Positions 1 to 64,000 of a DNA stretch of 64,000 nt are shown piece by piece. This DNA is from Gemmatirosa kalamazoonensis (lineage in GTDB: Bacteria > Gemmatimonadota > Gemmatimonadetes > Gemmatimonadales > Gemmatimonadaceae). The notes beneath the pieces were generated by a model, which saw only the letters and a list, made by a program, of their open reading frames with translations, searched no databases and was not told the origin of the DNA. How positions within the stretch are numbered: the first letter of the stretch is position 1; each line of letters begins with the position of its first letter. The translations under genes and the position numbers were made by a program. The DNA is taken from NCBI RefSeq assembly GCF_000522985.1, contig NZ_CP007130.1:806001-870000 (forward strand), written 5' to 3'.

Positions 1-330
1 GGGATCTACGGCGTGATCGCGTACTTCGTGGTGCAACGCACGCGCGAGATCGGCGTGCGGCTCGCACTCGGCGCGAGCGCGACGGCGGTCGTGCGGCTCG
101 TCGTGCGGCAGGGCCTCGCGCTCGCGCTGGCCGGCGTGGTGCTGGGGCTCGGCGCGGCGTGGGCGCTCGCGCGGGTGCTCGCGAATCAGCTGTTCGGCGT
201 GAGCGCGCACGACCCGATCACGTTCGTCGGCGTGGCGGCGCTGCTCACGCTCGTCGCGGTGGCGGCAAGCGCGGTGCCGGCGTGGCGCGCGTCGAAAGTG
301 GACCGGCTGACGGCGCTGCGCGGGCCCTGA
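1..330 (+). CDS. ADOP/MacB-type ABC transporter permease, C-terminal fragment (cut by window edge)
   Basis: The reading frame is open from base 1 and ends at TGA 328-330, so only the last ~109 residues are visible. They contain the final FtsX-type membrane segment with the signature (Y-G-V-I-A-Y, then R-T-R-E-I-G-V-R-L-A-L-G-A) and the terminal V-P-A-W-R-A-S-K-V-D-R tail followed by L-T-A-L-R. The same ending is present in the complete permeases at 3810-6599 and 32659-35076. The family (MacB-like, 'acidobacterial duplicated orphan permease') forms inner-membrane complexes with an ATPase and is usually linked to export or lipoprotein handling; substrate unknown. A nested repeat element follows directly after the stop. 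Confidence 0.85.
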   Translation, partial: GIYGVIAYFVVQRTREIGVRLALGASATAVVRLVVRQGLALALAGVVLGLGAAWALARVLANQLFGVSAHDPITFVGVAALLTLVAVAASAVPAWRASKVDRLTALRGP

Positions 331-337
331 TTCGTCC

Positions 338-585
338 CACGCGGAGGCGCGGAGAATTGAACCGCAGAGGACGCAGAGGGCCGCAGAGGACTGCCTCTTT
401 GAATTGAACCTCAGAGGACACGGAGGACACGGAGGGGAACCCTTCAAGAAAGGTGGTTTCCTCTGTGTCCTCCGTGTCCTCTGTGGTTAGAAAAGCAGTT
501 GTCGTTCTCTGCGGCCCTCTGCGTCCTCTGCGGTTCAATTACACGGCAAAGCAAGCTCTCAGCGTCCTCCGCGCCTCCGTGTGAG
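338..585. repeat. Triple-nested inverted-repeat element (H1)
   Basis: Three inverted repeats lie one inside another. The outer pair is CACGCGGAGGCGCGGAG (338-354) against CTCCGCGCCTCCGTGTGA (568-585). The middle pair is the family-A arm TTGAACCGCAGAGGACGCAG (from 357) against its complement ending at 539. The inner pair is GAGGACACGGAGGACACGG (from 413) against CCTCTGTGTCCTCCGTGTCC (460-479). Arms are tandem ~9-bp units. The element fills the gap between the permease stop (330) and the hydrolase start (599). Confidence 0.85.
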
Positions 586-598
586 ATTATGGTTCGAC

Positions 599-1669
599 AT
601 GCCGCGCGCGCTCCTGCTGCTCGCTCTCCTGCTGGCCGTCCCCGCGTGCGCGGAGGAAGGCGCCCCGCCTAACGCGGAGGCCTCGGCACCACGGCTGGCG
701 CGGCGCGAGAGGCTCGACAGTGCGGCGCTGGCCGAGGTCTACGCCCGCGCCGCGACGCTGCCGAAGCTGCGCAGCCTGCTCGTCGAGCAGCGCGACACGC
801 TGGTCGCAGAGCGGTACTTCGGCGGCGCGCGGCGCGACCGGCCGGCGAACCTGAAGAGCGCGTCGAAGAGCGTCGTGTCGGCGCTCGTCGGTGCCGCGCT
901 CGCCGAGGGGGCGCTGCGCGACCTGCGGCAGACCGTCGGCGAGCTGCTCCCCGCCGACGCGCGCGGGCTCGACTCGGCGAAGCGCGCGATCACGCTGGAG
1001 GATCTGCTGTCGATGCGCTCGGGGCTCGAGAGCACGAGCATCGGCAACTACGGCGCGTGGGTATCGAGCCGCGACTGGATCCGCTACGCGCTCGCGCGCC
1101 CGATGGTCGCCCCGCCGGGGCACGACGGCGGGCCGATGATCTACAGCACCGGCAACACGCACCTGCTCGCGGCGATCCTCACGCGCGCGACGGGCGCGAG
1201 CCTGTACCGCCAGTACGTCCGCGCGCTCGCCCGCCCGTTAGGCATCGCGCCGCGCGAGTGGCCGACGGACCCGCGCGGCATCTACTTCGGCGGGAACGAG
1301 ATGCGCATGACGCCGCGCGAGATGCTGCGCTTCGGCGCGCTCTATCTCCACGGCGGCGTCGCCCCGCCGGGCACGCCGGCGGCGGGTCGCCAGATCCTGC
1401 CGCGGGCGTGGGTCGACAGCTCGTGGGCGCCACGCACGACGTCGGGCTTCAGCGGGCACCAGTACGGTTACGGCTGGTGGCAGCGCGCGTCGGGTGGTCA
1501 CGCGGTGCACTTCGCGTGGGGCTATGGCGGCCAGTTCGTGTTCGTCGTCCCCGACCTCGCGCTCGTCGTCGTCGCCACGTCCGACCCCGACGCGCCGGAG
1601 CGGGATCACGGGCACCTCGACGCGGTGCATGCGCTGCTCGACGACATCGTGGCCGCGGCGGGGCGGTGA
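599..1669 (+). CDS. Serine hydrolase, beta-lactamase class C / penicillin-binding fold, predicted lipoprotein
   Basis: Start chosen at ATG 599. An upstream in-frame GTG at 581 lies inside the repeat element. From 599 the protein begins with a leucine-rich signal and a lipobox-like A-V-P-A-C, so it is probably lipidated and periplasmic. The class C beta-lactamase/PBP4* family signature is present: S-A-S-K as the Ser-x-x-Lys nucleophile motif near residue 87, Y-S-T-G-N as the Tyr loop, and a late G-Y-G-G-Q in place of the K-T/S-G strand. About 356 residues fits a single-domain member. Family members cleave D-alanyl peptides, esters or beta-lactams; the substrate cannot be read from sequence. 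The gene stands alone, ending 3 bp before a hairpin shared with the convergent DUF2911 gene. Confidence 0.85.
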   Translation: MPRALLLLALLLAVPACAEEGAPPNAEASAPRLARRERLDSAALAEVYARAATLPKLRSLLVEQRDTLVAERYFGGARRDRPANLKSASKSVVSALVGAALAEGALRDLRQTVGELLPADARGLDSAKRAITLEDLLSMRSGLESTSIGNYGAWVSSRDWIRYALARPMVAPPGHDGGPMIYSTGNTHLLAAILTRATGASLYRQYVRALARPLGIAPREWPTDPRGIYFGGNEMRMTPREMLRFGALYLHGGVAPPGTPAAGRQILPRAWVDSSWAPRTTSGFSGHQYGYGWWQRASGGHAVHFAWGYGGQFVFVVPDLALVVVATSDPDAPERDHGHLDAVHALLDDIVAAAGR

Positions 1670-1671
1670 CA

Positions 1672-1728
1672 CTGCGTGGCTGCGTGGCTGCGTGAGGCCG
1701 TTACGCAGCCACGCAGCCACGCAGCCAC
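1672..1728. terminator. Hairpin with 8-bp tandem arms between convergent genes (H2)
   Basis: Units of CTGCGTGG run three times, a short GGCCGTTA spacer follows, then the complementary CGCAGCCA units run three times. It starts 3 bp after the serine hydrolase stop and ends at the stop of the convergent DUF2911 gene, so it probably acts as a bidirectional transcript end. There is no clear U-tract. Confidence 0.7.
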
Positions 1729-1729
1729 G

Positions 1730-2248
1730 TCAGCGTCTCACCCGTATCGAGAGCGGCACCACGGTCGACCCCCAGCGCATCTGCAGCACCGCGGAGTCGG
1801 CGTCCACCATCGGCAGGACGAAGGCGAGCGTCTCGTAGTGATCGCCACGGGCCGGGGCGGCGCGCACGCGGAGGGCATCGTGGCCGGGCGGGTAGCGCAG
1901 GTGGTGCGCGGCGGCGACGGTCGTGAACACCCACGTCCACGACGCGGAGTCGGGGATCATCCACACGCCGTACTCGCCGGCGGCGAGCCGCGAGCCGTTC
2001 ACCTCGATCGGCGCGCTCACCGTGAGGCGCGCCGCGCTGTCCGCGCTCGGTGTCCACAGGTCGCCCCACCGCACGAGGGCGCCGAACAGCTCGCGCCCGC
2101 GGGCGACCGGGCGGCGGTACACGACGTCGAGTCGCGCGCCGGCGATCCACTGCGTGACCGTGCCGAGCTGCGAGCGCGGGATCGACGGCTGCGCGCCGGC
2201 GCATGCCGCGGCGGCGAGGAGGGCCGGACAGAGGAGACGGAGCCGCAT
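1730..2248 (-). CDS. DUF2911 family secreted protein
   Basis: 172 residues starting at ATG 2248 (minus strand). An N-terminal signal peptide (M-R-L-R-L-L-C-P-A-L-L then alanines to A-G-A-Q) predicts export. The body matches the DUF2911 pattern: a G-D-L-W-T-P segment (family: kvWRtGAnE), then V-N-G-S-R-L-A-A-G-E-Y-G-V-W-M-I-P (family: vnGk-lpAGtYslftiP) and an S-W-T-W-V-F strand. Function of the family is unknown; members are secreted beta-rich proteins common in Bacteroidota and Gemmatimonadota. It lies 2 bp downstream of the alcohol dehydrogenase stop on the same strand, so the two are probably co-transcribed. The preceding stop codon lies inside a GTTAGGC motif. Confidence 0.85.
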   Translation of the reverse strand: MRLRLLCPALLAAAACAGAQPSIPRSQLGTVTQWIAGARLDVVYRRPVARGRELFGALVRWGDLWTPSADSAARLTVSAPIEVNGSRLAAGEYGVWMIPDSASWTWVFTTVAAAHHLRYPPGHDALRVRAAPARGDHYETLAFVLPMVDADSAVLQMRWGSTVVPLSIRVRR

Positions 2249-2250
2249 CG

Positions 2251-3288
2251 TTAGGCGGGGTCGGGGACGATGACGGTGCGCACCGGCGCGCCGAAGCGAT
2301 CGAGCTCGTCGAGCACCGCGTTCACCGCATCGGCGTCCAGCGGCACGGTGCGCGCCACGACGCGCGCGAGATCCAGCGCGCGGCGCCGCGCGAGCTCGAG
2401 GAGCAGCGGCAGCTCCTGCAAGAGATGATCGTTCGCGCCGATCAGCTCCGCCTCCTTGCCGAGCAGGTCGCGATACGTGTCGAGCTCCAGCGGCCGGTCG
2501 GCGAGCCCCGCGACCACCGCGCGTCCCTGCACGCCGAGCGCCTGCACCGCCTGGCGCATCGTCAGCGGCAGCCCGATGAGCTCCAGCGCGACGTCGACCC
2601 CCGCGCCGCCGGTGCGTTCCAGGATCGTCGCGACGGGATCCGCGCCGCGCGCCGAGATCGGGATCGCGCCGAAGCTCTCCGCCATCGCCAGCTTGGCGTC
2701 GTCGAGATCCACGGCGAACACGTCGAGCGCGCCCAACGCGCGCGCGAGCTGCACGGCCGACATCCCGAGCCCGCCGACGCCGAACACCGCGACGCGGTCC
2801 CCGCCGACGATCCGTCCCTTCCGCAGCGCGTGCAGCGACGTCGCGCTCGAGCACATGAGCACCGCGCCGTGCTCGAGCGGGATCTCGTCGGGCAGCCGCA
2901 CGGCGTTGCGCTCGGGGACGGCGATGTACTCCGCCCATCCGCCGTCACGGAAGTGGCCGATCATCGATCCCGTGCGGCAGAACTGCTCGCTCCCGCGGCT
3001 GCAGTGCCAGCAGTCGGCGCACGCGATGAGGTAGTGCAGGCACACGCGGTCGCCCGGGCGCACGAGCGTGACCATCTCGCCCACGCGCTCCACGACGCCG
3101 GCGACCTCGTGGCCGAGCACGAGCGGCAGCGGGCGCGCGGGCGAGCGCCCCGCGCGGTAGTGCGCGTCCGAGTGGCAGATGCCGGCCGCGCGCACGCGCA
3201 CGAGGACGTCGCGCGGGCCTAACGCGGGAACGGGGACGTCGTGCAGCTCGACCGGGTGGCCGGGGGCGGTGAGTCGGAGTGCGCGCAT
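2251..3288 (-). CDS. Zinc-dependent alcohol dehydrogenase (medium-chain dehydrogenase/reductase)
   Basis: 345 residues, start ATG 3288. Catalytic zinc ligands are visible as C38 (G-I-C-H-S-D) and H60-E61 (L-G-H-E-V-A-G). The structural zinc lobe has four cysteines at 90, 93, 96 and 104 (C-x2-C-x2-C-x7-C). The Rossmann glycine motif G-V-G-G-L-G follows at about residue 171. This full set indicates a working NAD(P)-dependent alcohol/aldehyde oxidoreductase; the exact substrate cannot be assigned. It precedes the DUF2911 gene on the same strand with 2 bp between them. Upstream is a strong inverted repeat (3323-3351) in the divergent region shared with a PadR gene, a plausible control site for either. 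Confidence 0.92.
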   Translation of the reverse strand: MRALRLTAPGHPVELHDVPVPALGPRDVLVRVRAAGICHSDAHYRAGRSPARPLPLVLGHEVAGVVERVGEMVTLVRPGDRVCLHYLIACADCWHCSRGSEQFCRTGSMIGHFRDGGWAEYIAVPERNAVRLPDEIPLEHGAVLMCSSATSLHALRKGRIVGGDRVAVFGVGGLGMSAVQLARALGALDVFAVDLDDAKLAMAESFGAIPISARGADPVATILERTGGAGVDVALELIGLPLTMRQAVQALGVQGRAVVAGLADRPLELDTYRDLLGKEAELIGANDHLLQELPLLLELARRRALDLARVVARTVPLDADAVNAVLDELDRFGAPVRTVIVPDPA

Positions 3289-3322
3289 GCGGTGGGGCAG
3301 GGGGCTCGGAGGCGGTCCGAAG

Positions 3323-3351
3323 AGTTCGGTCCGAAAATCTCGGACCGAACT
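3323..3351. promoter_or_regulatory. Perfect 12-bp inverted repeat, candidate operator in divergent promoter region
   Basis: AGTTCGGTCCGA (3323-3334), a 5-bp AT-rich spacer, then TCGGACCGAACT (3340-3351). A further half-site CGGTCCGA lies at 3313-3320. The site sits between the divergent alcohol dehydrogenase (start 3288) and PadR gene (start 3453). PadR proteins commonly repress their own promoter, so this is a likely binding site, though it does not resemble the classical PadR ATGT-N-ACAT consensus. A rho-independent terminator is unlikely because both flanking genes point away. Confidence 0.55.
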
Positions 3352-3452
3352 ATCCGGACTTGAAGGGCGCCGCCATCGACGGCCGCTGAAACCGCGCCGG
3401 GGCAGGTCGCGTACAGGCCCTCAGACTCTGTACCCCTTGCCCTCGACCCACC

Positions 3453-3794
3453 ATGGCCGACCCGCTGCCGCTCGTGAAGGGCACGCTCGACGTGCTCGTG
3501 CTGAAGGCCCTCTCGTGGACGCCGATGCACGGCTTCGAGATCACCGCCTGGCTCGAGGCCCGCTCCGGCGGCACGCTCGGCGTCCAGGACAGCGCGCTCT
3601 ACCAGGCGCTGCACCGTCTCGAGGCGCGCGGGTTCGTCACCGCCGCGTGGGGCGTGACCGCGAACAACCAGCGCGCGCGCTACTACCGGCCGACCGCCGC
3701 CGGCCGCGCGCACCTCGCCGCCGAGACCGCCCAGTGGATCCGCTACGCGGAGACGGTCACCGGCATCCTCACCACCGCCGCCGGCCCCGCCTGA
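3453..3794 (+). CDS. PadR family transcriptional regulator
   Basis: 113 residues, start ATG 3453. The PadR winged-helix core is clear: L-V-K-G-T-L-D-V-L-V-L-K-A-L near the start, M-H-G-F-E-I-T, the S-A-L-Y-Q-A-L-H-R-L-E recognition helix and the wing ending R-A-R-Y-Y-R-P-T-A-A-G. It is short, with one C-terminal dimerisation helix, as in the PadR proteins that pair with ADOP permeases. The permease starts 15 bp after its stop, so the two form an operon in which PadR probably represses expression until an effector binds. The effector is unknown. Confidence 0.93.
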   Translation: MADPLPLVKGTLDVLVLKALSWTPMHGFEITAWLEARSGGTLGVQDSALYQALHRLEARGFVTAAWGVTANNQRARYYRPTAAGRAHLAAETAQWIRYAETVTGILTTAAGPA

Positions 3795-3809
3795 GCGGAG
3801 GACCCGACC

Positions 3810-6599
3810 ATGCGCGACCCCGACATCCGTCCCGGCGTCCGCCGCCTGTTCCGCCTCGCGAAGCTGCCTAACGACAGCGCCGCCGAGATGAACGACGAGA
3901 TCCGACTCCACCTCGCGCTGCGCACCGAGCAGCTCGTGCGCGAGGGGATGTCGCCCGAGGCCGCCCGCGCCGAGGCCGAGCGCCGCTTCGGCGACGTGCA
4001 GGACGCCGAGCGGCTGCGCGCGTCGGCGGCGTGGCGCGACGGACGGCTGCGGCTGCGCGAGCGCGCGGAGTCGGCGTGGCGCACGCTGCGGCTCGCCGCC
4101 CGCGCGCTCGCGCGCACACCGGGCTTCGTCGCCGTCGCCGTGACGTGCATCGCGCTCGGGGTCGGCGCGAACGCGGCGGCGTTCTCGCTGTTCGACGCGC
4201 TGGTGCGGCGGCCGCTCCCCGTGCCGGAGCCGGATCGGCTCGTGAGCCTGTCGGCGCCCGGGCCGCAGCACGGCAGCACGCAGTGCAACGCGATCGGCAC
4301 GTGCGAGGACGTGTTCAGCTACCCGATGTTCCGCGACCTGCAGCGCGGGCAGACCGCGTTCACGGGGATCGCGGCCCACCGGCTGTTCATCGCCAGCGTC
4401 GCGGTGGACGGGCGCGCGACGGACGGTGCGGGCGTGCTCGTGTCGGGCTCGTACTTCCCGGTGCTCCGGCTGCGTCCGGCGTTAGGCAGGCTGCTGAGCC
4501 CCGACGACGACCGCGTGCCGGGCGACGGCTTCGTCGCGGTGCTGAGCCACGACTACTGGACGACGCACCTCGGCGCTGATCCCGACGTCGTCGGCAAGCG
4601 CATGGTGGTGAACGACAAGTCGCTCACGATCGTCGGCGTCGCACCGCGCGGGTTCGAGGGGACGGTGCTCGGCGTGCGGCCGCGCGTGTTCGTGCCGATG
4701 ACGCTCGGCTCGGAGCTCGACCTCGGCTGGGGCTCGCACGCGACGTTCGACGACCGCATGCAGCACGGCATCTTCCTGTTCGCGCGGCTGCGGCCGGGCA
4801 TGACGATCGACGGCGCGCGCGCGGCAATGCGGCCGCTCTACCGGCGCATCCTCGCGGAGTCCGATGCGCCGCTGCAGCGCGGCATGAGCCAGCCCACGAT
4901 GCGTCGCTTCCTGACGCGCGACCTCGGCATCGCCGACGGGCGCCGCGGGCAGAGCATGCTGCGCGGCGCGACGGGTGCGCCGCTCACGTTCCTGTTCGGC
5001 ATCACGGCGCTCGTCGTGCTCATCACGTGCGCGAACCTGGCGAACCTGCTGCTCGCGCGCGGCGCGGGGCGCGAGGCGGAGGTGGCGGTGCGCCTGTCGC
5101 TCGGCGCCCGGCGCGCGCAGGTGGTGACGCAGCTGCTCGTGGAGTCGTGCCTGCTCGCCGCGCTCGGCGGCATCGCCAGCCTGCTGGTGGCGCGCGGCAC
5201 GCTGGCCGCGGCGGCGTCGTTCGTGCCGCCGCCGTCGCTGGGCTCGGGGAGCGAGCTGTCGTTCGCGCTGCACCCCGCGGCGATGGCGTTCGCCGCGGCG
5301 GTGTCGTTAGGCACGGCGCTGCTGTTCGGCCTCTACCCCGCGCTGCACGCGACGCGGCCGGATCTCATCGCGTCGATCCGCTCCGGCGCGGGGCAGATCG
5401 CCGGCGGGCACCGGCGCGCGGCGCGCGTGCGCACGGCGCTCGTCACGACACAGATCGCGCTGTCGACGGCGCTGCTCGTCTCGGCGGGGCTGTTCGTGAA
5501 GAGCCTGCGCAACGTGGGGCACGTGGACCTCGGGCTGCGCGCGGACGGCGTCGTGACGTTCGCGCTCGTGCCCGCGCTCAGCGGCTACTCGTTGACGCGT
5601 TCGGCGGCGATACTCTCGCGCGTGGAGGCCGACCTGCGCGCGCTCCCGGGCGTGACGGGCGTCGGCTCGACGTCGGTGCCGATGCTCACCGGGATGTCGA
5701 ACGGCGGCAACGTGCGTGTGCAGGGCTTCCGCCGCGGCCCGGACACCGACGCGAACACGCGCATGGCCGCGGTGAGCCCGGGCTACCTCGAGTCACTCGG
5801 CATCCCGCTGCTCGCCGGCCGCGAGTTCACCAGCGCCGACCGCGAGGGCGCGCCGCGGGTCGCGATGGTGAACGAGGCGTTCGCGCGCAAGTTCGGGCTC
5901 GGCCGCGACGTCGTCGGCAAGCGGCTCGCGTTCGACGCGACCTCGCCCGAGGGCGCGCTCGACGTCGAGATCGTGGGACTCATCCGCGACGTGCGCTACA
6001 GCGACGTGAAGCGCGAGATCGCGCCGCTCGTGCTCTCGCCGTGGCGGCAGGACTCCACGACCGTGGGACTCGGCTACTACGTGCGCACCTCGACGCCGGA
6101 GGCGACGCTGCGCGCAATCCCGCGCGTCGTGGCCGCGATCGACGGCAACCTGGCGGTGTCGATGCTGAAGACGCTGCCGCAGCAGGTGCGCGAGAACGTC
6201 TACCTCGACCGCATGATCGGCGTGCTGTCGGCGGCGTTCGCGGCGCTCGCCACGCTGCTCGCCGCGGTGGGGCTCTACGGCGTGCTCGCGTACACGGTGG
6301 CGCGTCGAACGCGCGAGATCGGCGTCCGGATGGCGTTGGGCGCCGGCGCGTCGCGCGTGCGTGGGCTCGTGCTCGGCCAGGTCGGCCGCATGACGCTCGT
6401 CGGCGGCGGGCTGGGGGTGCTCGGGGCGCTCGGGATCGGGCGCGCGACGGAGTCGCTGCTCTTCGGGCTGGATGGGCACGACCCGACCGTGATCGCGGTC
6501 GCGGCGGCGACGATCGCGGCGGTGGCGCTCGGCGCGGGTTACGTTCCGGCGTGGCGCGCCTCGCGCGTGAATCCGGTGGGCGCGCTCCGGAGCGACTGA
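3810..6599 (+). CDS. ADOP family ABC transporter permease, full length with N-terminal prefix domain
   Basis: 929 residues, ATG 3810 preceded by GGAGG. Residues ~15-75 form the soluble permease prefix domain (E-M-N-D-E-I-R-L-H-L and E-A-E-R-R-F-G-D-V). The rest is two MacB-like halves, each a transmembrane helix, a periplasmic core domain and an FtsX three-helix block. FtsX signatures include C-A-N-L-A-N-L-L-L-A-R-G (about 410) and G-V-L-A-Y-T-V-A-R-R-T-R-E-I-G-V-R (about 825). Fusion of two permeases in one chain is the family hallmark. No ATPase gene is nearby ('orphan'), so it probably borrows an ATPase encoded elsewhere. Co-transcribed with the preceding PadR gene. A 9-bp-unit hairpin follows 32 bp after the stop. 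Confidence 0.92.
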   Translation: MRDPDIRPGVRRLFRLAKLPNDSAAEMNDEIRLHLALRTEQLVREGMSPEAARAEAERRFGDVQDAERLRASAAWRDGRLRLRERAESAWRTLRLAARALARTPGFVAVAVTCIALGVGANAAAFSLFDALVRRPLPVPEPDRLVSLSAPGPQHGSTQCNAIGTCEDVFSYPMFRDLQRGQTAFTGIAAHRLFIASVAVDGRATDGAGVLVSGSYFPVLRLRPALGRLLSPDDDRVPGDGFVAVLSHDYWTTHLGADPDVVGKRMVVNDKSLTIVGVAPRGFEGTVLGVRPRVFVPMTLGSELDLGWGSHATFDDRMQHGIFLFARLRPGMTIDGARAAMRPLYRRILAESDAPLQRGMSQPTMRRFLTRDLGIADGRRGQSMLRGATGAPLTFLFGITALVVLITCANLANLLLARGAGREAEVAVRLSLGARRAQVVTQLLVESCLLAALGGIASLLVARGTLAAAASFVPPPSLGSGSELSFALHPAAMAFAAAVSLGTALLFGLYPALHATRPDLIASIRSGAGQIAGGHRRAARVRTALVTTQIALSTALLVSAGLFVKSLRNVGHVDLGLRADGVVTFALVPALSGYSLTRSAAILSRVEADLRALPGVTGVGSTSVPMLTGMSNGGNVRVQGFRRGPDTDANTRMAAVSPGYLESLGIPLLAGREFTSADREGAPRVAMVNEAFARKFGLGRDVVGKRLAFDATSPEGALDVEIVGLIRDVRYSDVKREIAPLVLSPWRQDSTTVGLGYYVRTSTPEATLRAIPRVVAAIDGNLAVSMLKTLPQQVRENVYLDRMIGVLSAAFAALATLLAAVGLYGVLAYTVARRTREIGVRMALGAGASRVRGLVLGQVGRMTLVGGGLGVLGALGIGRATESLLFGLDGHDPTVIAVAAATIAAVALGAGYVPAWRASRVNPVGALRSD

Positions 6600-6631
6600 C
6601 AGGAGCGACAGGATACCGTTGCCGTTCGTTC

Positions 6632-6737
6632 GGACAGGATGGACAGGATGGACAGGATGGACAGGATGGACAGGATGAGCACCAACAACAAAAGCGCTCT
6701 TGTTGGTGTTCATCCTGTCCGTCCTGTCCATCCTGTC
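6632..6737. repeat. Tandem-arm hairpin element with 9-bp units (H3)
   Basis: GGACAGGAT is repeated five times (6632-6676). It runs into AGCACCAACAA (6678-6688), an 11-base loop, then TTGTTGGTGTT (6700-6710) and complementary ATCCTGTCC units to 6737. It lies between the ADOP stop (6599) and the lipase gene. An upstream in-frame ATG at 6700 lies within the element and is not used as the lipase start here. Confidence 0.85.
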
Positions 6738-6771
6738 TAGAATGAAAAGCACCAGTCCTGCTCTCCTGTCC

Positions 6772-7617
6772 ATGCCATCCGAGACCACGCTCATCCTGTC
6801 GGACGGCACGCGTGTCGTCGAGTACGCGTGGCCGGCGCACGGATCCGACGTCGGATCGCTGCTGCTGGTGCACGGGCTCGGGGAGCACGCGCGACGCTAC
6901 GACCACGTCGCGGCCGCGATCACGGCGCTCGGGCTCGAGGTGCGGGCGTACGACCAGCGCGGCTACGGGCGCTCGGGTGGCGCGCGGGCGACGCTGCCGC
7001 ACGCCGGCGCGCTCGTCGACGACGCGCGGTGGATGTTCGAGCGGCTGGCCGAATCGCGGCGTGCGGAGGGGGATGCACGGGCGCCGTTCGTGCTCGGGCA
7101 CAGCATGGGCGGCGCGGTGGTGGCGCGCGCGGTCACCGGCGGGTGGATCGCGCCGCGCGGGATGATCCTGTCGTCGCCCGCGCTGCTGCCGCGGGTGAAC
7201 GTCGCCGAGCGGTGGGCGACGTCGCTCGGCGCGCGGCTGTTCCCGGGGCTGCGCGTGCCTAACGGCGTGCCGCGCGACCGGCTGTCGCACGACCCCGCGG
7301 TGGAGCGCGCGCTCGCGAGCGATCCCGGCGTGCACGACCGCGTCACGCCGCGCGCCGTCGCGTTCATGCTCGACGCGGGGCGGCGAGCGGTCGCCGACGC
7401 GCCGCGCTGCAGGGTGCCCACGCTGCTGCAGGTCGCCGGCGACGACCGCATCGTCGATCCGGCGGCGGCCATACGATTCGCCGAGCGGCTGCCGGCGGGC
7501 GTCGGCACGCTGCGCGTGTACGACGCGCTGTACCACGAGATCTACAACGAGCGCGAGCCGGACCGCACCGCGGTGCTCGCCGACCTCGCGACGTGGCTGC
7601 GCGCGCGGCTCGCATGA
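6772..7617 (+). CDS. Alpha/beta-hydrolase, monoacylglycerol lipase / lysophospholipase type
   Basis: 281 residues from ATG 6772; ATG 6742 is an alternative, and the 6700 start lies in a repeat. The Hydrolase_4 fold is clear: oxyanion L-L-V-H-G-L-G-E-H, D-Q-R-G-Y-G-R-S-G, nucleophile elbow G-H-S-M-G-G, an acid in the G-D-D-R-I-V-D strand and the catalytic histidine in Y-H-E-I-Y-N-E. The last motif is typical of monoglyceride lipases. No signal peptide, so probably cytoplasmic. Its stop overlaps the P450 start by the 4-nt ATGA, implying coupled translation and a shared lipid or ester pathway (inference). Confidence 0.9.
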   Translation: MPSETTLILSDGTRVVEYAWPAHGSDVGSLLLVHGLGEHARRYDHVAAAITALGLEVRAYDQRGYGRSGGARATLPHAGALVDDARWMFERLAESRRAEGDARAPFVLGHSMGGAVVARAVTGGWIAPRGMILSSPALLPRVNVAERWATSLGARLFPGLRVPNGVPRDRLSHDPAVERALASDPGVHDRVTPRAVAFMLDAGRRAVADAPRCRVPTLLQVAGDDRIVDPAAAIRFAERLPAGVGTLRVYDALYHEIYNEREPDRTAVLADLATWLRARLA

Positions 7618-9059
7618 CGAGCATCGCCGCCGAGGCGCCGCTGCTGCGCGGCCACTGGCTGTTCGGCAACTCGCGCGACGCGCAGCGCGACCTGCTCGGC
7701 CTGTACGCGAACGCCGCGCGGCTCGGCGACGTGGTGCAGCTGCGCGCGGCGATCTCGGGGATCAAGTGGTACGCGTTCTACAGCCCGACGGCGATCGAGC
7801 GCGTGCTGCACGGCAACGGGCGCAACTACGTGAAGCCGCCGATCATCGTGCGCACGTTCACGCAGCTCACCGGGCTGTCCGTGTTCACGCTGGAGAGCGA
7901 CGCGTGGCTCGCCCGCCGGCGGCTGCTCCAGCCGGCGTTCCACCGCGAGCGGCTCGGTGCGCTGGCCGGGGTCATGGAGTCGGCCACGCGCGACACGATC
8001 GAGCGGTGGGCGGCGATCGCGCGGCGCGGCGACGAGGTGGATCTCGCGGACGAGATGACGCGCGTCACGCTGCGCGTCGCGAGCGAGGCGCTGTTCGGCC
8101 GCGACCTGAGCGCGGACCTCGACGCGACGGGCGACGAGCTGCGCGTCGCGCTCGCGCACGTCGGCTACCGGATGAACCGCCTGCCCGTGCCGCTGTGGAT
8201 CCCATCGCGCCGAAACCGCCGCTTCCTGCGAGCGCGCCGCGCCCTCGACGCGCTCTGCCACGCCGCGATCGCCGAGCGGCGCCGCGCGATCGCGGCGGAC
8301 CGCATCGACGGAGACGGGCGCGGCGCGCTGCTCGACCTGCTGCTCGGCGCGCGCGACGCGGAGACCGGAGCGGCGCTCGACGACGCCGCGATCCGCGACG
8401 AGGTGATGACGGCGCTGCTCGCCGGCCACGAGACGACCGCCGCGGCGATGGCGTGGGCGTGGGCGCTGCTCGCCGAGCACGCCGGCGCCGCCGACCGCGT
8501 GACCGCGGAGGCCGACGCCGCGTTAGGCACGGAGGTGCCGCGCGTGGCCGACCTCGCGCGACTGCCGTACGCGCGGCGTGTGGTGGACGAGACGCTGCGC
8601 CTCTATCCGCCGGCGTGGGCGCAGCCGCGCCAGGCCGTCTCGGACGACGTCGTGGACGGTGTGCGGGTGCCCGCGGGCGCCGTGATCGCGCTCGCCTACT
8701 GGGTGACCCACCGTCGCCGCGACGTGTGGGGCGACGACGCCGACGCGTTCGACCCCGACCGGTTCTTGCCGGAGCGGTCCGCCGGCCGCTCGCGCTGGGC
8801 CTACGCGCCGTTCGGCGGAGGGCAGCGGCAGTGCATCGGGCAGCAGTTCGCGCTCATGGAGTCGCACCTGCTGATCGCGGCGCTCGGCCGGCGGTTCCGC
8901 GTGACGCTCGTGCGTGCCGAGCGGCCCGAGCCCGATGCGACGTTCACCCTGCGCCCGCGCGGCGGCGTGCGCGCGACGCTGCGCGATCTCGCGGTGGAGC
9001 CGCCGGGCGCGGTCAGCTCGGCGGGAGCGGCACCACGTCGGGCGCCAGCGAGCCGTTAG
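7614..9059 (+). CDS. Cytochrome P450
   Basis: 481 residues starting at ATG 7614, which overlaps the lipase stop (ATGA). All P450 landmarks are present: I-helix oxygen-activation motif A-G-H-E-T-T at 270-275, ExxR as E326-T-L-R329, and the heme loop F-G-G-G-Q-R-Q-C-I-G with the axial ligand C407. No membrane anchor, so it is a soluble bacterial class I type needing a separate ferredoxin and reductase, neither seen here. Coupling to a lipase suggests a fatty acid or lipid substrate (inference). Its stop TAG lies inside a GTTAGGC motif, and its 3' end overlaps the convergent endonuclease III-like gene by 47 bp. Confidence 0.95.
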   Translation: MTSIAAEAPLLRGHWLFGNSRDAQRDLLGLYANAARLGDVVQLRAAISGIKWYAFYSPTAIERVLHGNGRNYVKPPIIVRTFTQLTGLSVFTLESDAWLARRRLLQPAFHRERLGALAGVMESATRDTIERWAAIARRGDEVDLADEMTRVTLRVASEALFGRDLSADLDATGDELRVALAHVGYRMNRLPVPLWIPSRRNRRFLRARRALDALCHAAIAERRRAIAADRIDGDGRGALLDLLLGARDAETGAALDDAAIRDEVMTALLAGHETTAAAMAWAWALLAEHAGAADRVTAEADAALGTEVPRVADLARLPYARRVVDETLRLYPPAWAQPRQAVSDDVVDGVRVPAGAVIALAYWVTHRRRDVWGDDADAFDPDRFLPERSAGRSRWAYAPFGGGQRQCIGQQFALMESHLLIAALGRRFRVTLVRAERPEPDATFTLRPRGGVRATLRDLAVEPPGAVSSAGAAPRRAPASR

Positions 9060-9756
9060 GCAGCAGCGGCATCGTCGCCGCGTGGTCGCACGACGTGCGC
9101 AGCGGGCACGCGTCGCACCTCGGCGCGGAGCGGCGGCAGGTGCGCCGGCCGTGCGTGCCGAGCAGCAGCGACAGCTCGCGCAGCAGCGGCATCGGATGCG
9201 GGCCGCTCGCGTCGACCGCCGCGCGCACCGCGCGGTAGGTGGCGTCGTACGACCGCTGCTCGCGCGCGGCGCCGAGGCGCTGCAGCACGCGAAGGCCCGC
9301 GGAGTCGAGTGCGAGTACCGGGAGCAGCCCCATGAACAGTAGGATGCGCTCGGCGCCGGGCTGCCCAATGCTCGGGAATCCCGTGAGCACGGCGAGGGCG
9401 GCGCTCGGCGACCGGGCGAACGCCGTGCGCACGGCCGTGTCGAGGTCGCCGGCGTGCTCGACGACCGCGCGCTGCGCAGCCAGGTGCAGCTTGCCGGCGA
9501 ATCGGGCGGCGAGGATGCCGCGCGCGGTGATCGCGTGGAGCGCCTCGAGCGGGGTGGCGACGATCGCCTCCGGCGTGAGCCCCACGCGGTCGCGCAGCTC
9601 GCCGAACGCGATGGCGCGCGTCTCCTCGTCGGCCAGGTAGGCGACGTTCTCCCACAGCACCCACTCGAACGCGGATCGCGGGGCCGGCGCCGTAGGGCGG
9701 CCGTACATGGCGCGGAGCGTGGCGGCGAGCGGTGGTAGATCGATGCGCGCGCCCAT
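9013..9756 (-). CDS. Endonuclease III-like HhH-GPD protein with [4Fe-4S] cluster
   Basis: 247 residues, ATG 9756. The C-terminal iron-sulfur loop is intact: C207-x6-C214-x2-C217-x5-C223, exactly the endonuclease III/MutY spacing. The helix-hairpin-helix reads F-P-S-I-G-Q-P-G-A-E, and the catalytic aspartate region reads A-L-D-S-A-G-L-R-V-L. The lysine of endonuclease III (L-P-G-V-G-R-K-T-A-N) is replaced by proline, so a bifunctional glycosylase/lyase is unlikely. It may be a monofunctional glycosylase acting on an unusual lesion, or a structural DNA-binding paralogue. The N-terminus is longer than canonical Nth. Divergent from the glutathione peroxidase gene with only 12 bp between start codons. 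Confidence 0.85.
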   Translation of the reverse strand: MGARIDLPPLAATLRAMYGRPTAPAPRSAFEWVLWENVAYLADEETRAIAFGELRDRVGLTPEAIVATPLEALHAITARGILAARFAGKLHLAAQRAVVEHAGDLDTAVRTAFARSPSAALAVLTGFPSIGQPGAERILLFMGLLPVLALDSAGLRVLQRLGAAREQRSYDATYRAVRAAVDASGPHPMPLLRELSLLLGTHGRRTCRRSAPRCDACPLRTSCDHAATMPLLPNGSLAPDVVPLPPS

Positions 9757-9768
9757 TAGGATCCTCTC
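9757..9768. promoter_or_regulatory. 12-bp divergent spacer with a palindromic Shine-Dalgarno usable in both directions
   Basis: The only DNA between the two divergent ATG codons is TAGGATCCTCTC, which contains the palindrome AGGATCCT. Read in either direction it offers an AGGA-type ribosome-binding site 5-8 nt before the start. Each promoter must therefore lie inside the coding region of the other gene. Confidence 0.6.
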
Positions 9769-10254
9769 ATGCCGCTACCGAACCTCGAGCTCACGACCAT
9801 CACCGGCGACATCATACCGCTCGCCGACTACCGCGGCCAGGTGCTGCTGGTGGTGAACGTCGCCAGCAAGTGCGGATTCACGCCGCAGTACGAGGGGCTG
9901 GAGGCGCTGCACCGGCGCTTCCACATGCGCGGCTTCACCGTGCTCGGCTTCCCGTGCGACCAGTTCGGCCACCAGGAGCCCGGCGACGCGGACGAGATCC
10001 AGCGCTTCTGCAGTCTCACCTACGACGTCACGTTCCCGCTGTTCGCGAAGACGGACGTGAACGGGCCTAACGCGCATCCGCTATGGCGCGAGCTGAAGCG
10101 GGCGAAGCGCGGACTGCTCGGCAGCCGCGCGATCAAGTGGAACTTCACGAAGTTCCTCGTCGACCGGGACGGCACGGTGCGCGCGCGGTTCGCGCCGAAT
10201 ACGACGCCCGCGGAGCTGGAGCCGGAGGTCGAGGCGCTGCTCGCAGGGCGGTAG
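9769..10254 (+). CDS. Glutathione peroxidase family thiol peroxidase (Cys type)
   Basis: 161 residues, ATG 9769. Family motifs are unmistakable: N-V-A-S-K-C-G-F-T-P-Q-Y with peroxidatic C35 (cysteine, not selenocysteine), G-F-P-C-D-Q-F-G-H-Q-E-P-G with C63, and K-W-N-F-T-K-F-L-V-D-R-D-G carrying the Trp-Asn of the catalytic tetrad. Reduces hydrogen peroxide and lipid hydroperoxides, in bacteria usually with thioredoxin as donor. No signal peptide, so cytoplasmic. It shares a 12-bp divergent start region with a base-excision-repair-like gene, consistent with a joint oxidative-damage response (inference). Confidence 0.95.
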   Translation: MPLPNLELTTITGDIIPLADYRGQVLLVVNVASKCGFTPQYEGLEALHRRFHMRGFTVLGFPCDQFGHQEPGDADEIQRFCSLTYDVTFPLFAKTDVNGPNAHPLWRELKRAKRGLLGSRAIKWNFTKFLVDRDGTVRARFAPNTTPAELEPEVEALLAGR

Positions 10255-10266
10255 GGCCAGCAGGGG

Positions 10267-10329
10267 GACGCATCATTTCCATTCAGCGCGCTAAGTGACG
10301 CATGGTGACACAATGGGAATGATGCGTCT
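10267..10329. repeat. Inverted-repeat element (H4), GACGCATCATTTCC type
   Basis: GACGCATCATTTCCATT (10267-10283) pairs with AATGGGAATGATGCGTC (10313-10329), with one mismatch. It begins 12 bp after the peroxidase stop. The arm tip GACGCATCAT recurs in the element at 46453-46538, so the two belong to one sub-family. Confidence 0.75.
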
Positions 10330-10332
10330 CCG

Positions 10333-10390
10333 TTCGTGGCGTTCGTGAAGGCGGAGCGGCTCGACGGCAACGTGGGCTACCTGAATAGCC
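10333..10390 (+). pseudogene. Short remnant resembling an S41 peptidase N-terminal segment
   Basis: The frame reads F-V-A-F-V-K-A-E-R-L-D-G-N-V-G-Y-L-N-S-R-H. The core E-R-L-x-G-N-V-G-Y-L resembles the conserved opening strand of IRBP/tail-specific (S41) proteases. There is no start, and the frame runs on into antisense of the M28 gene. It abuts the 3' arm of the H4 element exactly, so it looks like gene debris left beside a repeat. A chance match is possible at this length. Confidence 0.3.
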
Positions 10391-10400
10391 GGCATCCGCG

Positions 10401-12122
10401 TCATTGCTGGCATGTGCCGTTCGGATCCGGCTTCGGCTTGTCGACGACGGGGCGGTGGTCGAGGTTGGCGAGCGTCTCCACGAAGTCGCGCACGTAGTTG
10501 CCGATGCGCGCCATGCGCGCGTACGCGATGTACTGCGGCTCGTCGCTCACCATGTGGTAGTCGCGATACCACGCGGCGGCGCTGAAGAACGCGATGGGGA
10601 TGCCGTGGCGCGCGTACATGTAGTGGTCGCTGCGGCAGTACGCGTTCGTCGGGTCGCCGTCCCTGTCGAACTCGTAGTCGAACGTGAAGCCGTGCCGCGC
10701 GTTCACGCGCTCGGCCAGGTCGCCGAGCTCCGTCGAGAGGCGACGCGAGCCGATGACGACGAGCGCGTTGGGCCCGCCCGGCGGCGCGTCTTCCGGGTCG
10801 CCGCGCCCCATCTGGTCCATGTTCACCTGCGCGATGATCGAGTCGCGCGGCACCGTGGGATGGTCGCCGAAGTACTGCGCGCCGTAGAGACCCTTCTCCT
10901 CGGCGGTGTGCCACACGAACAGGATCGACCACCGCGGCCGCGCCGGCGCGCGGGCGAGCGACTCGGCGATCTCCAGCGCGAGCACGGTGCCGCTGCCGTC
11001 GTCGTCGGCGCCGTTGCTCACGGAGTCGGCGCGCGGCGGGTGCAGGCGGCGCAGGCTGTCGAGGATGGTGCGCACGCGGGCCATCTGCTCGGGCGTCGCG
11101 GCCCGCGGCGGATCGTCGGCGCCGCGCGGGCGGACGACGGCGTTGAACGCGCGGATGGAGTCGTGGTCGAGCGGCCGCGGCGTGAGCCCCACGTGGTCGT
11201 GGTGCGCGCCGACGGCGACGTACGTGTTCGCGAGCTTCGGGTCGCGCCCCGGCATCACGGCGACGACGTTACGCGCCGGCGTCTCCGTCGGCCGGTCGAC
11301 GAAGCCCACGCGGCCGCTCACCGATCGTCCCCCGGCGCCGACGGCGAGCGATGCGAGCGGCGCGCCTAACAGCCGCTCCGCCGCCGCGGTGGACAGCGCG
11401 AGCGCGGTGAGCGTCACCGGCCACGGGCGTGCGCGGTCGTCGTACACGTCGCGCGCGACGCGCAGGAACGCCGGCGCGCCGTTAGGCATCGCCCCGTCGT
11501 AGACGGCCACGGCGACGCCGGCCGCGGCGCCGGCGTAGCGCGCGAGATTGTCGCGCTGCCAGAACGCCGCGAGCGGCTGGCCCGCGGCGTTCGCCGGCGC
11601 GGCGAAGATCACGAGCTTGCCGCGCGCCGCGTCGACCGGAAGCGTCTCGGCGCCGATGCGGCCGCCGTACACCGTGGCCACGTCGCGCCCATCGAACGTG
11701 CCGCCGAACGGCTGCCCGCCGAGGAACGGCTGCGAGCCGAGTCGCGGCATCGGGTAGAGGTCGCGGCCGACGCGCAGCGTGTCGGCCCCCGCGACGAGCA
11801 TCCCGGTGGAATCGGGCCCGCGCACGAGCAGCGGGATGGTCTGGAAGTACGTCCCGTTCTCCCCCGCCGGACGCAGGCCGAGCCGCGCCGCCTCGCGCGC
11901 GAGGTACTCCTCGACCTTCGTGTCGCCGCGCCGCCCCGCCTCGCGGCCGAGCATCGAGTCGTCGGACACGATGTAGAGCCGCGTCATGAGATCCGCCGTG
12001 TCGATCGCGGCGGTGGTGGGGCGCGGCGCGTGTGTGCGCGGGCGCTCGGTCGGTTGGGCGCGGAGCGGAACGGCGAGCAGCGCGGAGAGCGCGAGCGCCG
12101 GGCAGAGTCGGTGGAATCGCAT
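10401..12122 (-). CDS. Secreted M28 family zinc metallopeptidase (aminopeptidase-like)
   Basis: 573 residues from ATG 12122, with a signal peptide (L-A-L-S-A-L-L-A-V-P-L-R-A-Q). A protease-associated-like insert comes first, then the M28 di-zinc core: A-H-H-D-H-V-G, N-G-A-D-D-D-G-S-G (bridging Asp), H-T-A-E-E-K-G (catalytic Glu pair), N-M-D-Q-M-G, and R-S-D-H-Y-M-Y-A-R-H-G (last His). All five ligand positions are present, so an active periplasmic or extracellular exopeptidase is expected. It is divergent from the TPR protein gene, with a 135-bp shared upstream region that must hold both promoters. Confidence 0.93.
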   Translation of the reverse strand: MRFHRLCPALALSALLAVPLRAQPTERPRTHAPRPTTAAIDTADLMTRLYIVSDDSMLGREAGRRGDTKVEEYLAREAARLGLRPAGENGTYFQTIPLLVRGPDSTGMLVAGADTLRVGRDLYPMPRLGSQPFLGGQPFGGTFDGRDVATVYGGRIGAETLPVDAARGKLVIFAAPANAAGQPLAAFWQRDNLARYAGAAAGVAVAVYDGAMPNGAPAFLRVARDVYDDRARPWPVTLTALALSTAAAERLLGAPLASLAVGAGGRSVSGRVGFVDRPTETPARNVVAVMPGRDPKLANTYVAVGAHHDHVGLTPRPLDHDSIRAFNAVVRPRGADDPPRAATPEQMARVRTILDSLRRLHPPRADSVSNGADDDGSGTVLALEIAESLARAPARPRWSILFVWHTAEEKGLYGAQYFGDHPTVPRDSIIAQVNMDQMGRGDPEDAPPGGPNALVVIGSRRLSTELGDLAERVNARHGFTFDYEFDRDGDPTNAYCRSDHYMYARHGIPIAFFSAAAWYRDYHMVSDEPQYIAYARMARIGNYVRDFVETLANLDHRPVVDKPKPDPNGTCQQ

Positions 12123-12257
12123 GCGACGGAACGTAGATGGGGCGCACGACGCGACAACCACGTCTCGTCCCTTTCCCGCACGACTCGCACGCCGCCGCGT
12201 TGTCGTCGCCCCGCGCAAGCGAGAGCGTGCGGCAACCCTGACCCCGGAGACGCGCCG

Positions 12258-13082
12258 ATGCCGTTGCCACGCGCCACTCTCGCGCTCGCGCAGCTCGTGC
12301 TGCTCGCCGTGCCGCACGCCGCCCGCGCGCAGTCCGCGGCCACGCCGCCGATCTACACCATGATCCGACTCGCCGACTCGCTCTATCGCGCGAAGCGGTG
12401 GGATGCGGCCGCCGACGCGTACGTGCGCGCGGCGACGACCGGACGGAGCCCGCTCGCCGTGTACAACGCGGGCGCCGTGCTCGCGCGTCTGGGACGCGCC
12501 GACACGGCGCTCGTGTGGCTGCGCCGCGCCGCGGCGCTCGGCGTGTTCTCCCCCGACGCGTTCGCGGGCGACTCCGATCTCGTCGCGCTGCGCGGTGACG
12601 CGCGGTTCGCCGCGGTGCTCGACAGCGCGCGCGCGAGCTGGGAGCCGTGCGCGCGCGACGAGAACGCGCGGCGCTTCGACTTCTGGATCGGCGAGTGGAG
12701 CGTGCGCAACGCGCAGGGGCGGCCGGTGGGTCAGAGCTCCATCCAGCGCGTGAGCGGCGGCTGCGCGATCCTCGAGAACTGGACCGGCGGCACGGGCGTC
12801 GTGGGGAAGAGCCTCAACTTCTACAACCACGACACGAAGCAGTGGCAGCAGTACTGGGTGGGGCAGCAGGGCGACCAGGTGCTGTTCACGACGAGCGACT
12901 GGCACGGCCCCACGCTGACGTTCCACGCGACGACGACGGATCCGAGCGGCACGCGAGCGCTGAAGCGCTTGAGCTTCACGCCGGTCGCGCGCGACACGGT
13001 GCGGCAGTTCAGCGAGACATCGTCCGACGGCGGGCGCACGTGGTCCACGGAGTACGACTTCTACTACGCGCGGCGGCCGTGA
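12258..13082 (+). CDS. Secreted protein with TPR-like N-terminus and a W-I-G-E-W beta domain
   Basis: 274 residues from ATG 12258 with a signal peptide ending A-A-R-A-Q. Residues ~35-125 are helical TPR-like repeats (A-D-A-Y-V-R-A-A, L-V-W-L-R-R-A-A-A-L-G). The second half starts F-D-F-W-I-G-E-W-S-V-R and continues G-G-C-A-I-L-E-N-W-T-G-G, a beta-rich domain seen in uncharacterised secreted proteins of Acidobacteriota and Gemmatimonadota, often annotated DUF1579-like. No enzyme motif recognised. It reads divergently from the M28 peptidase. Confidence 0.7.
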   Translation: MPLPRATLALAQLVLLAVPHAARAQSAATPPIYTMIRLADSLYRAKRWDAAADAYVRAATTGRSPLAVYNAGAVLARLGRADTALVWLRRAAALGVFSPDAFAGDSDLVALRGDARFAAVLDSARASWEPCARDENARRFDFWIGEWSVRNAQGRPVGQSSIQRVSGGCAILENWTGGTGVVGKSLNFYNHDTKQWQQYWVGQQGDQVLFTTSDWHGPTLTFHATTTDPSGTRALKRLSFTPVARDTVRQFSETSSDGGRTWSTEYDFYYARRP

Positions 13083-13113
13083 CGCGCCCTTCCGGCGTGG
13101 TGCACGACGCGCG

Positions 13114-14229
13114 ATGTTGGCGCGCATGAAGATCTCCCCGCGGCTCCGCGCGACGCTCGTCGTGCTGGCGGTGGCGACCGCGCTCGGCCTGTTCGAGTCG
13201 CTGAAAGGAGTCGTGGCGTTCCGGCTGCGCGGCCAGCACACGACGTGGCTCGAGCAGATCGAGAGCAACATGCCGTGGTGGTACGGGTGGGCGCTGCTCA
13301 CGCCGCTCGTGCTCCTCGTGCCGCGGCGCTTCCCGCTCGACGCGGTGGGCCGGCGGCGGCGCAACGCGGCGGCGCACGCGGCGGCGGCGGTGGTGCTCGC
13401 CAGCCTGCACCTGTGGATCGTCGGTGTGGGATGGTACAACCTGACGCCGGAGCTCGACGCGGTGCGCGCGCGCTACGGCATCCACACGTTCTGGCAGTTC
13501 CTCGGCAGCTGGCACCAGAGCTTCCTCGTCGCGAACACCATCACGTGCGCGACGATCATGGGCGCGTACTACGCGGTGAGCTACTACCGGCGCTTCCGCG
13601 AGACGGAGCTGCAGGCGGCGCGGCTGGAGCACCGCATGAGCGAGGCGCGACTCCACGCGCTGCGCATGGAGCTCAACCCGCACTTCCTGTTCAACACGCT
13701 GAACGCGATCGCGGGCCTGGTGCGGCGCGGCGAGCGCGATGCCGCGGTGACGGTGCTGGCGCGCCTCGGCGATCTGCTGCGCGCGACGCTCGACCGCGGG
13801 CTCGGGCCGGAGACGCCGCTTGCGCAGGAGCTGGCGATGCTGGAGACGTACCTCGACATCGAGCGCGCGCGGTTCGGCGACCGGCTCACGGTGCGGGTGC
13901 ACGTCCCCTCGGAGCTCGGCGACGCGCTCGTGCCGTCGCTGCTGCTGCAGCCGGTGGTGGAGAACGCCGTGCGCCATGGCGTCGCGCAGCGCGCGGGGCC
14001 GGGCGCGGTGGACGTGCGTGCGTGGGCGGACGACGGCCGGCTCACCGTCGAGGTGCGCGACACCGGCCCCGGCATCCCGCCTAACGGATCGCTCCGCGAG
14101 GGCGTCGGCCTGTCGAACACGCGCGCCCGGCTCGCCCAGCTCCATGGCACCGCCGCCGGCCTCGCGCTCGCGAACGGCCCCGAGGGGGGAGCGGTGGCGC
14201 GGCTGTGGATGCCGTTGCGGCAAGAATGA
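13114..14229 (+). CDS. LytS-type sensor histidine kinase (HisKA_7TM-less, His_kinase domain)
   Basis: 371 residues; ATG 13114 taken, ATG 13126 possible. Four membrane helices fill residues ~13-155. The His_kinase domain then begins with A-L-R-M-E-L-N-P-H-F-L-F-N-T-L-N, phospho-acceptor H190. The N-box V-E-N-A-V-R-H-G and G-boxes D-T-G-P-G-I and E-G-V-G-L-S-N-T-R are intact, so kinase activity is expected. This LytS/AgrC-like class pairs with LytTR regulators. Its likely partner at 14341-15114 is on the opposite strand and convergent, separated only by a nested hairpin, not in the usual operon order. Confidence 0.92.
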   Translation: MLARMKISPRLRATLVVLAVATALGLFESLKGVVAFRLRGQHTTWLEQIESNMPWWYGWALLTPLVLLVPRRFPLDAVGRRRRNAAAHAAAAVVLASLHLWIVGVGWYNLTPELDAVRARYGIHTFWQFLGSWHQSFLVANTITCATIMGAYYAVSYYRRFRETELQAARLEHRMSEARLHALRMELNPHFLFNTLNAIAGLVRRGERDAAVTVLARLGDLLRATLDRGLGPETPLAQELAMLETYLDIERARFGDRLTVRVHVPSELGDALVPSLLLQPVVENAVRHGVAQRAGPGAVDVRAWADDGRLTVEVRDTGPGIPPNGSLREGVGLSNTRARLAQLHGTAAGLALANGPEGGAVARLWMPLRQE

Positions 14230-14342
14230 ACCGCAGAGGTTCGGGACTCGGGACTGGGGACTCGGGACTCGGGAACTGCTCCCCCACGAGTCCCGAGTCC
14301 CGAGTCCCGAGTCCCGAGTCCCGACCCTCTGCGGTTCAATTC
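14229..14342. repeat. Composite hairpin (H5): family-A ends enclosing 7-bp GGACTCG units
   Basis: Outer arms AACCGCAGAGG / CCTCTGCGGTTCAATTC are the tips of the family-A element seen at 17160 and 24992. Inside lie tandem GGACTCG units, a short loop, then complementary CGAGTCC units. The element begins at the kinase stop and ends at the stop of the convergent regulator gene. The inner unit is also the arm of the element at 35090-35262. Confidence 0.85.
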
Positions 14343-15114
14343 ACTGCAGGGGCCTCAACACCGCCGCGGCGAACGACCGGCTCACGCGCAGCTGCTTGCC
14401 GTCCTGCAGGATGGCGACGTAGTCGCCGCCGAACCACGGCTGCAGCTCGCGCACGCGGTCGAGGTTGACGATCGTCGACTTGTGCACGCGCGCGAAGACG
14501 CGCGGGTCGAGCTGCTCGGCGAGCGTGCGGAGGCTCACGCGCAGGCGGTGCGCGGCGCCGCGCGTGTGGAGCACGACGTAGTTGCCGTCGGCCTCGATCC
14601 AGTCCACGTCGACCGCGCGCACGAGCGACGCGCGGTCGCCACGGCGCACGACGAAGCGCGTGAGGTACGGCTCGCTCCCCGACGCGCGCCGCGCCATCTG
14701 CTCGACGAGCGCGGCGAGCCGCTGCTCGAGCGCACCGTCGCCGCGCCGCGCGCGGCCGACCGCGTCGCGCAGGCGCGCGTCGTCGAACGGCTTCAGGAGG
14801 TAGTCGAGCGCGTGCACCTCGAACGCGCGCAGCGCGTGCGCGTCGTACGCCGTGACGAACACGACGCCGGGCATGCGCGCGACGCCGACGCGGTCGATGA
14901 CGTCGAAGCCGTCGAGCCCCGGCATCTGCACGTCGAGGAACACGAGGTCCGGCCGCAGCGCCTCGATCGCTTCGACCGCCGAGTCGCCGTCGCCGCACTC
15001 GCCGACGACCGTGAGGTCCGGCTCCCGCGCGAGCGCGAGGCGCACGTTGTCGCGCGCGAGCGGCTCGTCGTCGACGATGAGGACGCGCAGCGCCGAGTCC
15101 TCGGCGGCTCTCAT
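14341..15114 (-). CDS. LytTR-family response regulator
   Basis: 257 residues from ATG 15114, whose ATG overlaps the stop of the DUF1330 gene (ATGA). The receiver domain has the acidic pair V-D-D-E-P, the phospho-acceptor in L-V-F-L-D-V-Q-M-P-G and the lysine in Y-L-L-K-P-F-D. The C-terminal LytTR DNA-binding domain starts near residue 150 (R-F-V-V-R-R-G-D, W-I-E-A-D-G-N-Y-V, F-A-R-V-H-K-S-T-I-V-N). It probably acts with the convergent kinase at 13114-14229. Target promoters cannot be named. Confidence 0.93.
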   Translation of the reverse strand: MRAAEDSALRVLIVDDEPLARDNVRLALAREPDLTVVGECGDGDSAVEAIEALRPDLVFLDVQMPGLDGFDVIDRVGVARMPGVVFVTAYDAHALRAFEVHALDYLLKPFDDARLRDAVGRARRGDGALEQRLAALVEQMARRASGSEPYLTRFVVRRGDRASLVRAVDVDWIEADGNYVVLHTRGAAHRLRVSLRTLAEQLDPRVFARVHKSTIVNLDRVRELQPWFGGDYVAILQDGKQLRVSRSFAAAVLRPLQ

Positions 15115-15407
15115 GGCGACGCGATCCCCTCGACGACGAGCATCTCCGTGTCGGCGCTCGCCTGCCGCAGGCGCTTGGCCTCCGCGTACTCGGGCGAGTC
15201 CCACCACGCGCGCGCCTGCGCGGCGGTCGGGAACTCCAGCATCACGAACCGCGACGGCGCCCACGTGCCCTCGAGCGTCGTCGTCGCGCCGCCGCGCACG
15301 ATGTACCGGCCGCCGTACACCGGAATGGAGCGCTCGGCGAGCCGTCGGTAGCGCTCGTAGGTCTCGGGGTCGCGGACGCGGATCTGGACGACGACGTAGG
15401 CGGGCAT
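15111..15407 (-). CDS. DUF1330 family protein
   Basis: 98 residues, ATG 15407. The dimeric alpha-beta barrel family pattern is visible: M-P-A-Y-V-V-V-Q-I-R-V-R-D-P-E-T-Y-E-R-Y, then G-G-R-Y-I-V-R-G-G, L-E-G-T-W-A-P-S-R-F-V-M-L-E-F-P and the A-R-A-W-W-D-S-P-E-Y helix. Function unknown; the fold resembles small cofactor-free oxygenases. Unusually, it is translationally coupled to a response regulator through a 4-nt stop/start overlap. Confidence 0.9.
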   Translation of the reverse strand: MPAYVVVQIRVRDPETYERYRRLAERSIPVYGGRYIVRGGATTTLEGTWAPSRFVMLEFPTAAQARAWWDSPEYAEAKRLRQASADTEMLVVEGIASP

Positions 15408-15533
15408 GGCCTCAAGGTCGCCGTCGTGCCGCCCGGGTTACAAGGCCGCCGTGGCGACCGACGGTCAGACGGGTCCAGCCGTGGCGGCGGGGGATGAGGC
15501 GTGACCGCCACGGTGCCTGCCGACAGAATGTGC

Positions 15534-15562
15534 TTGACGAATTCCCCCCCATCCGGAATGAT
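15534..15562 (+). promoter_or_regulatory. Candidate sigma-70 type promoter
   Basis: TTGACG (15534-15539), a 17-bp spacer, then AATGAT (15557-15562), about 108 bp before the GTG start at 15671. The upstream gap 15408-15670 holds nothing else recognisable. Inferred from consensus only. Confidence 0.4.
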
Positions 15563-15670
15563 CTGATCGCCCCCGACGCTTCGGTCCCGAACTACCGGGC
15601 GTCGGTCGCGCGTTCGTGGGCCGGTGAGGGCCGGCCCACTCGTGCACCCTCGCCATTGAGGTACCGCCCC

Positions 15671-16693
15671 GTGGCCCGTCTCGTTCCGCGTGTGATGCTG
15701 CTCGGCGCCGTCGCCGCCGCCGCGTGCTCCGATCCGAGCACCGCCCCCACCGACGCCTCCGGGCGACTGTCCCCCGCCGCCCCCAGCGCGCAGGGCGCGC
15801 CCAGCCCCGACGTCGTGCCCGACCGGCACATCCATCCGCCGCACGGGCCGTGGTCGAACGCCGGGAACGCGTTGTACATCGGCACCCCGATCAACGGGCG
15901 CATCTTCTACCGCGGCGGGCCGGTGCTCCAGGCCGGAACGAACGTCGTGGCGGTCTACTGGGCCAACTCGACGATCTACGTCGGCGGCCCCACGCCGGGC
16001 ACCAGGGGCACCGGCGCGCAGGACGGCTCGCTCATGGGCCTCTTCCTCCGCAGCATCGGCGGCTCGCCGTACTTCAACATCAACACGTCGTACACCGACG
16101 CCTCGGGCGCGAAGATCAAGAACGTGGTGAACTACACGGGCTTCTGGGCGAACAACAACAGCGTGCCGGCGAACGGCGCGAGCGTGTCCGATGCGCAGAT
16201 GATCTCGATGCTGCAGAGCGGCTTCAACGCGGGATCCATCGCGTACGACCCGAGCACGCTCTACATCATCTTCTCCGCCGGCACGGTGAACCTCGGCGGT
16301 GGCTTCGGCACGCAGTACTGCGCCTACCACACGCACGGCACCGTGACGATCAACGGCTCTGCGAAGACGGTGCTCTACTCGGCGATGCCGTACAACGCGG
16401 CGAGCTCGAGCTGCATCGCTCAGAACCAGGGCCCGAACTACGCCACCGACCCCGGCGTCGACCCCGAGGTGAGCGTCGTCGCGCACGAGACGGAGGAGAC
16501 GACCACCGACATGCTCGGCAACGCCTGGTTCGACAATCGTGGGTGGGAGAACGCCGACAAGTGCGCGTGGACGTGGGGTACGACGCAGACGGCCGGGAAC
16601 GGCGCCGCGTACAACCTGACGCTCGGCGGCCGGCAGTGGCTCGTGCAGCGCAACTGGATCGCCTCCAACGGCGGCTGCGCGATGAGCTACTGA
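15671..16693 (+). CDS. EXORDIUM/PHI-1-like secreted lipoprotein
   Basis: 340 residues from GTG 15671, with a GAGG sequence upstream; ATG 15695 would remove the charged n-region. Lipobox G-A-V-A-A-A-A-C-S gives a lipid anchor. The body has the phosphate-induced protein (PHI-1/EXORDIUM, PF04674) layout: Y-R-G-G-P-V-L, a central Y-C-A-Y-H-T-H-G segment and late P-E-V-S-V-V-A-H-E-T-E-E-T-T-T-D with G-W-E-N-A-D-K-C-A-W. The H-E-x-x-E-T region resembles a metalloprotease-like site, but catalysis is unproven for this family. The family is best known from plants; bacterial members are mostly secreted. Monocistronic. Confidence 0.8.
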   Translation: MARLVPRVMLLGAVAAAACSDPSTAPTDASGRLSPAAPSAQGAPSPDVVPDRHIHPPHGPWSNAGNALYIGTPINGRIFYRGGPVLQAGTNVVAVYWANSTIYVGGPTPGTRGTGAQDGSLMGLFLRSIGGSPYFNINTSYTDASGAKIKNVVNYTGFWANNNSVPANGASVSDAQMISMLQSGFNAGSIAYDPSTLYIIFSAGTVNLGGGFGTQYCAYHTHGTVTINGSAKTVLYSAMPYNAASSSCIAQNQGPNYATDPGVDPEVSVVAHETEETTTDMLGNAWFDNRGWENADKCAWTWGTTQTAGNGAAYNLTLGGRQWLVQRNWIASNGGCAMSY

Positions 16694-16699
16694 CCCATC

Positions 16700-16795
16700 G
16701 CTGCGTGCTGCGTGCTGCGTAACGGCCTGGTCCTGACGGCACTCGGCGTGGCGATTACGTCGTCGCGCATCCGCGCAGCACGCAGCACGCAGCAG
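16700..16795. repeat. Tandem-arm hairpin (H6), 7-bp CTGCGTG units
   Basis: GCTGCGTGCTGCGTGCTGCG (from 16700) pairs with CGCAGCACGCAGCACGCAGC (from 16774) around a ~53-base loop. It starts 7 bp after the stop of the EXORDIUM-like gene and overlaps the 5' end of the next reading frame. Confidence 0.8.
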
Positions 16796-17149
16796 CCGTC
16801 GTGTCGTCCGCTGCCGGCGGCGCGCGGCGCGACGTTCTCGTTCGGCAACGACGGAGGGAACCTCCGCCCCGCGCGCACGGACGTGTACGCCGACGGCCGC
16901 GTGTCGACCGGCACGACGCGCCTAACGCGGGCCGCCGTGGCCGCGCTCGCGCACGAGGCCCGCTCCGGCGGCTTCTGGGCGCTGCACCCGGCACCGATCA
17001 CCCGTCCGCCGAGCAACCCCGACGCGGCGCGCCACTTCATCGTCGTGCGCCTGAGCTGCGGCACGCGGCGCGCGGAGTACGCCGGCGATGGCCCGCCCGC
17101 GTTCGCGGTGCTGCTCGCGCGGCTCGACTCGGCCACCGCAGCGCGCTGA
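16712..17149 (+). CDS. Small hypothetical exported protein whose 5' end lies in a repeat element
   Basis: 145 residues if the GTG at 16712 is used; that codon sits in the left arm of the H6 hairpin. The loop then encodes a signal-like stretch (G-L-V-L-T-A-L-G-V-A-I) and the right arm encodes R-A-A-R-S-T-Q-Q. The conserved-looking part begins near A-T-F-S-F-G-N-D-G-G-N-L-R-P and continues L-T-R-A-A-V-A-A-L and G-F-W-A-L. This pattern (strand, G-G-N-L, long helix) recalls small secreted proteins and emfourin-type inhibitors, but I cannot assign it. Either the repeat was captured as the signal-peptide region, or the true start has been lost. Confidence 0.5.
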   Translation: MLRNGLVLTALGVAITSSRIRAARSTQQPSCRPLPAARGATFSFGNDGGNLRPARTDVYADGRVSTGTTRLTRAAVAALAHEARSGGFWALHPAPITRPPSNPDAARHFIVVRLSCGTRRAEYAGDGPPAFAVLLARLDSATAAR

Positions 17150-17159
17150 GTGGCCCTTT

Positions 17160-17252
17160 GAATTGAACCGCAGAGGACGCAGAGGGCCGCAGAGGAGAAC
17201 CCATTGCTGTTGGTTTCCTCTGCGGCCCTCTGCGTCCTCTGCGGTTCAATTC
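17160..17252. repeat. Family-A hairpin element (H7)
   Basis: Left arm from 17160 (GAATTGAACCGCAGAGGACG...), 10-base loop CATTGCTGTT at 17202-17211, right arm 17212-17252 ending CTGCGGTTCAATTC. Arms of ~41 bp pair almost perfectly and consist of CGCAGAGG-type tandem units. The loop is identical to that of the copy at 24992-25083, so the two copies spread recently. It begins 10 bp after the preceding stop. Confidence 0.9.
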
Positions 17253-17344
17253 ACAGGCACGAGCAACCGGGAGCCCGATGGCGGTGTCCCACCGGTGGCG
17301 GCGCCGGACCACCCGGCGCTGCGCCGACGCCCGCCTCACACGCC

Positions 17345-20300
17345 ATGGCCGCTCTCCGCCGACTCCTCGCGTTCCTGTTCCTCGCGGCCGGTCCGCTCGC
17401 CGCACAGTCGACGCCCGAGACCGTCCGCGGCCGAGTGCTCGACGATTCGGGCAAGGTCGTCGTCGGCGCGACCATCCACGTCACGCGCGGCCCGGACCGG
17501 CTCGTCCAGCAGACCGCGACCGACTCCGGCGGCCGGTTCAGCGTGCGCTTCGACCCCGGCACCGGCGACTATCTCGTGGCGGTCGCCGCGGCCGGCTTCC
17601 GCCCGGCGCGGCGGCGCGTGCAGCGGCAGGGCACGGAGCGCGAGCTGGTCGCCGACTTCCGGCTCGGCCGCGACCTCGCGCTGCTCGCGACGGTGAAGGT
17701 GCAGGCGCAGCGCCCCGCGCGCGCGACCGCGAACGTGAGCCCTACGCAGCCCGAGACCGGCGCGTCGGAGCGGTGGAGCGACGGCGTCGAGGGCCGCGTG
17801 TCGCCGACGATGGCCGGGGACCTCGGCGCGCTCGCCAGCACGATCCCCGGGATCACGATGACGCCGAACGGACCGTCGATCCTCGGCGCGTCGAGCGAGT
17901 CGAACCTCACGACGCTGAACGGGATGGGGCTCGCGGCGAGCGCCATCCCGCGCGCCGCGCGCACCGAGACGCGCTTCACGGGCGCGACGTTCGACCCGAC
18001 GCGCGGCGGCTTCTCGGGCGCCAGCATCGACGTCCGGCTCGGGCCGGGGAGCCGCTTCTACCAGCAGCGCAACGCGTACTTCACGCTCGACGCGCCCCAG
18101 CTGCAGTTCACCGACGACGTCGGCCGCTCGCTCGGCGCGTCGAGCGGCACGCTGCGCGGGAGCGTCGGCGCGGATGGAGAGCTGATCCGACAGGCGCTGA
18201 CGTACAACGTCGCGGTCGACGTGTCGCGCTCGCAGTCCGATCCGGCGACGCTGCTCGGCGCCGACGAGGCCACGCTGCTGCGCGCCGGCGTGTCGCCCGA
18301 CTCGGTGGCGCGGCTCATCGCGGTGGCGCAGCCGTTAGGCCTCCCGCTCTCCGGGCGCGGCATCCCCGGCGACCGCACGCGCGACGTGGTGACGTGGCTC
18401 GGCCGGCTCGACGACACGCGCGACTCGCTGAACCGCCGCTCGCTCACGAGCTACGCCGGCTTCACGCGCGAGGGCGCGGTCGGCTTCGGGCCGCTCAGCG
18501 CGCCGTCGGCGGCGGGGGAGCGGCGCGATCGCAACGCGGGGGTGCAGCTCGAGATCCGCGATCTCGTCGGCCCGGGGCGCCGCATCCTGACGCAGACGCG
18601 CGCGTCGGCGAGCGGCGTGTGGACGAAGGGCGATCCGTACGAGGCGCTCCCCGCGGCATCGGTGATGGTGCGCTCGCCGACGCTCGACGAGCGCAGCGAC
18701 GTGACGTCGCTCAGCGTCGGCGGCAACCCGTTCATCGCCGGCGACGAGCGGCGGTGGAGCGCGGAGGTGGGCAACGAGACGGCGTGGAACGCGCGCGGCT
18801 CGCGCCACCGCTTCAAGGCGTCGCTGTGGGGGCGCGCCGATGGGCTGCGGCAGGATCCGGCGGGCAATCTGTTAGGCAGCTACAGCTTCGCGTCGATCGC
18901 CGATCTCGCGGCGGGGCGGCCGGCGAGCTACAGCCGCACGCTCGTGCAGCCGGCGCGCTCGGGGACCGCATGGAACGCGGCCGGCGCGATCGCACACCAG
19001 TGGGTCCCGTCGCGGTGGTTCAACCTGCTGTACGGCGCGCGGGTCGAGACCGACGGCTTCTTCGACGCGCCGCCGCGCAACGCCGCGCTCGAGCGCGCGC
19101 TCGGGGTGCGCACCGGCGCGGCGCCGACGCGCGTTCACGTGAGCCCGCGCATCGGCTTCCAGTACACCTACAACCGCGACAAGGACAACGGGAACGGCAC
19201 CAACCAGTCGCAGATCGGACGTTTCTACCGCACGACGATGGGCGTCCTGCGCGGGGGCATCGGCGAGTTTCGCGACCTGCTGCGTCCCGGCATCCTCGCA
19301 GACGCGTCGGCGGGCGCGGGGCTCGCCGGAAGCACCGAGGTGCTGTCGTGCGTCGGCGCCGCCGTGCCGCTGCCCGACTGGACGCGCTTCGCCGCCGATC
19401 CGACGTCGATCCCGACCGGCTGCGTCGGCGGCGGCGGCGTGCTTGCCGAGCGCGCGCCGTCGGTGACGCTGATCGATCCGTCGTACGACGTGCCGCGCAG
19501 CTGGCGCGCCTCGCTCGACTGGAACAGCGACTGGCACCGGATCATGCTGCGCGCGAGCGCGCTCGCGTCGTACGATCTGTCGCAGCCCGGCAGCGTGGAC
19601 GCGAACTTCGCCGGCAACACGCGCTTCACGTTAGGCGCCGAGGGCGGCCGCCCGGTGTACGTGTCGACGGCGGCGATCGATCCGGCCAGCGGCGCGGTCT
19701 CGGCCGCGGAGGCGCGCCGGTCGAGCGAGTTCGGGCGCGTCGGCGTGCGGACGAGCGATCTGCGCGGCTACGGCGGCCAGCTCACGTTCATGGTGCAGCC
19801 GGACGTGTTCAAGATGCGGCGCATGCCGGGTGGGCTGTTCGCGTCGCTCGCCTACACGGTGCAGGCGACGCGGCGCGAGTACCGCGGCTTCGATGGCGCC
19901 GGGTTCGGCGATCCGCGCGTGCGCGAGTGGGCGGCAGGGCCGAACGACGCGCGGCACGTCTTCCTGCTGCAGGCCGGCGTGACGCCGCCGAAGGTGGGGA
20001 CGTTCACGCTGTTCGCGCGCGCGCAGTCGGGGCTTCCGTTCACGCCGATCGTGCAGGGCGACGTGAACGGCGACGGGCGCGGCGGCGATCGCGCATTCGT
20101 GCCGCAGCCGTTGAACACGGCGCTCGCCGACCCGAACCCCGCCGACCCGACGCCGGCGCAGCTGGCCGCGCTCCTCGCGAACGGCTCGGCGACGGCGCGC
20201 GACTGCGTGCTCGCGTACGCGGGGCGCGTCGCCGACCGCAACGGCTGCCGCGGGCCGTGGACGCAGTCGCTGAACCTGCAGTGGCGGCCGCGCTTGCCGA

Positions 20301-21070
20301 AGAAGATGAACCGGCTCACGGCGTCGGTCTACATGCAGAACGTGCTCGGCGGGATCGACCAGGCGCTGCACGGATCGTCCGGGCTGCGCGGGTGGGGCTC
20401 GTCGGCGCAGCCGGATCCCGTGCTGCTCGTGCCGCGCGGCTTCGATGCGCAGGCGCAGCGCTTCCGCTACGACGTGAACCCGCGCTTCGGCGACACCCGC
20501 GGCGCGCGCACGCTCGTGCGCGACCCGTTCCGCGTGACGATCGACTTCTCGCTGCGGCTGACGACGGACTACGACCTGCAGGAGCTGCGTCGCGCGCTGG
20601 AGCCGGTGAAGGTGTCCGGCGCGTGGCAGCGCCGCACCGCGGACTCGCTCGTCGCGTTCTACCTGCAGAACACGTCGAACATCCACGCCGCGGTGCTCTC
20701 GGAGAGCGACTCGCTGTTCCTCACCGCGACGCAGATCGCCGCGCTGCGCAAGGCCGACTCGGCGTTCTCGGCGCAGGTGCGGGCGCTGTTCATCCCGTTA
20801 GGCGACTACCTGGCGCGCGTCGGCGACGCGGGCGCGGGCAAGGCGACGCTCGACTCGGTGCAGAAGGTGCGCAAGGAATACTGGAAGGTGTTCTGGCAGC
20901 AGCCCGAGATCGCCGCCGAGCCGCTGACGCCGACGCAGATCTCGCTCTTCCCGCTCCTCGCGAACATCCTGCAGACGCCGAAGAAGGAGCGCGAGCACAG
21001 CCAGTGGCAGTTCGGAAATCCGGTGAAGTTCGTGCCGACGGAGCGGGCGGCGTCGCGAACGGACAAGTGA
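17345..21070 (+). CDS. Large TonB-dependent-receptor-like outer membrane protein with carboxypeptidase-regulatory domain
   Basis: 1241 residues from ATG 17345, signal peptide ending G-P-L-A-A-Q. Residues ~27-110 are a carboxypeptidase-regulatory-like beta sandwich (V-R-G-R-V-L-D-D-S-G-K-V-V-V-G-A-T-I). A weak plug-like region follows (S-T-I-P-G-I-T-M-T-P-N-G, S-N-L-T-T-L-N-G-M), then a long barrel rich in aromatic-ended strands. The plug lacks the typical L-Y-V-V-D-G motif of SusC proteins, as in the OmpA/Oar-like receptors of Gemmatimonadota. After the barrel the final ~150 residues are helical and charged (A-L-R-K-A-D-S-A-F-S, V-Q-K-V-R-K-E-Y-W-K), an unusual extension of unknown role. Substrate unknown. 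Confidence 0.85.
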   Translation: MAALRRLLAFLFLAAGPLAAQSTPETVRGRVLDDSGKVVVGATIHVTRGPDRLVQQTATDSGGRFSVRFDPGTGDYLVAVAAAGFRPARRRVQRQGTERELVADFRLGRDLALLATVKVQAQRPARATANVSPTQPETGASERWSDGVEGRVSPTMAGDLGALASTIPGITMTPNGPSILGASSESNLTTLNGMGLAASAIPRAARTETRFTGATFDPTRGGFSGASIDVRLGPGSRFYQQRNAYFTLDAPQLQFTDDVGRSLGASSGTLRGSVGADGELIRQALTYNVAVDVSRSQSDPATLLGADEATLLRAGVSPDSVARLIAVAQPLGLPLSGRGIPGDRTRDVVTWLGRLDDTRDSLNRRSLTSYAGFTREGAVGFGPLSAPSAAGERRDRNAGVQLEIRDLVGPGRRILTQTRASASGVWTKGDPYEALPAASVMVRSPTLDERSDVTSLSVGGNPFIAGDERRWSAEVGNETAWNARGSRHRFKASLWGRADGLRQDPAGNLLGSYSFASIADLAAGRPASYSRTLVQPARSGTAWNAAGAIAHQWVPSRWFNLLYGARVETDGFFDAPPRNAALERALGVRTGAAPTRVHVSPRIGFQYTYNRDKDNGNGTNQSQIGRFYRTTMGVLRGGIGEFRDLLRPGILADASAGAGLAGSTEVLSCVGAAVPLPDWTRFAADPTSIPTGCVGGGGVLAERAPSVTLIDPSYDVPRSWRASLDWNSDWHRIMLRASALASYDLSQPGSVDANFAGNTRFTLGAEGGRPVYVSTAAIDPASGAVSAAEARRSSEFGRVGVRTSDLRGYGGQLTFMVQPDVFKMRRMPGGLFASLAYTVQATRREYRGFDGAGFGDPRVREWAAGPNDARHVFLLQAGVTPPKVGTFTLFARAQSGLPFTPIVQGDVNGDGRGGDRAFVPQPLNTALADPNPADPTPAQLAALLANGSATARDCVLAYAGRVADRNGCRGPWTQSLNLQWRPRLPKKMNRLTASVYMQNVLGGIDQALHGSSGLRGWGSSAQPDPVLLVPRGFDAQAQRFRYDVNPRFGDTRGARTLVRDPFRVTIDFSLRLTTDYDLQELRRALEPVKVSGAWQRRTADSLVAFYLQNTSNIHAAVLSESDSLFLTATQIAALRKADSAFSAQVRALFIPLGDYLARVGDAGAGKATLDSVQKVRKEYWKVFWQQPEIAAEPLTPTQISLFPLLANILQTPKKEREHSQWQFGNPVKFVPTERAASRTDK

Positions 21071-21084
21071 ACGGGCGATTTAGG

Positions 21085-21412
21085 GCGGGACGTCTACGGC
21101 GGGACGTCTACGGCGGGACGTCTACGGCGGGACGATCCACGGCGGGATCGCGGCGCGTTCGGAGGGAGGCGGTCGGCGTCGGATTGGTACCGCAGCGCGG
21201 CGGCGGTCGTGGAACTATGGGCGAAGGGGGGGGAGCCCCCCCTGGTAACTACGATCCCGCGCCCAGTCCCGCGGTTGATCGTCCCGCAGTAAGGCGTCCC
21301 GCCGTAGATCGTCCCGCGGTGAATCGTCCCGCAGTGAATCGTCCCGCAGTGAATCGTCCCGCATCACGCCGTCCCGCCGTCAGTCGTCCGGCCCACTCGT
21401 CCCGCTAGCGGC
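21085..21412. repeat. Large tandem-arm inverted array (H8), 14-15 bp units
   Basis: GCGGGACGTCTACG units (14 bp) run three times from 21085, with degenerate copies to ~21150. The opposite side (21258-21412) carries about ten CGTCCCGC units, such as CGTCCCGCAGTGAAT (15 bp). A G8/C7 hairpin (GGGGGGGG...CCCCCCC) lies in the centre at 21226-21242. It fills most of the 395-bp gap after the receptor gene. The right side has many more units than the left, so it is not a simple hairpin. Confidence 0.8.
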
Positions 21413-21465
21413 CCCGGACGTCCCGCCCGGGTTCCGGTCCGCGCGACGCGGGTCTAACCTAGGCC

Positions 21466-22587
21466 ATGCGCGATGCCCCTCCGCCGCCGCTCGCGTCGGG
21501 CACCGCGGGGCGAGTGGTGTACGTGCTCGTCGCCGCGGTGCTCGCGCTGTCGAGCGCCGCGCCGTTCGTGCGGCTCGGCCACGGCGCGCCGAGCGTCGGT
21601 GCGGGAGACGTCGCGGCGGCGCTCGTATACCTCGCGACGTGGGCGCCGTTCGCGGTCGTCGTGACCGCCTTCGCGCGCAGCGCGCTCGCGTCGCGCGCGT
21701 GGATCGCGCTCGCCGGGCACGCGCTCATGCTGCTCGCGTTCCCCGCGCTGCACGCGATCGCGTTCGTCGCCGCGACCGACGCATGGCACGGCGACGGGGT
21801 GCACCTCGCGCGCGCGGCGTCGGACCTGCGCGTCCAGGTGCTCGCGCTGTTGGGCACCCTGCAGTACCTCGTGGTCGCCGCGGCGCTGACGGCGGCGGTC
21901 GCCGGACGCTCGGCCGAGCGCAGTCTGCGCCGCGCGGTGGACCTCGAGCTCGCGCGCGAGCGGCTCGCCGCCGAGCTGGCGCGGGCCCGCGTGGACGCGC
22001 TGCGCGCGCAGCTCCAGCCGCACTTCCTGTTCAACACGCTGAACTCCATCGCCGTGCTCGCGACCACCGACGCGCCGCGCGCGCGCACGATGGTGCGGCG
22101 GCTGAGCGAGCTGCTGCGCGCCGTGCTCGCCGAAGACGAGCGACCCACCGTGCCGCTCGGCCGCGAGATAGATCTGCTGCGCGCCTACGTCGAGATCCAG
22201 CGCGTGCGCTTCGGCGAGCGCGTGCGCGTGTCGATCGACGCCGAGCCGGGCGCGCTCGACGTGCCCGTGCCGACGCTCATCTTGCAGCCGCTGCTCGAGA
22301 ACGCGATCCGCCACGCCGTGGGCGACCGCGAGGAGGGCGGCAGCGTGGCGGTGAGCGCGCGCGTGGCCGGCGAGCGGCTGGAGCTCGCGGTGACCGACGA
22401 CGGGCCGGGCGAGGCGGCGGCGACGGCACCCGACGGTGCGCGTGGTGTGGGGCTCGCCAACACGCGCGGCCGGCTGCAGGCGCTCTACGGCGCGGCGCAC
22501 ACGTTCGCCGTCGGCGCGGCAGCGGGCGGCGGATGGTCGGTGCGCATCGCGGTGCCCGTCGCCGGCCCACGGGCCTCGGCTGCGTGA
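21466..22587 (+). CDS. LytS-type sensor histidine kinase
   Basis: 373 residues, ATG 21466. Four membrane helices cover ~16-147 (V-V-Y-V-L-V-A-A-V-L; A-L-V-Y-L-A-T-W-A-P; H-A-L-M-L-L-A-F-P; L-G-T-L-Q-Y-L-V-V-A-A). A coiled linker leads to A-Q-L-Q-P-H-F-L-F-N-T-L-N with phospho-acceptor H186, then L-L-E-N-A-I-R-H-A and G-V-G-L-A-N-T-R-G-R. Intact kinase. Its stop overlaps the GTG start of the next response regulator by GTGA, giving a coupled operon. Confidence 0.93.
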   Translation: MRDAPPPPLASGTAGRVVYVLVAAVLALSSAAPFVRLGHGAPSVGAGDVAAALVYLATWAPFAVVVTAFARSALASRAWIALAGHALMLLAFPALHAIAFVAATDAWHGDGVHLARAASDLRVQVLALLGTLQYLVVAAALTAAVAGRSAERSLRRAVDLELARERLAAELARARVDALRAQLQPHFLFNTLNSIAVLATTDAPRARTMVRRLSELLRAVLAEDERPTVPLGREIDLLRAYVEIQRVRFGERVRVSIDAEPGALDVPVPTLILQPLLENAIRHAVGDREEGGSVAVSARVAGERLELAVTDDGPGEAAATAPDGARGVGLANTRGRLQALYGAAHTFAVGAAAGGGWSVRIAVPVAGPRASAA

Positions 22588-23381
22588 CGGAGGGGGCGCG
22601 CGGACTCGACGTGCTGATCGTGGACGACGAGCCGCTCGCGCGGCGCGGCGTGCGCGAGCTGGTGGCGGAGCGGCCCAACGTGTCGACCGTGCGCGAGGCA
22701 CCCGGCGGCGCCGACGCGGTGCGCATGATCCACGAGCAGCGACCCGACGTCGTGTTCCTCGACGTGCAGATGCCGCGCATCGACGGCTTCGGCGTGATCG
22801 AGGCGGTCGGCGCCGCGGCGATGCCGCCGGTGGTCTTCGTCACCGCGTACGACGCGCACGCGCTGCGGGCGTTCGAAGTGCACGCGGTGGACTATCTGCT
22901 GAAGCCGGTGGATCCGGAGCGCTTCCGCGACGCGTTCGACCGTGCCGCGCGCGCCGCCGCGCACGACGACCTCGCGGCGCTCCGTGCGGCGCTCGCCGCC
23001 GTCGTGCCGCTCGTCCGCCGCGCACGTGCCGAGGTGCCTAACGAGGTGTCGGAGCCGCGCCGGCTCGCCGTGCACGCGGGCGGACGCGTCGTGTTCGTCG
23101 CGCCGCACGAGGTGGCGTGGGTCGAGGCGCTCGGCAACTACGTGAACCTCCACGTGCGGGGCGGCGCGCTGCGGCACCGCGCGACGATGGAGGAGATGGA
23201 GGCTCTGTTAGGCACCGGCTTCGTGCGCATCCGCCGCTCCGCGCTCGTGCGCGCCGACGCCGTGCGCTGGTGCGAGCCGATGGGGAAGGGGAGCTGGGTG
23301 CTCGTGCTGCACGACGGCACGCGGCTGACGTCGAGCCGGTACTTCAGGGATCGGTTGGATGCGTTGCTCGGCGCAGGATGA
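22584..23381 (+). CDS. LytTR-family response regulator
   Basis: 265 residues from GTG 22584, which overlaps the kinase stop (GTGA). Receiver: I-V-D-D-E-P, V-V-F-L-D-V-Q-M-P-R, Y-L-L-K-P-V-D. LytTR domain in the last ~100 residues (W-V-E-A-L-G-N-Y-V-N-L-H-V, F-V-R-I-R-R-S-A-L-V-R-A-D, S-W-V-L-V-L-H-D-G-T-R-L). Forms a standard kinase/regulator pair with the preceding gene. The usual LytTR start is often missed here because of the GTG. Confidence 0.93.
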   Translation: MTEGARGLDVLIVDDEPLARRGVRELVAERPNVSTVREAPGGADAVRMIHEQRPDVVFLDVQMPRIDGFGVIEAVGAAAMPPVVFVTAYDAHALRAFEVHAVDYLLKPVDPERFRDAFDRAARAAAHDDLAALRAALAAVVPLVRRARAEVPNEVSEPRRLAVHAGGRVVFVAPHEVAWVEALGNYVNLHVRGGALRHRATMEEMEALLGTGFVRIRRSALVRADAVRWCEPMGKGSWVLVLHDGTRLTSSRYFRDRLDALLGAG

Positions 23382-23390
23382 ACAACCGCG

Positions 23391-23475
23391 TCTCAGGCGG
23401 TGTCGCGGAGCACGCGGAGAAGACCAACACGAGTGTGTTGCAGTTCTCCGCGTTCTCCGCGCCTCCGCGTGAGAT
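23391..23475. repeat. Tandem-arm hairpin (H9), GCGGAGAA type
   Basis: Begins 10 bp after the regulator stop. GCGGAGCACGCGGAGAA pairs with TTCTCCGCGTTCTCCGC around a small inner CAACAC-GAGT-GTGTTG stem-loop. Its right tip, CGCCTCCGCGTGAGA, matches the outermost layer of the nested element at 338-585. Confidence 0.8.
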
Positions 23476-23595
23476 CCACCGCATGGGCCCATCCGTCACG
23501 CCCCCGACGCCGGATGTCCCGCGCTCGTAGTGTGTGACGATGGCCCGCTTCACCGTGCGCTCGTGAGTACGACCGCCACCCGAGCCACCGACACG

Positions 23596-24959
23596 ATGAA
23601 GCGCATCTCCGCCCATGCCGCCGCCGCGCTGCTTGCGATTCCCGCCGCGGCGCAGAAGCCGCAGGCCCCGCGACCGTTAGGCCCGGTCGAGCGCACGGCG
23701 GCCGAGTCGTTCGGGTCGCTCATGAGCGTGCGCGAGCTCGCCGACGGCCGCGTGCTCCTGAACGACGTCGCGCGGCGGCGCGTGCTGCTGCTCGACCCCG
23801 ACCTCGCGCGCTCCACCGTCGTCGCCGACACGTCGAGCGCGACGGGGAACGCGTACGCCGGACATCGCGGCAACCTCCTCCCGTTCCGCGGCGACTCGAC
23901 GCTGTTCGTCGACCCGTCGTCGCTCACCATGCAGCTCATCACGCCGCAGGGAACGCTCGGCCGCGTGCTCTCCGTGCCGCGCGCCGGCGAGGCGGGGGCG
24001 CTCGTGAGCATCGGCGGCGGCGTGCCGGCGTTCGACGGGCGCGGGCGGCTCGTCTACCGTACGACCCCACCGCCCCGCATGGTGCCCGCGGCGAAGGGCT
24101 CGAAGGTCGAGATCCCCGAGTTCCCCGACTCCGCGCCGATCGTGCGCGTCGATCTCGCGACACGGCGCGTCGACACCGTCGCGCGCGTACGCATCCCGCG
24201 GCTCCGCGTGCGCGTCGACGCCGACGACGAGGGGCACCTGCGGTCGATCACGCCGCTCGTGCATCCGCTGCCGGCGACCGACGACTGGGCGGTGACGAGC
24301 GACGGGCGCGTCGCCGTCGTGCGCGGCGCCGACTACCACGTCGACTGGTACGCCGCCGACGGTGCGCGGACGTCGACGCCGAAGGTGCCGTTCGACTGGC
24401 AGCGGCTCGACGACGCAGGGAAGGTGGCGTACCTCGACTCCACGCGCGCGCGGCGATGGAGCGGTCGCGCGCCGCGTTCAAGGCGCTCGCCGCGCCCGAC
24501 GCGTCGCCGGCGATGGCCGACAGCGCGCGCCGCGTCATCGATGCCAGCCCGTTCGCCGCGCTGTTCGAGGTGCAGATCCCGATTCCCGACGGCATGGGTC
24601 CGTCGTCGCCCGCCCCGCGTCAACGTCCCGCCGCACCGCCGCCGGGCGCCATGGGGCGTGACGAGGGCCCGTCGCTGCCCGTGCTCGCGTTCGTGGAGCC
24701 GGCCGAGCTGCCCGACTACAAGCCCGCGTTCGCGGCCGGCGCCGTGCGCGCGGACGCCGACGGCAACCTGTGGGTTCGCGAGATCCCGACGCACCCGTAC
24801 CCCGGCCCGGTCTACGCCGTGATCGACGGCGCGGGCAGGCTGGCCGATCGCGTGCTCCTCCCGCGCGGCACCGCGATCGCCGGCTTCGGCCCGCGCGGCG
24901 TCGTGTACCTCGGCATGCGCGACGGCGACGCGGTGCGGCTGATGCGCGCGAGGCGGTGA
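23596..24959 (+). pseudogene. Secreted beta-propeller-like protein, interrupted by a frameshift near 24455
   Basis: The first frame starts at ATG 23596 with a signal peptide (A-A-A-A-L-L-A-I-P-A-A-A-Q) and carries propeller-like repeats (V-R-E-L-A-D-G-R-V-L-L-N-D, L-L-L-D-P-D-L-A). After D-S-T-R-A-R it turns into an arginine/serine-rich shadow frame. Coherent protein resumes in another frame at about 24456 (R-S-R-A-A-F-K-A-L-A-A) and runs to TGA 24957-24959, with typical blades such as A-D-A-D-G-N-L-W-V-R-E. The break lies in the dinucleotide run CGCGCGCG, a slippage-prone site. One indel would restore ~454 residues. Real pseudogene or assembly error cannot be separated by reading alone. It resembles 6-bladed propeller proteins of unknown role. 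Confidence 0.75.
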
Positions 24960-24991
24960 GCGCGGATCTCACGCGACTGGCTTTGCTGTGT

Positions 24992-25083
24992 GAATGAACC
25001 GCAGAGGACGCAGAGGGCCGCAGAGGAGAACCCATTGCTGTTGGTTTCCTCCGCGGCCCTCTGCGTCCTCTGCGGTTCAATTC
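24992..25083. repeat. Family-A hairpin element (H10)
   Basis: Near-identical to the copy at 17160-17252: same arms (ATGAACCGCAGAGGACGCAG... to ...CTCTGCGGTTCAATTC) and the same CATTGCTGTT loop at 25033-25042. It lies 32 bp after the stop of the frameshifted gene and 28 bp before the stop of the convergent regulator gene. Confidence 0.9.
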
Positions 25084-25111
25084 AAAGCGGTCGTCCGATG
25101 TCGTTACCGGC

Positions 25112-26014
25112 TCACGACTCTCCGAGGAACCGCGCGTGGAACTGCTCCCGGAACGTGCGCGACAGCCGCAGCTTCGTGCCGTCCTTCAGCACCACCACCG
25201 CGTCGCCGCCGAACCACGGCTGCACCTCGTGCACGCGCGCCAGGTTCACGAGGTAGCGGCGGTGGATGCGCGCGAACTGGCGGCCGTCGAGCTGCGTCTC
25301 GAGGTGCTGCGACGTCTGCCGCACGAGATAGCTCTGCCGCCCCACGTGCACGCGCACGTAGTTCCCCTCGCTCTCGAACCAGTCGATCTCGTCGAGCCGC
25401 ACGATGCGGAGCGCGCCGTCCACGCGCACCGCGATGTGGTCCGACGCCGCCGACCGCTCGGGGCGCGGCTCCGCGCGCGGCTCGACGCGCGCTTCCGGAT
25501 GCAGGTCCGGGTTCGGTGCGTTCAGCGCGGCGCCGCTCGACGCCGCGCCCTGCACGAGCTCCGCCGCGACGCTGCGGATCAGCGCGCGCAGCCGCTCGTC
25601 GTCCTCGACCGGCGCGGTGCCGGCGCCGGCGAGCGTGCGCAGTCGCTGGCGCGCGCGGTCGAGCGCCGTGCGGAAGCGCGCCTGGTCGTACGGCTTCAGC
25701 AGGTAGTCGACCGCGTGCACCTCGAACGCGCGCACGGCGTACGCGTCGTACGCGGTCACGAACACCACCGTCGGCATGCGCTCCGGGCCCACGGCCTCGA
25801 TCACCTGGAAGCCGTTCAGGTCGGGCATCTGCACGTCGAGGAACACGAGGTCGGGCGACTCCTCCTTGATCCGCTCGACCGCCTCGCGTCCCCCGGCGCA
25901 CTGCGCGACGACGCGCAGGTCGGGCTCCTCGCCTAACAGCCGCGCGAGCCGGCGGCGCGGCACGGGCTCGTCCTCCGCGATGAGGACGGTGATCGGAGTG
26001 TTCGGCATGATCAT
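25112..26014 (-). CDS. LytTR-family response regulator
   Basis: 300 residues from ATG 26014, which overlaps the kinase stop (ATGA); ATG 26008 is also in frame. Receiver: I-A-E-D-E-P, L-V-F-L-D-V-Q-M-P-D, Y-L-L-K-P-Y-D. A long linker rich in Pro, Glu, Arg and Ala (about 135-190) separates it from the LytTR domain (I-A-V-R-V-D-G, F-E-S-E-G-N-Y-V-R-V-H-V, F-A-R-I-H-R-R-Y-L-V-N-L). The linker is longer than in the two other LytTR proteins of the window. Third gene of a coupled run: DUF5916, kinase, regulator. Confidence 0.93.
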   Translation of the reverse strand: MIMPNTPITVLIAEDEPVPRRRLARLLGEEPDLRVVAQCAGGREAVERIKEESPDLVFLDVQMPDLNGFQVIEAVGPERMPTVVFVTAYDAYAVRAFEVHAVDYLLKPYDQARFRTALDRARQRLRTLAGAGTAPVEDDERLRALIRSVAAELVQGAASSGAALNAPNPDLHPEARVEPRAEPRPERSAASDHIAVRVDGALRIVRLDEIDWFESEGNYVRVHVGRQSYLVRQTSQHLETQLDGRQFARIHRRYLVNLARVHEVQPWFGGDAVVVLKDGTKLRLSRTFREQFHARFLGES

Positions 26015-27840
26015 CGGACGGGTTGGGCGATGGCGTGTTCGCCGGTGACGGCGGCGGCCGCGGCGAGGGCCTGGCGCGACACGTTCGCGTCGAGCGCCTC
26101 GCGCAGGTTGTCGGCGAGCGACGCGATCGCGCGCTCGGTGCCGGCCGTGTCGTGCACGACCTCCTCGGCCAGGCGCTCCAGCTCGCGCACGAGCGCCTCG
26201 GGCTGGGCGCGCGACGTCGCCGCGTGGAGCCGCGACTCGGCGAGCTCCGCGCGGAGCGACGCCGCGGTGTTCTCCCGCTCGCGCAGCCACTGCATCGCGC
26301 TCCCGTAGTGGCCGACGCCTAACAGGATGAAGTACGCCAGCACGCTCACGAAGATCGCGGTGACGTACGCCTCGGGCCACTGCGGCTGGTCGGCGGGACG
26401 CAGCAGCGCGCCGAGCAGCGCGCGCCACGTGAGCGCGTGGGCGAGCGCGACGATCGTCGCGAGCGCGAGGTGCGCGATGGCGCGCCACGGCGCGGTGCGT
26501 CCCTCCACCGGGAAGCGTCGCGCGAGCCACACCACGATCGGCGTCGCGACCGCCCACAGCGCCGCGCCGGCGAAGTGCGTCACGAGCACGCGCGGCATCG
26601 CCGCCTCCGCGAGCCGCCCGCGCAGCACGAGGTACGCGCGGCTCTGCCCCACCCACGCCGAGCCCCACAGGAACCAGCCGAGGACCGTCGCCGCCGCGGG
26701 ATGGCGGCGCATCGCCTCGACGACGCGTCCCGCGTCCGGCGCGCCGAACGACGCCGTGCCCGCGTCGTCGTCGCGCGTCGGGCGCCGCGCCGGGATCGAC
26801 AGCGCCACCGACGTCCCGCCGCTCGGCAGCGCGTCGAGCGTGAGGCGCCACGCGCCGCCGTACAGCGCGGCGAGCCGCTCGCGCACGTTGCGCAGCCCGA
26901 TGCCGTGCCCCGGGGTGTGCCCCGCCGCGCCGAGGCCCACGCCGTTGTCGCGCACCGCGACGTGCAGCACGCGGTCCTCCACGCGCGCGAGGATCTCGAT
27001 GCGCCCGCGCGACGACCGGCCCACGAGGCCGTGCTTGATCGCGTTCTCCACGAGCGGCTGCAGCACGAGCCGCGGCACGAGCACGCCGCGCGCCTCGGGG
27101 CTCACGAGCTGCTCGATGCGGAGCCAGTCGGCGAACCGAATGCGCTGGATGTCGAGGTACGGCTCGAGCGTCGCGAGCTCCTCGTCGAGCGTGACCTCCT
27201 CGCCGCGCCGCTCGGTCGCCGTGCGCAGCAGCGAGGCGAGCTGACGGAGCATGCGCGCCGCCGCCGCGGGCGCCTCGTAGGCGAGCTCCGAGACGGCGCC
27301 GAGCGCGTTGAACAGGAAGTGCGGCTGCAGCTGCGCCTCGAGGTACGACAGCCGCGTGCGCGCGAGCTGCGCGCGCAGCACCAGCTCCGCCCGCGTGCGC
27401 GCGACGACCGCGTCGTGCGCGCCGAGCACGCGCGTCGCGAGCACGATCGCGCAGTACTGCGCCGCCGTGACGTCGATGAAGTAGAGCCACGTCGCCCAGA
27501 ACGGCGTCCACGGCGGCATCCCCTCCGCGACGAGCACCAGCCGGCGCGCCATGGAGTCGAGCACGCCCGCCGCGGTGACGCCGGCGAGCACGACGAGGAT
27601 CCGCGCGACCACCGACATGTGGTTGCCGCGCGGGCGCTCCCACCACGCGACGAGCGGCGTCAGCGCGGTCCACAGCAGCGCGATCGAGCCGTAGAACGGG
27701 AGCAGCCGGCGCGGCGGCGGCGCGGACGACGTGGAGCTCACCACCACGCCGTACTCGACGAGCGCGAGCACCACCCATCCGACCGCGGCCCAGCGCAGGC
27801 GCCGCGACGTCCAGGTCTGCAGGATCGGGTGTCGGCTCAA
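26011..27840 (-). CDS. LytS-type histidine kinase fused to a second, degenerate kinase-like module
   Basis: 609 residues from TTG 27840, which overlaps the DUF5916 stop (TTGA); no good ATG exists in this frame. Module 1: four membrane helices (~17-135), L-Q-P-H-F-L-F-N with H174, V-E-N-A-I-K-H with N266, and G-I-G-L-R-N-V-R, an intact kinase ending ~350. Module 2 repeats the plan: four membrane helices (~380-510), the coiled R-E-R-E-N-T-A-A-S-L-R-A-E-L-A-E-S-R-L-H-A linker, then a region aligned with the His box (S-R-A-Q-P-E-A-L) without H-F-L-F-N, and no ATPase domain. The second half looks like a decayed duplicate or a built-in regulatory sensor. Confidence 0.85.
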   Translation of the reverse strand: MSRHPILQTWTSRRLRWAAVGWVVLALVEYGVVVSSTSSAPPPRRLLPFYGSIALLWTALTPLVAWWERPRGNHMSVVARILVVLAGVTAAGVLDSMARRLVLVAEGMPPWTPFWATWLYFIDVTAAQYCAIVLATRVLGAHDAVVARTRAELVLRAQLARTRLSYLEAQLQPHFLFNALGAVSELAYEAPAAAARMLRQLASLLRTATERRGEEVTLDEELATLEPYLDIQRIRFADWLRIEQLVSPEARGVLVPRLVLQPLVENAIKHGLVGRSSRGRIEILARVEDRVLHVAVRDNGVGLGAAGHTPGHGIGLRNVRERLAALYGGAWRLTLDALPSGGTSVALSIPARRPTRDDDAGTASFGAPDAGRVVEAMRRHPAAATVLGWFLWGSAWVGQSRAYLVLRGRLAEAAMPRVLVTHFAGAALWAVATPIVVWLARRFPVEGRTAPWRAIAHLALATIVALAHALTWRALLGALLRPADQPQWPEAYVTAIFVSVLAYFILLGVGHYGSAMQWLRERENTAASLRAELAESRLHAATSRAQPEALVRELERLAEEVVHDTAGTERAIASLADNLREALDANVSRQALAAAAAVTGEHAIAQPVR

Positions 27841-30530
27841 GGGCTGAACCAGTAGGTGGCCTTCACCAGGAACACGTTCGTCGGCCGCGTGCGGAAGATC
27901 GCGCCGACGTCGCGCCCCGCGTCGAAGTCGCCGACCGCGTCGAAGCCGCTGCGCTGCTGCTGCCACACGACGAACAGCGCGGAGCCTGGACGGTACTCCC
28001 ACCGGGCCACCGCGTTGCCGCGCAACGAGCGCACGTTGAACGTCGGATCGGGGAAGACGAACGACTTCGCCGGGCCGGCCGCGCCGTCGGGGTCCACCGT
28101 GTACGTCCCGTTAGGCGCGCGGTCGATCGTCCCACGGTCGCGGCCGTACACCGCGAAGTCGTACGTCCGCGGCGTCGCGAACTCCTTGAACGCGTCGTAG
28201 CGCCCCGCCGACACGAACGGCTGCACGTACGTCTGGAGGCTCAGCGTGCGGGTGAGCGTCCACTCCACGCGCGTGTCGAGCGACAGCGTCTGCTGGTGCA
28301 GATCGGCGAACACGTAGCGCGTGCCGTAGGTGCTCGTCGCCGTCGCGTCGCTCACGCCGCGCACGTATTGCGACGTGCCGTACGTCGCGCCGAGCGTCGG
28401 GCCGAACGTGAGGTGCAGCGTGGTGGTCGGCCGCGAGTCGACGTACAGGCCGTACGACGCGTTGTGCGCGCCCGACGCGTCGCCGTTGTAGCTCAGGAAC
28501 GGGTTGAACCACACCGCCTTGCGCGTGTCGTTCGTGACGCTCGCGCTCACGTTCCAGCCCCGCGGCTGCAGCGCGAGCGGCCCGCCGCGCAGCAGCTTGT
28601 CGTTGTACCGGTCGGGCTGCACGCCGGCGCGCGCGTTCACGTTCCAGAAGTTGCTCAGCGTGCCGCTCGCGCTCCCGTTCACCGACTGGTAGATCGACGC
28701 GCCGCCCCAGTTCCACGCGCTGTTCTGGTACGCGAAGATCGAGCGGGAGCGAAAGTGCTTCGTGGCGCGGTTCGTCGAGTAGCCGTACAGCGCCGACACG
28801 GCGCGGTAGTCGACGCGCGAGTGGAAGCCGACGTCGTTGATGTCGAACCCCGGGCTCCCGTCCTGCATGGTGAGGGAGCCGAACCACTCGCCGGTCTTCT
28901 GGAGCGCGAGCGCCGAGATGTGCCCGCCGAGCGACGTGCGGCTCGGGTTCACGTCCACGTAGTCGGCGTCGGGCCGCTGATAGTAATGGATGCTGTTGCG
29001 CTGGAGGCCCGTGATGACGCTCGCGCTCCCCTGCACGAGGCTCTGCGCGAAGTAGCCGCTGAGGTAGTACTTGCGGCGCTGCCACGAGTGCTCGAAGTCC
29101 ACGCCGCCGAAGCCGCCGCGGCGCGCGAGCAGCGGCGCGAACACGTCGTCCGAGAGATCGCGGTCGACGCCGGTGAGCATCGCGCCGACGACGGTCTGCC
29201 CGCCGCGGAAGTCGCGCCGCACGCGTCCGGCGAAGTAGTCCGCGCGCGGCTCCACCGGGGAGGTGCCCAACGCCCCCGACGGGCTCGCGATGTCGGCCAC
29301 CTCGCGCGCTGTGACCGCATCGAGCAGTCCCACCGTCCACGGCCCGTGCTTGCCGCTCACCTTCGCCGCGCCGAGGATGCGCGTCTGGTCGGGCGCATCG
29401 GCGAACGCGACGCCGGGCCCGTTGCCGGAGAGCGACGGCGGCCGCCCGATGCGGCGCGAGTACAGGAACGTCGCGCCGGCGTAGCTGTTCTGCGACCGGA
29501 TGTTGCCGAACTGGAAGACGTCGGATCCCTCGAGGAAGAACGGCCGCTTCTCGGGGAAGAACGTCTCGAACGCGGTGAGGTTCACGACCGCGGGATCGAC
29601 CTCGACCTGCCCGAAGTCGGGGTTGATCGTCGCCGTGAGCGTGAGGCCGCCCGGCAGCCCGTAGCGCACGTCGCCGCCGACGTTGGGCGCCACGTCGGTC
29701 GCGTGGAAGAACGGGTTCTGCCGCGAGCCCGGCGCCCGCGTCGCCTTGCTGCTCACGTACGGCACGAGCTCCAGGTGCCGCGCCGTCGGCAGCGCGTCGA
29801 GCCCCGTGAGCGTGCCGAACAGCGACACGAAGCCGCCCATCTGCGGCGTCCACGGGGAGAACGAGTCGCGCTCGTTGCGGCGCGCGACGTCGCGCATGAC
29901 CTGGAAGCCCCACTCGCGCGGCGCGCCCGGCTCCGCGCTCCCATACCGGAGCTGCGACAGCGGGATGCGGTACTCCGCGACCCAGCCGAGCGAGTCGACG
30001 CGCGTCGCGCACTCCCACACGGCGTCCCAGTTCACGTCCTCGTTCCCGTCGTTCGACGTGTAGACGTCCTTCTGCACGCCCTTCGGATTGACCGTGAAGC
30101 GGAACGCGGTGCGCCGGTCGTGGTAGCTGTCGATGATGACGTGCACCCAGTCGGAGTAGATCTGCGACGCGTCACGCCGCGCGAGCTGCGCGGCGATGGA
30201 GTCCGGGTGCGCATCGTACATCCGCGCCCCGACGTAGATCGCCGACTCGTCGAACAGGACCCGCACCGACATCGAGTCCGCGGCGGGCTTTCCCGGCTGC
30301 GGCCAGCTCTGGGTGAAGTCGGAGTACGCCGGCGCCGCTGCCCACGCTGCCTCGTCGAGCCTCCCGTCGAGCGTCACGCTCCCCGCGCGGTGGACGGCGC
30401 GCAGCGAGGAGGGGGCGGCGACCTCGCCGCCGGCGGTCCGGGCGGCGCGCGGCGCCTGCGCCGGAGCGCCGGAGAAGGGGGTGGCGGCGAGCCCCGCGAC
30501 GATCGCGGGGACGAGGAGGGGACGGTGCAT
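27837..30530 (-). CDS. DUF5916 family outer-membrane-type protein with CBM9-like N-terminus
   Basis: 897 residues from ATG 30530; signal peptide ends G-A-P-A-Q. Residues ~45-230 form a carbohydrate-binding family 9-like domain (V-T-L-D-G-R-L-D-E-A-A-W, W-V-A-E-Y-R-I-P-L-S-Q-L-R). The DUF5916 domain follows with its marker strings N-P-D-F-G-Q-V-E-V-D-P and F-F-P-E-K-R-P-F-F-L-E-G, then a beta-barrel-like C-terminus ending V-K-A-T-Y-W-F-S-P. Family function unproven; probably outer membrane and glycan-related. First gene of a three-gene unit with a sensor kinase and regulator, all joined by 4-nt overlaps, so the regulator may sense envelope or substrate state. Confidence 0.88.
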   Translation of the reverse strand: MHRPLLVPAIVAGLAATPFSGAPAQAPRAARTAGGEVAAPSSLRAVHRAGSVTLDGRLDEAAWAAAPAYSDFTQSWPQPGKPAADSMSVRVLFDESAIYVGARMYDAHPDSIAAQLARRDASQIYSDWVHVIIDSYHDRRTAFRFTVNPKGVQKDVYTSNDGNEDVNWDAVWECATRVDSLGWVAEYRIPLSQLRYGSAEPGAPREWGFQVMRDVARRNERDSFSPWTPQMGGFVSLFGTLTGLDALPTARHLELVPYVSSKATRAPGSRQNPFFHATDVAPNVGGDVRYGLPGGLTLTATINPDFGQVEVDPAVVNLTAFETFFPEKRPFFLEGSDVFQFGNIRSQNSYAGATFLYSRRIGRPPSLSGNGPGVAFADAPDQTRILGAAKVSGKHGPWTVGLLDAVTAREVADIASPSGALGTSPVEPRADYFAGRVRRDFRGGQTVVGAMLTGVDRDLSDDVFAPLLARRGGFGGVDFEHSWQRRKYYLSGYFAQSLVQGSASVITGLQRNSIHYYQRPDADYVDVNPSRTSLGGHISALALQKTGEWFGSLTMQDGSPGFDINDVGFHSRVDYRAVSALYGYSTNRATKHFRSRSIFAYQNSAWNWGGASIYQSVNGSASGTLSNFWNVNARAGVQPDRYNDKLLRGGPLALQPRGWNVSASVTNDTRKAVWFNPFLSYNGDASGAHNASYGLYVDSRPTTTLHLTFGPTLGATYGTSQYVRGVSDATATSTYGTRYVFADLHQQTLSLDTRVEWTLTRTLSLQTYVQPFVSAGRYDAFKEFATPRTYDFAVYGRDRGTIDRAPNGTYTVDPDGAAGPAKSFVFPDPTFNVRSLRGNAVARWEYRPGSALFVVWQQQRSGFDAVGDFDAGRDVGAIFRTRPTNVFLVKATYWFSP

Positions 30531-30832
30531 GCCGGTGGGCGGGGGTGAAAGGCGGGACGGGTCCGGTGGACCGGCGCTGTCGCCGTGACGTCTAGACAGC
30601 CGGCCCCCCGGGCGCGTTTCGCCCGCACCCTCCACGGTGCACCCCCGGCGGGACGGAACCAAGCGACTTGTGGCGAGCCGAGGCCCCTGGCGGGCCAGCG
30701 GGCTCCCCGCCGTGACGAGCCGTTCGCCGCCTTCCGGGGCTGCGTGGGATCCCTGGTTGATTCGCTAATGGCGCCCGGCGGGGTTATTCACCCAGGGAAG
30801 GACTCGCAGGATCCCTGCTCACCGAGGTCGTC
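30531..30832. other. Intergenic region without a recognised feature
   Basis: 302 bp between the divergent DUF5916 and PEP-CTERM genes. It must contain both promoters. Several short GC-rich inverted repeats and two GGATCCCTG copies (30749, 30811) are visible, but I could not match a riboswitch, sRNA or operator class. Confidence 0.5.
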
Positions 30833-31504
30833 ATGCTCCAGGCTCCCCGCAGGATCGGCACGGCGCTACTCGCCGTCACCTGCTCGGTCGGCGCCGCAAC
30901 GGCCGGCGCGCAGGTAGTCACGTACTCCGCCCACGACTCCCATGCCGGCGTCTTGGGGCCGAACTCCTCGGCGGCCCAGCTCAGCTTCCTGAGCGCGACG
31001 GGCGGCGCGGTCGGGATGACGTTCGAGTCGGCGCTCCCGACCGGCGTCGGCATCGTCGGCGGCACGATCACCAACGATGCGGTCTGCGCGGCGAGGCTCT
31101 GCGGCTTCAACACGACGGCGGGGGGACAGAGCTTCCTGTTCCAGTACGGCCAGTCCGCCACGTTCACGTTCGCGACGCCCATCGACTACTTCGGGGCGTA
31201 CTTCGGCGGCGTGCAGATGCTGAACAGCATCGAGTTCACCGACGTGCACGGAAACCAGGTCGTGCCGATCCCGTTCTCCCACGAGGCCGGCGGCTCCTTC
31301 GTCGGCTTCACGAGCGCCGGCGCGGCGATCTCCTCCGTCACGATCAACGCGCGGGCGAGCGGCACCGGCGACATCATCACGGTGGACGACGTCATCTTCG
31401 GCACCCTGGTGACGAGCGTGCCCGAGCCGGCCACGTGGCCCCTCGTGATGAGCGGGTTCGCGGGCCTCGCGCTCCTGGCCGAGCGCCGGCGGCGTCGCGC
31501 GTGA
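30833..31504 (+). CDS. PEP-CTERM sorting-signal protein
   Basis: 223 residues, ATG 30833, signal peptide to A-T-A-G-A-Q. The C-terminus is a textbook PEP-CTERM tag: V-P-E-P-A-T-W, a hydrophobic helix (P-L-V-M-S-G-F-A-G-L-A-L-L-A) and an arginine-rich end (E-R-R-R-R-R-A). Such proteins are cleaved and anchored or released by exosortase, usually in strains that make exopolysaccharide. The middle is beta-rich (F-G-A-Y-F-G-G-V, I-T-V-D-D-V-I-F-G) like other exported PEP-CTERM proteins. No exosortase gene lies in this window. Monocistronic. Confidence 0.93.
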   Translation: MLQAPRRIGTALLAVTCSVGAATAGAQVVTYSAHDSHAGVLGPNSSAAQLSFLSATGGAVGMTFESALPTGVGIVGGTITNDAVCAARLCGFNTTAGGQSFLFQYGQSATFTFATPIDYFGAYFGGVQMLNSIEFTDVHGNQVVPIPFSHEAGGSFVGFTSAGAAISSVTINARASGTGDIITVDDVIFGTLVTSVPEPATWPLVMSGFAGLALLAERRRRRA

Positions 31505-31534
31505 GCTGACGCGCCGTGGCGGACGGCAAGGCGC

Positions 31535-32368
31535 CTACGGCCGCGGCACGCCCGGGCGGCCGTCGGGCGACGTCGTCTCGCCCGGCACCACGGTCCGCAC
31601 GAGCGCGAGCAGGGCCTCGTGCGGCTCGATCGCCGTGGTGACCCGCACCTCGCCCACGCTCGGCTCGGCGGCGGCGGTGAGATAGGCGGTCGCTTCCCCG
31701 CGCGCGTCGGTGCGCACCCCGGCCGGCGCGAATGCCCCCGCGTCGTCGCCGCCGAACGCCACGAGCACGTCGGGGATGCCGCCGCCGAGGGCGTCGGTGA
31801 CGCGGACCGTCACGGTGTCGGTCTCCCCCGGCCGCCGCGTGGGATGCGGCGCCCGCACCCAGGCGACGCTCGGCGCGAGGTCGCCGCCGCTCTGCAGCTC
31901 GATGAGCCACCCCTCGTTCCAGATGTGGCGCATGGCGAGCTGCACCCGCTCACGGCGCTCGTAGCTCCCGCCGCTCGCGAACGCGACCTGATAGGTGAGC
32001 TCCGCCGCGACCGCCGCCAGCTCGCCGCTCACCGTCACCCGCTCGGCGACGAAGTGCGGCTGGGAGATGCGCGGGAGGACGTGGGCGTACGCGTCGGTGA
32101 GCGCCTGCCGCCCCTGGATCGGCGCCCCGAAGCTCGGGTAGAGGCCGGCCGTCGGCAGATAGAGCCGCGCCACGCCCGCCGCGTCGCGCGCCGCCACCCC
32201 CTGCTCCCACTTCCGGAGCGTGGTGTCGATCGCTGCGCGGACGCGGGCGGAGAAGTCGCCCATCGCGTCGGCGGCCTTCGCGCCGGGCAGGATCTGGGCG
32301 CCGGCGCGCGCCGGGAGGGCGAAGGCGGAAAGCAGGAGGGCCAGCAGGCTACGACGTGCGAGATGCAT
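31535..32368 (-). CDS. Secreted protein: SnoaL/DUF4440-like domain plus Ig-like (Big_1) domain
   Basis: 277 residues from ATG 32368, signal peptide ending A-R-A-G-A-Q. Residues ~45-165 look like a SnoaL/NTF2-like cone (W-E-Q-G-V-A-A-R-D-A-A-G-V-A-R-L-Y, Q-G-R-Q-A-L-T-D-A-Y, W-N-E-G-W-L-I-E). Residues ~190-265 resemble a bacterial Ig-like group 1 domain (V-T-V-R-V-T-D-A-L-G-G-G-I-P-D-V-L-V, T-D-A-R-G-E-A-T-A-Y). The combination suggests a cell-surface or periplasmic binding role; no catalytic residues identified. Divergent from the ADOP permease at 32659, with a repeat element between them. Confidence 0.72.
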   Translation of the reverse strand: MHLARRSLLALLLSAFALPARAGAQILPGAKAADAMGDFSARVRAAIDTTLRKWEQGVAARDAAGVARLYLPTAGLYPSFGAPIQGRQALTDAYAHVLPRISQPHFVAERVTVSGELAAVAAELTYQVAFASGGSYERRERVQLAMRHIWNEGWLIELQSGGDLAPSVAWVRAPHPTRRPGETDTVTVRVTDALGGGIPDVLVAFGGDDAGAFAPAGVRTDARGEATAYLTAAAEPSVGEVRVTTAIEPHEALLALVRTVVPGETTSPDGRPGVPRP

Positions 32369-32459
32369 CAACGGAAATAAACCGGTCAGGCCGAATCGGT
32401 CGACCTTGTTGATACGACCATGCCCGGCCTGTTCGTCACATTCGGCGCATCGAAAACCT

Positions 32460-32595
32460 TCGACCGCAGAGGACGCAGAGGACGCGGAGGAGAACCATCT
32501 CGATCGATTTCCTCCGTGTCCTCCGTGTCCTCCGTGGTTCAACTCGAAGAGGCAGTCCTCTGCGGCCCTCCGCGTCCCTGCGGTTCACTGCCACG
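32460..32595. repeat. Composite hairpin (H11), family-A and GGACACGG arms
   Basis: Left side ACCGCAGAGGACGCAGAGG leads to a CTCGATCG loop, then tandem CCTCCGTGT units. A second right-hand arm follows: GAAGAGGCAGTCCTCTGCGG to ...CTGCGGTTCA at 32588. That junction is the reverse complement of the junction in the element at 338-585, so the same composite occurs twice in opposite orientation. It is the only element of the set lying between divergent genes. Confidence 0.8.
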
Positions 32596-32658
32596 CAACC
32601 GTCGCAGCGTCATCCGTGTCTACCGGCGAGTCGCTTCACCGACTCGATCGAGGAATCC

Positions 32659-35076
32659 ATGACCGACCTGCGACTCGCCCTCCGCTCGCTCGCCAAGCGT
32701 CCGCTGTTCACCGCCACGGCCCTCGTCGCGCTCGCGTTAGGCATCGGCGCCGGCGCCGCGGTGCTCGGCGTCGTGAACGCGGTGCTGCTGCGACCCCTCG
32801 CGTACGCCGACCCGTCGCGGCTCGTCGTCGTGCTGCACGGCGGGTCGCGGCCCGTGGCGCCGGCGAACTTCCTCGACTGGCGCCGCGACACGCGGTCGTT
32901 CGCGCGCATGGGCGCGGCGGAGATGTGGGGCCCGACCCTCACCGGCGGCACCGCGGCGGAGAAGGTCGCGGCGCTGCGGGTCACCGGCGACGTCTTCCCG
33001 CTGCTCGGCGTCGCGCCGCTGCTCGGACGCGCGGTGCGCGCGGGCGACGACGAGCCGGGCGCCGACCACGTCGTCGTGCTGTCGTACGCGCTCTGGCAGC
33101 GGCGCTTCGGCGGCGCGCGCTCGGCGCTCGGCGCCACCGTGAGGCTCGACGGCGAGCCGTACACGGTCGTCGGGGTGATGCCGCCGACGTTCCGCTTCGC
33201 GCCGTTCTGGGCGACGCGCAGCGAGCTGTGGGCGCCGCTCGCGCTCGGGGCCCGCGCCGAGAGCCGCGGCGGACAGAGCCTGCGCGTGTTCGCGCGGCTC
33301 GCGCCGGGCGCGACGCTCGACGCCGCGCGCGCCGACGTCGCCTCGGTGGCCGCGCGACTCGAGCGCGAGTTCCCCGGCACGAACCGCGACGTCGCCGTCG
33401 TGCCGCTCACGGAGAAGGTCGTCGGCGACGTGCGACCGATGCTGCTCGTGCTGTCGGGCGCGGTGACGCTCGTGCTGCTCATCGCCGGCGCGAACGTGGC
33501 GCACATGCTGCTCGCGCGCGGCAGCGCGCGGGCGCGCGAGATGGCGGTCCGCGGCGCGCTCGGCGCCACCCGCACGGCGCTCGTGCGGCAGCTGCTCGCG
33601 GAGAGCGTCGTGCTGGCGGCCGCCGGCGGGGCGCTCGGTCTCGCGTTAGGCGCGGCGGGGGTGCGCGCGCTCGTCGCGCTCGCGCCGGCCGGGCTGCCGC
33701 GCGTGGACACGGTGCACCTCGACTGGCGCGTGGCGGTCGCGACGATCGTCGTCGCGCTGCTCACCGGCGTCGCGTGCGGCGTCGTCCCCGCGCTGCGCGG
33801 CGCGGCGGACGGCGTGAGCGGCACGCTGCGCGACGGCGCGCGCGGCACGACCGCCGGACGCCGGCAGCATCGCGGGCGGCGCGCGCTCATCGCGTCGGAG
33901 TTCGCGCTGTCGTGCGTGCTGCTCGTCGGCGCGGGGCTCATGATCCGCACGGTCGCCGCGATGCAGGCGGTGGATCCCGGCCTCGATCCGCGCGGCGTGC
34001 TCACGGCGATCGTGTCGGTCACCGGCTCCGCGGAGGCGACGCCGGGGCGCCGCGCGGCGTTCTACGAGGGTCTCGTGGCGCGGCTCGCCGCGCTCCCCGG
34101 CGTGCGCGCGGCGGGCGCGATCAACCACGTGCCGCTCGCCGGCGACGAGTGGGGGATGCACGTCACCGCCGAGGGCCGCCCCGTCGCGCCGGGCGTCGAG
34201 GCGCCGACGGCGACGTTCCGCGTGATCCTCCCCGGCTACCTCCGCGCGATGGGCATCCGCGTGCGCGAGGGGCGCGACGTCGCCGCCACCGACCGCGTCG
34301 GCGCGACCGAGGTGGTGGTGGTGAACGAGGCGCTCGCGCGCCGGCTGTGGCCGGGCGAGAGCGCGTTAGGCAAGCGCCTCACGCTCGACGGGCCGGAGGA
34401 CCACCCGCCGACGCGCACCGTGGTGGGCGTGGTGCGCGACGTCGTGCGCGGCGAGTGGACGGAGGGGCCGCAGCCGGAGGCGTACGTGCCATTCCTCCAG
34501 AGCGAGTCGTACCTGGAGCGCCCGTCCGGCGCGTTCTCGGCGATGTCGATCGTCGTGAAGACCGACGGGGACCCGGCGCGCCTCGCGCCCGCGCTCCGCG
34601 CCGCCGTCGCGTCGGTCGACCGCGACCTGCCGGTGTCGGAGGTGCAGACGATGGAGCGCATCGTCGCCGACGCGACGGCGCGCCCCCGCTTCGTGCTCGT
34701 GCTGCTCGGCGCGTTCGCCGCGGTCGCCGCGCTGCTCGCCGCGGTGGGCCTCTACGGCGTCACGAGCTACGCCGTGTCGCGGCGCGTGCGCGAGATCGGC
34801 GTGCGCGTCGCGCTCGGCGCGGCCCGCGGCCGCGTGGTGCGCCTCGTGCTCGGCGAGGCGCTCGGCCTCGTCGCGTTAGGCATCGCGTTGGGCACCCTCG
34901 GCGCGCTCGCGGCCGCGCGGCTCATGGCGGGGCTGCTGTTCGGCGTCGGCGCCGCGGATCCGCTCACGTTCGTCGGCGTGCCGGTGCTGCTCTCGATCGT
35001 CGCGCTCGCGGCCGCGCTCGGCCCCACACGCCGCGCGACGGCCGTGGCGCCGACGGTAGCGCTGAGGGCCGAGTAG
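32659..35076 (+). CDS. ADOP/MacB-like duplicated ABC permease lacking the N-terminal prefix
   Basis: 805 residues, ATG 32659. It starts directly with D-L-R-L-A-L-R-S-L-A-K-R-P-L-F-T and the first membrane helix, so the prefix domain found in the permease at 3810 is missing. Two MacB-like core domains and two FtsX blocks follow (G-A-N-V-A-H-M-L-L-A-R-G; G-V-T-S-Y-A-V-S-R-R-V-R-E-I-G-V-R), ending V-A-P-T-V-A-L-R-A-E. No PadR or ATPase gene adjoins it. Contains four GTTAGGC motifs, each encoding Leu-Gly with a TTA codon. The gene ends 14 bp before a GGACTCG-unit element and is convergent with the next permease. Confidence 0.92.
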   Translation: MTDLRLALRSLAKRPLFTATALVALALGIGAGAAVLGVVNAVLLRPLAYADPSRLVVVLHGGSRPVAPANFLDWRRDTRSFARMGAAEMWGPTLTGGTAAEKVAALRVTGDVFPLLGVAPLLGRAVRAGDDEPGADHVVVLSYALWQRRFGGARSALGATVRLDGEPYTVVGVMPPTFRFAPFWATRSELWAPLALGARAESRGGQSLRVFARLAPGATLDAARADVASVAARLEREFPGTNRDVAVVPLTEKVVGDVRPMLLVLSGAVTLVLLIAGANVAHMLLARGSARAREMAVRGALGATRTALVRQLLAESVVLAAAGGALGLALGAAGVRALVALAPAGLPRVDTVHLDWRVAVATIVVALLTGVACGVVPALRGAADGVSGTLRDGARGTTAGRRQHRGRRALIASEFALSCVLLVGAGLMIRTVAAMQAVDPGLDPRGVLTAIVSVTGSAEATPGRRAAFYEGLVARLAALPGVRAAGAINHVPLAGDEWGMHVTAEGRPVAPGVEAPTATFRVILPGYLRAMGIRVREGRDVAATDRVGATEVVVVNEALARRLWPGESALGKRLTLDGPEDHPPTRTVVGVVRDVVRGEWTEGPQPEAYVPFLQSESYLERPSGAFSAMSIVVKTDGDPARLAPALRAAVASVDRDLPVSEVQTMERIVADATARPRFVLVLLGAFAAVAALLAAVGLYGVTSYAVSRRVREIGVRVALGAARGRVVRLVLGEALGLVALGIALGTLGALAAARLMAGLLFGVGAADPLTFVGVPVLLSIVALAAALGPTRRATAVAPTVALRAE

Positions 35077-35089
35077 GGAGCGGAGATGC

Positions 35090-35262
35090 TCGGGACTCGG
35101 GACTCGGGACTCGGCACTCGGGTCGGATGGCACTCGCTCCGCTCGTGCCTTCATGAAAGAAAGCGAGCGTAGCGAGCACACCGCAAAGAAAGCGAGCGTA
35201 GCGAGCACACCGCCCCGAGTCCCGAGTCCCGAGTCCCGAGTCCCGAGTCCCGAGTCCCGAGC
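35090..35262. repeat. Tandem-arm hairpin (H12) with GGACTCG units and a 29-bp direct repeat
   Basis: GGACTCG units run from 35090, and complementary CGAGTCC units run from 35214 to 35262. Between them lies AAAGAAAGCGAGCGTAGCGA plus nine bases, a 29-bp unit present twice in tandem (35156-35184 and 35185-35213). That unit also pairs with CACTCGCTCCGCTCG at 35131. The element fills the gap between the convergent permease genes. Confidence 0.85.
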
Positions 35263-35269
35263 ACCCATC

Positions 35270-37963
35270 TTAATCGGACCGCAGCGCCTCCGTCGGCGCG
35301 ACGGTCGTCGCGCGGCGCGTCGGCAGCCACACCGCCGCCGCCGCGGCGCCCATCAACGCCGCGCACACGACCGCGAACGCCGCCGGGTCTGTCGCGCTGA
35401 CGCCGAACAGCATCGTCGTGAGCAGCCGCGTCGTCGCGAACGCGCCGACGAGGCCGACCGCGAGCCCGAACGCCACCGGCGTCATTCCCTGCCGCAGGAC
35501 GAGCCGCGCGACGTCGCCCGCGCGCGCGCCGAGCGCCACGCGCACGCCGAGCTCCCGCGTGCGCTGTCCCACGCTCAGCGACACCACGCCGTACACGCCG
35601 ACCGCCGCGAGCACCAGCGCCGTGCCCGCGAACGCCGCGAACAGCAGCGAGTAGAGCCGCGGCTCGGCGACCGCGTCGGCGACGAGCGTGTCGAGCGTGC
35701 GCTCCTGGAACACCGGGATCTCCGGGTCGAGCGCGGCCACCTGCGCGGCCATCGCCTTGCGCAGCCCGGGCGTGACCTCGCCACGCACGGCGTACATCAT
35801 CCCGGTCATCGGGAACTGCATCTCCGGGAAGTACGCCTCGGGGCGCGGGTCGGCGCGCAGGCCGTCTCCGTGCACGTCGCCGACGACGCCGACGACGATG
35901 CCGCCCACGCGCTCGCGCGCCGAGTCCGGGCCGACGCGCATCCCGATCGAGAAGCGCCGACCGATCGGGTCCTGCCCCGGCCACAGGCGGCGCGCGAGCG
36001 TCTCGTTCACCACCACCACACGCGGCGCGGACGCGTCGTCGGTGCGCTCGATCGCGCGGCCGCGCACCACGCGCATGCCGACCGCGCGGAAGTAGCCGTC
36101 GGTGATCATGCGCACCGACGTGCTGCGCTCCTTGCCGCTGGGCTCCGGCACGCCGTCCAGCTCGTGCAGCGTGATCGTGTAGCTCATGCCGCTGAGCGGT
36201 AGACCCATCGTCGCGCCCACCGCGCGCACGCCGGGGAGCGCGCGGATGCGATCGGTGAGCTCGCGGTAGAACTGCGCCACGCGCGCGCCCTCGTAGCGGG
36301 CGTCGGGGAGCGATACCGAGAACGTCCACACGCCGTTCGGATCGAAGCCGACGTCGACCTGGCGCAGGCGCAGGAAGCTCTCGCCGAGCAGCGCCGCGCC
36401 GCTCAACAGGAGCGTCGTGATCGCGATCTGCGCGACGACGAGCGAGCCACGCAGCCGCGACCCCCAGTGCCGACCCGGCCGGCCGCGCGCCCCGACCGGC
36501 GTCGCCGCGCGGAGCACCGTCGCGATGTCGCGCAGCCGCGACGCGCTGAGCGCCGGCAGCACGCCGAACACGAACGCCGTCAGCAGCGCGACGCCGAGCG
36601 CGAACAGCAGCACCGGCCCGTCCACGCGCGACTCCGCCAGCGTCGGGCGGGCGGCGCGGAGCGTCGCGTCGAGCAGATGCGTGCCCCACCACGCGAGCGC
36701 CACGCCCGCCATCGCGCCGACGAACGAGAGGATCACCGCCTCGCTCATGACCGCGCCGGCGAGTCGCCCGCGTCCCGCGCCGAGCGCCGCGCGCACCACG
36801 CGGTCGCGCTCGTGCCGCGTGGCGCGCACGAGCAGCAGGTTCGCCACGTTCGCGCACGCGAGCAGCAGCAGCAGCCCCACGGCACCCAGCAGCACGATGA
36901 GCGCGGGCCGCACGTCGCCCACCGTCGCGTCGCGCAGCGAGCGCACGAGCGCGCTCTCGTCGGTGTTCTGCTCCGGGTACGCGGCGGCGAGCCGCGCGTG
37001 GATCGCCGCGAGCTCCGCGTTCGCGCGCTCCACTGCGGCGCCGGGCTTCAGTCGGCCGGTGACCGACAGCCAGTGCGCCCCGCGCTGCGTCGCGAGGTCC
37101 TGCTCGGAGAACGCGAGCGGCACCCAGAGCTGGGAGTGCTCCGGGAAGTCGAAGCCGTCGGGCATGACGCCGACGACGACGCGCGATTCCCCGTCGAGCC
37201 GGATGGTGTGCCCGATCACGTGCGCATCGCTGCCGAAGCGGCGCGCCCACAGCCGGTGGCCGAGCATTACGGCCTTCGGCCCATGGTACGCCGTCTCCGC
37301 GGCGTTGAACGCGCGGCCCAGCTCCGGCTTCACGCCCATCACGGAGAAGAACCCCGCCGTCACGTACGACATCGCGAGCTGCTCCGCGGGCCCGTCGCTC
37401 GTCAGCGCACCGGTGCCGGTGCCCGACGCGGCGAGGTCCATCGTGCGCGAGGTGCGCTGCCAGTCGGCGAAGTTCGACGGCGACACCGTCATCGGGGTCC
37501 CGCGCTTGAACTCCGCGGCGTCGACGAGCCGTCCCGCGTCGGGGAACGGCAACGGGCGGAGCAGCGCCGAGTACGCGACGCTGAACACCGCCGTGGTGGC
37601 GCCGATGCCTAACGCGAGCGTGAGCCCGGAGAGCAGCGCGAACGCGGGCGCTCGGCGCAGGCGCCGGGCGGCGTGTCGGAGGTCGGTGGCGAGCATGGTG
37701 AGCATCGGATCTCCGGTGCGGCGCGCGCGCGGCGTCGGGCGGCGCCAGGGAAGACGGAGGAGCGCGACCCCGGTGTCGCGCCAGAAGGCGTGCCGAGCGC
37801 GGCGCGGTCCGTCGCGCGCGAGTCGGTCGTCGAACAGCTCCAGCAGATCGCCGAGGTACGGCTCCAGCGCCGCCGCGTCGACCACGGCGCGCAGCAGCCG
37901 TTGGGCGGTGCGCGGCGCGTCGGGGCGCGGCGGGCCGGCACGCGTCTCGTTAGGCGCGCTCAC
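35270..37963 (-). CDS. ADOP family ABC permease with prefix domain 2
   Basis: 897 residues from GTG 37963, overlapping the PadR stop (GTGA). Residues ~10-75 are the second type of permease prefix (P-R-T-A-Q-R-L-L-R-A-V, Y-L-G-D-L-L-E-L-F-D-D-R). Then come two MacB/FtsX halves (A-N-V-A-N-L-L-L-V-R-A-T; G-V-V-S-L-S-V-G-Q-R-T-R-E-L-G-V-R) ending V-A-P-T-E-A-L-R-S-D. The prefix differs from that of the 3810 permease, so the two PadR-ADOP pairs are separate sub-types and not a recent duplication. Translation is coupled to PadR. Confidence 0.92.
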   Translation of the reverse strand: MSAPNETRAGPPRPDAPRTAQRLLRAVVDAAALEPYLGDLLELFDDRLARDGPRRARHAFWRDTGVALLRLPWRRPTPRARRTGDPMLTMLATDLRHAARRLRRAPAFALLSGLTLALGIGATTAVFSVAYSALLRPLPFPDAGRLVDAAEFKRGTPMTVSPSNFADWQRTSRTMDLAASGTGTGALTSDGPAEQLAMSYVTAGFFSVMGVKPELGRAFNAAETAYHGPKAVMLGHRLWARRFGSDAHVIGHTIRLDGESRVVVGVMPDGFDFPEHSQLWVPLAFSEQDLATQRGAHWLSVTGRLKPGAAVERANAELAAIHARLAAAYPEQNTDESALVRSLRDATVGDVRPALIVLLGAVGLLLLLACANVANLLLVRATRHERDRVVRAALGAGRGRLAGAVMSEAVILSFVGAMAGVALAWWGTHLLDATLRAARPTLAESRVDGPVLLFALGVALLTAFVFGVLPALSASRLRDIATVLRAATPVGARGRPGRHWGSRLRGSLVVAQIAITTLLLSGAALLGESFLRLRQVDVGFDPNGVWTFSVSLPDARYEGARVAQFYRELTDRIRALPGVRAVGATMGLPLSGMSYTITLHELDGVPEPSGKERSTSVRMITDGYFRAVGMRVVRGRAIERTDDASAPRVVVVNETLARRLWPGQDPIGRRFSIGMRVGPDSARERVGGIVVGVVGDVHGDGLRADPRPEAYFPEMQFPMTGMMYAVRGEVTPGLRKAMAAQVAALDPEIPVFQERTLDTLVADAVAEPRLYSLLFAAFAGTALVLAAVGVYGVVSLSVGQRTRELGVRVALGARAGDVARLVLRQGMTPVAFGLAVGLVGAFATTRLLTTMLFGVSATDPAAFAVVCAALMGAAAAAVWLPTRRATTVAPTEALRSD

Positions 37964-38277
37964 GGCGCGTCCCACCCCGCGACCAGCCCCTGCGCGAGCT
38001 GGCGGAGTGCGCCGAGCGCGTCGCGCACCGCGCGGCGGCCGGCGGGTGTCACGGTGAAGTAGCGCTTGCGCCGCCCACCGCGCTGCGGCGTCGGCTCGCC
38101 GAACCGCGACACGACGAAGCCTTTCGCCTCCAGGCGCGTGAGCGTCGTGTGCACGGTGGCGAGCGTCGGCGAGCGGCCGGTCGCGCGCTCGATCTCGGCG
38201 AGCACCGGGACGCCGTACGCCTCGTCGCCGCAGCGCATGACGGCGAGCAGGACGAGCTGTTCGAGCTCTCCGAGCAA
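37960..38277 (-). CDS. PadR family transcriptional regulator
   Basis: 105 residues from TTG 38277, chosen because AAGGAG lies at the right distance upstream and no ATG precedes the conserved core. Core: L-G-E-L-E-Q-L-V-L-L-A-V, A-Y-G-V-P-V-L-A-E-I-E, T-L-A-T-V-H-T-T-L-T-R-L-E recognition helix, and K-R-Y-F-T-V-T-P-A-G wing. Co-transcribed and coupled with the ADOP permease it probably represses. A symmetric site at 38291-38310 lies just upstream, between this gene and the alpha-2-macroglobulin gene. Confidence 0.9.
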   Translation of the reverse strand: MLGELEQLVLLAVMRCGDEAYGVPVLAEIERATGRSPTLATVHTTLTRLEAKGFVVSRFGEPTPQRGGRRKRYFTVTPAGRRAVRDALGALRQLAQGLVAGWDAP

Positions 38278-38290
38278 ACGAGTCTCCTTT

Positions 38291-38310
38291 TATCGACTTT
38301 GTCGAAGATA
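38291..38310. promoter_or_regulatory. Candidate PadR operator
   Basis: TATCGACTTTGTCGAAGATA is an imperfect palindrome about 14 bp upstream of the PadR TTG start. It lies in the short divergent region shared with the alpha-2-macroglobulin gene. Position and symmetry suggest autoregulation; PadR identity of the binder is inference. Confidence 0.5.
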
Positions 38311-38417
38311 TGACGGGGTCGGACGCTCGCAAGTTTCACCGACGCGCGACGCGGCATGCTGGACAAGCCATTCGTCACATACGAGCCTTGGGGCCACCGC
38401 CCACGCCCGAGGCCTCC

Positions 38418-41400
38418 GTGCGCCGCCGCTTCGCCCTGCTCGCTCTCGTCGCCGCCCAGGCGCACGCACAGCCCGCCGCGCCGCTGCGCGTCATCCGCGC
38501 GACCCCCGCCGGCGATGCCGCGCCGAGCGCCGAGATCGCGGTCACGTTCGACCGCCCCGTCGCCGGCTCGCTGGATCGCACCGTGGATCCCGCGACCGTG
38601 CTGCGCGTCGAGCCCGCGGTGCGCGGACGGCTCGAGTGGCGCGATCCCGTCACCGTGCGACTCGTCCCGTCGGAGATGCTCGCGCCGGGCACGCGCTACG
38701 CCGTCACGGTCTCCACCGCGTTCCGCGCGATGGACGGCAGCGCGCTCGCCGAGCCGTATCGCTTCTCCTTCCGCGCGCAGGGCCCCACGCTGCTCGGCGG
38801 CAGCCCGGTCGCCGCGGACGACCACCCGCGCGTCACGACGACGCAGCGGTTCGAGCTCGTGTACTCGGCGCCCGTGGATCTCGAGAAGCTCTCCGGCGCC
38901 GCGTTCGCGGAGTTCCGGGCGTCGTGCGCCGGCGGGCGGCGCATCGTCAGGCTCCGCGCGGCCGCGCAGCGACGCGTGCGCGACGACGACCCGTGGCGGC
39001 TGCGGGAGGCCGGCGGCTACCAGCGCGACCACAAGCTCGACTCGCTGCGACGCGTCGTGCAGCTCGCCCCCGAGTCGGCGATGCCGCGCGGCTGCGTCGG
39101 CGATCTCGTCGTGCCCGCGGAGATCGAGGACGAGCGGCTGCGCGATCCCGCGCGGTGGCCGTTCGAGACGTACGGCGACTTCCGCGTCGCGACGGTGGAG
39201 TGCGGCGGCGGCGACTTCTGCCCGACCGGTCCGCTGCGCGTGACGTTCGCCACGCCGGTGCGCGGCGCCGAGGTGCTGCGCCGCGTGAAGCTCCTTCCGG
39301 CCGTGCCGTTCGCGGTGCGCGACACGGCGAGCGAGTCGACGACGTGGACGCTCGAGGGACGGCTCGTGCCGCACACCGTGTACGCGGTCGTCGTCGACAC
39401 CGCGATGCGCGACGTCTTCGGCCAGCCGCTGCGCGGCAATCCCGCCGCCGCGTACCGCACCACGGGCTACGCACCGTCGGTGACGTACGCCTACGGCCGA
39501 CTGCTCGTCGAGCGTGCCGGCTTCCGCACGCTCGCCGTGCAGCACGTCAACGTCGACACGCTCGTCGCCACCATCGCCGCGGTGCCCGACTCGCTGGAGG
39601 CACGCGTGCTCCGCCGCGTGAGCTGGGGCGACGACAGCGTGTGGTCCACGCTCGCGCGGCGCGCCGTCAGGCAGCGCGTGCCGCTGCGCGCCGCGCGCGA
39701 CCGCGCGATGCTCACCGGCATCCGGCTGCCGGCGCCCGACGCCACGACGCGCGCACCCACGCTCTACGCGATCAAGGTCGCGGGTCGCTCGACCACGAAG
39801 GACACCGTCGCCGACGGGCCGCTCGCGCTCGTGCAGGTCACCGACCTCGGTGTGCACACGCGGTTGGGCACCACCGAAGCGGCAGTGTGGGTCACCGGCG
39901 TGCGCGACGGGCTGCCGCGCGCCGGCGCCGCGGTCACGCTGTTCGACGTGCGCGGCCGCCGGCTCGGCGCCGCGCGCACCGACGCGCGCGGGCTCGCCCG
40001 CCTAACGGGTCTGCCTCGCGACCCGTCCGGTGGCGAGGCGGACGACGACGAGCGGGGCGACCTCGAGGGCTTCGTCACCGTGACGCTGGGCGACGACCGC
40101 GCGGTCGCGTCGGTGAGCCGCTACGACCCCGACCTCTCGCCGTGGCGCTTCGACGTGAGCGGTGCGTGGGGCGCCGAGCGGCTGCCGCTCGCCGGCGCGG
40201 TGTTCACCGAGCGCGGGATCTACCGGCCGGGAGAGCGCGTGTACGCGAAGGCCATCGTCCGCGACGGCGCGCTGGGCAGTCTGCGCGTGCCGCAGCGTGG
40301 CGACTCCGTGAAGTGGATCTTCCACGACCGCGAGGACGGCGTGCTCCGTGCGCACACCGCCGCGCTCTCCGCGTTCGGCACGGCCGATCTCTCGGTCGAC
40401 GTGCCCGCGCTCGCGCCGGTCGGCAGCTACCGCGTCGAGATCCAGGCGCGGCGGCAGGGGCAGTGGCAGTCGTTCGCCGAGTCGCGCTACCGCGTGGCGG
40501 AGTACCGGCCGCCGGAGTTCCTCGTCGATCTCGCCGCCGACAGCGGCGCGAAGCGACCCGGCGATCGCCTGACGGTGAACGTGCAGGCGCGCTACCTGTT
40601 CGGCGCTCCCATGGCGCGTGCCGACGTGACGTGGACCGCGCGACGGACGCCGGTGTCGTCGTGGGAGCTCGAGATCCCGGGGCTCGACGGCTGGTACGTC
40701 GGCGACGCGGACAACTGGTGGGAGGACGCGCCGGAGCCCGACTCCGACGTGTTCGCGAGCGGCGTCGACACGCTCGACGCACGCGGCGCGCGCAGCCTGA
40801 CGGTCACGCTTCCCGCGCCGGCGAAGGGCCGCCCCGCGCGCGTCACGCTCGACGCGACGGTCACCGACGTGAACCGGCAGGTCGTCGGCGCGAGCGCGAC
40901 GGCGCTCGTGCATCCGGCCGACTTCTACGTCGCCGCGCGGCCGAACGGCGCGAGCTACTTCTGGCAGGGCGGCGTACCGCAGTCGGTCGGCGTGCTCGCC
41001 GTGCGGCCGAACGGGGAGAAGGTGAGCGGCGTGCGCGTGCGCGGCGCGGTCGTGCGGCGCGAGTGGCACCGCGTGCGCCGCGAGCGCGACGGCGTTTCCG
41101 AGCTGGTCGGCGAGTGGGTGGCGGACACGGTCGCGCGGTGCGCGATCACCACGGCGGAGGCGCCTAACGCCTGCGCGTTCACCCCGAAGGAGGGCGGCAT
41201 CTACGTCGTCTCGTTCACCGCCACCGACGCCGCGGGGCGCCGCGCGTCCACCAGCTTCCAGCGCTGGGCGGCCGGCAAGGAGTGGGTGCCGTGGAGCGAC
41301 GAGACGCAGTTCAAGATGGACGTCATTCCCGACCGGCAGCGCTACTCCGTGGGCGACACGGCGACGGTGCTGTTCGCGTCGCCGTTCACGAACGCGGAAG

Positions 41401-44096
41401 CGTGGATCACCGTCGAGCGCGAGGGGCTCATCGAGCAGCGGCGGCTGCGCATCACGAGCGGCTCGACGACGCTGAAGTTCCCCATCACCGAGGCGTACGC
41501 GCCGAACGCGTTCGTGTCCATCATCGTCGCGCGCGGCCGCTCGGCGCCGCCCGGCCCCGTCGACGATCCCGGGCGTCCGACGATCCGCGTCGGGTACGCG
41601 GAGCTGCGCGTCACGCCGGAGGTGAAGCGCCTCGCGGTCGCCGTGAAGCCGTTAGGCGCCGAGTACCGACCGGGCGACACGGCGCGCGTCGCGCTCCATG
41701 TCGCGGACGCACGTGCGCGCGGCGTGCGGAGCGAGGTCACGCTGTGGGCGGTGGACGAGGGCGTGCTCGCGCTCACCGCCTACCGGACGCCGGATCCGAT
41801 CGACCTCGTGTACCAGGCGCGCGGGCTCGGCATGCGCCTGGCCAGCAACATGACGAACGTCGCGCCGCAGGTGCCCGAGGGAGAGAAGGGCAAGCGTGAG
41901 GCCGGCGGCGGCGGCGGCGCGGCGGGCGCCGACGTGCTGCGCTCGCGCTTCCAGACGACGGCGTTCTTCCTCGGCTCGGTCGTGACCGACGCGAACGGCG
42001 ACGCGGTCGCCACCGCGAAGCTCCCCGACAACCTCACCACGTTCCGCGTCATGGCCGTCGCCGTGACCGCGGGCGACCGCTACGGCAGCGGCGACGCGTC
42101 GCTGCTCGTCACCCGCCCGCTGCTCGCACGTCAGGCGCTGCCACGGTTCGTGCGGCCGGGCGACGAGTTCGTCGCGGGCGCGGTGGTCAACCGGCGCGAC
42201 GGCCGCGCGTCGAGCGTGCGCGTGCGCGCCACCGCCACCGGCGTGGCGCTGCGCGGCGACGCCGAGCGCACGGTGACGCTCGCCGCCGGCCGCGGGAGCG
42301 ACGTGCGCTTCCCGTTCCGCCTCGACCGCCGCACCGTGGCCGACGACAGCGCGACGTTCCGCTTCGACGTGAGCGGCGACGGGGACGCGGACGCGGTGCG
42401 CGTCGCGCTGCCGGTGAAGCCCGACTACCATCCGCGCGCGTTCGTCGCGTCGGGCGTGCTGCGCGACACCGCGACGGTGGATCTGCGACTGCCCGCCGGC
42501 ATCGACCCGGCGCGGTCTCGCGTCACGCTCACCGTCGGCGGATCGCCGCTGGCGACCATTCGCGGCATCGCGCGCCAGCTCCGCGTCTACCCGTACGACT
42601 GCACGGAGCAGGTGACGAGCGAGGCGCTGCCGATCCTCGCGCTCCACCGCGCCCGTCCGAGCGACACGACACGTCGCGAGATCGCGCGTGCGGTCGACGT
42701 CATCAGCCGCCGCCAGCGCGGCGACGGCGGCATCGGCTACTGGTCGAGCACCGACTGGACGAGCGCGTGGCTCAGCGCGTACGCGGGGCTCGTGCTCGTC
42801 GAGGCGCGCGACGCCGGCGTGCGCGTGGACTCGGCGGTGTTAGGCAGGCTCGCCGCGTACGTCGTCGCGGACCTCAAGGGCACCGGCGCGCCGCAGTTCA
42901 CCCCCGTCGCGAACCGCCATCCGCAGCGCCTCGTGCGGCTGAGCGACCAGGTCGCGGCGGTGGACTTCCTGAGTCGCTACGGCCGCCCCGACGCCGCGGC
43001 CGAGAACTCGCTGCTGCGCAACGCCGCGCAGTTGGGCACCGAGGACCGCGCGCGGCTGGCCGAGGTGCTCGCCCGCCGCGGCCAGCTCCCCGTCGCGCGC
43101 CGGCTGCTCGAGCCGACGTGGCGCCTCGTGCAGGTGGAGGGGCGGCGCGCCGTGCTCCCGGAGTCGACGACGACGCTGTACTTCGAGTCGACGGTGCGCC
43201 CCGTCGCGCGGCTGCTCACCGCGACGCTCGCCGTCGAGCCGGAGCACGCGCTCATCGGGCCGCTCGTCGAGACGCTCGCGCAGCAGGGGCGCGCGACGGA
43301 GCCGTGGAACACACAGGACTACGCGAGCGCCGTCTCCGCGCTCGCCGCGTACGACCGCGCGCGGAGGGCGTTGGGCGGCGACCGGCCGGTCCAGGTGCGG
43401 GATGCGCGCGGCCGCGTCGCGCTGCGCGCCGAGCCGCAGCGCGACTCCACCGTGCCGCTCGCCGGCCTGCTCGCCGGACCGCCTAACGATCCGCGGCTCG
43501 CCGCGCGGCTCGATGCCGGCGCGGGCGACGCGCCGGTGTACTGGTACGTCACCGTCACCGAGGTGCCCACCGCACCGCCGGTGACGCCGGAGGACCGCGG
43601 GATCCAGGTGGAGCGCTGGTACGAGCGCTACCCGGCCGGTGGCCCGGTGACGCGCATGGCCGAGGGCGATCTCGTGCGCGTGCGGCTCCGCATCACCGTG
43701 CCGAACACGCGCCAGTTCGTCGTCCTCGACGACGCGCTCCCCGCCGGGCTCGAGGCGGTGGACCTCAGCCTGCGCACCGCGTCGTCGATGCCCGGACCGG
43801 GCGCGGCGCCTGACGACGCGCGCGGGTCCGACCAGCCCGACGCGCCGCAGTGGGGCTACGGCCGCTGGGACGCCGGCTGGTGGTCCCCGTTCGACCACGA
43901 GGAGATCCGCGACGACCGCGTGGTGTACTCGGCCAGCGTGCTGTGGCCGGGCACCTACACGGCCACGTACATCGCGCGCGCGACGACCGCCGGCACGTTC
44001 GTCCGACCGCCGGCGCACGCCGAGGAGATGTACAACCCCGGCGTGCACGGTCGCAGCGACGGGGGAACGTTCGTGGTGACGGAGAAGCGGCCGTGA
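38418..44096 (+). CDS. Bacterial alpha-2-macroglobulin, thioester type
   Basis: 1892 residues from GTG 38418, giving a signal peptide R-R-R-F-A-L-L-A-L-V-A-A-Q-A-H-A-Q; an ATG at 38310 would bury it. MG domains fill the first half (E-R-G-I-Y-R-P-G-E-R-V-Y-A-K, a classic MG3-type motif, at about 600), then L-P-D-N-L-T-T-F-R before the thioester domain. The thioester motif C1395-T-E-Q1398 is intact, so it can covalently trap proteases. No lipobox, so probably soluble in the periplasm, unlike lipidated E. coli YfhM. It is followed, overlapping by 4 nt, by pbpC, the conserved partner: together they are thought to guard and repair the envelope after protease attack. Confidence 0.95.
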   Translation: MRRRFALLALVAAQAHAQPAAPLRVIRATPAGDAAPSAEIAVTFDRPVAGSLDRTVDPATVLRVEPAVRGRLEWRDPVTVRLVPSEMLAPGTRYAVTVSTAFRAMDGSALAEPYRFSFRAQGPTLLGGSPVAADDHPRVTTTQRFELVYSAPVDLEKLSGAAFAEFRASCAGGRRIVRLRAAAQRRVRDDDPWRLREAGGYQRDHKLDSLRRVVQLAPESAMPRGCVGDLVVPAEIEDERLRDPARWPFETYGDFRVATVECGGGDFCPTGPLRVTFATPVRGAEVLRRVKLLPAVPFAVRDTASESTTWTLEGRLVPHTVYAVVVDTAMRDVFGQPLRGNPAAAYRTTGYAPSVTYAYGRLLVERAGFRTLAVQHVNVDTLVATIAAVPDSLEARVLRRVSWGDDSVWSTLARRAVRQRVPLRAARDRAMLTGIRLPAPDATTRAPTLYAIKVAGRSTTKDTVADGPLALVQVTDLGVHTRLGTTEAAVWVTGVRDGLPRAGAAVTLFDVRGRRLGAARTDARGLARLTGLPRDPSGGEADDDERGDLEGFVTVTLGDDRAVASVSRYDPDLSPWRFDVSGAWGAERLPLAGAVFTERGIYRPGERVYAKAIVRDGALGSLRVPQRGDSVKWIFHDREDGVLRAHTAALSAFGTADLSVDVPALAPVGSYRVEIQARRQGQWQSFAESRYRVAEYRPPEFLVDLAADSGAKRPGDRLTVNVQARYLFGAPMARADVTWTARRTPVSSWELEIPGLDGWYVGDADNWWEDAPEPDSDVFASGVDTLDARGARSLTVTLPAPAKGRPARVTLDATVTDVNRQVVGASATALVHPADFYVAARPNGASYFWQGGVPQSVGVLAVRPNGEKVSGVRVRGAVVRREWHRVRRERDGVSELVGEWVADTVARCAITTAEAPNACAFTPKEGGIYVVSFTATDAAGRRASTSFQRWAAGKEWVPWSDETQFKMDVIPDRQRYSVGDTATVLFASPFTNAEAWITVEREGLIEQRRLRITSGSTTLKFPITEAYAPNAFVSIIVARGRSAPPGPVDDPGRPTIRVGYAELRVTPEVKRLAVAVKPLGAEYRPGDTARVALHVADARARGVRSEVTLWAVDEGVLALTAYRTPDPIDLVYQARGLGMRLASNMTNVAPQVPEGEKGKREAGGGGGAAGADVLRSRFQTTAFFLGSVVTDANGDAVATAKLPDNLTTFRVMAVAVTAGDRYGSGDASLLVTRPLLARQALPRFVRPGDEFVAGAVVNRRDGRASSVRVRATATGVALRGDAERTVTLAAGRGSDVRFPFRLDRRTVADDSATFRFDVSGDGDADAVRVALPVKPDYHPRAFVASGVLRDTATVDLRLPAGIDPARSRVTLTVGGSPLATIRGIARQLRVYPYDCTEQVTSEALPILALHRARPSDTTRREIARAVDVISRRQRGDGGIGYWSSTDWTSAWLSAYAGLVLVEARDAGVRVDSAVLGRLAAYVVADLKGTGAPQFTPVANRHPQRLVRLSDQVAAVDFLSRYGRPDAAAENSLLRNAAQLGTEDRARLAEVLARRGQLPVARRLLEPTWRLVQVEGRRAVLPESTTTLYFESTVRPVARLLTATLAVEPEHALIGPLVETLAQQGRATEPWNTQDYASAVSALAAYDRARRALGGDRPVQVRDARGRVALRAEPQRDSTVPLAGLLAGPPNDPRLAARLDAGAGDAPVYWYVTVTEVPTAPPVTPEDRGIQVERWYERYPAGGPVTRMAEGDLVRVRLRITVPNTRQFVVLDDALPAGLEAVDLSLRTASSMPGPGAAPDDARGSDQPDAPQWGYGRWDAGWWSPFDHEEIRDDRVVYSASVLWPGTYTATYIARATTAGTFVRPPAHAEEMYNPGVHGRSDGGTFVVTEKRP

Positions 44097-46456
44097 CGGT
44101 GCTCGGCGGGTTCGTCCGCAGATTACGCATATTACGCAGATTGCGTGGATCGCCTGTTCCGTTAGGCACAAAGGACGGTCGGCATGGTCTGCGCAATCTG
44201 CGTAGTCTGCGGATCGTCGTTGCCGTTGCCGTTCCTGTCGCCGCCGCGACCTGGATCGCCTGGCCGCTGCCCGACGATCTCCTCTCGCACGACCGCGCGA
44301 CGGGCGTCACGATCGTCGACCGCGACGGTGCCGTGCTGCGCGCCACCCGCGCCGCCGACGGTACCGATGCGTCGTGGGTGCCGTACGACCGCATCGACCC
44401 CGACGTCATCACCGCGTTCGTCGCCGTGGAGGATCGCCGCTTCTGGGAGCACCACGGCATCGACGCGCGCGCCGTGCTGCGCGCCGCGTGGCGCAACGTG
44501 CGCGCGCGCCGCGTCTCCTCCGGCGCGTCGACGATCACCATGCAGCTCGCGCGGCTGCTGCGCCCGCGCGGCCGGAGCGCCGCGGGGAAGGTCGCGCAGG
44601 CGCTGTGGGCGCTCCGCCTCGAGGCACACGTCGGCAAGCAGCGCATCCTCGAGGAGTACCTGAACCGCGTGCAGCTCGGGCAGGGCACCGCCGGCGTCGG
44701 CGCGGCGAGCGCGGCGTACTTCGGCGCGTCGGCGTCGGAGCTGAGCCTCGCGCAGGCCGCGCTGCTCGCCGGCATCGCGCACGCGCCGTCGCGCGACAAC
44801 CCGCACGCGTCGCCTGCGCGCGCCCGCGCGGCTCGTCTGCTCGCGCTGCGCCGCCTCCGTCGACTCGGCCTGACGGATTCGGAGACCGTCGCGCGGGCGC
44901 GCGTCGAGCCGCTCGTGGTGCCGCCGCGCGTCGCGCCGTTCCTCGCGCCGCACTTCACCACGCGCGTGCTCGCCTGGAGCACCGCCGACCGACGCGGTGC
45001 GCCGATCCGCACCTCGCTCGACCTCGGGCTGCAGATGGAGCTCGAGGGCGAGGTGCGGCACACCGTCGACATGCTCGGCGACCGCGGCGTACGACAGGCA
45101 GCGGCGGTGGTGCTCGACAACGCGAGCGGCGAGGTGCTCGCGTGGGTCGGCTCGCCCGACTTCTGGTCGAGCGACGACGGGCAGACCGACATGGTGATGT
45201 CGCCGCGCCAGCCCGGGTCGGCGCTGAAGCCGTTCCTGTACGGGCTCGCGTTCGACCGCGGCTACACCGCCGCGACGGTGCTGCCCGACGTGCCGAAGGC
45301 GTACCCCACCGCCACCGGTCCCTACGCGCCACGCGACTACGACCGCCGCTTCCGCGGCCCCGTGCGCGCACGCGAGGCGCTCGCCAGCTCGTACAACGTC
45401 CCCGCCGTCGAGCTCGCGTCGCGGCTCGGCGCCGGCGCGCTGCTGCAGACGCTGCACCTCGCGGGCTTCGCGTCGTTGGGCAGGGACGCCGAGCACTACG
45501 GGCTCGGGCTCGCGCTCGGCAACGGCGACGTGACGCTCGTGGAGCTGGCGAACGGCTATCGCGCGCTCGCGAACGGCGGCGTGTGGCGGCCGTGGACGTG
45601 GCGTGCGGGCGCCGCCGGCGAACCGCGGCGCGTGCTGTCGCCGCTCGCGAGCGCGCTCGTGCTCGACATCCTGCAGGACGCCTCCGCGCGCATCCCCGGC
45701 TTCGGCGTGAGCACGCCGTTCGACTTCCCGTTTCCCGTCGCGGTGAAGACGGGCACGAGCCGGCACTTCACCGACAACTGGGCCGTCGGCGCGACGGCGC
45801 GCTTCACGGTCGCCGTGTGGGCCGGCAACTTCAGCGGCCAGCCGATGCAGGGCGTGAGCGGCGTCACCGGCGCCGGCCCGCTGCTGCACCGCGCCGTCAT
45901 GGCCGCGTCGCGCCGCGTGTCGCCCGGTACGCTGCCGTCGCCCGAATCGTTAGGCGCGGAGCGCGTCGCGGTGTGTCGGCTCTCCGGGCTCCGCGCGACC
46001 GACGCGTGCGCGCGCCTCGACGAGTGGTTCGCGCCCGGCACCGCGCCCACGCGCGCCGACGACTGGGAGCGGGGCGGCGTCGTGGTCCTCCCCGACGAGT
46101 ACGCGGCGTGGGCGCGAAACGGCGCGCACCCCGCCGGCGACGGCCCGACGCTCCCCGCGACACGGCCCGGCACGCGCGCCGTCCCCGCCACGCGCGCCGC
46201 ATCGTTAGGCATCTCGCGCTTCCGCATCCTCTCCCCGCTCGACGGCGACCGGTATGCGATCCCCGTGGGCGTCGAGGCGCGGTACGCGACGATCGGTCTG
46301 CGGGCCGCGGGTCCCGGCGCGGCGCATGTGACCTGGACGGTCGACGGCGTCAGGCACGACGGGGAGCGGTGGGCGCTCGTGCCCGGAGCGCACGAGATCG
46401 TGGCCGCGTCGGCGCGAGGCGATACGGCGAGGGCGAGGGTCGAGGTCACACCATGA
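44093..46456 (+). CDS. pbpC: Penicillin-binding protein 1C (bifunctional peptidoglycan synthase)
   Basis: 787 residues from GTG 44093, overlapping the macroglobulin stop (GTGA). After an unusual Leu/Arg-repeat N-terminus (~10-45) comes one membrane helix, then transglycosylase GT51 (E-D-R-R-F-W-E-H-H-G, G-A-S-T-I-T-M-Q-L-A-R). The transpeptidase has P-G-S-A-L-K-P-F (Ser-x-x-Lys), S-S-Y-N and K-T-G-T-S. A BiPBP_C domain closes it (F-R-I-L-S-P-L-D-G-D-R-Y). All catalytic motifs intact. The Leu/Arg N-terminus is encoded by a tandem-arm repeat (H13). The overlap supports this start; otherwise a start after the repeat would be guessed. Confidence 0.93.
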   Translation: MTVLGGFVRRLRILRRLRGSPVPLGTKDGRHGLRNLRSLRIVVAVAVPVAAATWIAWPLPDDLLSHDRATGVTIVDRDGAVLRATRAADGTDASWVPYDRIDPDVITAFVAVEDRRFWEHHGIDARAVLRAAWRNVRARRVSSGASTITMQLARLLRPRGRSAAGKVAQALWALRLEAHVGKQRILEEYLNRVQLGQGTAGVGAASAAYFGASASELSLAQAALLAGIAHAPSRDNPHASPARARAARLLALRRLRRLGLTDSETVARARVEPLVVPPRVAPFLAPHFTTRVLAWSTADRRGAPIRTSLDLGLQMELEGEVRHTVDMLGDRGVRQAAAVVLDNASGEVLAWVGSPDFWSSDDGQTDMVMSPRQPGSALKPFLYGLAFDRGYTAATVLPDVPKAYPTATGPYAPRDYDRRFRGPVRAREALASSYNVPAVELASRLGAGALLQTLHLAGFASLGRDAEHYGLGLALGNGDVTLVELANGYRALANGGVWRPWTWRAGAAGEPRRVLSPLASALVLDILQDASARIPGFGVSTPFDFPFPVAVKTGTSRHFTDNWAVGATARFTVAVWAGNFSGQPMQGVSGVTGAGPLLHRAVMAASRRVSPGTLPSPESLGAERVAVCRLSGLRATDACARLDEWFAPGTAPTRADDWERGGVVVLPDEYAAWARNGAHPAGDGPTLPATRPGTRAVPATRAASLGISRFRILSPLDGDRYAIPVGVEARYATIGLRAAGPGAAHVTWTVDGVRHDGERWALVPGAHEIVAASARGDTARARVEVTP
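44117..44219 (+). repeat. Tandem-arm hairpin inside the pbpC reading frame (H13), 9-bp units
   Basis: CGCAGATTA, CGCATATTA, CGCAGATTG, CGTGGATCG (from 44117) form the left arm. CTGCGCAAT, CTGCGTAGT, CTGCGGATC form the right arm (to ~44217). Unit length 9 keeps the frame open: the arms encode R-R-L-R-I-L-R-R-L-R-G and L-R-N-L-R-S-L-R-I. The loop carries a GTTAGGC motif at 44161. Confidence 0.8.
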
Positions 46457-46538
46457 CGCATCATCTCCACCGCGTTACCATCACGGCCATACAGCGCTGT
46501 ATGGAAATGATGGTGACGCGATGGAGATGACGCGTCAC
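46453..46538. repeat. Inverted-repeat element (H14)
   Basis: GACGCATCATCTCCACCGCG (from 46456) pairs with CGCGATGGAGATGACGCGTC (from 46516) with a few mismatches. The inner CCATACAGCGCTGTATGG at 46484-46501 is a perfect 18-bp palindrome. It begins at the pbpC stop. The tips match the element at 10267-10329. Confidence 0.8.
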
Positions 46539-46606
46539 ATCCCTCGCCTCTCGCCTCTCGTCACGCAGCCGAAGTAGCCGCTGCGACGCGAGGGCACATT
46601 CCGCGC

Positions 46607-47680
46607 ATGCGCACCCTCCTGCTCGTCGCCGCCGCGGCGCTCGTCGCCCTCCAGCCGCCGCCGTCGACCATGACGACGTCCTACGAGACCGTCACGCTCG
46701 CTCCCGGCGTCACCGCCTTCCTCTCGCCGCCGGGCCTCGGCGCGTGGGTCACGGGCAACTCGCTGGTCGTCGTCGGCGACAGCGCGGCGCTCGTCGTCGA
46801 TCCCGGCCACTTCCCGCCGCTCACGCGGAAGATGATCGCCGACGTTAGGCGCCTGACGAACAGGCCCGTGCGGTGGGTCGTCGACACGCACTGGCATCCC
46901 GACCACTGGATGGGGAACGCCGAGTACGCGGACGCGTTTCCCGGGGTGCGTTTCGTGAGCGCGCCGGCGACGCGCGACTCCATCCGCTCGCGCGGCCCCG
47001 GGTTCGTGAAGGGACACCAGGACTCCACCGCCGTCTACAAGGGCTACGAGGCGATGCTCGCGCGCGACGTCAGCCCGTTCCGCCCCGACCGCGCGATCGC
47101 GAGCGGCGAGCGGTACGCGTTGGGCCTCGCCGTCGCCGACGGGCGCGCGGCGTTCCCCGGTTGGCAGACGGCGCGCGTCGTCGCGCCCGACGTGACCGTC
47201 GCCGACAGCCTCGCCATCCACCTCGGCGGACGCGACGTGCAGGTGCGGTTCCTCGGCCGCGCGAACACGGCGGGCGACGTCGTCGTCTGGATCCCCGACG
47301 CGAGCCTGCTCGCGACCGGCGATCTCGTCGTCGCGCCGATCCCGTACGCCTACGGCTCCTACATCGGCGAGTGGATCGACGTGCTCGGCCGGCTGCACGC
47401 GTTCGGCGCGCGCACGCTCGTCCCCGGACACGGACCCGTGCAGCGCGACCTCGCGTACCTCGACCGCGTACGCGACGCGCTCGTCGTGCTGCGCGATCGC
47501 GCGGCCGACGCGGCACGCCGGGGGCTCACGCCCGACTCCGCGCGCGCGACGACCGCGTTCGACGATCTGGAGCGCCGGTTCGAGGGCGACGACCCGACGC
47601 TGCGCGGGCTCCTCTGGGTGCACTTCATCGCGCCCGGGTTCCCGCGCGCGTACGAGGAGGCGCGGACGGCGGGCCGTTAG
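46607..47680 (+). CDS. Metallo-beta-lactamase fold hydrolase, exported
   Basis: 357 residues, ATG 46607. The N-terminus is a short signal-like stretch (L-L-L-V-A-A-A-A-L-V-A-L). The MBL zinc motif is intact: T-H95-W-H97-P-D99-H100, then a third-histidine region G-R-A-N-T-A-G-D-V-V, D-in-A-T-G-D-L-V-V and V-P-G-H-G-P-V near 275. Layout resembles subclass-B-like and quorum-quenching secreted MBLs; substrate open. The H-W-H-P-D-H order fits hydrolysis with two zincs. The TAG stop sits inside a GTTAGGC motif. It follows pbpC after a hairpin, so probably a separate transcript. Confidence 0.88.
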   Translation: MRTLLLVAAAALVALQPPPSTMTTSYETVTLAPGVTAFLSPPGLGAWVTGNSLVVVGDSAALVVDPGHFPPLTRKMIADVRRLTNRPVRWVVDTHWHPDHWMGNAEYADAFPGVRFVSAPATRDSIRSRGPGFVKGHQDSTAVYKGYEAMLARDVSPFRPDRAIASGERYALGLAVADGRAAFPGWQTARVVAPDVTVADSLAIHLGGRDVQVRFLGRANTAGDVVVWIPDASLLATGDLVVAPIPYAYGSYIGEWIDVLGRLHAFGARTLVPGHGPVQRDLAYLDRVRDALVVLRDRAADAARRGLTPDSARATTAFDDLERRFEGDDPTLRGLLWVHFIAPGFPRAYEEARTAGR

Positions 47681-47711
47681 GCACCGCCGGCCCGCCCGGC
47701 CGGGCTACTCG

Positions 47712-48086
47712 CTACTTCATGAAGCGATAGAGCCCGTACAGCCCGACCGCGGCACCCCCGATGGCGATCGCGGCGCCGCCACCGCCGCCCACCACGGCGC
47801 CCGTGATGATCCCGGCCGCGCCGACGACCATGAGCGCCGCGTTCTTCCCGGCGCCCACGTGACGCTCCATCCGCACCGCGTCGGTCGCGGCGCGCTGCTG
47901 CTCCACCGGAGCCGACGCCGCCGGCCGCGCGGCGACCTGGGCCGCCTCGTACATCACCGAGCGCGGTGCCGTCGCCGGCGCGGGCGTGGCGGGGGTCTCG
48001 GCGCGCACGGCCGCGGCCGGCGCCATCAAGGCGACGACGAGAAAGGGGACGCACGCCCGCGATGGGCGACGGATGAGCTGTCGCAT
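47712..48086 (-). CDS. Small exported protein with C-terminal glycine-rich membrane segment
   Basis: 124 residues, ATG 48086, a charged start (R-Q-L-I-R-R-P-S-R) and signal-like helix ending A-V-R-A-E. After an Ala/Pro-rich stretch, the C-terminal third is one hydrophobic glycine-rich segment (A-A-L-M-V-V-G-A-A-G-I-I-T-G-A, G-G-G-G-G-A-A-I-A-I-G-G), like small glycine-zipper membrane proteins. No family recognised. It is convergent with the MBL gene and stands alone. The long open frame overlapping it on the same strand is a shadow. Confidence 0.65.
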   Translation of the reverse strand: MRQLIRRPSRACVPFLVVALMAPAAAVRAETPATPAPATAPRSVMYEAAQVAARPAASAPVEQQRAATDAVRMERHVGAGKNAALMVVGAAGIITGAVVGGGGGAAIAIGGAAVGLYGLYRFMK

Positions 48087-48210
48087 GTGCTGCTCTCCTG
48101 ATCTGGCGAGTGACGAGACCGGACGGTCCCGTTCGCCGCCACGAAGTGCAGCGTTTGTGCCCTAGGTCACATCCGGCGCCGGATTCTGCCGTCAAGAAGC
48201 GACAACGCGG

Positions 48211-48705
48211 TCAGCTCGGGACGAGATCGCGCGCCCCGCGCCCGGTCTCCACGCGTCCGCGCGCCGATTCCCGCGCCTCGGCGATCGGCACGTGGCGCCC
48301 CGCCTGGGCGAGCCCGACGCGCGGCATCGCGCCGTAGATCGCCTCGTACTCGCCGGCGCGCACGAGATACGTCTCGTGCCAGATCCCGACGTCGCCGCTG
48401 CTCACGCGGATCCGCTGGTTGAAGTGCGTCCACGCCGGCCAGTGCGCCGCGTCGCGGCTCCGCGCGTACGCCTCGAGATGCTCGAACGAGCGCCAGTACT
48501 GCACGAGGAAGAACACGCCCTGCGTCACGGCGAGCAGCCCGGCCTCGGGCCGGCCGGCGAGCTCCTTCAGCATGCGCGGCATCGCCAGCGCGACCGGCAG
48601 CCACTTGTGGACCTTCCACGGCTTGTTGACGCGCATCCCGATGATGAAGACCACGAAGTCGCCGTCGATCTCGGCCGTCATGCGCTGCGGAAAGATCGTC
48701 GCCAC
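48211..48705 (-). CDS. DUF4188 family protein
   Basis: 164 residues from GTG 48705; ATG 48681 is possible but drops the conserved I-F-P-Q-R-M start. The family core is strong: [55 protein letters not shown]. Such proteins resemble heme-containing aldoxime dehydratase/chlorite-dismutase-fold proteins; the function of DUF4188 is undetermined. No signal peptide. Monocistronic. Confidence 0.88.
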
Positions 48706-48835
48706 GAGCCACGCTCCTGCGGTGGGTGCCCCCACAGTACGCCGCGCCGCCGCCGGCGGATTGCGGCCGCGCAGATCCGGCGCGCGTGGTGGCGACGTAG
48801 ATCGGCCGACCCCACCGCTCACCGAGGCCGACCCG

Positions 48836-50239
48836 ATGCGCCGCTTCGTGCTCTTGACCGTCCTCACGCTGCTCGCCGTCGGCGCCGTGCCCGCCGCCGT
48901 GGGCCGCCTCGCCGCCCGGCCGCGCCCCGCGTCCGCGACGCCGAGCACGGCCACGGCGCCCGTCGTCGATGCCGACTCGGTGCGCGACCTCGACATCGCG
49001 TTCTGGGCCCGGCGCGGCAGCACGGATCCGTTAGGCGCCGAAGACCGCGTGATGCTCGCCTCGCTGCTGCTGCAGCGGGCGCGCGAGACGGGGAGCTACG
49101 GCGACTACCTGCGCGCCGACTCCGCGGCCCGCGTCGCGCTGCGCATCCGGCCCATGCGCAACGATCGCGCGATGGTGCTGCTCGCCTCCGCGCTCATGGC
49201 GCAGCATCGCTTCGTCGACGCGTACGACCTCGCCGCGCGGCTCGACGCGGAGTCGCCGGGCATCCCGAGCTACGAGGCGCTGCGCGGCGAGATCGCGCTC
49301 GAGCTCGGGCGCTACGACGAGGCCCGCGCGCTGTTCGACTCCGTGCTTGTCGTCGGCGGCGCGGTCGACGAGACGGTCGCCGCGCGCGTCGCGCGATGGG
49401 AGGAGCTCACCGGCCGCTCGACGCAGTCCCGCGCGCGATTCGCCGCCGCGGCGCGCGCCGCGCTCGCGCGCTCCTCGACGCCCGCGGAGCAGCGCGCGTG
49501 GTTCCGGCTGCGGCTCGCCGACCACGACCTGCGCCATGGCCGTCTCGCCTCCGCCGACTCGCTGCTGCACGCCGCGCTCGGCGACGCGCCGAAGGACTAC
49601 CGCGTGCTCGGCGCGCTCGCTCGGCTGGAGTGGATGCGCGCGCGATACGCGGAGTCGGCCGCGTGGGGCGAGCGCGCGGTGACCGTGACGCTCGATCCGC
49701 AGACGCTCGCGCTGCTCAGCGACGACTACGCGGCGCTCGGCGACACGGCGCGCGCGGCGCAGTTCGCCGATGCCATGCGCGCGTCGGTGCTCGCGCAGAC
49801 CGGGCCGCTGCATCGCGCGTGGAGCCTGTTCCTGCTCGACCACGGGCGCGACGCGCGCGGCGTGCTCGCGCGGAGCCGCGCCGAGCTGCGCACACGGCGC
49901 GACGTGTACGGGTGGGACGTGGAGGCGTGGGCGCTGCACGCGCTCGGCCGGGACGCCGCGGCGTGGGACGCGATGTCGCGCGCGCTCGCGCAGGGGACCG
50001 AGGACGCGATGCTCGAGTACCACGCCGGCGTGATCGCGCAGACGCTCGGCCGCGCCGACGCGCGTGCGCACCTCGCGCGCGCGCTCGCGCTCAACCCGTC
50101 GTTCCACCCGACCCAGGCGGCCGACGCGCGGCGGCGAATCGAGGGCACGAGGGCAGGAGGGCAGGAAGGCAGGAGAGGGAACGGGGAAGGCTCCTGCCCT
50201 CCGGCCCTCCTGCCCTCCTGCCCTGGAGCCGTCCGATGA
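48836..50239 (+). CDS. Exported tetratricopeptide-repeat protein
   Basis: 467 residues, ATG 48836. A signal or anchor helix ([13 protein letters not shown]) is followed by about ten degenerate TPR units ([39 protein letters not shown]). The last ~30 residues are of a different kind, rich in Gly, Pro and Arg ([12 protein letters not shown]), and are encoded by a tandem-arm hairpin (50143-50222). Its stop overlaps the HupE start by ATGA, so the operon continues through the repeat. Likely a scaffold for the HupE/DUF6702 system downstream. Confidence 0.85.
50143..50223 (+). repeat. Tandem-arm hairpin inside the 3' end of the TPR gene (H15)
   Basis: GCACGAGGGCAGGAGGGCAG (from 50145) pairs with CTGCCCTCCTGCCCT (50206-50222). 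Units are 7-8 bp (GGCAGGA). It lies fully inside the TPR reading frame and ends 13 bp before its stop, replacing the C-terminus with repeat-encoded residues. Confidence 0.8.
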
Positions 50240-50844
50240 GCGACCTCCTCGCGTTCGTGCAGCTCGGCGTGCGGCACATCCTCGACGTCGAGGCGGTCGA
50301 CCACATCCTCTTTCTCGTCGCGCTCGCGGCGATCTACCGGCCGCGCGACTGGCGCGCCGCGCTGTGGGTGGTGAGCGCGTTCACGGTCGGCCACTCGGTG
50401 ACGCTCGCGCTCGCGGTGACCGGCGTGGTGCGATTCCCGGGGCGCGTCGTCGAGTTCCTCATCCCGGTCACCATCGTCGCGACGGCGATCGCGAACGTCG
50501 CGCGCGGCCGTCGCGGGGTCGGCGTGCACGGTGGGCGGCGGCGCGCGGTGCGTGCGCTGCTCGCCGGCGCGTTCGGGCTGGTGCACGGCGCGGGGTTCGC
50601 GAACTATCTGCGCGACGTGTTCGTCGACCGCGTGGCGCTGCCGCTGTTCGGCTTCAACGTCGGCATCGAGATCGGACAGGTCGTCGTGCTGGTGGCGGCG
50701 TTCGCCGCGCTGGCGCTGCTCGATCGGGCCATCGCCGTCGCGCGCCGCGGCGTGGGCGACGCGCTCCCGTGGCGCGTCGTCGGCGTGTCGGCGGCGGTCG
50801 CCGTCGTCGCGGCGCGGTGGGCGGTGGAGCGCGCGCCGTGGTGA
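50236..50844 (+). CDS. HupE/UreJ family membrane protein
   Basis: 202 residues, ATG 50236 coupled to the TPR gene (ATGA) and its stop coupled to the next gene (GTGA). Six hydrophobic segments. The family motif H-I-L-D-V-E-A-V-D-H-I-L-F-L in the first helices, F-T-V-G-H-S-V-T-L and G-L-V-H-G-A-G-F-A carry conserved histidines for metal handling. HupE/UreJ relatives move nickel or other divalent metals; here the substrate is undecided. No hydrogenase or urease gene is near, so a general metal-uptake role is more likely. Confidence 0.9.
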   Translation: MSDLLAFVQLGVRHILDVEAVDHILFLVALAAIYRPRDWRAALWVVSAFTVGHSVTLALAVTGVVRFPGRVVEFLIPVTIVATAIANVARGRRGVGVHGGRRRAVRALLAGAFGLVHGAGFANYLRDVFVDRVALPLFGFNVGIEIGQVVVLVAAFAALALLDRAIAVARRGVGDALPWRVVGVSAAVAVVAARWAVERAPW

Positions 50845-51296
50845 CGCGGCGTGTGGCGGCCGCGTTAGGCGCGCTGGGCGCCGCCTGCGCGTCGGCGGTC
50901 GCGTCGGCGGTCGCGGCGACGTCGGCGGGCGCGCATCCGCTGCACGTGACGTACGCCGACGTCGCGGTCGCGCGCGGCACGGCGACCGTGACGCTGCGCG
51001 TGTACACCGACGACCTGCTGCGCGCGGCCGGCGGCGCGGGGGGCGTGGACGCGTACGTGCGCGCGCACTTCGCGCTCGCCGACGCTGCGGGGCGTCCGAT
51101 CGCGCTGGCGTCGTGCGGCGCGGCGGTGCACGGCGACATGACGCACCTCTGCCTGCGCGGCGCCGCGAGCGGGCCGGGTGTGCGCGTGACCAACGATCTG
51201 CTCGTCACGCTCTATGCCGATCAGATCAACGTCGTGCGGTCGTCGGCGGGGCGCACGGCGCTGTTCACGCGGACGCGGCGCGCGCAGGCGCTGTGA
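50841..51296 (+). CDS. DUF6702 family exported protein
   Basis: 151 residues from GTG 50841 (GTGA overlap with HupE). A long signal-like Ala-rich N-terminus precedes S-A-G-A-H-P-L-H-V-T-Y-A-D-V, the hallmark histidine motif of DUF6702 just after the cleavage site. Then comes T-L-R-V-Y-T-D-D-L-L-R-A-A. The mature N-terminal His suggests metal binding, fitting the HupE partner. Part of the TPR-HupE-DUF6702 unit, which recurs in Gemmatimonadota and Bacteroidota. Confidence 0.85.
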   Translation: MTRRVAAALGALGAACASAVASAVAATSAGAHPLHVTYADVAVARGTATVTLRVYTDDLLRAAGGAGGVDAYVRAHFALADAAGRPIALASCGAAVHGDMTHLCLRGAASGPGVRVTNDLLVTLYADQINVVRSSAGRTALFTRTRRAQAL

Positions 51297-51462
51297 TCGA
51301 CGCGCTGCGGACCCGAGTTCTGCGCCATCTGTGACTTCGCCAGTCGTGCGTTGGTCCGTCGCGATTGACGGCCGGCTCGTGTCTCCGCGCGGGCCGTCCG
51401 TGCGGCTGCGTCATTGGAGCGTTCCAACGCGCGCGTCGTCCGTTAAGAGGACGTCCATTCCC

Positions 51463-51491
51463 TTGACATCGACGTGCCTGCCGGCAATTTC
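51463..51491 (+). promoter_or_regulatory. Candidate promoter of the LacI regulator gene
   Basis: A perfect TTGACA at 51463-51468 with an AATTTC (-10-like, weak) 17 bp on at 51486-51491. The LacI-type operator follows immediately. The gap 51297-51462 shows nothing else. Confidence 0.45.
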
Positions 51492-51492
51492 G

Positions 51493-51506
51493 TGCAACCG
51501 TTTGCA
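51493..51506. promoter_or_regulatory. LacI-family operator
   Basis: TGCAACCGTTTGCA is a near-perfect palindrome with the central CG typical of LacI/CcpA-type sites. It starts 1 bp after the putative -10 box and 46 bp before the LacI ATG at 51552, so negative autoregulation is likely. No second copy was noticed upstream of SusC (52947). Confidence 0.65.
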
Positions 51507-51551
51507 ATCTCCTGGACGCGACCCTCCTACTCCGCGGAGATCCAGGGCGTG

Positions 51552-52697
51552 ATGGTGGGGTTGAAGGACGTCGGGCGGATGGCCGGGGTCTCTGTATCGA
51601 CCGTATCGCGCGTGCTCACCGGGTCCTCGCTGGTGAACGACGCGACGCGCGAGCGCGTGCAGCGCGCGATCGACGCGCTGGGCTATCAGCCCAGCCGCGT
51701 CGCGCGTCGACTGCGCAAGGATCCGGCGCGCGCGAATCTCATCGGCCTCGTCGTCCCCGACATCGAGAACCCGTTCTTCGCCGACGTCGTGCGCGGCGTC
51801 GAGGACGTCGCGCAGCGCCACGATTACATGCTGTTCCTCGGCAACGCCGACGAGGACGCGCGACGCGAGACGCACTACCTCGAGCTGATGCGCGCCGAGT
51901 CGGTCGACGGCGTCATCGTGCCGGCGAGCGCGGAAGCGGAGCCGCTCGTCGCGCGCCTCGCCGCGGCGGGGCTGCCGATCGTCTGCGTCGACCGCCGCAT
52001 GCCGAGCCTCGCCGTCGACACCGTCGTCGCCGACAACGTGCGCGGCGCCGCGGAAGCCGTCGAGCATCTGCTCGACGTCGGCCATCGCCGCATCGGCTTC
52101 GTCGGCGGCCGCCCCGACCTGTCGACGAGCCGCGAACGGTACGAGGGCTACCAGCGCGCGCTGGCCGAGCGTGACGTCGCGGTGGACCCGTCGCTCGTGC
52201 GCTTCGGCGACTCGCGGCAGGAGAGCGGCCGGCGGCTCACGCGCGAGCTGCTCGCGCAGCGTGAGCCGCCGACGGCGATCCTCGTGGGCAACAATCTCAT
52301 GACGCTCGGCGCGCTGGAGGCGATCCACGTGCTGCGTCGGCGCATCCCCGACGACATCGCCGTCATCGGCTACGACGACATGCCGTGGGCGCTCGCGCTC
52401 AACCCGCCGCTCACCGCCGTGCGCCAGCCCGGCTACGAGATGGGACGCTGCGCCGCGGAGCTGCTGCTGAAGCGCATCGAGGCGCCGGCGCGGCCGACGA
52501 CGGTGCGCACGCTCCGCCCCACCCTCGTCGTGCGCGAGTCGTGCGGCGCACGGCGCGGTGGGCCGCCCGAGGAGGGGCGGGGCGAGCGGCCGCGCCGTCG
52601 CATGCCGCTGCTCGACGCCGCACGCGCCGATGCCGCGCGTGACCTCGTGGGGCTCGCGGTCACCGCGGCCACCGCCATGACCGTGGTGACGGCGTGA
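51552..52697 (+). CDS. LacI family transcriptional regulator
   Basis: 381 residues from ATG 51552; the earlier frame start (51474) lies in the promoter. N-terminal LacI helix-turn-helix (L-K-D-V-G-R-M-A-G-V-S-V-S-T-V-S-R-V-L), hinge G-Y-Q-P-S-R-V-A-R-R-L, then the periplasmic-binding-like effector domain (G-L-V-V-P-D-I-E-N-P-F-F-A, D-G-V-I-V-P-A-S, R-R-I-G-F-V-G-G, G-Y-D-D-M-P-W-A). The conserved part ends near V-V-R-E-S-C. About 45 further residues (Arg/Gly-rich, then Ala/Thr-rich) are an atypical tail. The sugar or other ligand is unknown. It probably controls itself and the following SusC/SusD operon. Confidence 0.93.
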   Translation: MVGLKDVGRMAGVSVSTVSRVLTGSSLVNDATRERVQRAIDALGYQPSRVARRLRKDPARANLIGLVVPDIENPFFADVVRGVEDVAQRHDYMLFLGNADEDARRETHYLELMRAESVDGVIVPASAEAEPLVARLAAAGLPIVCVDRRMPSLAVDTVVADNVRGAAEAVEHLLDVGHRRIGFVGGRPDLSTSRERYEGYQRALAERDVAVDPSLVRFGDSRQESGRRLTRELLAQREPPTAILVGNNLMTLGALEAIHVLRRRIPDDIAVIGYDDMPWALALNPPLTAVRQPGYEMGRCAAELLLKRIEAPARPTTVRTLRPTLVVRESCGARRGGPPEEGRGERPRRRMPLLDAARADAARDLVGLAVTAATAMTVVTA

Positions 52698-52756
52698 CGA
52701 TCATGCTCCGCGGCGCCGCCGCCGACCTCCCGCCGCCGCGCGGCCGTTAGGCACGT

Positions 52757-52829
52757 CGCGCGCGCCGCCGTGCCGCGCGCCGCCGTGCCGCGCGCCGCCG
52801 TGCCGCGCGCCGCCGTGCCGCGCGCCGCC
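52757..52829. repeat. 15-bp tandem repeat upstream of SusC
   Basis: The unit GCGCGCCGCCGTGCC recurs about five times between 52757 and 52829. Unlike the other repeats it has no inverted partner arm. It sits in the 249-bp gap between the LacI stop and the SusC start. Confidence 0.75.
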
Positions 52830-52946
52830 CGCGCACCGAGAAGTCCCGCCGCTGCCGCACCGCTCCACGTTCCACACGTGACGCACCCGTTGCTCCACGT
52901 CCGGCCGAGTGAGGGCGATGACCACTCCAGCCCCTGGAGGACACGT

Positions 52947-55900
52947 ATGGCAGTAGTCCGGTATCTCATGCTCGCGGCCGTCGGCGGCGCGCTCTGGTCG
53001 GCCGCGGCACACGCGCAGGCGACCGGCACCATCTCCGGCCGCGTCGTCGACTCGACCGCGCAGCAGCCGATCACGAACGCCACCATCGCCATCGTCGGCA
53101 CGCAGCGCGGCACGCTGACGCGCAACGACGGCGGCTTCGTCATGTCGGGCATCCCGAGCGGCACGATCCGCGTGCGCGCCGCGCGCATCGGGTTCACCGC
53201 GCAGGAGCAGGAGGTGACGGTGCCGAGCGGCGGCACGGTGAGCGTGTCGTTCGCGCTCCATCCTGTCGCCGCGGTGCTCAGCGAGATCGTGACCGTCGGC
53301 TACGGCACGCAGCGCCGCGAGGCGATCACCGGCTCCGTCGCCACCGTGAAGGCGGAGGACGCGAACGTCGGCGTCGTGCCGAACGCGCAGGCGATGCTCT
53401 CGGCGCGCGTCGCCGGCGTGAACGTCACGCTGAACAACGGCGAGCCGGGCGCCGGCGCGCAGATCCGCATCCGCGGCGGCACCTCGCTCTCCGCCAGCAA
53501 CGACCCGCTCTACGTCGTCGACGGCGTGCCGCTCCAGAACGACCAGACCGTCGCCACCGGCGGCGCGAACGGCGTCGGCGGGTCGCTCCCGCGCTCGCCG
53601 CTGAACGCGATCAGCCCGGACGACATCGCGTCGATCACCGTGCTGAAGGACGCGAGCGCGACGGCGATCTACGGCTCGCGCGGCGCGAACGGCGTCGTGC
53701 TCATCGAGACCAAGCGCGGCGCGACGGGCCGCAACTCGTCGAACATGGAGTACGACGGCTACGTCGCCGCCGCCGCCCCGTCGTCGAAGCTCGGCTTCCT
53801 GTCCGGCAACGAGTATCGCGCGTTCGTCACCCAGCAGGCCGCGGCCGGCATCGTCCCGCAGTCCACGGTCGCCGCGCTCGGCAACGCGAACACGAACTGG
53901 GAAGACGAGATCACGCGCACGTCGCTCAGCCAGAACCACAGCCTCTCGTTCTCCGGCGGCTCGGCAGCCACGCAGTACCGCGCGTCGCTGAACTACTTCG
54001 ACCAGAACGGCGTCGTCATCGACAACGGCCTGCAGCGCTATCAGGCGCGGCTCAACGCGCAGAACCAGTCGCTGAACGGCAAGCTGCAGCTCGGCGCCAA
54101 CCTCATGGCGTCGCGCGTCAACAACCGGTACCTCGCGTTCGAGAACACCGGCGGGTTCACCGGCGGCGTGTTCACGAACGTCGCCGTGTTCAACCCGACG
54201 TTCCCCGTCATCGACCCGAAGACGGGCAAGTACTACGAGCTCGGCGCGGGCAGCCAGTCGGTGCGCAACCCGGTCGCGCTCGCGGCCCAGGTCGACGACC
54301 GCGCGCCCGAGAACCGCGTGCTCGGCAACGTGAGCGGCTCGCTCAGCCTCCTCTCGAGCCTCACCGCGAAGACGACCGTCGGCGTCGACTACGCGGGCTC
54401 GGTGCGTCGCACGTTCCTGCCGCGCGACAATCCGGTCGGCGCGCAGACGAACGGCCTCGCGCGGCAGGAGGATCGCGACCTCACGAACATCAACTTCCAG
54501 CAGCTGCTCACCTGGACCCCGCACTTCTCCGACGCGCACGAGATCGACGTCGTCGGCGGCTACGAGTACACGAAGTTCGACAACACCGGCTTCACCGCCG
54601 AGTCGCACGACTTCATCACGAACGCGTTCTCGGTCTACAACCTCGGCGCCGGCGTCCAGGCCAGCTCCCCGCCGCCCGGGTCGTACCGCGAGCAGAGCCT
54701 CCTCGCGTCGTTCTTCGGACGCATGAACTACGGCTACCACAACAAGTACTTCCTCACCGGCGTGCTGCGGTACGACGGCTCGTCGCGGCTCGCGAAGGGG
54801 AACGAGTGGGCCCTCTTCCCCGCCGTGTCGGCGTCGTGGCACCTGAGCGAGGAAGGGTTCATGAAGGGCAACTTCTTCAGCAACCTGAACCTGCGGGCCG
54901 GGTGGGGGCGCCAGGGGAACCAGGCCGTTAGGCCGTACGCCACCGAGCTGCTGCTGCGCGCCGACAACGGCGCCCGCTACCCGTTCGGCAGCGGCATCAC
55001 GACCGGCCTCGTCGCGGCGCAGGTGGCGAATCCCAACCTGAAGTGGGAGACCGCGCAGCAGACGAACGTCGGTCTCGACTACGGCTTCCGGAACAATCGC
55101 ATCACCGGCACCCTCGACCTGTATCAGAAGGACACCAAGGACCTCCTGCTCAGCGTCCCCGTGCCGCAGCCGGCGGTCGTGACGAACCAGATCCAGAACG
55201 TCGGCAGCATCCGCAACCGCGGCGTCGAGGCGCAGATCGACGCGGACCTGTGGCAGTCCGGGCAGCGCTCGCTGTCGTCGGGGCTCGTGCTCACCGTGGA
55301 GCGCAACGAGGTGGTGAGCCTTGGCACGGGCACGAACTTCATCCTCACCGGCGTGGTGAGCGGGCAGGGGCAGTCGGGCAAGTTCGCGCAGCGCCTGATC
55401 CCCGGTAAGCCGGTCGGCACGTTCTGGGGCGCCGAGTACGTGGGCGTGAACGCGCAGGGACAGCAGCTGTTCAACAAGTACGACGTGACGCGCGACGCGA
55501 AGGGGAATGAGACGAGCCGCAAGCTCGCCGGCACGACGACCGCGCCGTCGGCCGACGACGAGACGATCATCGGCGACGCCAACCCCGCGTTCAGCCTCGG
55601 CCTGCGCAGCAACCTCACGTGGCACAAGCTCGACGCGAGCTGGCTGTGGCGCGGCGAGTTCGGGCGCGACGTGTTCAACAACACGGCGCTCGTCTACTCG
55701 ACGAAGAGCGCGATCTCCCAGGGGCGCAACTTCATGCGCTCGGCGCTGAGCGACCCGATCGGCGTCAAGGAGCCCGCGATCTACTCGTCGAAGTGGATCG
55801 AGGACGGGTCGTTCGTGCGGCTGCAGAACGTCACGCTCGGCTACTCGTTCAACCTGCCGAGCATGGCCGGCAGCCGGCCGGCGCGGCTCTACGTGTCGGG

Positions 55901-56057
55901 CGACAACCTCCTGCTGTTCACGGGCTACAGCGGCTACGACCCCGAAGTGTTCGTGCGGGCCGGCGACGACATCACGGGCAGCGCGTCGCGCGGCATCGAC
56001 TATCTCGTGTACCCGCGCGCCCGCACGTTCACGACGGGCGTGCGCATCCAGTTCTGA
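52947..56057 (+). CDS. SusC/RagA family TonB-linked outer membrane receptor
   Basis: 1036 residues from ATG 52947 with GGAGG six bases upstream. Signal peptide ends A-A-A-H-A-Q. A carboxypeptidase-regulatory domain (~30-105, I-S-G-R-V-V-D-S-T-A-Q-Q-P-I), SusC-type plug with [11 protein letters not shown] and [15 protein letters not shown], then a large barrel to the typical F-T-T-G-V-R-I-Q-F end. Imports an oligomeric nutrient across the outer membrane with the SusD lid encoded next. No glycosidase lies nearby, so the substrate may not be a polysaccharide. Confidence 0.95.
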   Translation: MAVVRYLMLAAVGGALWSAAAHAQATGTISGRVVDSTAQQPITNATIAIVGTQRGTLTRNDGGFVMSGIPSGTIRVRAARIGFTAQEQEVTVPSGGTVSVSFALHPVAAVLSEIVTVGYGTQRREAITGSVATVKAEDANVGVVPNAQAMLSARVAGVNVTLNNGEPGAGAQIRIRGGTSLSASNDPLYVVDGVPLQNDQTVATGGANGVGGSLPRSPLNAISPDDIASITVLKDASATAIYGSRGANGVVLIETKRGATGRNSSNMEYDGYVAAAAPSSKLGFLSGNEYRAFVTQQAAAGIVPQSTVAALGNANTNWEDEITRTSLSQNHSLSFSGGSAATQYRASLNYFDQNGVVIDNGLQRYQARLNAQNQSLNGKLQLGANLMASRVNNRYLAFENTGGFTGGVFTNVAVFNPTFPVIDPKTGKYYELGAGSQSVRNPVALAAQVDDRAPENRVLGNVSGSLSLLSSLTAKTTVGVDYAGSVRRTFLPRDNPVGAQTNGLARQEDRDLTNINFQQLLTWTPHFSDAHEIDVVGGYEYTKFDNTGFTAESHDFITNAFSVYNLGAGVQASSPPPGSYREQSLLASFFGRMNYGYHNKYFLTGVLRYDGSSRLAKGNEWALFPAVSASWHLSEEGFMKGNFFSNLNLRAGWGRQGNQAVRPYATELLLRADNGARYPFGSGITTGLVAAQVANPNLKWETAQQTNVGLDYGFRNNRITGTLDLYQKDTKDLLLSVPVPQPAVVTNQIQNVGSIRNRGVEAQIDADLWQSGQRSLSSGLVLTVERNEVVSLGTGTNFILTGVVSGQGQSGKFAQRLIPGKPVGTFWGAEYVGVNAQGQQLFNKYDVTRDAKGNETSRKLAGTTTAPSADDETIIGDANPAFSLGLRSNLTWHKLDASWLWRGEFGRDVFNNTALVYSTKSAISQGRNFMRSALSDPIGVKEPAIYSSKWIEDGSFVRLQNVTLGYSFNLPSMAGSRPARLYVSGDNLLLFTGYSGYDPEVFVRAGDDITGSASRGIDYLVYPRARTFTTGVRIQF

Positions 56058-56088
56058 CGTCGCTTCCTTCGCCTTCCAGCCTCAATCG

Positions 56089-57651
56089 ATGACCCATATG
56101 GCGAAACTCTCCCCGAGATCGATGCGCAGGGCGGCGACGTCGACTCTCCTCCTGCTCGTGCCCGCGGTCGGCGCGCTCTCGTGCACCGACCTGACGGTGA
56201 CGCCCAAGGACGCGCTCACCCCGTCGAACGCGTTCCGCAGCGACGCCGAGGTGCTCGCCGGCGTGGCCTCGGTGTACGCCCAGCTCCGGCAGACGGTCGA
56301 GAACTACTACAACATCAGCGAGATCTCGTCGGGCGAGATGATCGTGCCGACGCGCGGCTCGGACTGGTACGACAACGGCGTCTGGGTCGAGGAGTACCAG
56401 CAAGGCTGGACCGCGAACAGCGCGCTCGGCATCGGCGACATCAACGGCGTGTGGAACGCCATGTTCAGCGGCATCGCGCGCGCGAACCTGATGATCGACG
56501 TGATCAACACGGCCGGCGGCGCGAGCAAGGACACCACGCTGGCCGAGCTGCGCACGCTGCGCGCGTGGTACTACTACGTGCTGCAGGACTTCTTCGGCGG
56601 CGTGCCGCTCGTGACGTCGACGGAGGTGAAGCAGTACCCGCGTTCCTCGCGCGACGAGATCTTCAAGTTCATCGAGTCGGAGCTGAAGGCCTCGGCGGCG
56701 AACCTGCCGACGAAGTGGCCCGACGCGTTCTCCGGCCGCGTGACGAAGGGCGCCGCGAACGCGATCCTCGCGAGCCTCTACCTGAACGCGCAGGTGTACG
56801 ACGGCAACGTCACCGCGGCGGGTCTCACGAAGGGGACGGCGCGGTGGCAGGACGCGATCAGCGCGGCGAACGCGGTGATCAACTCCGGCGTGTACTCGCT
56901 GGCCACGGACTGGAAGAGCAACTTCTCGACGGACAATCACAACTCGCCGGAGAACATCTTCTACGTCCAGCACACGGCGCAGCCCGGGCTCGGGATGTCG
57001 CTGCAGATGCGGTCCCTGCACTACAACCAGACGGGCGTGAACGGCGGCCCGTGGAACGGCTTCTCCACGACGGCCGAGGTCTATCGGCGGTGGGACGCGG
57101 CGGACCCGCGGCGCAGCATGTGGCTCGTCGGCCCGCAGCGGAGCTTCGACACCGGGCAGCCGACGACGGACCGGCAGGGCAACCCGCTCATCTTCACGGA
57201 CACGATCGGCAACATCACCGCCGCGAACGAGAACGAAGGCGTGCGGCCGTACAAGTTCCCGGTGCTGTCGAGCGCGCCCTCGGGTGACGCGTTCCCGAAC
57301 AACTACCCGATCTACCGCCTCGCCGAGATGTATCTCATCCGCGCGGAGGCGCAGAACGAGCTCGGTCAGACGGCGGCCGCGATCGCCGACGTCAACATCG
57401 TGCGGCGCCGCGTCGGACTCGCCGCGCTCAACACGGGCATGTCGCAGGCCGACGCGCGCACGGCGATCTTCGCCGAGCGGCAGTTCGAGCTCGCGGCCGA
57501 GGGCAAGTATCGCCAGGATGCGATCCGCGCCGGCGTCTACACCGCCGCGCGGCAGTTCAAGACGGCGAAGGAGCCGTACAAGATCCTGATGCCGATCCCG
57601 GCGACGCAGATCCAGACCAACCCGCTCCTCACGCAGAACCCCGGCTACTGA
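56089..57651 (+). CDS. SusD/RagB family nutrient-binding lipoprotein
   Basis: 520 residues, ATG 56089; ATG 56098 is also possible. Lipobox-like G-A-L-S-C-T-D. SusD features: T-P-K-D-A-L-T-P-S-N-A-F near the start, the TPR-like helical core with A-W-Y-Y-Y-V-L-Q-D-F-F-G-G-V-P-L-V, the F-A-E-R-Q-F-E-L-A-A-E-G near the end and the C-terminal P-I-P-A-T-Q-I-Q-T-N-P-L-L-T-Q-N-P-G-Y. Starts 31 bp after SusC and is followed by a strong terminator, so the operon is SusC-SusD. Confidence 0.95.
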   Translation: MTHMAKLSPRSMRRAATSTLLLLVPAVGALSCTDLTVTPKDALTPSNAFRSDAEVLAGVASVYAQLRQTVENYYNISEISSGEMIVPTRGSDWYDNGVWVEEYQQGWTANSALGIGDINGVWNAMFSGIARANLMIDVINTAGGASKDTTLAELRTLRAWYYYVLQDFFGGVPLVTSTEVKQYPRSSRDEIFKFIESELKASAANLPTKWPDAFSGRVTKGAANAILASLYLNAQVYDGNVTAAGLTKGTARWQDAISAANAVINSGVYSLATDWKSNFSTDNHNSPENIFYVQHTAQPGLGMSLQMRSLHYNQTGVNGGPWNGFSTTAEVYRRWDAADPRRSMWLVGPQRSFDTGQPTTDRQGNPLIFTDTIGNITAANENEGVRPYKFPVLSSAPSGDAFPNNYPIYRLAEMYLIRAEAQNELGQTAAAIADVNIVRRRVGLAALNTGMSQADARTAIFAERQFELAAEGKYRQDAIRAGVYTAARQFKTAKEPYKILMPIPATQIQTNPLLTQNPGY

Positions 57652-57670
57652 GCCGGATTGCTGCTGGCCA

Positions 57671-57714
57671 ACGTCACGGCCTGCCCGCATCTTCGGGGCA
57701 GGCCGTGACGTTTC
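57671..57714 (+). terminator. Rho-independent terminator of the SusC-SusD operon
   Basis: ACGTCACGGCCTGCCC (57671-57686) pairs perfectly with GGGCAGGCCGTGACGT (57696-57711) across a 9-base loop, followed by TTT. It starts 20 bp after the SusD stop. It is a normal unique terminator, without tandem units, in contrast with the repeat hairpins used elsewhere. Confidence 0.85.
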
Positions 57715-57766
57715 CGGCCCCTCGTCGCACCCCCTCCCGTCGTCTCCCCCCGTCGTGGCTTCACGA

Positions 57767-61203
<3,437 letters not shown>

Positions 61204-61207
<4 letters not shown>

Positions 61208-62547
61208 GGCGCCGCATCCGACTCGCCGCCGGAGCGACGCTCGTGGCGTTAGGCGCCTGCCGCCACGCGCCCGCCACCACCGCCACGCGACCGTCCGACG
61301 CGACGATGCTGCACACCGCGGTGGAGCAGCTCACGAACGTCATCGTCTACGACATCTTCTCGCCGCCGCAGGCGTCGCGGGTGTACTCCTACGCGAGCGT
61401 GGCGGCGTACGAGGCGATGCGTGCCGGCTACCCGTCGTACCGCTCGCTCGCCGGACAGCTGAACGGCCTCACGCCTCCGCCCGCGCCGCCCAACGGCGAG
61501 ATCGACGCGCCGCTCGCGGCCGTGCACGCGTTCCTCACGGTCGGCCGGCAGCTCACGTTCTCGCGGCAGCGCATGGACTCGCTGCGGCGGGCGATGGACG
61601 AGCAGTTCCGCGGCGCCGGGCTGTCGAAGGCCGTGTACGAGCGCTCGGTGGCGTACGGCGACACGGTGGCGAAGCACGTGCTCGCGTGGGCGGCGAAGGA
61701 CCGCTACCTCGAGACGCGCGGCATGCCGAAGTTCTCCCTCGTGACGGCCGCCGACCGGTGGATCCCGACGCCGCCGGCGTACATGGACGCGGTGGAGCCG
61801 AACTGGTCGCGCATCCGGCCGTTCGTGCTCGACTCGGCGAGCCAGTTCCGCCCCGAGCCGCCGCTCGCGTTCGACACGACGAAGGGGAGCCCGTACTGGA
61901 CGCAGGTGCTCGAGGTCTACGCGACCCGCCGGCGCCTAACGGAGGAGCAGCGCGCGATCGCCGCGTTCTGGGACTGCAACCCGTACGTCATGCACGTGCA
62001 GGGGCACACCATGTTCGCGACGAAGAAGGTGACCCCCGGCGGGCACTGGATGAGCATCGTCGGCATCGCGGCGCGCAAGGCGGGCGCCGACCCGATGCAG
62101 TCGGCGTCGGCGTACGTGCGCACCGCCGTCGCGCTCTCCGACGGATTCCTCGCGGTGTGGGACGAGAAGTATCGCAGCGCGCGCATCCGCCCCGAGACGG
62201 TGATCGCCAAGTACGTCGACGGGGCGTGGGAGCCGCTGCTCCAGACGCCGCCGTTCCCCGAGTACACGAGTGGCCACAGCGGCATCTCGACCGCCGCGGC
62301 CGCGGTGCTCACCGACGAGTTCGGGCCCGGCTTCGCGTTCGCCGACTCGGCCGAGGTGGCCTATGGGCTGCCGGTGCGCGCGTTCCCGTCGTTCGAGGCG
62401 GCGGCCGCCGAGGCCGCGATCAGCCGGCTGTACGGCGGCATCCATTTCCGCCAGGCCATCGAGCAGGGCGTCGTGCAGGGGCGCAGGATCGGCCAGCTCG
62501 TCGTCGCGCGCGTCCGCACCCACGATCGCGTCATCGCCCGGCGATGA
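61204..62547 (+). CDS. Vanadium-dependent haloperoxidase / PAP2-superfamily lipoprotein
   Basis: 447 residues, ATG 61204 coupled to the VCBS gene. Lipobox L-V-A-L-G-A-C-R. All three vanadate/phosphate-binding motifs are present: K-Y-R-S-A-R-I-R-P (KX6RP), T-S-G-H (the P-S-G-H motif), and S-R-L-Y-G-G-I-H-F (SRxxxGxHF). True haloperoxidases and acid phosphatases share this site, so the reaction (halide oxidation or phosphate ester cleavage) is open. Combination with SusC/SusD and UnbV/VCBS proteins is a recurring theme in Bacteroidota and Gemmatimonadota. Confidence 0.9.
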
Positions 62548-62558
62548 CGCGTCGCGCG

Positions 62559-63014
62559 TCATGGCTTCTTCGCTTTCTTGGTCTTGATGAGGATCACGCC
62601 GTTCGCGCCGCGGCTGCCGTACATGGTGAGGCTCGCCGCGTCCTTCAGGACGCTGATCGACTCGATGTCGTACGGGTTGATGCCCGCCAGGCTGCCGCCG
62701 GGCCCCGCGGCGATCGGCACGCCGTCGACGACGTAGAGCGGCTCCTCGGGGCCGGTGAACGACGTCGCGCCGCGGATGCGCACGGTGAGGCTGCCGTCCG
62801 ACGCGCGCCCGACGGTGACGCCGGCGACGCGGCCGTTCAACACCTGCTCGATGGGGACGTTCGCGCTCTGCTGCACGTCCTTCGAGGTCACCGTGGCGTT
62901 CGGCGGCGCTACCGGCTCGGGCGACGGTGCGGGAGCCTGGGAGCTCCCGCCCGCGCAACCGGCGATCGCCACGAGCGACGTCGCGGCGAGCCGGCGCAGT
63001 GCAGACGTGGACAT
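62559..63014 (-). CDS. Stand-alone TonB plug-domain lipoprotein (SusC plug without barrel)
   Basis: 151 residues, ATG 63014, lipobox V-A-I-A-G-C-A-G. After a Pro-rich spacer the chain is a bare SusC-type plug: [59 protein letters not shown]. The barrel is absent and the protein ends K-K-A-K-K-P. It is a free lipidated plug, perhaps regulating or occluding SusC channels or acting in signalling. Convergent with the haloperoxidase gene, 11 bp apart. Confidence 0.9.
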
Positions 63015-63107
63015 GGGGCGGCGGAGTGGAAGGGTGGAGACGGGCGCTACCTGAAGCTCCCTCGCGCACGGCAGCGCGCAAGTGCGACGGCGCCTGCGCT
63101 CGCGCTG

Positions 63108-64000
63108 ATGCTCCTGCTGGCAGCGGCGTGCCGCGGCGCACCGGCCACGCCGCCGCTGTTCGATCGGCTCGCGCCGGGAGCGACCGGCGTGTCGTTCGCG
63201 AACCGGCTGCCGGAGACGCCGGACTTCAACATCCTCAGCTACCTGTACTACTACAACGGCGGCGGCGTCGCGGTGGGCGACGTGAACGGCGACGGGCTCC
63301 CCGATCTCTACTTCACGTCGAACCTCGGCGCGAACCGGCTGTACCTGAACCGCGGCGGGTTCCGGTTCGAGGACGTCACCGCGCGCGCCGGCGTCGCCGA
63401 CTCGGTGGGATGGAAGACCGGCGTGACGATGGCCGACGTGAACGGCGACGGCCGGCTCGACATCTTCGTCTCCGGCGTCGACTACCTCGGGATGCACGGC
63501 CGCAACGTGCTCTACGTGAACAACGGCGACGGCACGTTCACCGACCGCGCCTCGGAGGTCGGTCTGGCGCAGCCCGGCTATTCCACGCAGGCCGCGTTCT
63601 TCGACTACGACGGCGACGGCGATCTCGACGCGCTGCTGCTCCGCCACTCGACGCACGGCGAGCGCGCGATCGCCGGCGCGGCGAAGCGCGACGTGCACGC
63701 GGAGCGCGGCGGCGCGCGGCTGCTGCGGAACGACGGGGGGCGCTTCGTCGACGTCAGCGCGACGGCCGGGATCTACGGCGGCAGCGAGGGGTTCGGGCTC
63801 GGCGTCGTGGTGAGCGACGTGAACGGCGACGGCTGCCCCGACGTCTACGTCGCGAACGACTTCCAGGAGAACGACTTCCTGTACGTGAACCGGTGCGACG
63901 GCACGTTCGCCGAGTCGATCGCGCGCGCGACGGGGCACACGAGCCGCTTCTCGATGGGCGTCGACGCGGCCGACTTCGACAACGACCTGCGTCCCGATCT
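63108..64000 (+). CDS. Second VCBS/CRTAC1-like lipoprotein, cut by window edge
   Basis: Open to base 64000. ATG 63108 is the first standard start, but it leaves only M-L-L-L-A-A-A-C before the lipobox cysteine. A fuller signal peptide ([10 protein letters not shown]) would need a non-standard CTG at 63051, so the start is uncertain. The visible ~297 residues hold VCBS blades ([27 protein letters not shown]) and the [11 protein letters not shown] opening shared with the 57767 protein. A paralogue of that gene and probably of the same system. Confidence 0.85.

Follow-up and report, generated by a model that had tools for sequence, protein, structure and literature searches.

Asymmetry between the halves of a histidine kinase has long been a question, since a mutation cannot be confined to one of two identical chains. 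RetS, a kinase-like protein without full catalysis, modulates a partner kinase. Histidine kinases are presented as homodimers in the available text of PMC9491836, where ChrS(CA-fs) and DivL figure as pseudo-histidine kinases. The accessible part of PMC12675982, in which RetS is also named, describes FasB/FasC of group A Streptococcus as a heterodimer whose FasC subunit is a proposed pseudokinase. Non-hybrid histidine kinases with two transmitter domains amount to 2 of 15,704 in the portion of PMC3018481 available, and the accessible sections of a review (PMC12471899) name tandem and hybrid kinases and no live/dead fusion of the type reported here. We describe a kinase from Gemmatirosa kalamazoonensis KBS708 that, as judged from its motifs and profile alignments, is a fusion of two LytS-type halves, the first with its histidine and ATPase and the second without the histidine. 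We found no description of such a live/dead fusion in a search, mostly outside subscription papers, of the literature on tandem, dual and pseudo-histidine kinases and on LytTR in Gemmatimonadota.

The window, by which we mean the whole stretch of 64,000 nucleotides analysed (G000:C4:806001-870000, from a genome totalling 7,479,215 bases), carries a DUF5916 gene, the fused kinase gene and a response regulator gene in succession (Table 1). KBS708 has a 5,312-kb chromosome and satellite elements of 1,106 kb and 1,041 kb (PMC3974934), and the locus most likely lies on the 1.04-Mb plasmid; a search of PLSDB, from which the plasmid's own record may be left out, and a search of Rfam each returned no match. 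Pfam bears out the domain names proposed in an earlier, sequence-only reading of this DNA, namely PF19313 with CBM9 for the first protein, PF06580 with HATPase_c for the kinase, and REC (85.1 bits) with LytTR (86.0 bits) for the regulator. The DUF5916 protein, a putative outer-membrane protein according to that reading, has a single hydrophobic stretch, at its N-terminus and likely a signal peptide, followed by a CBM9-like domain at residues 54-229 (CBM9_1, 40.2 bits against a cut-off of 23.4) and by DUF5916 at 252-894 (PF19313, 169.1 bits against a cut-off of 22.6). A structure model of this protein, built from 3 rows, reached a mean pLDDT of 30, a PDB search with it returned no significant relative, and the literature searched held no mention of DUF5916.

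Table 1. Features of the DUF5916-kinase-regulator locus, in window positions.
Feature	Positions	Strand	Basis
DUF5916 gene, 897 aa	27837..30530	minus	Pfam, hydropathy
TTGA overlap of kinase TTG start (27840-27838) and DUF5916 TGA stop (27839-27837), two bases in common	27837..27840	minus	
Fused LytS-type histidine kinase, 609 aa, single open frame	26011..27840	minus	Pfam, alignment
Kinase catalytic half	26776..27840	minus	Pfam, motif table, hydropathy, structure model
Kinase second, degenerate half, aa 381-586	26083..26700	minus	Homology to catalytic half, motifs, hydropathy, low-confidence model
ATGA overlap of kinase stop TGA (26013-26011) and regulator ATG (26014-26012)	26011..26014	minus	
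Response regulator, REC + LytTR, 300 aa	25112..26014	minus	Pfam
Long hairpin directly past the regulator gene, one of the copies of a repeat dispersed in the genome	25000..25077		

Other signalling genes lie nearby and elsewhere in the genome. A second LytS/LytTR pair occupies the plus strand at 21514-22587 and 22584-23381, joined by a GTGA overlap and preceded by a large TonB-type-receptor-like gene (17345-21070, plus strand), with the receptor and regulator labels assigned from sequence. On the minus strand, a response-regulator-like gene at 14341-15114 (start MRAAEDSALRVLIVDDEPLARDNVRLALAREP) shares an ATGA overlap with its upstream gene and has no obvious adjoining kinase. On C3, at about 396-398 kb, one chain (L059:7071-8861) joins a LytS-type kinase, a receiver and a LytTR DNA-binding domain and, to go by these domains, is a whole two-component system in one protein.

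Both Pfam matches of the fused kinase fall within its first 352 residues (His_kinase PF06580, 82.5 versus 25.2 bits; HATPase_c, 43.3 versus 26.4 bits), and residues 353-609 have no Pfam match. The DHp of the catalytic half contains QLQPHFLFN (His174), and its HATPase_c contains the N-box VENAIKHG together with DNGVG and GIGLRN. This half thus has the phospho-acceptor histidine and the HATPase_c with N-box and G-boxes that define a LytS-type kinase, and the second half has neither phospho-acceptor histidine nor HATPase_c. Profile-profile comparison nonetheless identifies the last ~230 residues as a second, degenerate LytS-type half. Aligned by hhalign, the first-half and second-half profiles (A2 versus A3) gave a probability of 99.7% and E 1.2e-25 over 290 columns that include a decayed ATPase remnant, and omission of the remnant from the second-half profile (A4) gave 99.3% and E 1.7e-20. 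The second half runs from membrane helices through a long helix into a DHp-like hairpin, where the window kinase has E548 in place of the histidine (QPEAL) and other members have QLRPEF or QLRPQF.

We tabulated these motifs in 24 chains, comprising 22 of the 23 fused loci, a G146 fragment cut by a contig end and the own paralog (L058_6); the G068 kinase, overlooked by the gene caller, was left out. The first-half histidine is kept in 22/22 chains holding DHp1, the second-half histidine occurs in 0/23 chains holding DHp2, and the DHp-like stretch of the second half is present in 23/23 chains that reach it. Among 9 aligned members the second half has 12 invariant columns, with P547, L554, L575 and R580 invariant within the DHp-like stretch. 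Identity to the window kinase is 28-36% in the second half and 37-53% in the first. The decayed second ATPase remnant could be aligned in 4 members, tails of about 105-230 aa are present in others, and the G1 box of the first half is also changed in one sub-clade (L057, L058, L296, L298). Read from these alignments, the second half has lost its histidine and, in the window's clade, the entire ATPase, and has kept its membrane helices and dimerisation hairpin. The sequence-only reading had assigned the LytS domains correctly, and the two-half fusion is absent from it. We also considered whether the fused kinase might be two genes or a sequencing error and rejected this, the same continuous frame being found in many relatives.

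Hydropathy predicts 4 membrane helices in the first half of the window kinase and 3 in the second, counts that vary among relatives. An AlphaFold model of the kinase from 31 rows (the window protein and 30 GTDB kinases) reached a mean pLDDT of 72 and a pTM of 0.56; the first half is good, and confidence is low in the second (pLDDT 38-65 for residues 381 to 550, 76-84 at 551-580) because the rows cover the first half alone. Helices are modelled at residues 5-36, 43-68, 77-105, 114-170 and 173-189 of the first half and, with low confidence, at 381-406, 411-442, 450-479, 490-543 and 547-563 of the second. Their order repeats in the model as three helices, a fourth that continues as a long helix, an interruption at the histidine-motif proline and two more helices. 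Foldseek, informative for the catalytic half, matched histidine kinases with GanS first, and the GanS kinase domain (6swj/6swk) is the best solved relative by both sequence and fold.

Full-length relatives of the fused kinase occur in G009, G014 (two) and G019 and, with a longer linker, in G028, G011, G005 and G015, and a regulator adjoins 7/8 complete fused kinases. Counted at scores of at least 143 bits, with the next rows at 117 bits and below, the second-half profile A4 detected the fused module at 23 loci in 21 of 179 Gemmatimonadaceae genomes, spanning 10 of 35 genera, and the module is free of internal stops at all 23. Rows at or below 117 bits were mostly single kinases, together with partial fused ones (G146, a second piece from G180 and the own paralog at C2:2095667). 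Across the phylum, 22 of 395 genomes passed E 1e-36, of which 20 belong to Gemmatimonadaceae; the hits outside the family, in G343 and G424, have open frames of only ~445 aa and are therefore probably single kinases. A GTDB scan with A1, a profile that matched generic LytS motifs, listed 80 LytS loci, none of them a fused kinase; G182, to which the Roseisolibacter sp. H3M3-2 DNA of contig C803 belongs, carries the fused module on another contig that is absent from those 80.

In a maximum-likelihood tree of 33 catalytic cores, from which L287, L289, L290, L292 and L295 are left out, 19 fused kinases and the own paralog fall on one side of a branch with support of 93/93, just under the program's star mark, and in every one of 200 bootstrap trees a single change is enough. 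That the fusion arose once is the simplest reading of this placement. The window's sub-clade (10 rows, 99/97) is without the second ATPase remnant. Within the fused clade, the own paralog (L058:7563-9266, at about 2,096 kb on C2; 567 aa) also lacks the second-half histidine and has no regulator gene directly adjoining, and the fused kinases L296 and L298 (G059, G063) lie near a LytTR regulator, an opposite-strand gene and a short-type DUF5916 gene.

The junctions between the three genes proved to be as the sequence-only reading had them: on the minus strand, the TTG at 27840 overlaps the DUF5916 stop, the stop of the kinase in turn overlaps the ATG of the regulator, and no ATG or GTG fits the kinase N-terminus. 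In the kinase frame, GTG 28002 and GTG 27966 lie 54 and 42 codons upstream of the TTG, within the DUF5916 gene, and GTG 27774 and GTG 27771 lie in the first membrane helix, right behind W22. This tryptophan is kept in 7 of 9 alignment rows, the window's among them, these being all the rows that reach it (the ninth, L055, stops short), and is also present in the G009 ortholog once the frame is extended upstream past the called start. Ahead of the helix that ortholog has solely a TTG (L049:8324), its next GTG (8384) being within the helix. Because no ATG or GTG fits, the TTG is the best candidate start, and as a prediction from the frame it is well supported. No good Shine-Dalgarno precedes it (the best match is 3 bases), so that a leaky start, or re-initiation following the DUF5916 stop, is plausible but unproven.

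Neither the overlap nor the start codon is unusual in kind. Of the window's 25 pairs of same-strand neighbours, 6 are joined by four-base overlaps (4 ATGA, 1 GTGA, 1 TTGA), and 14 GTG and 2 TTG codons are found among the starts of 42 internal genes, according to a gene caller that was trained on some of these genes, disfavours TTG, may place starts wrongly and overlooked some genes, such as the L290 kinase. In the available text of PMC3887535, ATGA, GTGA and TTGA are the four-base overlaps and phase-2 overlaps of 1 or 4 bases the most frequent type; the TTGA and ATGA of the window are these same ordinary overlaps and differ from them in nothing. The TTGA overlap and rare TTG start are therefore real but routine. 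The TTGA and the ATGA are both stop/start overlaps on one strand, as is required for translational coupling, and the tight coupling proposed earlier for DUF5916, kinase and regulator is supported. We infer operon transcription and coupling from this layout, in which the three genes very probably form one operon. A consensus scan of 24900-30900 found no sigma-70-like promoter or terminator, and the hairpin past the regulator gene is a possible end of the transcript. The repeat to which this hairpin belongs has copies at 25000-25077, 17169-17243, 363-532 and 32465-32490, and the copy past the regulator gene has a folding energy of -87 kcal/mol (z -13.3). A 17-mer of the repeat, CCTCTGCGTCCTCTGCG, is found here in 225 exact copies and is absent from 15 relatives; among the matches listed, many form facing pairs.

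The sequence-only reading went further and suggested that DUF5916 works with the sensor pair, an interpretation that is only partly supported: ortholog contexts, tree and a control family all speak against a conserved functional unit. In G009 the DUF5916 ortholog (57% identical and sister to the window's in the tree, 100/98) lies on C16 and the kinase ortholog on C23, neither adjoining the other's partner. A DUF5916 gene is absent from the 16-18 kb stretches of 8/8 complete kinase orthologs fetched first (L054, a ninth stretch fetched alongside them, ends within the kinase gene), and further DUF5916 genes lie ~11 kb (G009) and 18 kb (G011) from the fused kinase. Across all fused-kinase stretches, several of the later ones cut by contig ends, a shorter-type DUF5916 stands by the fused kinase in G059 and G063 only. 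From the DUF5916 side, a LytS/LytTR neighbour was found at 4 of 109 loci from 52 relatives (29 with flanks up to 1.5 kb, 80 with about 4 kb at least unless the contig ended), in three different arrangements, L164 and L173 being left out of the count as weaker receiver-domain matches. L069/L299 (G025) has the window's order DUF5916-kinase-regulator with gaps of 42 and 10 bases, the one further instance found of that exact order and one with a different kinase type; L170 (G055) has kinase-regulator-DUF5916 on the same strand; and L113 and L174 are divergent, the latter hand-picked since a kinase had been seen near it. Among the 80 GTDB LytS loci, kinase-regulator-DUF5916 occurs in L233 (Roseisolibacter sp. 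H3M3-2), the same DNA as L306 (G182) and counted once, and in L231 (a Terriglobia MAG). The own genome holds a further DUF5916/LytS pairing, with one gene in between, at C4:699-704 kb, and a weak ATPase-like fragment ~1 kb from the DUF5916 of L003.

Immediate adjacency of DUF5916 and LytS/LytTR stands at 3/109 (4 with the hand-picked locus) against 0.20 expected by random gene order. As control we used PF00144, an arbitrary, abundant and unrelated family, with a 4-kb criterion where the first test had used immediate neighbours and with pairs counted by eye among the matches listed. Among these matches, 4 of 142 DUF5916 (expected 1.3, P 0.04) and 3 of 141 PF00144 (expected 1.1) lie within 4 kb of a LytS kinase (Fisher p = 1.0), and the own genome has 2 such pairs for each family. 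The co-occurrence in other genomes that had been offered as a check does recur, but is no commoner than for the control, and because the control is equally near we dropped the excess over random gene order as a sign of specific linkage. The DUF5916 tree, which leaves out L067 and L080 (fragmentary gene calls) and the own L003 and L008, cannot account for its 5 labelled rows with fewer than 5 gains or losses, and in the kinase tree the partner kinases outside the fused clade belong to several lineages. Of the best 30 short-type DUF5916 loci, 27 have no kinase or regulator match in flanks of ~1.5 kb and the other 3, which do, are members of the query alignment. A conserved DUF5916-LytS unit was accordingly rejected. 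We conclude that DUF5916/LytS pairings form repeatedly with no special affinity, and the window's DUF5916 link is a local, lineage-specific arrangement.

Our main reading, to which we give a probability of roughly 45%, is of an operon with a coupled TTG kinase start and a local DUF5916 link, in which the live and dead halves of the kinase pair within one chain. A single transcript would be made, and the kinase would be translated from its weak TTG by coupling to the end of DUF5916 translation, so that the sensor would be made in smaller amounts than the presumed surface protein. The live half would autophosphorylate and hand its phosphate to the adjoining LytTR regulator. The dead half would pair with the live half inside the same chain, completing the DHp four-helix bundle, and would add a second membrane sensor, giving two inputs. 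Such a kinase may be monomeric or asymmetric, phosphorylated at one site and equipped with two sensor modules in the membrane. Intramolecular pairing is, we infer, most likely. More tentatively, we suggest that a pseudo-heterodimer both obligate and covalent may have evolved once in Gemmatimonadaceae; it would have a single phosphorylation site and two membrane sensors independent of each other, and could integrate two signals without dimerising.

A fused chain would equally permit homodimerisation through the catalytic halves, as in any LytS kinase, with the second halves serving as side sensors or anchors appended in the membrane that tune it. That histidine kinases are homodimers as a rule, and that the second half has in the window's clade lost its ATPase and kept its membrane part, keeps this a serious, if somewhat doubtful, possibility; a mere sensor, however, would not need a DHp-like stretch, and one is kept in every chain reaching it, with the same four residues invariant in the 9 aligned members. 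The second half might instead be a decaying relic of a tandem duplication without present function, as the loss of its histidine and ATPase motifs and its lower identity to the window could suggest. We consider this very improbable, in that a useless 200-residue tail should have been broken or lost, whereas the module is uninterrupted at all 23 loci in 10 genera and retains 12 invariant columns.

Two further alternatives concern the DUF5916 junction. DUF5916 and the LytS pair could form a dedicated sensory or uptake unit, in which DUF5916 is under the control of the regulator and whatever it brings in is sensed by the kinase. Same-strand pairs do recur (L299, L170, L233, L231), and immediate adjacency exceeds its random expectation, yet this proposal is unlikely given the unlinked orthologs of G009, the five forced tree changes and differing kinase lineages, the 27 of the best 30 short-type loci without kinase or regulator match in their flanks, and the equal closeness of PF00144 to LytS kinases among the matches listed. 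It is more improbable still that translation begins at GTG 27966 or 28002 inside DUF5916, or at GTG 27774, leaving the TTG unused: GTG is the commoner start in the window, but the upstream codons would add an arginine-rich out-of-frame stretch, and a start at GTG 27774 would cost the protein W22 and some of its first helix.

Taken alone, the TTGA overlap and the link to DUF5916 matter little; what merits pursuit is the fused live/dead kinase. A natural chain in which a live half is fused to a dead one would make histidine kinase asymmetry directly testable. Stages of decay can also be seen across the lineage, the ATPase remnant being degraded in some members and missing from others.

Compared with known LytS/LytTR systems (E. 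coli BtsS/BtsR and YpdA/YpdB; GanS), the window kinase likewise has PF06580 and HATPase_c, several membrane helices and a REC-LytTR partner, and differs in having a second, catalytically dead half as part of its chain. With the two-transmitter kinases, as given in the available part of PMC3018481, it has in common two halves derived from transmitters and joined in a single chain that has no receiver, and domain counting would overlook the window's fusion because its second half has no Pfam match. FasB/FasC, as presented in the accessible text of PMC12675982, similarly pairs a live kinase with a proposed pseudokinase, but there the two are separate proteins and FasC keeps its phosphorylated histidine, whereas the window's dead half is covalently fused and without the histidine. 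ChrS(CA-fs) and DivL, in the available text of PMC9491836, resemble that dead half in being kinase-like without full catalysis and in modulating a partner kinase. ChrS(CA-fs), DivL and RetS, however, act on a separate kinase, whereas at the window locus partner and pseudokinase are one gene.

Follow-up and report, generated by a model that had tools for sequence, protein, structure and literature searches.

In a 64,000-nt stretch of the Gemmatirosa kalamazoonensis genome (contig NZ_CP007130.1, positions 806,001 to 870,000; hereafter the window), the gene for penicillin-binding protein 1C (pbpC) carries a hairpin with tandem-repeat arms between its start codon and the single predicted membrane helix of its product. 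We consider it very probable that this was a genome-specific non-coding hairpin, inserted behind the stop codon of the upstream macroglobulin gene and captured in frame as an N-terminal segment of PbpC (Table 1). What the sequences show directly is the position and frame of the element, the lack of a usable downstream start, its absence in relatives, its membership in a hairpin family of this genome, and a parallel case at the same junction in another genome, G027. The original prediction, made from the letters of the window, of a hairpin repeat in frame at the PbpC N-terminus had both the sequence and the coordinates right.

Table 1. Features of the macroglobulin-pbpC junction and further in-frame hairpins (positions are those of the window, except for the NRPS copies)
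Feature	Position	Strand	Remarks
Alpha-2-macroglobulin-like gene	38310..44096	+	ORF, stop TGA 44094-44096; start codon provisional
Putative Shine-Dalgarno sequence GGAGAAG	44081..44087	+	5 nt 5' of GTG 44093; sequence plus inference
pbpC (penicillin-binding protein 1C), 787 aa	44093..46456	+	GTG start; TIGR02073 and Pfam
Tandem-armed hairpin, whole	44113..44214	+	DNA fold (z -5.9) and outer ends of family members; ends approximate
Left arm, CGCAGATTA units	44117..44145	+	One unit longer than right arm
Element codons, PbpC residues 9-40, RRLRILRRLRGSPVPLGTKDGRHGLRNLRSLR	44117..44212	+	Translation
Spacer between arms	44146..44191	+	Holds one GTTAGGC at 44161
Right arm, TAATCTGCG units	44192..44212	+	Codes for last basic residues before membrane helix
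Predicted membrane helix core IVVAVAVPVAAATWIAW, residues 41-57	44213..44263	+	Hydropathy scan
Second hairpin of window, GGGCAGGA 8-mer	50139..50227	+	In frame, C-terminus of TPR-like ORF
NRPS hairpin copies	C4 596515, 608710, 621891, 625124, 638149		L147, L148, L149, L149, L149

The upstream ORF has Pfam matches to bMG3, MG2, bMG5, A2M_BRD, A2M, and bMG10, and its stop codon is overlapped by the GTG codon of pbpC (44093-44095) as GTGA. PbpC scored 569 bits against TIGR02073 (cut-off 494), the match being full-length (profile positions 10-727 of 728), and its Transgly, Transpeptidase, and BiPBP_C domains were all recognised by Pfam. Although the insertion is recent and its codons non-native, as might be expected if pbpC were decaying and the element marked a tolerated lesion, these matches make decay the least probable of the alternatives we weighed. 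The only ATG, GTG, or TTG codons in the PbpC frame 5' of the membrane helix are at 44093, 44099, and 44141; there is none between 44144 and 44332. A start after 44219, which the original prediction had named as the finding that would refute it, would cost the protein its helix, because the next in-frame candidate, GTG 44333, is already past it. Since the inserted codons have a non-native look, a coding-statistics gene caller does place the PbpC start at 44333. That call, the folding of the RNA as a very stable hairpin, and CTG or ATC codons at 44189, 44198, 44207, and 44213 could be taken to mean that PbpC translation begins 3' of the element, or inside it at a non-canonical codon, and that the hairpin is a linker or attenuator between the cistrons. 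We regard this as very unlikely: the first canonical start on that side lies beyond the helix, the pbpC starts of relatives sit at the overlap, and no ribosome site is evident for the CTG and ATC codons, of which any except the last would, as a start, leave right-arm codons in the translated part. TTG 44141 is in the PbpC frame as well, and initiation there would leave the right half of the element alone to be translated; however, nothing comparable to the GGAGAAG upstream of GTG 44093 precedes this TTG, and the overlap start is conserved among relatives, which makes the TTG less likely again. With GTG 44093 as the start, the hairpin codons would be translated as part of PbpC.

Within the element, tandem CGCAGATTA 9-mers occupy 44117-44142 and the right arm is made of their reverse-complement units; the inverted arms proper (44126-44145 and 44192-44211) are 20 nt long, 90% complementary, and 46 nt apart. 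Single-stranded DNA of the region 44111-44218 was predicted to fold at -30.4 kcal/mol (z = -5.9 relative to dinucleotide shuffles) with the left arm's one surplus 9-nt unit forming a bulge. Searching for the CGCAGATTA arm pattern with ≤3 mismatches gave 29 matches in the genome, making up ~15 hairpins, and none in a reversed control. With ≤2 mismatches the arm family was found in none of the 248 other Gemmatimonadota genomes among the 249 searched, and it is therefore lineage-specific. A search for plasmid relatives gave no match in a plasmid collection, and text searches of the literature for the repeat units and for tandem and inverted repeats in Gemmatimonadetes returned nothing. Because three of the six frames of the element are open (and a third of insertions keep frame, giving an in-frame passage by chance in ~1 of 6 cases), we rejected the open frame as a chance argument for capture; its openness counts for little, and the comparison with relatives carries the case.

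The N-terminus of PbpC reads VTVLGGFV-RRLRILRRLRGSPVPLGTKDGRHGLRNLRSLR-IVVAVAVPVAAATWIAWPLP. As had been predicted, the 9-bp unit keeps the reading frame on both arms and gives a tail of Leu/Arg repeats, RRLRILRRLRG ... LRNLRSLR. If the element codons were removed no Arg or Lys would be left before the helix, where relatives have 1-7, and because the arginines of the arms are the sole basic residues in that region they are probably the positive-inside anchor of the PbpC helix. From the last Arg to PLP, the predicted helix has 17 residues here versus 20-25 in relatives inspected by eye, and such a shorter helix could alter the membrane insertion of PbpC.

Our comparison covered 24 orthologous loci in Gemmatimonadota, in 21 of which the neighbourhood is kept and the C-terminus of the alpha-2-macroglobulin-like protein was seen upstream of pbpC. 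Fifteen of these 21 junctions share the 4-nt stop/start overlap and three abut at +2, and a start 5' of the repeat is therefore ancestral; the original prediction had placed the start 5' of the repeat from the GTGA overlap. All orthologues but one have a short N-terminal tail without the hairpin, which identifies the hairpin as an insertion and agrees with the expectation that relatives would lack the repeat and start at the equivalent overlap. Between the start and the conserved [DE]RxG motif, 13 relatives have 45-59 residues, against 75 in the PbpC studied here and 117 in locus L052 of G027. As the arm family is lineage-specific, the insertion postdates the split from the relatives compared, all of which lie outside the genus. 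The best PbpC match was to this same G027 protein (70% identity; L010 and L052 being one locus), in which the same stop/start overlap is followed by an in-frame extension of ~75 residues before the helix. The extension sequence is multi-copy, as 51 further matches to it were found in the G027 genome, and its repeat units are unrelated to CGCAGATTA. At one and the same junction, two genera thus have unlike repeats that are open in frame, a parallel capture that makes the process testable by comparison.

We searched C4, C3, and the first 280 kb of C2 (2.43 of the 7.48 Mb of this genome) for hairpins with arms that are tandem arrays of 7-10 nt, using reversed, non-complementary arms as the control, and found 183 tandem-armed hairpins versus 26 in the control. 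A simple codon-statistics caller placed 133 of them outside genes; 9 overlapped a gene in part, and 41 had 80% or more of their length within genes. This in-gene count is approximate, as the gene calls are mechanical and the frame of some, above all in C2, may be wrong; 87% of the scanned sequence was called coding, and 20 of the 26 control hits fell in genes. The population accumulates just 3' of stop codons, as had been suggested for copies of the repeat elsewhere: non-genic hairpins lie at a median of 32 nt from a stop codon (212 at random), with 50% of them at ≤30 nt (12% at random), and they are enriched about twofold in convergent gaps (39 versus 17.9 expected). Freedom from stop codons in all six frames was seen in 61% of the in-gene hairpins, 26% of those outside genes, and 14% of the intergenic control.

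This clustering behind stop codons, a stable RNA stem (44060-44240, z = -5.1), and compatibility with in-frame translation would also suit a hairpin retained to tune the expression of PbpC relative to macroglobulin, through a stem-loop and translational coupling, with the peptide as a neutral by-product. We consider such retention rather unlikely, given that the hairpin family is confined to this genome, with no conservation, and that 18 of the 21 junctions overlap by 4 nt or abut at +2, all but one without an extension of this sort. Returning to capture as the preferred reading, we infer the membrane topology of PbpC and the insertion route of the element as follows. An element of the stop-associated population would have inserted ~20 nt 3' of the macroglobulin stop, a typical site for such elements, and since the pbpC start lies within this same stop codon, the insertion would have fallen within the PbpC N-terminus too. 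With the frame kept and no stop in the PbpC frame, the protein would have gained ~29-32 Leu/Arg-rich residues; a short cytoplasmic tail before a single helix may tolerate such an addition, and selection for intact PbpC would have left only an in-frame, stop-free event. On this scheme elements that collect behind stops would hit N-termini wherever genes overlap, by falling inside the next gene.

The original prediction had singled out pbpC as the place where the repeat was absorbed into a protein; the sequence supports this for PbpC, but the event is not exceptional, as dozens of related in-frame hairpins lie within called genes. Five NRPS adenylation regions have an in-frame hairpin in one shared loop, between 'VPDP' and 'YRTGDL' and adjoining AMP-binding domains (Pfam-checked for one). 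Four of these copies have CGGGACT-type units and the fifth a different unit; in an ungapped comparison of their flanks one copy was offset by a base, and independent insertion and gene conversion are both compatible with this. Two RND efflux pumps (L130, C4 252733, and L226, C3 978630) share an in-frame CGGGACT-type hairpin in the same loop, spanned in each by a single ACR_tran match, and in a ClpB protein a hairpin lies between the AAA lid and the second AAA domain. In both pumps we also observed an outer-membrane-efflux (OEP) domain later in the same open frame.

An automatic listing gave seven more N-terminal captures laid out like that of pbpC, immediately 3' of an upstream stop. The right arm codes for the sole apparent signal-peptide core in a beta-lactamase family protein (C4 681723, L152:1723-1830; ALLCVLCVLCGSN), in which there is no start codon in frame until residue 56, and in an M15 peptidase (C4 684646, L152:4646-4747; VVLLCVLRVLCGS), in which there is none until residue 78. 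At C3 938585-940426, the right arm of a hairpin with a different unit gives the apparent signal-peptide core VVHILSILFILST, the next start being at residue 48. We tentatively suggest, at somewhat less than even confidence, that hairpins repeatedly became N-terminal topogenic segments, as basic residues in PbpC and as signal cores (LLCVLCVLCG, LLCVLRVLCG, and HILSILFILS) in at least three genes. Such recurrence could arise because hairpins settle behind stops and genes often overlap (ATGA, GTGA, TGATG). If true, the repeat family would time and again have furnished export signals and membrane anchors, and if the signal-peptide cases hold, the repeats would be raw material for new targeting sequences. 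The TPR-like ORF with the second hairpin of the window overlaps the following gene at its end (ATGA, 50236), and this hairpin is the counterpart, at a C-terminus, of the one in pbpC.

Rickettsia palindromic elements (RPE; Ogata et al. 2000) are dispersed palindromes of ~100-150 bp that lie mostly between genes; in-frame fusions to conserved protein genes have also been reported, in 19 reading frames, and the host protein tolerates the insert (PMC2229807). The hairpins described here are similarly dispersed palindromes found between genes and in frame within them (183 hairpins in 2.43 Mb, 41 of them in genes, with the pbpC element at ~100 nt). They differ from RPE in that their arms are tandem 7-10 bp units of several unrelated families, their host is a GC-rich free-living lineage, and many of the captures follow an upstream stop codon directly; we do not claim RPE membership. 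The enterobacterial RU/ERIC are small inverted-repeat sequences, chiefly intergenic, with ORFs fused in frame to genes, and these fusions include predicted transmembrane and signal-peptide segments (PMC2229807). Our hairpins share with them small size, inverted repeats, a chiefly intergenic location, and in-frame fusion. RU/ERIC are single-sequence families with MITE-like ends, whereas the units of our hairpins differ from family to family and from genome to genome. MITEs of the RU/ERIC or NEMIS type combine terminal inverted repeats with a target-site duplication and a cognate transposase; of these, inverted ends were observed in the pbpC element. Delihas in 2007 reportedly treated enterobacterial RU/ERIC as small mobile sequences with fused ORFs. 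REP/BIME palindromes, which are moved by RAYT (Y1) transposases, are likewise short multi-copy hairpins clustered behind genes. A REP/RAYT origin is not supported, as Y1_Tnp (PF01797) had no match in the whole genome (7.48 Mb) in a search whose control was positive in 5 of 14 known genomes. The pbpC capture works like the RPE and RU/ERIC fusions, and we file it as neither RPE nor MITE. New here are the tandem-repeat arms, the lineage of the host, the association with sites behind stops where gene pairs overlap, and the parallel capture at pbpC. To the in-frame captures of palindromic repeats known from Rickettsia and enterobacteria, this adds dozens of cases in a GC-rich Gemmatimonadota genome.

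The motif GTTAGGC in the spacer of the pbpC hairpin occurs at 46 further places in the window, with the consensus CGTTAGGC[G/A]. In the scanned 2.43 Mb it is ~36-fold over-represented (1891 copies versus 53 expected), TTAGGC being preceded by G in 1891 of 1899 cases, and GCGTTAGGC occurs 1689 times in the genome versus 43 for its reversed control. The latter is also abundant in the family members G005, G011, G019, and G020, and not in most others. Within genes, one codon phase (TTA GGC) accounts for most copies of GTTAGGC, and the motif is enriched at gene ends; 28% of copies lie outside called genes. It resembles a DNA-uptake or HIP1-like motif, and a text search of the literature returned no paper naming it. 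A tie between GTTAGGC and the hairpins was rejected, as 10.4% of elements contain it versus 12.4% of matched random places. Elsewhere in the window, a hairpin of CTCGGGA heptamers (35089-35261) has in its spacer a perfect two-copy 29-bp tandem, AAAGAAAGCGAGCGTAGCGAGCACACCGC, at 35156-35213.
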